Shown here: in pieces, positions 1-22,043 of the stretch
Layout: every line of letters begins with the position of its first letter
Numbering within the stretch: the first letter of the stretch is position 1
DNA from: a virus
Strand: one strand, 5' to 3'
DNA length: 22,043 nt
IMG/VR virus record: IMGVR_UViG_3300001472_000061
Location: 13,377 to 35,419 of that record
Position numbers and translations under genes: made by a program
The notes under the pieces: generated by a model
Told to the model about the DNA's origin: nothing
Databases searched by the model: none
Seen by the model: only the letters and a program-made list of their open reading frames with translations

Positions 1-120
1 GTATTTGAAGCTAATGATGGCTTATATTCTATTTGTACAGATAGAGAAGGCAACCAATACAACATTCCAGGATGGTCTAAGGTAGAAATAATTGAAGAAC
101 CTTTGGCTGACTCAGAATAA
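1..120 (+). CDS. C-terminal fragment of an unknown protein (cut by window edge)
   Basis: Frame 1 is open from the first base to a TAA at 118-120 and gives 39 residues ending in VEIIEEPLADSE. The sequence is acidic and contains a short stretch DREGNQYNIPGW that looks like a beta-hairpin in a small domain. No start lies inside the window, so this is the 3' end of a gene that begins upstream. It is on the same strand as the DUF932 gene that starts 33 bases later and probably shares its operon. I do not recognise the family. The call rests only on the clean open frame and the fit with the next gene. Confidence 0.6.
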   Translation, partial: VFEANDGLYSICTDREGNQYNIPGWSKVEIIEEPLADSE

Positions 121-153
121 TTTATTATATTTACACTTTAAAAGTTTATAATT

Positions 154-1008
154 ATGGGGTATACAAAACCTAAAGAAACAACAAGATGGCATTTAGAAAA
201 TGCACCCTTACCTAACCATGGTGAGTCATATACAGTAATATCACATGGAGAAGTGATAGAAAACACATATAAATTATTATCAGATAGTGGATTTATGGTC
301 TCTAGAGAGATGTATAGATCCAGTAAGAATGCTAACATAGCTCAAGGAGTATATCATATATACCCAACTAATCCAACAGATGGAGACATTATAATGGAAA
401 AGGAACTTGGAATGATGTTTGCTTGGACTAATTCATATGATAAAACAAAAAGCTTTGCTTCAGCAATTGGGGCCTACGTTGCAGTTTGTAACAACGGTAT
501 GATAGCCGGAGACATGATGAACTATAAAAGAAAACATAGATGGTCTGCCTCACATGATATACATGTTCACATGAGTGATCAGATGAAGTCAGCAGAGAAG
601 TACTATAAAAGACTGATAAAAGATAAAGAGGCACTAAAGAATGTTATAGTTACACATAAAGAAGCAGCTGAACTAGCTGGCCGTTTATTTATTGAAGAGG
701 AGTTGCTTGATTCACAACAGTTATCTTGTGTTAAACAAGAACTAATCAAGCCTTCTTATAACTATTCAGTAGGTGCAGAGTCAGGATGGGCCTTTTATAA
801 TCATATAACACATGCATTAAAGAAAGCACATCCACGGGACTGGGTCAATGATCAGCAGAACTTTCATGACTTTATAACTGTTGAGTTATTAGGATCACCT
901 GCATCTAAACCTATGTTTGAAAAGCCTGCAGAGTATGTAGACATGGGTCAACTTAGTATTGATGTGGATTTAGTAGAGCAAGATAAATTTACATTTGATA
1001 TATTATAG
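154..1008 (+). CDS. DUF932-like phage/plasmid protein
   Basis: This 284-residue protein resembles the DUF932 (phage/plasmid-like protein) family, which is common on phages and plasmids and has no firm biochemical role. Family-like features are the N-terminal stretch with YTVISHGEVIENTYKLLSDS, the central FAWTNSYDKTKSFASAIGAY and VAVCNNGMIAGD, and a later aromatic GWAFYNHITHAL. The length is normal for the family. No signal peptide or membrane segment is visible, so it should be cytoplasmic. The ATG follows an A/T-rich leader without a Shine-Dalgarno sequence. It is the largest gene of the plus-strand operon and is followed three bases later by a membrane micropeptide. DUF932 is sometimes found near replication or host-takeover genes, but nothing in the sequence fixes its function here. 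Confidence 0.75.
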   Translation: MGYTKPKETTRWHLENAPLPNHGESYTVISHGEVIENTYKLLSDSGFMVSREMYRSSKNANIAQGVYHIYPTNPTDGDIIMEKELGMMFAWTNSYDKTKSFASAIGAYVAVCNNGMIAGDMMNYKRKHRWSASHDIHVHMSDQMKSAEKYYKRLIKDKEALKNVIVTHKEAAELAGRLFIEEELLDSQQLSCVKQELIKPSYNYSVGAESGWAFYNHITHALKKAHPRDWVNDQQNFHDFITVELLGSPASKPMFEKPAEYVDMGQLSIDVDLVEQDKFTFDIL

Positions 1009-1011
1009 AGT

Positions 1012-1089
1012 ATGCTAGAGGATATGCTATTATTTTTTTTATTTCTATTCCTCTTATGGTTTGCTTTAACAGATCAAATGGACAAATAG
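1012..1089 (+). CDS. 25-residue single-TM micropeptide
   Basis: An ATG three bases after the DUF932 stop opens a 25-codon frame ending in TAG. Residues 5-19 are almost all Leu, Phe or Trp (MLLFFLFLFLLWFAL), flanked by acidic MLED and a polar tail TDQMDK. That is a plausible single membrane helix with charged ends, acting in the inner membrane. The close spacing to the upstream gene suggests translational coupling. It resembles in size and make-up the 28-residue peptide at 16350-16436. I do not recognise a family, and a chance frame over a T-rich stretch is possible. The small size also fits a holin- or anti-holin-like role, but that is only a guess. Confidence 0.45.
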   Translation: MLEDMLLFFLFLFLLWFALTDQMDK

Positions 1090-1140
1090 GGAGAAACCAA
1101 CTGGGGTCTGAGTTTTTGCATTCTTAGGCCCCGCCCTCCC
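1089..1140 (+). ncRNA. GC-rich hairpin between genes (structured RNA element)
   Basis: Bases 1103-1112 (GGGGTCTGAG) pair fully with 1123-1132 (CTTAGGCCCC) as RNA, with two G-U pairs and a 10-base loop. An outer GGGAG (1089-1093) can pair with CTCCC (1136-1140). The region is strikingly GC-rich for this genome. No T-run follows, so it is not a classical intrinsic terminator. A TATAAT sequence follows at 1143-1148 but lacks a good -35 element. It may be a processing or stability element, a regulatory leader or a small RNA. Confidence 0.5.
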
Positions 1141-1170
1141 AATATAATACCTGTAAAGATTTAGTAACAC

Positions 1171-1362
1171 ATGAAAAAATTTATTGAGTTTGCACTAATT
1201 TGGTACAGTCAACAGATGGCCATACCATTTTGGATCGTTGGTCATATACATTTAAGCGTAAACATATATCAAGACATACATGAAATACTAGCTAGCATGG
1301 GGTTAAATCTAATCGTACTAGTTGGGTTTATAATAGACTATAAAAAAAATAAAGACAAATGA
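1171..1362 (+). CDS. Small membrane protein of unknown function
   Basis: This 63-residue protein has a hydrophobic N-terminal half (FALIWYSQQMAIPFWIVGHI) and a clear C-terminal membrane helix (LNLIVLVGFIIDY) followed by a basic tail KKNKDK. Two membrane passes with a cytoplasmic C-terminus are likely. Its TGA stop overlaps the ATG of the next gene (ATGA), so the two should be translationally coupled. It begins 30 bases after a GC-rich hairpin. I do not recognise a family. Small phage membrane proteins of this type can act in lysis timing or in blocking superinfection, but nothing here decides between these. Confidence 0.6.
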   Translation: MKKFIEFALIWYSQQMAIPFWIVGHIHLSVNIYQDIHEILASMGLNLIVLVGFIIDYKKNKDK

Positions 1363-1661
1363 ATTCAAAAGAAAGAAAAGAGAGACCAGTCTATACTGGA
1401 GTATTAAAATATTTTCCTGATGCTATCCTGGAAGTAGCAAGGGTATCGTTAGCTGGGAACAAACAACATCATCCTGATCAACCATTACACTGGGATCGTA
1501 CAAAGTCTAATGATGACCTAGATGCTTTATCTAGACATCTTATAGATGCTGGTAAAATAGATAATGATGGTATACGTCACTCTGCTAAAGTAGCGTGGAG
1601 GGCCTTGGCTAACTTACAAAAAGAAATAGAAAAAGCTTATATAATTAAAAATGACTTATGA
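1359..1661 (+). CDS. DUF5664-like protein (dATP/dGTP diphosphohydrolase N-terminal family)
   Basis: This 100-residue protein matches the pattern of the small DUF5664 family as I remember it; Pfam also calls this family the N-terminal domain of dATP/dGTP diphosphohydrolase. Shared features are an opening P..LL/Y.P.A..EVA, here VLKYFPDAILEVARVSLAG, a central W followed by a polar loop, then ALSRHLIDAGKIDNDGIRHS with the conserved RHL and H, and a closing helix AWRALANLQKEIEKA. Family members are phage-borne and thought to act on purine dNTPs. Catalysis has not been shown for most single-domain forms, so the enzymatic role here is inference. It is linked by ATGA overlaps to both neighbours. Together with nrdBA it points to control of the dNTP pool. 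Confidence 0.6.
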   Translation: MNSKERKERPVYTGVLKYFPDAILEVARVSLAGNKQHHPDQPLHWDRTKSNDDLDALSRHLIDAGKIDNDGIRHSAKVAWRALANLQKEIEKAYIIKNDL

Positions 1662-1840
1662 TATACTGGGATATATACTATATACCGTGGGATAAACTTT
1701 TATTAAAAGATCCTGCTCGTTATACTGAATGGATGATAATAATGGCAGATGATAAAGGAAGTGCTAAAGAGGCAGGAAGACAAGAAGGCATGGTAACTAA
1801 GGTAACTCATCTTAATAAAAATAGAGATACAAGATTTTAA
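1658..1840 (+). CDS. Hypothetical 60-residue protein
   Basis: The ATG overlaps the stop of the previous gene (ATGA), which supports a real, coupled start. The N-terminal half is rich in aromatics (IYWDIYYIPWDKLLL) and the C-terminal half is polar and charged, with a helix-like stretch AKEAGRQEGM. No signal peptide or clear membrane helix is present. It is the last gene of the plus-strand operon and ends just before a folded terminator shared with the opposing operon. I do not recognise the family. Confidence 0.6.
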   Translation: MIYWDIYYIPWDKLLLKDPARYTEWMIIMADDKGSAKEAGRQEGMVTKVTHLNKNRDTRF

Positions 1841-1854
1841 ATATGATAAGGGAT

Positions 1855-1927
1855 AAGAAGGAGTGGGAATAATCCCATAATTTTACAGGCGTAAGATGCC
1901 TTAATATTAAATGTTTTACTCCTTTTT
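1855..1927. terminator. Bidirectional terminator with branched fold
   Basis: Between the converging operons, AAGAAGGAGT (1855-1864) pairs with ACTCCTTTTT (1918-1927). Inside lie two small hairpins: GGGA/TCCC at 1865-1868/1873-1876 with an ATAA loop, and AGGC/GCCT at 1887-1890/1898-1901 with a 7-base loop. The plus-strand transcript ends in a T-rich run, CCTTTTTATTT. On the minus strand the fold begins right at the stop of the 58-residue gene. Place and T-run fit a shared terminator. Confidence 0.55.
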
Positions 1928-2102
1928 ATTTCTTATTATATCCTTCTTTAATAATTGTATTCATAGTACCTAGTACTGTAGAATCAGGATTAGGTCTAAA
2001 ACCACCTTTACCTCCACCTTCTGAATACTTTACAACAGAACCAGATTCTCTTTTTATACCTGGTTCTACATTACCTAATACTTTATTTGTTTTATTGCTC
2101 AT
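1926..2102 (-). CDS. Hypothetical 58-residue protein, last gene of the leftward operon
   Basis: An ATG at 2102-2100 opens a 58-codon frame ending in TAA at 1928-1926. The protein is polar and glycine-rich (KYSEGGGKGGFRPNPDSTVL), begins MSNKTNKVLGNVEPG and ends in KK, like many small proteins of this operon. It starts seven bases after the stop of the 139-residue gene, behind an A-rich leader, and its stop lies at the edge of the shared terminator. That fit supports a real gene. The family is not recognised; a small virion or assembly protein is possible from context. Confidence 0.6.
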   Translation of the reverse strand: MSNKTNKVLGNVEPGIKRESGSVVKYSEGGGKGGFRPNPDSTVLGTMNTIIKEGYNKK

Positions 2103-2109
2103 AATTTAT

Positions 2110-2529
2110 TTATTTCCAGAATATACCACCTACAACATCACCTGCTCCTACTGCATTAGTATTACCATTGGCAGATCCTGATGTTAAATTCATACCTATT
2201 CCTAATTTAAATGCAATACCAATTGGTAAGGATACATCTAAATAACTATCTGCTGCTACACAAAAGATTGCTGCAGGTATATCTGCATTGACTGGTGCAC
2301 TAGCTTTATCAAATAATCTTACAAATACATCAGAGCTGGTATTGTTATGTAAGCTTATAGAATACACACTACCTCCCCCTTTTTTTATAAAATCTAAATT
2401 AGTTGATGCTGTTGAAATTATTTTATGAACTTCTAGTCCTCCAAATCCATATTGGTTTGGAACTGACATGCTTTTTGGATAGTCTGAGTTTAGACTAGAT
2501 GATTCTGATGTGTTAAATTGTACTCCCAT
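2110..2529 (-). CDS. Virion-type beta-rich protein (decoration or tail accessory)
   Basis: This 139-residue protein has a disordered, Ser-rich start and then a beta-rich body. The body carries the pattern SISLHNNTSSDVFVRLFDKA, a Pro/Ala-rich loop, LPIGIAFKLGIGMNLTSGSA and a closing AVGAGDVVGGIFWK. From memory this pattern, with a glycine- and alanine-rich GIA stretch and a final DV-aromatic strand, is common in small virion-associated proteins of marine phages. It lies at the end of the late operon just after a giant fibre protein. A role in decorating the capsid or tail, or as a fibre partner, is inferred from fold style and place. No signal peptide or membrane helix is seen. Confidence 0.5.
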   Translation of the reverse strand: MGVQFNTSESSSLNSDYPKSMSVPNQYGFGGLEVHKIISTASTNLDFIKKGGGSVYSISLHNNTSSDVFVRLFDKASAPVNADIPAAIFCVAADSYLDVSLPIGIAFKLGIGMNLTSGSANGNTNAVGAGDVVGGIFWK

Positions 2530-2548
2530 TTTATTTTATTTTTAATTG

Positions 2549-5500
2549 TTATATGCTAAATCCTATGGCTATTAGCTCTTGTCTTACAAGATTGTAGTAA
2601 TATACACTACCATTAGATGGCTGATTTGATACACTACCAACATAAGTTATTCTTTTTGGTGCTGTACTTGAAAAACTTTGTAAACTTTGTGTATTTACAG
2701 TATATGCTAATGCTTCTGGGTTGTAACTAGTATTATAACCTAAAGCATTACGTCCTCCTGTTTCAGCAAAACCACCTGGACCCATTATTTCTTCCAAGTC
2801 ATTGTTGGCATTAGTTAGTACCCTAAAGGCTATACCTCTATATATTGAATTGTTACCAGCTACTCCTTCTAGTGCATTAATAAATCCTCTTGTTGCGGAT
2901 ACATCTGCTACTAATACTGTATTTACTGAACCTCCAGGCATTCCTCTATCATTCCAAGTATCAGCACCAACTTCAGTAGGACCAGCCTTGTAAGTATTGG
3001 TTTGTGGGGGAGGTCCAGTGTTAGTGCCTGATTCATCAGCCCATGCCATTACAACAATGCTTTCTGCATCTGGAAAATATCCTGTTGAACCTATTGTTGC
3101 TACTTGGAAACCACCTTGTGCTTGGAAACCTAAATAACCAATCGGTCTTTCTTGAGGATTGTGGTACCAATATAAATGACTATCATACATATCTTGTCCA
3201 TTAGTTGCTGAATTTGTATTACCACTAGCAAATGTACCACCTGTTGCATAGTAATCTTGAAGTAAGTTTCTAAAGTTATTAGAACCATTGTAGGCTGTTT
3301 CTTTTTGATCTTGAGTTAAAGTAAATGTTAGAACATCATTAGCAGTTGCAAAATGTACCTGGTCTAACTCTAAGTCAAGCGTTGCATTACTAGGGGTGCC
3401 TCCACCACCTGAATCTACTTTAGTACCTGCAGTAATTCCATTACCTGAAACTTCCATACCATCTATAATACATAAAAAAGAATCATCTACTAATCCTGAT
3501 GGATCATTAACTCTTCCTGCTTGATTTCCACTAGCCAGTCTTAGAGTTTTAGAACCAGTAAAACCCCCATTAGATTTACTTGTTACTACAGGTACACTAC
3601 TCATTTGTGCTGTCTCTTGAATTGTGGTAATCATAGATCCTGAAGTATCACTACAGAATACAAAGTATGAATCTTTTGTTACTGTTAATCCACCAATAGT
3701 AAATGATTGTGAACCTAAATTAGGATCTGGATCTCTAACTTCCATTATAACTTCAAAGTTACCACCAGCAATTGGATAAGTTCCTGCTAAAGTTCCTGTA
3801 CAGTTATTAGTTGGATCAGGAGTAAAAGTTAACCAACTAGGACTTGGTTGTCCAGAAGGTAAAGGCCATATTTGTACAGCCCCAGTACTATTTGCATTTA
3901 CTGTAATTACATAAGTTAAGAGATTACATGGATGATCTGCATCAGATGTAGTCCAGGTATATGTCCAAGCATCTCCGCCTGTTAAGTTAGGATATGTGTT
4001 TGCATCTACTGGATCTTGGGAAGTCCATATTGGAGGTTCAGCTACTGGTGTAATATTTAAGACAATTGTACCTGGAGCACTATCACAGTAACCATCATTA
4101 TAAGTATATGTAAATGTTGTACTTCCATTAAAGTTTGTAGTAGGTGTAAATACAAATGCACCCGTACTTGAATTAAAAACTAATGTTCCTGCTGCAGGAT
4201 TAGCTAATGCACTTGCTGTATATACCCCTGTATACCCTCCATAACCATCATCTACTGCAGTAACAGTTTGAGATATAGGATTGTCTTCAAGCGCAGTATA
4301 GGTTGCATTACTAACAGTTGGACATGTGTTTAAAGAAAATAATTTACAACAAGACTCCCAGTATAACACATATTTATATGCAAAACCTCCTCCAGGGATC
4401 TCGTAGTTATGATATTTGAATTTAAGTGACTCACCATATTTAAGTGTTGATGTAGGATAACCGTTATCAAATCCTGCTGCCCAGCTTATTTTACTATTAT
4501 ATAGATTACCAACAGTACCCCACCCAATAGGAAATCTTAGTACATCATCTGCTAGAAATGTTCCTTGCTTTACATTTTCTGCTATAACAACTCCTGTCTG
4601 ACCATCAGTTAATGTAGTCATACCTTTAATTGATCTATACGGTACTGTAGTATCATCTAGTGATATGTATGCATTTAAAAATGTCTGATTCCAATCTGCT
4701 GTAGTACTCATTGTAAGAGTATCAAATCCTACAGGAGGAACAATTGTAGCAACATTTCTAAATTTAACTTCATTAGCAGAACTCGCATCTCTTACTAATA
4801 CTTCTGTAAGTGTGTCATCTTGTGTTACAGTATCTAGATATAGTTCTTTTGTTTGTTGTAGACTACCATCATTAGTAAGTTTTTGATTAGTAAAATTAGG
4901 ATCAGCCACTGGATAATTTGCAGGAGGTTGAACCATACCACTTTGTATTAATAGTGAACTCTGTAAATTTAATCCATCAGGAGACCATAAAGGTACTCTT
5001 CTAAGTGTGCTAGTTCCTGTAAGACCAATACTATTTGCAAATCTAAATTTAACTTGACCTGTACTTGTATCTAGTACAAGAACCTTTTCTTGTGTAGCAT
5101 CTTGAGGTACATCTAGTAATTTCATTGTACCTGTATTTATCCACTTACCAGAATTTGTAATTGTTTGAGTAGCAAAACTTGGATCTACAATTGGAAGATT
5201 ATTATCTTGAACTAATAGAGAATCTATTAACGTATTAGTAGTATTAAATGCAGATAATCTGAATGGAGTTCCACTACCATTAATTCCTGGATTGGGAGCC
5301 CAGCTAGGGAAACCATTTGGTCCTCCAGATGTTAAAACATCATTATTATTACCTGTCCCAAGTGCTCCAGAAGTGAAAGATCCAACTGCTGGAACAATAG
5401 TACCAGAAGGTGGCTGAGGGTTTTTATATCCTATAATTAATTCACCAAATTGTAAATCTGGTATTGCCTGATCTCCCCATAAAACTCTTCCGTCTGATAC

Positions 5501-6220
5501 ACCTGCGTTGTTTGGATCTTCTCTTGCTATAAGTACTTGACCTATATTTGGTAATCCCGTACCACCACCTGATGAAGCAGCATCAAACACAGGACCACTT
5601 AAAATAAGTTTGTTATTAACTCTAGTACTAGTAGGTGGTGAGCTAGCACCAGTAGTAATACTTCCAAAACTAGTATTTACAAATCCATTAACTAAAAAGT
5701 TGTTGCCGTTAGTAAAAGTAAAACTATCATTTGTTTGTAGTTCTCCATCTTTATCTGCAAAAACCACTTGACCACGGAAATTTGGGAAAGGATTGTTTGG
5801 TTGTAACTTAGGAATAAAAACTCTATCATAAACAGTGAGTGAAGCGGGTTTAAATGATGTGCCAACATATATCATTGGATCTCCAACACCTATTTCCTGA
5901 CTCATTATAGAATTCTTTATTGTATCCCAATTACATTGTCCTGATGGGACAGTATATACAGGAATTATACCAGGTTCTCCAGAATATTTTTCAGTGCTTG
6001 TAAATCTACCAAGACCCATGGGTCCTGTTTGACTACATAACCAACTACCAGCACTAATTGATAAAGCCTGACCTTGAGGAGCAAAACCTCCTGCTGAAGT
6101 TTTTGCTCTAGACAAAGCACCTTTTCTTACAAACTGAAAATAATCATCAGTTGGATTTAAAGATGTCTTAACAAAATTTCTTTTTAATAGTCCTAGTACT
6201 TCCTGTACAAATATGCTCAT
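2549..6220 (-). CDS. Giant tail-fibre/adhesin with Ig-like and VWA-like parts
   Basis: A 1223-residue virion protein. Residues 1-40 (MSIFVQEVLGLLKRNFVKTS, then DDYF) match the N-termini of the two other fibre genes and probably anchor it to the virion. Residues of roughly 300-490 hold two copies of a module of about 95 residues, each with a DP.F/T.Q.(I/L)T...G core. Roughly 633-725 is a cadherin/VCBS-like Ig domain (TALEDNPISQTV, FNGSTTFTYTYNDGY); 730-845 looks like a second Ig-type domain. From about 848 comes a VWA-like domain with a MIDAS-type motif DTSGS near residue 856 and a second strand ending in VVMAWADESG near 1060. A Gly/Ser/Thr-rich beta segment of about 95 residues interrupts it. 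Receptor binding on the host surface is the inferred role. Confidence 0.75.
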   Translation of the reverse strand: MSIFVQEVLGLLKRNFVKTSLNPTDDYFQFVRKGALSRAKTSAGGFAPQGQALSISAGSWLCSQTGPMGLGRFTSTEKYSGEPGIIPVYTVPSGQCNWDTIKNSIMSQEIGVGDPMIYVGTSFKPASLTVYDRVFIPKLQPNNPFPNFRGQVVFADKDGELQTNDSFTFTNGNNFLVNGFVNTSFGSITTGASSPPTSTRVNNKLILSGPVFDAASSGGGTGLPNIGQVLIAREDPNNAGVSDGRVLWGDQAIPDLQFGELIIGYKNPQPPSGTIVPAVGSFTSGALGTGNNNDVLTSGGPNGFPSWAPNPGINGSGTPFRLSAFNTTNTLIDSLLVQDNNLPIVDPSFATQTITNSGKWINTGTMKLLDVPQDATQEKVLVLDTSTGQVKFRFANSIGLTGTSTLRRVPLWSPDGLNLQSSLLIQSGMVQPPANYPVADPNFTNQKLTNDGSLQQTKELYLDTVTQDDTLTEVLVRDASSANEVKFRNVATIVPPVGFDTLTMSTTADWNQTFLNAYISLDDTTVPYRSIKGMTTLTDGQTGVVIAENVKQGTFLADDVLRFPIGWGTVGNLYNSKISWAAGFDNGYPTSTLKYGESLKFKYHNYEIPGGGFAYKYVLYWESCCKLFSLNTCPTVSNATYTALEDNPISQTVTAVDDGYGGYTGVYTASALANPAAGTLVFNSSTGAFVFTPTTNFNGSTTFTYTYNDGYCDSAPGTIVLNITPVAEPPIWTSQDPVDANTYPNLTGGDAWTYTWTTSDADHPCNLLTYVITVNANSTGAVQIWPLPSGQPSPSWLTFTPDPTNNCTGTLAGTYPIAGGNFEVIMEVRDPDPNLGSQSFTIGGLTVTKDSYFVFCSDTSGSMITTIQETAQMSSVPVVTSKSNGGFTGSKTLRLASGNQAGRVNDPSGLVDDSFLCIIDGMEVSGNGITAGTKVDSGGGGTPSNATLDLELDQVHFATANDVLTFTLTQDQKETAYNGSNNFRNLLQDYYATGGTFASGNTNSATNGQDMYDSHLYWYHNPQERPIGYLGFQAQGGFQVATIGSTGYFPDAESIVVMAWADESGTNTGPPPQTNTYKAGPTEVGADTWNDRGMPGGSVNTVLVADVSATRGFINALEGVAGNNSIYRGIAFRVLTNANNDLEEIMGPGGFAETGGRNALGYNTSYNPEALAYTVNTQSLQSFSSTAPKRITYVGSVSNQPSNGSVYYYNLVRQELIAIGFSI

Positions 6221-6250
6221 AATATGTGTTTTTTACAAATATATTAAATT

Positions 6251-9200
6251 TTATGCATATACTGTAATGTTAATATTTGGGTTAATACCACTTGGTGTAC
6301 CATTAGCACATGTTTTTAATACTACAATAAAGCCTGATGTTGTTTTAGTTCTTATTTCACAATATACACAACCACCAGCATTTTCTATTTCTGGATTAGC
6401 ATTAACTAAATATGTAGCATTAGATCTTGTTTGGTTAAAAGTTACTTCATATACATAACCTGTTACAGATACAGTGTTATTTCCAGAAAATAAAGATTTT
6501 CCTTGATTTTCAATTCCTCCTGTGCTCATAGCAAAGTAATCAGTTGGTTGTCTATCTACTGCTACTGCAGCTCCACTTGATGCAGCAGTAAGTCTTCCTT
6601 GTTGGTCTACTGTAATAGTAGAACTAGTATACGTACCTGGAGTTACAGATGTATCAGAAATTTTAATTTCTATAGTGTCATTACCTGCTGATGTTGTTGC
6701 TACACCAGTTCCTCCAGATAAAATTAATGTATTTCCATCTGTAATTGAATTTGTAGTTCCAGTATCTCCTTTAGCACTAAATGAATACTGAGCAGTATCT
6801 GTCCACGGAACATTAACTACTAATTGTTCAGCAGCGTTAATTTGTAATCCATATGTTCTACTAGCTATAGCACTTACTGCATTTGCAGCAACTGTCTGAG
6901 TTATATCTGAACTTAATTCAGCACCACCACGTGCAGTAGCTGTCATTAAAGGTAATGCGTAATCATTCCATGGTACATTAACTACCATCTGACCTGCAGC
7001 ATTTAATTGGATACCATATGTTCTAAGTGCAGTAGTACTTATTGAAGCAGAAGCAACTGTTTGAACTGTATTTGAAAACAATTCAACTCCACCAAGTACA
7101 GTTGCTGTTGCAACTGGTAAAGTGTAAGCTCCAGCATACTGGGGTATGTTAAGAACACCACTACTTAATGTAGCTGCACCTGAAGTTCCTGTCGTAGTTA
7201 AACTAACAAATGTTGGTGCTGAACCTGCTACAACACTAGTTACATGTCCTTGTGCATCTGTAACTACTGAACTTGGATAAGCAAATGTACCTGCTGTACC
7301 AAACGCATTATGATTAACTGTAATTGTGTCTGGAGCTGAAGTAACTGAAGTTAATGCAGTTCCTCCTAATACCTTAACGGCATTTCCACTTGCAACAGTT
7401 TGTGCAAGTCCTGAATCTCCTTGTATAGTAAAGCCTTCATAGTAACCAGGCATAGTATTAATTGCAACCTTATAAACATTAGTATCAGTTAGATCACTAA
7501 ATGCTATAAAGTCTTCTGGTGCTGCTACTACTGTAGATCTTAAGTTAATATAGTTATCAGCACCTAAATAATCCAAGTTAAAAGTAATTCCGGATGCTGT
7601 ATTTAGTGTTGTTATACCTAGTCCTCCTGCAAAATCTACTATGTTACCACTATTTATAGTAACATTTGATCCTGCATCTGCTTGAGTTACCCAAGTATAA
7701 CCACCTGCAGGACCATTTGCTGCTGCTGTTAGTCTACCTTGTGCGTCAACTGTTATATTAGCATTTGTATATGAACCAGCTGTTACTGCTGTGTTATCTA
7801 AATCAAGTGTAAGCTTTCTTGTACCTGCTAAAGTTGATGTTAAACCAACGCCTCCTAAAACTTCTAATATTTCACCATTAGCTACTGTTTGATTTGCTCC
7901 TACATCAGAACCAACAGTCCATGATGTCATTCCAGCACCACCACTGCTTGCTGTAGTTATTCTTCCATATGTATCAACAGTTACATTTGCATTTGTATAA
8001 GATCCTGCTACTACACCACTTGCTGTGCTGTTTATATTAATTGTATCTCCTCCTGAGTTTACAGTAGTTAGAGTACCTGTAGTATTTCTAAATTTAATTA
8101 CTTCATCCTTTAAAACCTCTATATTAGTACCTGTTACTGAATCTGCAAGCCATCTATAGTTAGTTGGAAAACTTGATAGTAATGATTTTTTAATAGTGCT
8201 GTCTGTTGCATCACTAAACCAAAAGAAATCATCTGGATCTGGTGCAGCTGTGTTTGCAAATAATATTGCATTAGTTGCACTAGCATATGTTATATTTACT
8301 GTAGGCGTTAGCGTTGCTGTTCCTGTTACAGTTATCCCATTTCCACCTGATACTGAAGTCACTGTACCACCAGATGCATAATTAGGAATATTTAATACTC
8401 CTGAATTTAATGTTGCAGCTCCTGATGTTCCAGTAGTTGTTAAACTTGTGAAAGGAATTGTTAACGTAGCTAAATTACCTTGACCTGTTATATATTGAGC
8501 TGCGCTTCCTGCCCATGTAAATCCTAAAGCTGGTGCAGTTGTAGGGTTTGCAACAGTTACATCAAAAGCATCTCCTGCAATTGTTGCACTTACTGTAGTT
8601 ACACTACCAGATCCTGCCGGTATTGCCCATGTATTATCTCCTCTAAGGAATGTAGTATTACCTGGAGTTCCTGTTGCTGATAAATCTCCTGTAATTGTAC
8701 CTGCAGCTGTTATTGTTCCACCAGTTACATTTACAAATGTTCCATTAGATGTTGCTACAGAAGTTACTGTACCTGCAGGAATAGCCGGAAAAGTAACTAA
8801 GTCTCCCTCTCCATTTATATATTGAGAAGCTGTACCTGCCATTGTAAAAGATACATTTCCTGCAGTTGTTACAGCAGATCCGTCAATAAATGCATTACCA
8901 TCAGTTTGTAAACCAACAGAAGTTACTGTCCCAGTTCCTACTGTAGGAAAGGTTACTAAATCACCTGCACCATTCACATATTGAGATGATGAACCTGCCC
9001 AAGTAAAAGCTAATGTACCAGAAGAAGTAATAGGAGTTCCTGCCACATCTAATGCATTACCAGCTGTTGATGCTGCAACACTTGTAACTGTTCCAGTTCC
9101 ACCAGAAGCAGTAATTGTAACTTGGTTTGATCCGTTATCTGATAGTGTTATATTATTACCAGCTACTAATTTTACTGTATCTACACTTGCATCTGACCCT

Positions 9201-9466
9201 GTAAGTTTTAAATCTACACTCCCTCCAGGTGCTTGTATACTACTATAATCATAAGTAGTATTTGCAGCTACTACAATAGCATCTGCAAATTGTTTAGCTG
9301 AAATTAAATTTTGATCTACTTTAGGTAAGTAAGCCATTACATTTAATGAACTATCTCCTTTATTAGATAGTACAAAATAATCATCCTCGCTTGGTACATA
9401 AGGTAGAGGTTTTACAAATTTTTTCTTTGAAAATAGTGTTAAAACATCTTGAAGTAGTGAGCCCAT
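6251..9466 (-). CDS. Long repeat-bearing tail fibre protein
   Basis: A 1071-residue fibre protein built of repeats. Residues 1-45 are the shared anchor (MGSLLQDVLTLFSKKKFVKP, then EDDYF). About 125-330 holds four copies of a 50-residue unit that begins GTVTSV and contains FTWAGS.SQY..G.GDL. Further on come several copies of the collar-like repeat GSYTNANITVDAQGRLTAA, modules with FSD.TD....K, and near 785-890 two copies of TA..GG.EL....QTVA...S....RTYG.Q.NA....VNVPW. Such repeats are typical of marine phage fibres and whiskers. The C-terminal 100 residues, with two close cysteines (GGCVYCEI), are unlike those of the other fibres and may be the receptor-binding tip. A 30-base gap separates it from the next gene. 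Confidence 0.8.
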   Translation of the reverse strand: MGSLLQDVLTLFSKKKFVKPLPYVPSEDDYFVLSNKGDSSLNVMAYLPKVDQNLISAKQFADAIVVAANTTYDYSSIQAPGGSVDLKLTGSDASVDTVKLVAGNNITLSDNGSNQVTITASGGTGTVTSVAASTAGNALDVAGTPITSSGTLAFTWAGSSSQYVNGAGDLVTFPTVGTGTVTSVGLQTDGNAFIDGSAVTTAGNVSFTMAGTASQYINGEGDLVTFPAIPAGTVTSVATSNGTFVNVTGGTITAAGTITGDLSATGTPGNTTFLRGDNTWAIPAGSGSVTTVSATIAGDAFDVTVANPTTAPALGFTWAGSAAQYITGQGNLATLTIPFTSLTTTGTSGAATLNSGVLNIPNYASGGTVTSVSGGNGITVTGTATLTPTVNITYASATNAILFANTAAPDPDDFFWFSDATDSTIKKSLLSSFPTNYRWLADSVTGTNIEVLKDEVIKFRNTTGTLTTVNSGGDTININSTASGVVAGSYTNANVTVDTYGRITTASSGGAGMTSWTVGSDVGANQTVANGEILEVLGGVGLTSTLAGTRKLTLDLDNTAVTAGSYTNANITVDAQGRLTAAANGPAGGYTWVTQADAGSNVTINSGNIVDFAGGLGITTLNTASGITFNLDYLGADNYINLRSTVVAAPEDFIAFSDLTDTNVYKVAINTMPGYYEGFTIQGDSGLAQTVASGNAVKVLGGTALTSVTSAPDTITVNHNAFGTAGTFAYPSSVVTDAQGHVTSVVAGSAPTFVSLTTTGTSGAATLSSGVLNIPQYAGAYTLPVATATVLGGVELFSNTVQTVASASISTTALRTYGIQLNAAGQMVVNVPWNDYALPLMTATARGGAELSSDITQTVAANAVSAIASRTYGLQINAAEQLVVNVPWTDTAQYSFSAKGDTGTTNSITDGNTLILSGGTGVATTSAGNDTIEIKISDTSVTPGTYTSSTITVDQQGRLTAASSGAAVAVDRQPTDYFAMSTGGIENQGKSLFSGNNTVSVTGYVYEVTFNQTRSNATYLVNANPEIENAGGCVYCEIRTKTTSGFIVVLKTCANGTPSGINPNINITVYA
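6795..7130 (-). repeat. Two tandem fibre repeats of about 55 codons (RTYG/VNVPW units)
   Basis: Two consecutive units in the same fibre gene share TA..GG.EL...(I/T).QTVA, then an Ala/Ser-rich stretch, RTYG(I/L)Q(L/I)NAA and (M/L)VVNVPW(N/T)D. This unit style is known from fibres of marine phages. Boundaries are approximate. Confidence 0.6.
8470..9100 (-). repeat. Four tandem fibre repeats of about 50 codons (GTVTSV units)
   Basis: Within the 1071-residue fibre gene, four diverged units of about 50 codons follow each other. Each has GTVTSV or a variant at the start, a loop with GNA or GDA, then FTWAGS or FTMAGT, SQY..G.GDLVTFP and the next unit. The units differ at many third bases, so the duplication is old or under diversifying drift. 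Edges are given to the nearest few codons. Confidence 0.65.
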
Positions 9467-9476
9467 TGTTTATTGT

Positions 9477-9821
9477 TTATAAGTACAGAGCAGATAGCTT
9501 TACGCTTGTCTGTGCTGAACATGTTATTGTTATATTACCAGTAGCATCATTAAAAGCATCAACTTCAAAAGGTCCTAAAAATCCTTCCTCACCAGCCGCT
9601 AAGCTAAGTACTGCATTTTCTTTTTTAAGTGTACCCAATAAAGGATCCACTACTGTTGTAACAACTGGAACTACTGTAGCTGTCATAGTTACACCTCCAC
9701 CATTTTCAACATGAAAAAATTGTATTGCTGTATTTGCAAGTGTATCACCACTTACACCTGGAGTAACCGTTACAGGTTTTAATCCAGCTTGAGTTATTTG
9801 TTGTGCTGTTAATACTGCCAT
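9477..9821 (-). CDS. Small beta-rich virion protein
   Basis: A 114-residue protein, beta-rich and without a signal peptide or membrane helix. It opens with MAVLTAQQITQAGLKPVTVT, has a long Val/Thr-rich middle (VTMTATVVPVVTTVV), an acidic loop AAGEEGFLGPFEVDAF and ends in SVKLSALYL. The size, the pattern LSLAAGEEGFLGPF and the place directly before the long fibre gene fit a head decoration or tail accessory protein, a type I remember from marine phages. A 10-base gap links it to the fibre gene. Which virion part it belongs to cannot be told from the sequence. Confidence 0.5.
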   Translation of the reverse strand: MAVLTAQQITQAGLKPVTVTPGVSGDTLANTAIQFFHVENGGGVTMTATVVPVVTTVVDPLLGTLKKENAVLSLAAGEEGFLGPFEVDAFNDATGNITITCSAQTSVKLSALYL

Positions 9822-9831
9822 AATATTTTAT

Positions 9832-10077
9832 TTATTTACCGTTTACATATCCACTTCTAAAAGCAGCTGACTGAACTGGTTCTGCAGCTCTAGTAGACTT
9901 TTGTGGTGGATTTAAATTTGTTTTCTTTGCTAGCTTAATTCTAGCTGCAACTTTTTTCTTATTCTCAGCATTCTGTAATGATTGTTGAATAGATGTAGGA
10001 TTATAATATCCATTAGTTGTTTCTCTGTTATACACCTCTCCTTGCATAGGAAAGGATGCTTTATTTGCTTTACCCAT
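9832..10077 (-). CDS. Small basic protein, virion-associated by context
   Basis: An 81-residue basic protein with a polar, Asn-rich N-terminus (YNRETTNGYYNPTSIQQSLQ) and a Lys/Arg-rich helix (ENKKKVAARIKLAKKTNLN). It has no cysteine, signal peptide or membrane segment. It ends in GK and is followed by an A-rich leader to the 114-residue virion-type gene. It belongs to a run of four or five small Lys-rich proteins in this operon that could bind packaged DNA or nucleic acid. The family is not recognised. Confidence 0.5.
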   Translation of the reverse strand: MGKANKASFPMQGEVYNRETTNGYYNPTSIQQSLQNAENKKKVAARIKLAKKTNLNPPQKSTRAAEPVQSAAFRSGYVNGK

Positions 10078-10082
10078 TTTTT

Positions 10083-10166
10083 TTATTTTTTAAGTAAGTG
10101 TGATCCATCACAAATTCCTTCAGAATTCTGCGTGCCACCACATGTACATTGATTTCTATTATTCAT
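10083..10166 (-). CDS. 27-residue CDGSH-motif peptide (possible 2Fe-2S ligand set)
   Basis: An ATG at 10166-10164, one base after the stop of the 65-residue gene, opens a 27-codon frame that ends five bases before the next ATG. The whole core reads CTCGGTQNSEGICDGSH: Cys7, Cys9, Cys19 and His23 match the C-x-C...C-D-G-S-H signature of CDGSH (mitoNEET-type) proteins, which bind a 2Fe-2S cluster by three Cys and one His. The spacer between the second and third Cys is nine residues instead of the usual eight. The family normally needs some 35-40 residues, so this would be a minimal form, perhaps a homodimer or a metal site on a larger partner. Fe-S binding is inferred from the motif alone. Confidence 0.65.
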   Translation of the reverse strand: MNNRNQCTCGGTQNSEGICDGSHLLKK

Positions 10167-10167
10167 T

Positions 10168-10365
10168 TTATTTTTTCATTTTACCTAATGTTAAAGCAAG
10201 CCTAGCACGCTGTGCAGTCTTACCACTTCCTTTTGCTTTCTCTCTCAACCAGCTTTTTTTAATTGTACCATCTGCCTTCATGGCTCCTGCTCTTTTTGCA
10301 GTTGCTTTTAAAGCACCAGGCTTTTTAATTGCCCCTTTGATCCAATTTTTTTTCTTAGCTGCCAT
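10168..10365 (-). CDS. Small Lys-rich phage protein of the IKKPGAL type
   Basis: A 65-residue, strongly basic protein (MAAKKKNWIKGAIKKPGALK at the start; RARLALTLGKMKK at the end). The pairing of W-I-x-x-A-I-K-K-P-G-A-L near the N-terminus with Q-R-A-R-L-A-x-T-L-x-K-M at the C-terminus is, from memory, a recurrent family in marine and crAss-like phages with no known role. It contains no cysteines or membrane helix. Nucleic-acid binding in the virion is plausible from charge. It lies between the 147-residue Lys-rich gene and the CDGSH peptide, with two or fewer spacer bases on one side and five on the other. Confidence 0.65.
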   Translation of the reverse strand: MAAKKKNWIKGAIKKPGALKATAKRAGAMKADGTIKKSWLREKAKGSGKTAQRARLALTLGKMKK

Positions 10366-10370
10366 CCTTA

Positions 10371-10814
10371 TTATTTTTTACGTCCACTTGATCTGTTACC
10401 AGAATAAGCTCTTTTACCTGCAGCTTTTTTAGCTCCTTTACTTTCATCTCTTCTAGACTTCATAGATTGTTTCTTCTTTCCGTTTCTCATTCCTAAAGAC
10501 TCATTTAATCTAGAATTGTAACCCTGCTTTTTCTTTTTCTTTTTAACAGCTCCACCTTTTTTCATCATTCCTTGTACAGGATCTAATACTGAACCACCAT
10601 TATCTTTAAACATTTCTAAACCACCAGCTGCAGCCATTGTATCCATAGCCATAGCTTGTGGAGTAAGATCTCTCATTCCATCAATTGATGATGTAAAGCC
10701 TCCCATTCCGGTTCCTCCCATATCATATCTTTTCATGTTATTTACTTTTTTCTTTTTTTTCTTTGCTGAAGAGCTTCCACCTATTTTGTAAGCATTTCTC
10801 ATATTGTTTGGCAT
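10371..10814 (-). CDS. Lys/Gly/Met-rich low-complexity virion-type protein
   Basis: A 147-residue protein with three basic blocks (SAKKKKKKVNN near residue 20, AVKKKKKKQGY near 93, and a Lys/Arg-rich end) around a central Gly/Met-rich region (YDMGGTGMGGF, AMAMDTMAAAGG). It is probably disordered. No family fold is visible. Such a make-up fits a nucleic-acid-binding or scaffold-like virion protein, but low complexity makes any homology call unsafe. The gene starts 12 bases after the holin gene's stop and ends five bases before the next ATG. The C-terminal stretch SGNRSSGRKK could be a protease-trimmed tail. Confidence 0.55.
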   Translation of the reverse strand: MPNNMRNAYKIGGSSSAKKKKKKVNNMKRYDMGGTGMGGFTSSIDGMRDLTPQAMAMDTMAAAGGLEMFKDNGGSVLDPVQGMMKKGGAVKKKKKKQGYNSRLNESLGMRNGKKKQSMKSRRDESKGAKKAAGKRAYSGNRSSGRKK

Positions 10815-10826
10815 AATTTCTAAATT

Positions 10827-11228
10827 TTATTTGTTATTGTTTTTTACTTTTTCTAATGAACGTCCTCCAAAGTATGCACCTATTACTGTAATTAAAACTA
10901 ATTGTAATAAATCCACCCAAGAAGCTTTGACATCAAATGAAATAAAACCTGCATCAACAAATACTAATAGTACTGTTGATACAACTAAAAATATTAATGT
11001 CATTGGTCTTACGTTCTTACTTAACCAACTATCTGAATTCATATCTGAACTCCATCTTGTTGAAATTTCTTTCTCCATATCTACTTCATGCTTGGAGATT
11101 AACTCTTTTATCTTTAACTCAGCAGCAAGCTTTTCATCAGCTGAAGTATGTAGCTCGTCTATAACTCCACCAATACCTTTAACTAATTCTTTAGCTCCTC
11201 CTGAAAATATTTTACTTAGTATACTCAT
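10827..11228 (-). CDS. Holin of the 3TM/GTA-holin type
   Basis: A 133-residue protein matching the 3TM_holin (gene-transfer-agent-type holin) pattern. It has an amphipathic start (MSILSKIFSGGAKELVKGIG), a charged helix (TSADEKLAAELKIKELI) and the hallmark SDMNSDSWLSKNVRPMTLIF that leads into a first membrane helix (about 75-98). After a short linker comes a second helix (WVDLLQLVLITVIGAYFGGR, about 103-125). The tail is basic and polar. Members form or regulate the inner-membrane lesion in late infection. It sits in the late operon between fibre 1 and the Lys-rich genes. I see no endolysin next to it in this window. Confidence 0.8.
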   Translation of the reverse strand: MSILSKIFSGGAKELVKGIGGVIDELHTSADEKLAAELKIKELISKHEVDMEKEISTRWSSDMNSDSWLSKNVRPMTLIFLVVSTVLLVFVDAGFISFDVKASWVDLLQLVLITVIGAYFGGRSLEKVKNNNK

Positions 11229-11232
11229 AATT

Positions 11233-12855
11233 TTATGGATAAATTATAATTTCTATTCCTGTTCTTTCTAATACACTATCAGCTTGAGTTAAAGATGAAG
11301 TCTCATAGGTAAATATATTAAAGCTATTAGTAGTTGCTGATGTTATATTTGTTAATGAAGGTCCGTTCTTATAATTTCCTGTTGCAGCTGTCATATATAC
11401 TTTATTTACATCAGCTAATGCAGATGACCATGTAGCTCTATAATTTCCTACTCCTACACGTACATAAGTTAATGTTTTACCTGTTGTGTTTTCTAAGACT
11501 GTTTCTACTGGATTTCCATTTGTTGTCTGAGTTAACAGAGCTCTATAAACTGTAGAACCAACAGAACCTGCTGTTATAGAAGTAACATGTCCTTGTGCAT
11601 TTGTTGTAATTGATGAAGGAGATGCATATGTTCCCGCTGTACCATAATCATTATGATTTATAGTTACTCTTTTCTGTTGAGCTTGACCAGTTGGTGTGAG
11701 CTCAGCACCAACAGTACCTAAGGCTGTACCTCCTACAATATTTAAATCTTCTTCATTTGTTACAGCACTGCTTCCTACAAGTATATTATTAGCTCTAACT
11801 AAAAAACCATTATAAAAACCAGGCATAAGATAAATCTGTTGCTTTATAAGTTGATCACCTGCACTACTATCACTATACATTATATAGTCTACAGTTGCTG
11901 GAGTAACTGTAGGTCTTGACATTATTAAGTTATCTGTACCTAAAGCATTCACACCTATTGTTACTGTGTCAGCTGCACTTACTCCTATTTTAAGACCACC
12001 TTCTGTTGATGATAAATTTGATTGTGTAAAAGTTACTGTATCATTATTAGCTATAGCCTGTGTTGTAGATCCATCTGTTATATTAAATGTATAACTACCT
12101 CCTCCACCTGATCCATTACTTGCTGCAGTCAATCTACCCTGTTGATCTACAGTAATGTTTGCATTGGTGTAAGATCCCGGTGTAACAGCGGTGTCATCTA
12201 AGTCAATTTCTAATGTACCATTTAGACCTGATGCAGCCATACTAGTTGTAATTCCTGTATCTCCACTAATCAATAAACTAAATCCTGACCCTACACTTAT
12301 GCTAGGGTTTAAACCACCATCTGATCTTACTACCCAATTATATGTATTAGTAATTGTTAGCTCATCAGCAGTTTGTCCAATAGTAATATTAGTTCCCTCA
12401 ACTAATGTTCTAAAGTTAAGTGTCTCACCAACTTTATTTTTCCATACTTCTTTACCAGTTCCTACATTAGCTGCAAGATTAGGTTCACCTGTTGTTGTAA
12501 TTTCTATATAATCATCATCTGCAGAAGTAGCAAGAGTAAGGTTGCTGCTCATTGATTTAAGGGATCTATAAAATACAGTACACTTTTGTGTAGTTGGATC
12601 AACTACAGTTTTTTGATATACTTGCCCTGTACCAGCAGCTGGTATAGCTGGAGAATTTGCATGGTCACAATGTTCAGCAGCAACCTTAAAATCTCTTACC
12701 TTTATTACTTTTATGCTTTTGTAAGGAATAGGAGAAGCAACACCAGTCATATCTGGTTCTTCATTCACACCTAAAACTAATACATCATCAAGACCTGCTG
12801 TCTTTGCATATACAGATCTTTTTATTAAACTTAATACATCAGTTAAAATGTTCAT
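11233..12855 (-). CDS. Tail fibre protein, shorter paralogue
   Basis: A 540-residue paralogue of the 1071-residue fibre. It starts with the shared anchor (MNILTDVLSLIKRSVYAKTA, then LDDVLVL) and has a unique middle with VNEEPDMTGVASPIPYKSI. It then reuses modules of the long fibre: GSYTNANITVDQQGRLTAAS, a block with DYIMYSDSS...KQQIYLMPGFYNGF, and YGTAGTYASPSSITTNAQGH. The C-terminal 110 residues (from VYRALLTQ) are specific and end in ERTGIEIIIYP, perhaps a trimeric tip. A role in host binding or as a side fibre is inferred. The holin follows after four bases, and a 33-residue gene ends four bases upstream. Confidence 0.75.
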   Translation of the reverse strand: MNILTDVLSLIKRSVYAKTAGLDDVLVLGVNEEPDMTGVASPIPYKSIKVIKVRDFKVAAEHCDHANSPAIPAAGTGQVYQKTVVDPTTQKCTVFYRSLKSMSSNLTLATSADDDYIEITTTGEPNLAANVGTGKEVWKNKVGETLNFRTLVEGTNITIGQTADELTITNTYNWVVRSDGGLNPSISVGSGFSLLISGDTGITTSMAASGLNGTLEIDLDDTAVTPGSYTNANITVDQQGRLTAASNGSGGGGSYTFNITDGSTTQAIANNDTVTFTQSNLSSTEGGLKIGVSAADTVTIGVNALGTDNLIMSRPTVTPATVDYIMYSDSSAGDQLIKQQIYLMPGFYNGFLVRANNILVGSSAVTNEEDLNIVGGTALGTVGAELTPTGQAQQKRVTINHNDYGTAGTYASPSSITTNAQGHVTSITAGSVGSTVYRALLTQTTNGNPVETVLENTTGKTLTYVRVGVGNYRATWSSALADVNKVYMTAATGNYKNGPSLTNITSATTNSFNIFTYETSSLTQADSVLERTGIEIIIYP

Positions 12856-12859
12856 TGTT

Positions 12860-12961
12860 TTATTTTTTACTATCTTTGGTTTTACATAAGTGCTTTCTAC
12901 AATAACCCATACAGATTTTTCCTCTTGAAAGCCATTGTATTAATAAACATAAGTTTCTCAT
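12860..12961 (-). CDS. 33-residue Cys-rich basic peptide
   Basis: The ATG at 12961-12959 overlaps the stop of the 44-residue gene (ATGA), and the frame ends in TAA four bases before the fibre start. The peptide begins MRNLCLLIQWLSRGKICMGY and continues CRKHLCKTKDSKK; it has four Cys and one His. Cys17-x3-Cys21-x-x-His24-x-Cys26 could bind a metal ion, though this is not a standard zinc motif. The position between two real genes with overlap coupling is the main support. No family is recognised. Confidence 0.5.
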   Translation of the reverse strand: MRNLCLLIQWLSRGKICMGYCRKHLCKTKDSKK

Positions 12962-13092
12962 CTTCCTTGACCTCTATATTTTTTTTTATAATTCTTACTA
13001 CTTACTAAATTTGAGTTTTTAGACTTAGAGTGTACTCCTGGTCTTTTAGCTCTACTAGGTTTAGCATATGTATTGTGTAATATCCTAGACAT
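12958..13092 (-). CDS. 44-residue basic phage protein (RPGVHSK type)
   Basis: The ATG at 13092-13090 shares one base with the stop of the previous gene (TAATG). The product is extremely basic: MSRILHNTYAKPSRAKRPG, VHSKSKNSN, then NYKKKYRGQGR. From memory the combination of KRPGVHSK.K with NYKKxYRGQG is a recurrent tiny protein in marine phages; its role is unknown. It has no hydrophobic segment. Coupled overlaps on both sides make it a solid gene despite its size. RNA or DNA binding is possible from charge. Confidence 0.65.
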   Translation of the reverse strand: MSRILHNTYAKPSRAKRPGVHSKSKNSNLVSSKNYKKKYRGQGR

Positions 13093-13346
13093 TACTTTAT
13101 TTCTTTTTTCTTTCTGCCTTTTCTAGCATTACCTTTTACTGCACCTGCAATATCACCCATTTGATTTCCTACTTCTTTAAGTGCTTTAGCAACATCTTGA
13201 ATTTCAGATGCTGTCAAACCATATCTGTACTGTAAGTCAGAAGCTAACGCTCTTACTTTTTCATCTAAAGATGTTTTAGACCAAAGTTTTATCCAATAGT
13301 CTTGTGGGCTATATGTCCATAATATACTTACAAATTTTTTAAACAT
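13092..13346 (-). CDS. Small helical protein, first gene of the leftward late operon
   Basis: An 84-residue protein with a hydrophobic, aromatic start (MFKKFVSILWTYSPQDYWIK), a helical middle (VRALASDLQYRYGLTASEIQDVAKALKEVGNQ) and a basic tail (GNARKGRKKKEIK). The N-terminus may touch a membrane but is too short to be a confident TM segment. I remember similar C-terminal DVAKALKEVG...GAVKG..RKGRK patterns from phages but not a function. It is the first gene after the divergent promoter region, with an overlapping stop to the next gene. Confidence 0.6.
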   Translation of the reverse strand: MFKKFVSILWTYSPQDYWIKLWSKTSLDEKVRALASDLQYRYGLTASEIQDVAKALKEVGNQMGDIAGAVKGNARKGRKKKEIK

Positions 13347-13374
13347 AATAATTAATTTTAAACACTATATTAAT

Positions 13375-13403
13375 AATATACAAAATTTGAAGCACTCAGT
13401 CAA
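13375..13403 (-). promoter_or_regulatory. Candidate sigma70-like promoter for the leftward operon
   Basis: Reading leftwards, TTGACT (13403-13398) and TATATT (13380-13375) are exactly 17 bases apart. Each box matches five of six bases of the sigma70 consensus. It lies about 30 bases upstream of the first ATG at 13346. The -10 box is inside a 16-base direct repeat. In a Bacteroidota host the main sigma factor prefers another consensus, so use in the cell is uncertain. Confidence 0.4.
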
Positions 13404-13420
13404 ATAATATATTATATTTG
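13386..13420 (+). promoter_or_regulatory. Candidate Bacteroidota-type promoter towards nrdB
   Basis: TTTG at 13386-13389 and TATATTTG at 13413-13420 resemble the Bacteroidota -33 (TTTG) and -7 (TAnnTTTG) elements. The gap of 23 bases is slightly longer than usual. It would give an nrdB leader of about 200 bases. In such AT-rich DNA the match could be chance. Confidence 0.3.
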
Positions 13421-13629
13421 TTCTATAAGTGTAATTAGTGTATAATAATAATATACAAAATATATTACAATTATAAAATCATTAAGTAAGTAAATGCAAA
13501 ATATGAAAATATCATCTGTAAGGTTTTTTTGTCTTACCAATTTTTCTTAAATTATAATTACTCAATGGCTACATTTCTTACTCAGGAGGTGTGGCTTTTG
13601 TGTCCTTAACAATTAAATACATATAAAAT

Positions 13630-14607
13630 ATGAAAGACATCTTTAAACCCAGACTAAATATACTACCCTATCAATATCCACAATTATTAGAATACAAAGA
13701 TGCAATAAGACATTCATATTGGATAGATACAGAATTTAATTTCACAGAAGACATACAAGACTTTAAAATCACTATAACACCTAAAGAAAAAGATGTTATT
13801 AAAAAAACAATGTTGGCCATTGCTCAGATAGAAGTTAATGTAAAAACTTTTTGGGGAGACTTATATAAGCGTATGCCTATTACAGAAATAGGAGATGTAG
13901 GTTTTACTTTTGCAGAATCTGAAGTAAGACATAAAGATGCCTATGCTAGACTGTTGAGGATCTTAGGTTTAGAAAAAGAATTTGAAACTGTTGTTGAGGT
14001 ACCAGCTATTAAAGGTAGAATTAAATACTTAAAAAAATATTTAGATGGTACAAGAAGTAGTGATGATAAAATGTATACTAAGTCTGTCCTTCTATTCTCT
14101 TTATTTATAGAGCATGTTAGTTTATTTAGTCAGTTCTTAATCATGATGTCTTTTAACAAAGAGAAAAACCTTTTTAAAGGAATCTCTAACGTTGTTGAAG
14201 CCACCAGTAAAGAAGAAGAAATACATGGAAACTTTGGTGCAGAATTAATAAACATAATAAAAAAAGAAAACCCACATTGGTTTAACTCACAGTTCAGGCA
14301 GTTAATTTATTCTGCTTGTCACAAGGCTTATGAAGCAGAATGTAAAATATTAGACTGGATATTTGAAAAAGGTGAACTATCTTTTCTTCCAAAAGAAACA
14401 ATTGAAAACTTTATAAAGAATAGATTCAACAACTCACTACAAAAAATAGGAATGAAAACTATATTTGAAGTAGATGAAAACAAATTAAAACAAGTAGAAT
14501 GGTTTGATATAGAGATAACAGCTACTAAAGAAGGAGATTTCTTCTATAAAAAAAGTGTAGACTACAATAAAAAAAGTAAAAGTATAACTGAAGATGATCT
14601 CTTTTAA
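13630..14607 (+). CDS. nrdB: Ribonucleotide reductase class I, small (radical) subunit
   Basis: This 325-residue protein makes the radical that the large subunit needs to reduce ribonucleotides to deoxyribonucleotides. Dimetal ligands by alignment with E. coli NrdB are Glu68 (in AIAQIEV), Glu98 and His101 (E-V-R-H), Glu161 (FIEH), and Glu196 and His199 (E-E-I-H). Tyr105, four residues after His101, matches the radical Tyr122. The first ligand is Glu where E. coli has Asp84. Sequence blocks such as TRSSDDKMYTKSVLLFSLFI and SLFSQFLIMMSFNKEKNLFK are those of Flavobacteriia-type NrdB. No N-terminal ATP-cone is present. The end ITEDDLF fits the subunit-docking tail. It overlaps or abuts nrdA and faces against the flanking late genes. 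Confidence 0.95.
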   Translation: MKDIFKPRLNILPYQYPQLLEYKDAIRHSYWIDTEFNFTEDIQDFKITITPKEKDVIKKTMLAIAQIEVNVKTFWGDLYKRMPITEIGDVGFTFAESEVRHKDAYARLLRILGLEKEFETVVEVPAIKGRIKYLKKYLDGTRSSDDKMYTKSVLLFSLFIEHVSLFSQFLIMMSFNKEKNLFKGISNVVEATSKEEEIHGNFGAELINIIKKENPHWFNSQFRQLIYSACHKAYEAECKILDWIFEKGELSFLPKETIENFIKNRFNNSLQKIGMKTIFEVDENKLKQVEWFDIEITATKEGDFFYKKSVDYNKKSKSITEDDLF

Positions 14608-14617
14608 AAAAGCAAAC

Positions 14618-16243
14618 ATGGAATACAAAAAATATTACTGGCTTAATCAAGATAGCAGAACGTTTCTGTCTAGAGGTTATATAACTGAAACACCAGAACA
14701 AAGAATAAAAGACATTGCTATTAAGGCAGAAAAATATTTAAACATCAAAGGCTTTGCTGAAAAGTTTGAAGACTATATGGCACGTGGTTTTTACTCTTTA
14801 TCTACTCCTGTATGGATTAACTTTGGTAAACAAAAAGGTTTGCCTATTAGTTGTTATGGTTCTAATATAGATGATAACTTAGATAGTATACTAAACGCAG
14901 GCCGTGAAATAGGTATGATGTCTAAGTATGGCGGAGGGACAAGTGCTTTCTTAGGAAACATTAGACCAAGAGGTAGTGAGATATCTACAGGCGGTCATGC
15001 TGATGGTCCTATTCACTATGCTAGGATGTATGATACAGTAGTTGATGTATGTAAACAATCAGAAGCTAGACGTGGTGCATGTGCAGTATATTTACCTGTA
15101 GAGCATCCAGATATTGCTGAGTTCCTAGACATAGGTACTGAAGGTAACCCTATACAAAACTTACAGTATGGTATTACTGTTACTGATGAATGGATGAAAG
15201 AAATGAAAGAAGGAGACAGAAAAAAACGTAAAGTTTGGGCTAAGATTATACAGCGTAGATCTGAGTTTGGATATCCTTATATAATGTTTAAAGATAATAG
15301 TAATAATAATTCTCCATATAAAGAAATAGGACTTGAAATTACAGCATCAAATCTATGTTCAGAGATACAGCTGCCAACAGATAGTTATAATTCTTTTGTG
15401 TGTTGTTTAGGATCTATAAATCTATTACACTGGGATGAGATCAAAGAGACTGATGCAGTACAAACTTATGTATACTTTTTAAATGCTGTTATGGATGAGT
15501 TCATTATCAAGTCAGAAACAATGCCCGGAATGAAAAGAGCATATAACTTTGCAGAAAAACACAGAGCAATTGGCTTAGGTGTATTAGGATACCATTCTTT
15601 ATTTCAATCAAAGCTTATAGAGTTTGAATCACTAGAAGCTAAACAACTTAACTCAGAGATATTTAGAACAATAAAAGATAGAAGTGAAATAGCCTCAAGA
15701 AAACTAAACTCTGAATATGGATATAGGTGTTTAAGAGAAGGTTATGCTAACACTACACTTATGGCTATAGCTCCTACTAAATCTAGCTCCTTTATACATG
15801 GTGCAGTGTCTATGGGTATAGAACCTATTAAGTCTAACTACTTTATTAAGGATCTTGCTAAGTCTAAAACAGTTTATAAAAATCCTTTTTTAGAGTGTGA
15901 GTTAGAAAAACATGGTATTAATAATGATAAGACATGGAAATCTATACTTAAAAAAGACGGAAGTGTACAACACTTAGACTTTCCTACTAAGGCTGTGTTT
16001 AAATCATTTGTAGAGATAACACCAAAGGAACTTGTACTACAAGCAGCACAAAGACAAAAGTATATTGATCAATCACAATCACTTAACTTAATGATAGACC
16101 CTTCTGTATCAGCTAAACAAATTAATCAGTTGTATTTGTATGCACATGAGGAAGGAGTAAAAACCTTATACTATCAGTTTAGTAAGAGTTCTGCACAGGA
16201 CTTTGCAAGAAACATTTTAGAGTGTGGTAGCTGTGAGGGTTAG
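14618..16243 (+). CDS. nrdA: Ribonucleotide reductase class I, large (catalytic) subunit, short form
   Basis: The catalytic subunit, 541 residues from this start. It lacks the N-terminal ATP-cone of E. coli-type NrdA and matches the compact Flavobacteriia type (YWLNQDSRTFLSRGY at the start). Active-site residues are all present: Cys79 (LPISC), Asn245-x-Cys247-x-Glu249, the second redox Cys at 262 (SFVC), the radical-transfer pair Tyr518-Tyr519, and a C-terminal CGSC for reduction by thioredoxin or glutaredoxin. A start at 14594 would add eight residues (MISFKKAN) that merely overlap nrdB's last codons; the start after nrdB's stop is preferred because the conserved part begins just behind it. 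Without the cone, ATP/dATP overall activity control is probably missing. Confidence 0.93.
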   Translation: MEYKKYYWLNQDSRTFLSRGYITETPEQRIKDIAIKAEKYLNIKGFAEKFEDYMARGFYSLSTPVWINFGKQKGLPISCYGSNIDDNLDSILNAGREIGMMSKYGGGTSAFLGNIRPRGSEISTGGHADGPIHYARMYDTVVDVCKQSEARRGACAVYLPVEHPDIAEFLDIGTEGNPIQNLQYGITVTDEWMKEMKEGDRKKRKVWAKIIQRRSEFGYPYIMFKDNSNNNSPYKEIGLEITASNLCSEIQLPTDSYNSFVCCLGSINLLHWDEIKETDAVQTYVYFLNAVMDEFIIKSETMPGMKRAYNFAEKHRAIGLGVLGYHSLFQSKLIEFESLEAKQLNSEIFRTIKDRSEIASRKLNSEYGYRCLREGYANTTLMAIAPTKSSSFIHGAVSMGIEPIKSNYFIKDLAKSKTVYKNPFLECELEKHGINNDKTWKSILKKDGSVQHLDFPTKAVFKSFVEITPKELVLQAAQRQKYIDQSQSLNLMIDPSVSAKQINQLYLYAHEEGVKTLYYQFSKSSAQDFARNILECGSCEG

Positions 16244-16347
16244 TCTTTAATAAAAACTACAATATCACAACCATGACAAAAGTAATATTTGTCATCACCT
16301 GCACCAGAATAATAAGTCATTGCTGAATTGCATTTTTTACATCTCAT
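16240..16347 (-). CDS. 35-residue zinc-ribbon protein
   Basis: An ATG at 16347-16345 opens a 35-codon frame. The protein begins MRCKKCNSAMTYYSG and ends KYYFCHGCDIVVFIKD: two C-x2-C pairs (Cys3/Cys6 and Cys24/Cys27) 17 residues apart, the classic rubredoxin-knuckle pattern of a single zinc ribbon. It starts two bases after the stop of the membrane micropeptide gene. Its stop (16242-16240) overlaps that of the converging nrdA (16241-16243). The size allows nothing but the ribbon, so it may be a protein-binding or nucleic-acid-binding adaptor. Function unknown. Confidence 0.65.
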   Translation of the reverse strand: MRCKKCNSAMTYYSGAGDDKYYFCHGCDIVVFIKD

Positions 16348-16349
16348 GT

Positions 16350-16436
16350 TTATTTTTGTTTTAAGTCATCTATTAATAGTTGACAAACTGTAAAAATAAT
16401 AAATATATAAAATACTAAAAGTGTATACTTTTCCAC
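16350..16436 (-). CDS. 28-residue single-TM micropeptide, GTG start
   Basis: Directly after the TAA of the thioredoxin-fold gene, an in-frame GTG opens a 28-codon frame ending in TAA two bases before the zinc-ribbon ATG. The product has a membrane helix (LLVFYIFIIFTVCQLLI) between MEKYT and an acidic-basic tail DDLKQK. A stop-codon read-through of the thioredoxin-fold gene would also fuse this helix to it as a membrane anchor. The tight fit between two genes is the main support; there is no ATG and no Shine-Dalgarno sequence. Role unknown. Confidence 0.45.
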   Translation of the reverse strand: MEKYTLLVFYIFIIFTVCQLLIDDLKQK

Positions 16437-16856
16437 TTAGTAACTTGCTTCACGCCTAACTACTTCTATAGCTCTGACCATTTTGTTATAGTCTACAGGG
16501 CATAATAGATCAAGCTTAGCTCTTGCTGTAAATTTAATGTATGCATCACCCTTTAAATATAATAGTAGGGTTGGTGCCATTCTAATTCTAAGTTCTTTTT
16601 TTAATTTTGGTGATGTTGCAATATCACATCTATAATATGTGACTCCTTCAAGTTTGTTAATTTTTTCCCAGTCTTGAAACGCATTATCTTTATTAAACTC
16701 TGCCCAGAATTCTACTACAATTACATCATCTTCTTCATTTTCATCAAAAGCTGATCCTGCTGTAACTTTTTCTTCAAAGTTTTTATCTGTTATCCATTCC
16801 TGAGACAGTACAGTTGTTGTTGTTAAAAGCAATAATACTGTAAGGAGATACTTCAT
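16437..16856 (-). CDS. Exported thioredoxin-fold protein lacking the CxxC site
   Basis: A 139-residue protein with a Sec signal peptide (MKYLLTVLLLLTTTTVLS, cleavage likely before Gln19) and a thioredoxin-like domain. The strand VIVVEFWAEF aligns with the usual FWAEWCGPC, but the active site WCGPC is replaced by FNKDN at residues 54-58, so both catalytic Cys are Asn. The cis-proline is kept (RMAPT, Pro95), as are the strand after it and YYRCDIA, the usual partner strand. It cannot be a thiol oxidoreductase of the normal kind. It should act outside the inner membrane as a binding or chaperone-like fold. Its start lies one base after the stop of the coiled-coil gene. Confidence 0.75.
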   Translation of the reverse strand: MKYLLTVLLLLTTTTVLSQEWITDKNFEEKVTAGSAFDENEEDDVIVVEFWAEFNKDNAFQDWEKINKLEGVTYYRCDIATSPKLKKELRIRMAPTLLLYLKGDAYIKFTARAKLDLLCPVDYNKMVRAIEVVRREASY

Positions 16857-16857
16857 T

Positions 16858-17148
16858 TTAATTCTTTTTAGTTAACTCGTAGATTCTCTCTTCCATTTTG
16901 TCAAACTTTTCTAATAAAGCTTCTACATCTTCTTGAGTATCCATAATGGTTTGTCTAATAAGCTCATCTTTTAAATCATACTCTACTCTTTCTATTGGAG
17001 GTTTTGGATTCTCCATTGCCGTAGCTATGTCTGCTTTTAATGTAAACCACATTGTAGAAAGTGAGATTGTAAAGCCCACAACCATACCAATTGTTTTTAA
17101 ATCTAAAGTTATTTTTGTTTTTTCTCCTATTTCTGGTACTCCTGCCAT
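16858..17148 (-). CDS. Single-TM protein with coiled-coil tail
   Basis: A 96-residue protein. A short cytoplasmic start (MAGVPEIGEKTKITLDLK) leads to one membrane helix at about 19-37 (TIGMVVGFTISLSTMWFTLK), a Pro-rich linker (ENPKPPIERVEY) and a charged coiled-coil (TQEDVEALLEKFDKMEERIY). The architecture recalls i-spanin or holin-accessory proteins and also small virion/membrane linkers. There is no lipobox partner next to it, so a spanin call is not supported. It lies between the outer-membrane barrel and the thioredoxin-fold gene. Its leader GTAAAAAAATAAAACAATG is nearly identical to that of the 540-residue fibre. Confidence 0.6.
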   Translation of the reverse strand: MAGVPEIGEKTKITLDLKTIGMVVGFTISLSTMWFTLKADIATAMENPKPPIERVEYDLKDELIRQTIMDTQEDVEALLEKFDKMEERIYELTKKN

Positions 17149-17160
17149 TGTTTTATTTTT

Positions 17161-18363
17161 TTACTTGAATGTATAATTTAATCCTAATGTTGTTTGAAAC
17201 AGCTCACTGTCCCACATCTTAGAGTATTCTCCTTCCATAAATAACCCTATATTTTTATTTATCTTCCAGCCTAAGTTAGCACCAAAAGAATAGTCTGCCC
17301 ATTGTTCTGGGTCATTATCCTCTATCAATCCTCCCTTACCCCAATTATTTCTGTTTAAATAAGAAACAACCTCATCACCTTTTAAGTAGTTATGGTAAGG
17401 TAATATATAGTTAGCATATGCATGCAACCAAAAGTTTCTTTTATAATGATAAAAGTCCATCCCTACTATTGGTGCTATCTCACCAAATGCAGGCACCTCT
17501 TCTAACATTTCTCTATTATAACGGTTCATTAAATCTGTAAATACAGTTTCTCTAAAATCAATATCAGAATAAGCTACAATAGTTCCATCTTGATCTCTCC
17601 ATATCCAGTCTTGCATTTGTTGACCTGTTTCAGCATCTGTGTATGTAGTAAGATGATCAGTATAACCATATTCAAACCCTAATGTATACCAATAGTTAAC
17701 TGGATATTCTTGACCGTTAATTATTTGTGTTTCATTTAACCAGATTTCAATAGGGTTATAACCATATGCACGGCTATGAGTTCTATAAATTGCACCTGCA
17801 GAGATACTAAACTTTTCTCCTAAAGGCAACCTTAATCTTGCTTCTGCTGATTCATAGGCTAGATTTATCTTTCCTACCTCTCTTGACTCAACTTTAAAGA
17901 TGTGATGGTCTCCTGTATGCTTTATGAAGAATCTGTGATTTCTAAACATCTCACCTCTCCAACGTTCTTTCTCCCAATGTAATTGATATTCTAAGCCTTT
18001 TAATGCAGAACTTGGAGCACTAAACGCTAACTGTTCTTCTGTACCATCATAAAAGTTTCTTGGTTTTCTCTCGTAACTAAACCTTGCTAGCTTTCTAATA
18101 CCAAAACCAATTCTATAATCATATGGATAGTCAGGTGTATTGTCTACTACAACAGGTATATCATACAGACCATTGCCATCTCCTGTTCTTACAAAATAGG
18201 TTGACACATCTTCTTCTATAGAGTTGTTTATATCAACAGCTCCGTATACAGTACCATATTTAATAAAATCTTTATATAGGGATTTAAAAAATGGTGAACC
18301 ATCTTGAGCAGAAGCACCATTCATAACCAATATACACACTAATAAACTTACATATCTTTTCAT
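17161..18363 (-). CDS. Phage-encoded outer-membrane beta-barrel protein
   Basis: A 400-residue protein with a Sec signal peptide (MKRYVSLLVCILVMNGASA, cleavage before Gln20). The body consists of alternating amphipathic strands rich in Tyr, Phe and Trp, for example YDYRIGFGIRKLARFSYERK, KINLAYESAEARLRLPLG, FSISAGAIYRTHSRAYGY, WLHAYANYILPYHNYL and NIGLFMEGEYSKM. It ends TTLGLNYTFK, a barrel-type last strand with an aromatic next to the end. There are no cysteines after the signal peptide. It resembles host outer-membrane proteins of Bacteroidota in style, but I do not recognise a family with a substrate. In a phage it could mask a receptor, block superinfection or be packed in the virion. It has its own AT-rich upstream gap. 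Confidence 0.7.
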   Translation of the reverse strand: MKRYVSLLVCILVMNGASAQDGSPFFKSLYKDFIKYGTVYGAVDINNSIEEDVSTYFVRTGDGNGLYDIPVVVDNTPDYPYDYRIGFGIRKLARFSYERKPRNFYDGTEEQLAFSAPSSALKGLEYQLHWEKERWRGEMFRNHRFFIKHTGDHHIFKVESREVGKINLAYESAEARLRLPLGEKFSISAGAIYRTHSRAYGYNPIEIWLNETQIINGQEYPVNYWYTLGFEYGYTDHLTTYTDAETGQQMQDWIWRDQDGTIVAYSDIDFRETVFTDLMNRYNREMLEEVPAFGEIAPIVGMDFYHYKRNFWLHAYANYILPYHNYLKGDEVVSYLNRNNWGKGGLIEDNDPEQWADYSFGANLGWKINKNIGLFMEGEYSKMWDSELFQTTLGLNYTFK

Positions 18364-18456
18364 ATTGTAGTTTTGTTATGTTAATACTATTGGTTTATAT
18401 AATAATATAAGAACTTTTTATGAATCTAAGAAGAACTTAACCTGAAAATTTGGCAT
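18364..18456 (-). promoter_or_regulatory. Short AT-rich gap upstream of the barrel gene
   Basis: This 93-base gap lies between the giant protein's stop and the barrel gene. It contains the inverted repeat TTATAT-AATA-ATATAA (18395-18410) and, read leftwards, TATATTATTA, the same ten bases as the core of the repeat near 13371 and 13446. A promoter for the envelope genes is likely, but no convincing -35 box is seen. Confidence 0.4.
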
Positions 18457-21400
18457 TTAATTACCAATATACCAACTGTCAAGTTTCTCAAAAGATTCCC
18501 ACTTTTGTATGCTTGATAGAATTGGTGCTGCGTCAGCCAAGTTTTTCCAGAACTTTAAGTCTCCTTTTCTTGGTTTATTTTGATACACAAGATCACTATC
18601 CTCTCTAAACTCTGGGCTATCAAAACCATAATATGATCCATATGCTAAAGTACCTAGACCTACAGAAAAGGCTTCTGCTAACTCACCAAGAGTTCTTGTA
18701 GAAGCAATTGGACTACCAATCATAGCAAAGAGTTCTTGTACACCATCAGGTGATATTGGAACAAACATTACCATTTCTTTATATGTTCTTTGTGTTTGAT
18801 ATTTTGCAAAGTTCTTTATTTTCTTAACCCATAGCGGCTCATCACCTTCATCATCATCCCATGCATTTTCTAATAGTGACATCATCATCATGCTTAATAT
18901 AATCATAGATGCTTCACCAACAGTTCTATTTATATTACCAACTTTGTTTTGTACTAAAGCTTCCATATCTGAAGCACTTATTTCCCCACCACTATCTGTT
19001 TGATTGTTTTCTCTGACAGAGTTTTTATATTCTGATACTACCTCACTCATTTTTACTTTTCCTGTTGCCACTTGTTTAAGTGAATATCTAAGAAACTGTA
19101 AAGATGATCTATATCTTCCTTCCATCCAACCTAAATTCTGATCATAGTACTGTTGTTGAAATCTAGCTCTCATTGCTGGTGGAAACCACTTATGAAACTG
19201 AAATAGTACTACACCCAACCAATGATTCTGTGCAACCGTTCTATCTATTCTAGCATAGTTACCATGTGTCTGTTTGTTTACTTCTCTTATTTCATTTCTT
19301 ATATCAGCAAAGGCTTTAGTAGATTGAGTCAGAGGCCCTCCTATTTCAACTTCTATTCCTGTTACTTTATTAGGAACATACTTAATCCACTTTTTATCAT
19401 ATGTAATCTCTTTCTTAACAGGATCCCATTGTGCAGCATCATACATACTAGCACTTGTGCCATCCTTTGCTATAAGCTGAGTATCAAATAATACAGCAGA
19501 TCCAATTTTAGTTTGTACAGCATATTCAAATCCATCCTGTAATGTATAACCTATAGCTTTAAATCTTTCCCAAATAGTTTTTTGTCCAGATGATTCTCTA
19601 CCAGATTCTCTTATATCTTGACTGTCATCCATCATTCTCCAGAACTCATTTACACCTTCATATTTATTTGTAGGTTTATTTGGATCATATGAACGTCCTG
19701 CAAAGTTTGTTGCACCTATAGTAGATACATCCACAACCTCTGGAATACCATACATTGCTGTTCTTTTAATAATTCCAGCCATTCCTTCTGTATTAAACTC
19801 TTTTTCTGCCCGCAAGTATGCTTTTCTTGAAAAGAATCTACCACCTATACCTTCTATTGTATTATTGACTTGACCTAATACAAAGTTATTTATGTTACCA
19901 AAAGGGTTAAAGGCTACATAAGCTAAGGATGAAACTGAAACTAACACCTCAACAAATCTGTCAACAAAACCTTTACTATCTTTAGCATTATTATATAATA
20001 CCATCTTTTGCCACATTCGTGCTCTACGTACTACATTCTTTTGAAGTCCTTCATTACCAGCTTCACCTTTAATATTCCATTTTTCTGGTGTAACTTTATC
20101 TAACATTCCTGTAACTAAATTTCCTCCTGATTCAATGTATGATCTTTTTTCTAATACTTTTATTAATGCATTAATTGTATCTTCTACAGCACCCATAGTC
20201 TCAAAATGTTCAGCCATTCTATTAAACTGTAATAAACTATCTGTTAAATCAGTGCTTACCTCACCTATAGTAGGCTGGCTTCTTTGTTTTTGTACTAAGC
20301 CTTCTAATATATTTCTTTGTTTATTATATTCTTTTAGTTTTATCTTTTTGTTTTTATAATCCTCTTTGAGCTGTGTAATTTTATTTTCTAACTGAGTAAG
20401 TCTTTCTTCTACTCTAGGGTTACCAGTAAAAAATATAGGCATGCTATCCACTCTTTCTCCTAATTCATTAACAACAACAGTTTTCTGTTCTGTAGTAGAT
20501 GTAAATAAATTTTTCATACTTCTACTTGACTTAGCCCACATTCTGGTAAAGAATCCTCCATAAGCGTTTTTCTTTAAGTCATCTGCAATATTACTTTTTA
20601 CCAACGGTATACTACCTAACATCTTTTGTCTTGTCTGTGGGGGTAATTTACTAAGCATCTCTCCTTCATACAACTCTATAAACATATCATAGTATTCTCT
20701 ACGTGCTACAGCTAATGCATCATTAACCTTAGGATCCATTATATCTATGTACTTTTGACTTCGCATATCTTCTGGCTTACCTGTTTTTGGATCTATAGGT
20801 CTAGCTATTAGTCTAGGTTCAATGTAATCTTGCTTTACAGATGGATAAGTTTCATCACGTTTAATTTGACCTGTAGGCTCACCTGCCTTTTTAAAAGCTT
20901 TTACATAATCTGTAGTTCTATAATACTTAGCTCTATATTTAGTGTAGTCATTTTTTGATACACCACTACGCTTTTCCCAACTAAAAGACCTAGAGTTCCA
21001 CTCTTCATAAACATTACGCACATCTTTAAACTCTTGTGTATATCTATGATAGTCACCATCTATTGGTTGTTTCTGATCATTGATTATTTCAGCTCTCATA
21101 AACTGATTCACATTAGTCTTTAATCTAGATAGTTTTTTATTCCATTCTATATCTTTTCTACCTTGAGCTGTCTTTTTTGCTTCTTCAAGATTTGTAACAT
21201 CTGCATATTGAAAAGGTACACCCGCTTCATCTTGTGTTGCAGCAAACAAATCTCTACGTCTTTCACGGAATTTTAAACTTAATGGTTGTACATATGCATC
21301 AGGTTTTAGCTGACCGTTCTCATCAAAATTTAACATGAAATCATAGAGCCTATTTTTAGATACACCAGGTTGAAGTAATCTAAGCTTTTCAGCTGCAGCT

Positions 21401-22043
21401 ATAACTTTGCTATCACGCATAGAAATATTAGTTAATAACTTTTGCATTTGAGCTTTATAGATTTTATCCATTGTTGCTAATATAGCATCTTTACTTGTTG
21501 ATAAATCTTTTGAATATAAGGCTGAATTAGATATATCAGGAACTGTTGTTAAAAGGGCTTGAAAGTCTGCCAAAGTAAATGTCATACCTGAATGATCTTG
21601 AATAATAACTTTATCAGTTGGATCAAAACCATCTCTCATGTTTACTCTAACAACTTCTTCAGCAAAATCAAACAGTGCTCTATTTACTAATCCTTGTCTA
21701 TCAATCTTTCTATTAACTACTGAGGCAGGACCATTTAGTTCAATTAATACTGCATTAATATTATTTATTAAATATCTTTGTGTAGCATTTAATTGTTCTA
21801 TTAAACCTTTGTTTTGTTTAAAGCTATACAAACCCTCAAAGGTTGTCATAAATCTATTAAAACCTAATACTTTATTAATAAAACCATCTTCTTTGACATT
21901 ATCTGGATTACTAATATAATCTTTGTATTCTTTCATTTGTCTTAATGAATCCTGCAACAATGTTGTATATGTAGTAGATATATCTTTATTATTTTCTGGA
22001 TCAATCAATGCTAGATCTATAATAGCTAAAGTATTATCTATTT
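18457..22043 (-). CDS. Giant helical virion/ejection-type protein, N-terminus outside the window
   Basis: The frame is open without a stop through the right window edge, so at least 1194 residues of a larger protein are seen. The in-frame TTG at 22008 is only an internal codon, as 11 further codons upstream are open. The visible part is mainly helical and charged. It has a coiled coil (RVEERLTQLENKITQLKEDY), a hydrophobic stretch (VEVLVSVSSLAYVAFNPFG) and a C-terminal region with FQFHKWFPPAMRARFQQQYY, MIILSMMMMSLLENAW and FVPISPDGVQELFAMIGSP. Such proteins are typical of large internal virion or ejection/cargo proteins in podovirus-like and crAss-like phages. No catalytic motif is recognised here. 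The missing N-terminal part could hold enzymatic domains. Confidence 0.65.
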   Translation of the reverse strand, partial: IDNTLAIIDLALIDPENNKDISTTYTTLLQDSLRQMKEYKDYISNPDNVKEDGFINKVLGFNRFMTTFEGLYSFKQNKGLIEQLNATQRYLINNINAVLIELNGPASVVNRKIDRQGLVNRALFDFAEEVVRVNMRDGFDPTDKVIIQDHSGMTFTLADFQALLTTVPDISNSALYSKDLSTSKDAILATMDKIYKAQMQKLLTNISMRDSKVIAAAEKLRLLQPGVSKNRLYDFMLNFDENGQLKPDAYVQPLSLKFRERRRDLFAATQDEAGVPFQYADVTNLEEAKKTAQGRKDIEWNKKLSRLKTNVNQFMRAEIINDQKQPIDGDYHRYTQEFKDVRNVYEEWNSRSFSWEKRSGVSKNDYTKYRAKYYRTTDYVKAFKKAGEPTGQIKRDETYPSVKQDYIEPRLIARPIDPKTGKPEDMRSQKYIDIMDPKVNDALAVARREYYDMFIELYEGEMLSKLPPQTRQKMLGSIPLVKSNIADDLKKNAYGGFFTRMWAKSSRSMKNLFTSTTEQKTVVVNELGERVDSMPIFFTGNPRVEERLTQLENKITQLKEDYKNKKIKLKEYNKQRNILEGLVQKQRSQPTIGEVSTDLTDSLLQFNRMAEHFETMGAVEDTINALIKVLEKRSYIESGGNLVTGMLDKVTPEKWNIKGEAGNEGLQKNVVRRARMWQKMVLYNNAKDSKGFVDRFVEVLVSVSSLAYVAFNPFGNINNFVLGQVNNTIEGIGGRFFSRKAYLRAEKEFNTEGMAGIIKRTAMYGIPEVVDVSTIGATNFAGRSYDPNKPTNKYEGVNEFWRMMDDSQDIRESGRESSGQKTIWERFKAIGYTLQDGFEYAVQTKIGSAVLFDTQLIAKDGTSASMYDAAQWDPVKKEITYDKKWIKYVPNKVTGIEVEIGGPLTQSTKAFADIRNEIREVNKQTHGNYARIDRTVAQNHWLGVVLFQFHKWFPPAMRARFQQQYYDQNLGWMEGRYRSSLQFLRYSLKQVATGKVKMSEVVSEYKNSVRENNQTDSGGEISASDMEALVQNKVGNINRTVGEASMIILSMMMMSLLENAWDDDEGDEPLWVKKIKNFAKYQTQRTYKEMVMFVPISPDGVQELFAMIGSPIASTRTLGELAEAFSVGLGTLAYGSYYGFDSPEFREDSDLVYQNKPRKGDLKFWKNLADAAPILSSIQKWESFEKLDSWYIGN

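Follow-up and report, generated by a model that had tools for sequence, protein, structure and literature searches.

A CDGSH-like microprotein gene in a phage late region and its relatives in marine phages and bacteria

The microprotein gene and its surroundings

The 22,043 nucleotides analysed here, hereafter the window, are part of a 35,419-base IMG/VR record and carry on the minus strand, at 10166..10083, an open reading frame of 27 codons with an ATG start and a TAA stop, which encodes a CDGSH-type microprotein with the sequence MNNRNQCTCGGTQNSEGICDGSHLLKK. Its ligand loop, C7-T-C9-G-G-T-Q-N-S-E-G-I-C19-D-G-S-H23 (10098..10148, minus strand), was assigned from the sequence and from a zf-CDGSH match below the cut-off. 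A single base (10167) separates the ATG from the stop of the upstream gene at 10168, and five bases (10078-10082) lie between the microprotein stop and the start of the downstream gene at 10077. The original prediction, which had described a 27-codon frame at 10083-10166 fitting its neighbours to within one and five bases, was thus confirmed, with the strand assigned as minus.

The upstream gene (10168..10365, minus) encodes a Lys-rich protein of 65 aa, matches phrog_20603, a family of unknown function (E=5.6e-9), and served as a search anchor. It is preceded by a 147-aa Lys/Gly-rich gene (10371..10814, minus), for which neither Pfam nor PHROG gave a match, and by a holin gene (10827..11228, minus; phrog_3427 holin, E=7.6e-31, with PF11351 below its cut-off), which lies ~660 nt upstream of the microprotein. 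On the downstream side, an 81-aa gene identified as an ORF (MGKANKASFPM..., 9832..10077, minus) is followed by a small tail protein gene (9477..9821, minus; phrog_16194 tail protein, E=1.9e-8). The long ORFs between 12855 and 2110, which we take as genes, share the minus strand of the microprotein; the named families in this run are the holin and the small tail protein, and long repetitive, fibre-like ORFs are also found in it. The microprotein had been proposed to sit between virion-type genes, which holds for the tail protein, but the recognisable neighbours include a holin too.

Conservation of the microprotein gene

Loci were collected with two of these genes as anchors, keeping the best 80 of 275 relatives of the 65-aa gene and the best 80 of 262 relatives of the holin, with some contigs common to both sets. 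The motif was observed as a short free frame in 9 of the 80 loci of the former set and in 6 of the 80 loci of the latter, while five and eight further loci, respectively, displayed only loose, unrelated-looking matches. At seven loci (L004-L010) the frame occupied the same gene junction and was followed by a gene similar to the window 81-aa gene, and at L014 and L017 the site was empty, the 65-aa gene running directly into a gene like the 81-aa one. The original prediction had regarded related loci devoid of the frame as evidence against it, and such loci were in part found; since nine of the 80 anchored loci carry the frame and two sites are empty, the microprotein gene is accessory.

Among eight distinct sequences, including that of the window (alignment A1), C7, C9, G10, T12, G17, C19, D20, G21, and H23 were all kept, and every orthologue found retained the four ligands. 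A loose pattern turned up no decayed copy on the anchor's strand in either anchored set. The pooled pN/pS was 0.285 (22 codons, 36 pairs of nine sequences), a value obtained from sequences that had all been picked by the motif.

Spacing controls were carried out on viral contigs with four patterns. The 51-nt in-frame pattern C-x-C-G-x8-C-D-G-x-H, here called the plus-one spacing, gave at least 120 matches, and the canonical spacing, one codon shorter, also gave at least 120, compared with 11 for a frame-breaking pattern of 50 nt and eight for a 54-nt pattern one residue longer, one of which (L538) looks like a true relative. The canonical and plus-one spacings are real, and the other two spacings tried lie near chance level. 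Moreover, residues left free by the pattern were nearly fixed among the 118 stop-free viral plus-one motifs listed, with S/T at position 7 in 114 and G two residues before Cys3 in 111; S/T16, a position partly constrained by the pattern, was found in 116. The plus-one motifs listed comprised 104 distinct DNA versions, in which both Cys and both His codons were used, and a few of the 118 were clearly chance frames.

That the frame is a chance or non-coding one is exceedingly improbable. Its 27 codons are short and only nine of the best 80 of 275 anchored loci carry it, which would suit such an origin, but the orthologues at the same junction, the pN/pS ratio, the spacing counts, and the near-fixed free residues speak against it, and a free chance ORF was ruled out by the last two of these. 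The microprotein is demonstrated here to be a conserved gene: phage and bacterial copies retain the four ligands together with the G, S/T, G, D, and G around them. The proposed phage-borne minimal CDGSH-type site proved genuine.

Relation to the CDGSH domain

In Pfam, zf-CDGSH was the sole family matched by the window microprotein at E<=10 (E=0.076, 13.7 bits); the match missed the gathering score of 29.5 and covered the final third of the profile (positions 32-47 of 48). PHROG and NCBIfam gave no match for the microprotein, and membership in a family of any of the three libraries was rejected, none being above the cut-off. A PDB search with the family profile returned three weak matches, the best two being 3TBM (E=0.11) and 3TBN (E=0.30). 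AlphaFold modelled a 30-aa microprotein with a pLDDT of 73.9 and no strand of three or more residues, and Foldseek found no match to this model in the PDB.

According to the comparative sections of PMC3174974, all CISDs conserve C2, C4, (S/T)7, P11, C13, D14, G15, (S/T/A)16, and H17, together with an N-strand, a lid-proline motif, and a beta-sandwich, and the sandwich, which pairs two cluster sites, is common to all CDGSH structures compared there. Relative to CISDs (PF09360, zf-CDGSH) of types 3 and 4, such as 3TBO and 3TBM, the microprotein keeps C2, C4, (S/T)7, C13, D14, G15, (S/T/A)16, and H17, with D14 and G15 present in all eight sequences of A1. However, it has one extra residue between Cys2 and Cys3, nine instead of the canonical eight, as the original prediction had noted, it carries Gly in place of P11, and it is devoid of the N-strand, the P motif, and the beta-sandwich. 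The order of three Cys and one His, C-x-C...C-x3-H, was present in the window peptide and its orthologues and is fixed by the pattern in the wider set. Of 53 distinct phage microproteins no longer than 36 aa, all 53 had Gly at the place of P11, and 39 had Lys or Gln before Cys1, where CDGSH domains have a hydrophobic residue. Phage microproteins have a median of six residues before Cys1 and three after His, which leaves no room for strands, and microproteins of 22-30 aa compare with 53 residues in full-length PcCISD, as given in the same sections of PMC3174974. With Gly in place of the loop proline and, in most cases, Lys or Gln ahead of Cys1, the dimer core of canonical CDGSH proteins cannot be built in its known form.

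An 80-aa protein on a contig titled Gammaproteobacteria (L308) aligned with the dual-motif CDGSH protein 3TBN (E=4.3e-11), its first motif having the plus-one and its second the canonical spacing; therefore, the one-residue insertion is compatible with a full CISD. Because P11 is lost, strands have no room, and L308 tolerates the insertion, we call the microprotein CDGSH-derived or CDGSH-like, and not a CISD member. The SEC-C tail of SecA, a zinc-holding add-on for partner binding, likewise consists of a loop of ~20 residues with a C-x-C start placed at a protein terminus, but it ends in C-H or C-C, whereas the microprotein loop ends in C-D-G-S-H, and SEC-C was not matched by the window microprotein in Pfam at E<=10.

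Free copies and terminal tags on viral contigs

A large CDGSH-loop microprotein family, absent from Pfam, PHROG, and NCBIfam, is common to marine phages and bacteria. Its signature, C-x-C-G-x-[ST]-x4-G-x-C-D-G-[ST]-H in a free frame of ~22-36 aa, is present in the window copy, and a set of 87 phage and bacterial sequences including this copy (A5) was thinned by hand from 146 distinct free sequences. Among the 120 viral plus-one matches listed there were 116 ATG frames, 76 of which stood alone with 45 aa or less. Free microproteins with the canonical spacing also occur in viral contigs, as 33 of the 117 frames listed for this spacing were of 45 aa or less. Free plus-one phage copies of 60 aa or less numbered 83 among the matches listed and fell into 21 clusters, and their neighbours varied widely from cluster to cluster. 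Two of the PHROG matches among these neighbours were to groEL, and in L249 and L252 the microprotein precedes by four bases a GroEL-like gene of ~530 codons.

The loop was also found at the ends of larger proteins, which fits the earlier idea that it could cap one. With the plus-one spacing, it forms an N-terminal tag on a viral protein of 108-110 aa and a C-terminal tag on XkdF-type head maturation proteases, a WYL_2 protein, and others; a CDGSH-type tail ends the XkdF-type proteases of L201, L220, L230, and L284, of which L284 and L230 were family-scanned. With the canonical spacing, it precedes 2OG-Fe(II) oxygenases of viral contigs as an N-terminal tag (L419:5136-5975, L420:8635-9363, and L517:2756-3631), where all three proteins scanned matched the oxygenase family. 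The protein of L425 is a further candidate of this kind. Viral proteins of 71-72 aa combine a KOW-like N-terminus with a CDGSH tail; in L501 (1134-1346) the KOW match was below the cut-off, and the proteins of L494, L507, L508, and L526 look alike by eye. In addition, a 96-aa phage protein (L272:3130-3417) has the loop CGCGRSPTGKCIGWH at its start and a CDGSH-type loop at its end, and the two loops may be relatives.

Annotated phages were searched with tblastn (E<=10) against 50,697 records. Three plus-one microprotein queries gave no match in these records except one weak, unrelated-looking one (E=3), the 108-aa N-terminal fusion gave none, and a canonical-spacing query of 43 aa matched 16 residues in an unannotated phage record (E=6). 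In this analysis, the free form was thus encountered in uncultivated viral contigs and in bacteria. The fusion partners did have annotated relatives: matches of the XkdF-type protease ended before the tail (25 of 79 matches listed), all five annotated-phage matches of the oxygenase started after the loop, and seven Aeromonas records matched the WYL_2 protein up to the edge of the loop. The loop was absent from the stretches of four partner records, from Aeromonas, Synechococcus, Rhizobium, and Nonlabens (918, 828, 849, and 1088 bases), the last of which stops before the end of the gene, with the C-terminus outside it.

Bacterial copies and their neighbours

A stricter plus-one pattern gave at least 132 matches in at least 120 loci on genome contigs, and 100 of the 128 bacterial ATG frames among the matches listed had 45 aa or less. 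The titles (80 of the loci listed) were mostly Flavobacteriia and unclassified Bacteroidetes, including Polaribacter, with Paenibacillus, Brevibacillus, and others also among those listed, and three copies (L317, L351, and L327) lie on megabase contigs of named bacteria. The phage site, which had been put forward as new, is absent from the libraries searched, but neither this phage nor phages in general have it to themselves, since bacteria encode the microprotein as well. The bacterial distribution is patchy: the A5 profile found the microprotein in 16 of 199 genomes of a Polaribacter family sample (centre included; 13 below E=1e-10), in 17 of 149 genomes of a Paenibacillus order sample (centre included), and in 2 of 296 genomes of a phylum sample, one being the centre and the other a weak match. 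Nine distinct tandem duplicates of 54-63 aa belonged to Opitutae or Verrucomicrobiota where a title was given. These tandems share with the type 6 tandem CISD (3TBN; human CISD3) the presence of two motifs in one chain, but they consist of two similar loops without strands, and AlphaFold gave a poor model of this form (pLDDT 52).

An upstream scan covered 114 unfused bacterial loci, 70 of which had a same-strand gene of at least 80 aa within 200 nt. YceI, a lipid-quinone binder, was the same-strand upstream neighbour in 56 of these 70. In a separate count, YceI was found at 61 of the 114 loci but in 10 of 46 dereplicated host clusters, so that the link comes mainly from a single group, in our reading Flavobacteriia. 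No YceI was found within 200 nt at the six loci titled Paenibacillus or Paenibacillaceae, and none of the eight window proteins scanned with Pfam matched it. By eye, a signal peptide is present in YceI and absent from the microprotein. On the downstream side, 43 of 48 candidates were scanned (L300, L358, L367, L370, and L411 were left out), and the neighbours included 17 FMN_red, 4 Flavodoxin_2, 10 anthranilate synthase I, and 7 DUF3857 proteins. In L294 and L354, the next gene resembles pirin, as judged by reading the sequence with no family search.

Fusions were also observed in this set. In L320 the microprotein and then YceI share one reading frame, and family scans identified a loop fused to ribosomal protein S16 (L392) and to a PSP1 protein (L402). 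The latter is presumably RicT-like, and PSP1/RicT-like proteins with a C-terminal CDGSH-type tail were found in both L311 and L402. RicT of Bacillus has been reported to be Fe-S linked (PMC6751060).

Judged by their listings, none of the open-licence PMC papers searched is about a CDGSH microprotein in phages, and the bare-loop form is undescribed in the survey sections on CDGSH types of PMC3174974 and PMC5859297. The former names types 4 and 7 as the CDGSH types preferred in Bacteroidetes, and the latter, in the same sections, places single-motif CDGSH proteins in few bacterial phyla; a word search of the main text of PMC5859297 for virus, phage, or Bacteroidetes found none.

Possible function and alternative explanations

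The explanation that we favour, and hold to be rather likely, is that of a CDGSH-like minimal metal-site microprotein, with a much more tentative relay role in the host, carried by the phage as an accessory late gene. The frame would encode a microprotein of 22-30 residues with little beyond the CDGSH ligand loop and its one-residue insertion, and this loop would be used alone or as a terminal tag, the same loop being fused to the ends of other proteins. Metal binding through Cys7, Cys9, Cys19, and His23 is predicted with high confidence and is the safest claim that can be made about the microprotein from its sequence. The minimal site is probably an iron-sulfur one, and the chances are about even that the metal would be a labile [2Fe-2S] cluster that the chain binds together with a partner or with another copy of itself, which would be needed because one chain is devoid of the strands that build the known dimer. 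The candidate metals are [2Fe-2S], on account of homology, and zinc, on account of size. The chemistry would be of a known kind, and what appears new is that, in phage and bacterial members alike, only the bare loop is left.

It is possible, without being probable, that the CCCH loop is instead a zinc knuckle, holding one Zn2+ as a structural add-on for partner binding with no redox role. A chain of 22-30 residues would more readily accommodate a knuckle with one metal than an exposed [2Fe-2S] cluster, the loop is a terminal tag on such unrelated proteins as the XkdF-type protease, ribosomal protein S16, PSP1, and WYL_2 proteins, and M15 endolysins, frequent neighbours of the phage copies, are zinc enzymes. 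However, S/T7, D, G, and S/T16 are kept although a bare zinc knuckle would not need them, zf-CDGSH is the only Pfam family matched, and iron or redox partners recur, as 2OG-Fe(II) oxygenases fused to the canonical form and FMN reductases beside the bacterial copies. The microprotein as a virion component, that is, a packaged peptide whose metal would either strengthen part of the tail or head or serve to bring iron into the host, is decidedly improbable: the minus-strand run does include a tail protein and fibre-like ORFs, and some head maturation proteases carry related loops as fusions, but the same microprotein occurs on bacterial chromosomes and its phage neighbours differ widely between clusters.

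The neighbourhood of lysis genes raises a further alternative, in which the microprotein would be an accessory of the lysis module that tunes the holin or the endolysin, e.g., by metal supply to an M15 endolysin or by redox sensing at lysis. An M15 endolysin or a GTA-type holin lies within 500 nt of 53 of the 83 free viral copies listed, and the window itself has a holin upstream. With one representative per cluster, this proximity was found in 7 of 21 cases against 2.7 expected (simulated P 0.0036), though the two families had been chosen after the neighbours had been inspected, and within 1500 nt the excess was reduced to 8 of 21 against 4.9 expected (P 0.04); of random positions on these loci, 34% likewise fall within 1500 nt of these lysis genes. 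Among the 120 direct same-strand neighbours within 150 nt, PHROG named five holins, four endolysins, and two groups of three peptidases that may overlap (25 of 34 families listed), so that a holin, endolysin, or peptidase was named for at most 15 of the 120. Moreover, no match to M15_3 or Amidase_2 was found in the window record, and the families beside the bacterial copies are not lysis families. The lysis-gene link of the phage microprotein is therefore moderate, and a lysis role, which dereplication demoted from main explanation to rival, is unlikely.

With regard to the relay role of the favoured explanation, the analogy tentatively suggests that the bacterial microprotein could pass electrons or clusters from a flavin reductase to a lipid-quinone partner, and that the phage copy, as an accessory late gene, could adjust redox or iron handling late in infection. 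Such a relay would parallel that of mitoNEET in vitro with flavin reductase, FMN, and ubiquinone; as reported in PMC9490426, mitoNEET together with flavin reductase and FMN transfers electrons from NADH, with either oxygen or ubiquinone as the acceptor. YceI and FMN reductase in the flavobacterial neighbourhood offer the same cast, but YceI, by eye, appears exported while the microprotein does not, and the Paenibacillus loci are devoid of the YceI link. In our reading, the phage microprotein is an accessory late-region gene of a host type, whichever way it was transferred. A more specific version, in which tiny [2Fe-2S] CDGSH peptides of 22-30 residues, paired with a partner, would act in bacteria between FMN reductase and the isoprenoid quinone bound by YceI, and would have been spread by phages, which would use the same loop both as a free late protein and as a metal tag on their own enzymes, is doubtful as a whole. 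If true, these peptides would be among the smallest stand-alone iron-sulfur proteins. A widespread family in which the ligand loop is retained and everything else is lost would test how little protein a CDGSH site needs; it would also provide a definite chemistry for which microproteins of phages and bacteria could be assayed, and would account for the recurring terminal tag on phage enzymes.

Other genes in the window

The small subunit of a ribonucleotide reductase is encoded at 13630-14607 on the plus strand, opposite to the late genes (phrog_86, E=2.8e-67). On the minus strand, a thioredoxin-like protein with a signal peptide (16437-16856) lies beside a short membrane/coiled-coil protein (16858-17148), both recognised by eye. 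In L224, L231, and L242, genes like this pair lie no more than two genes away from the microprotein, as does a gene like the first alone in L198.
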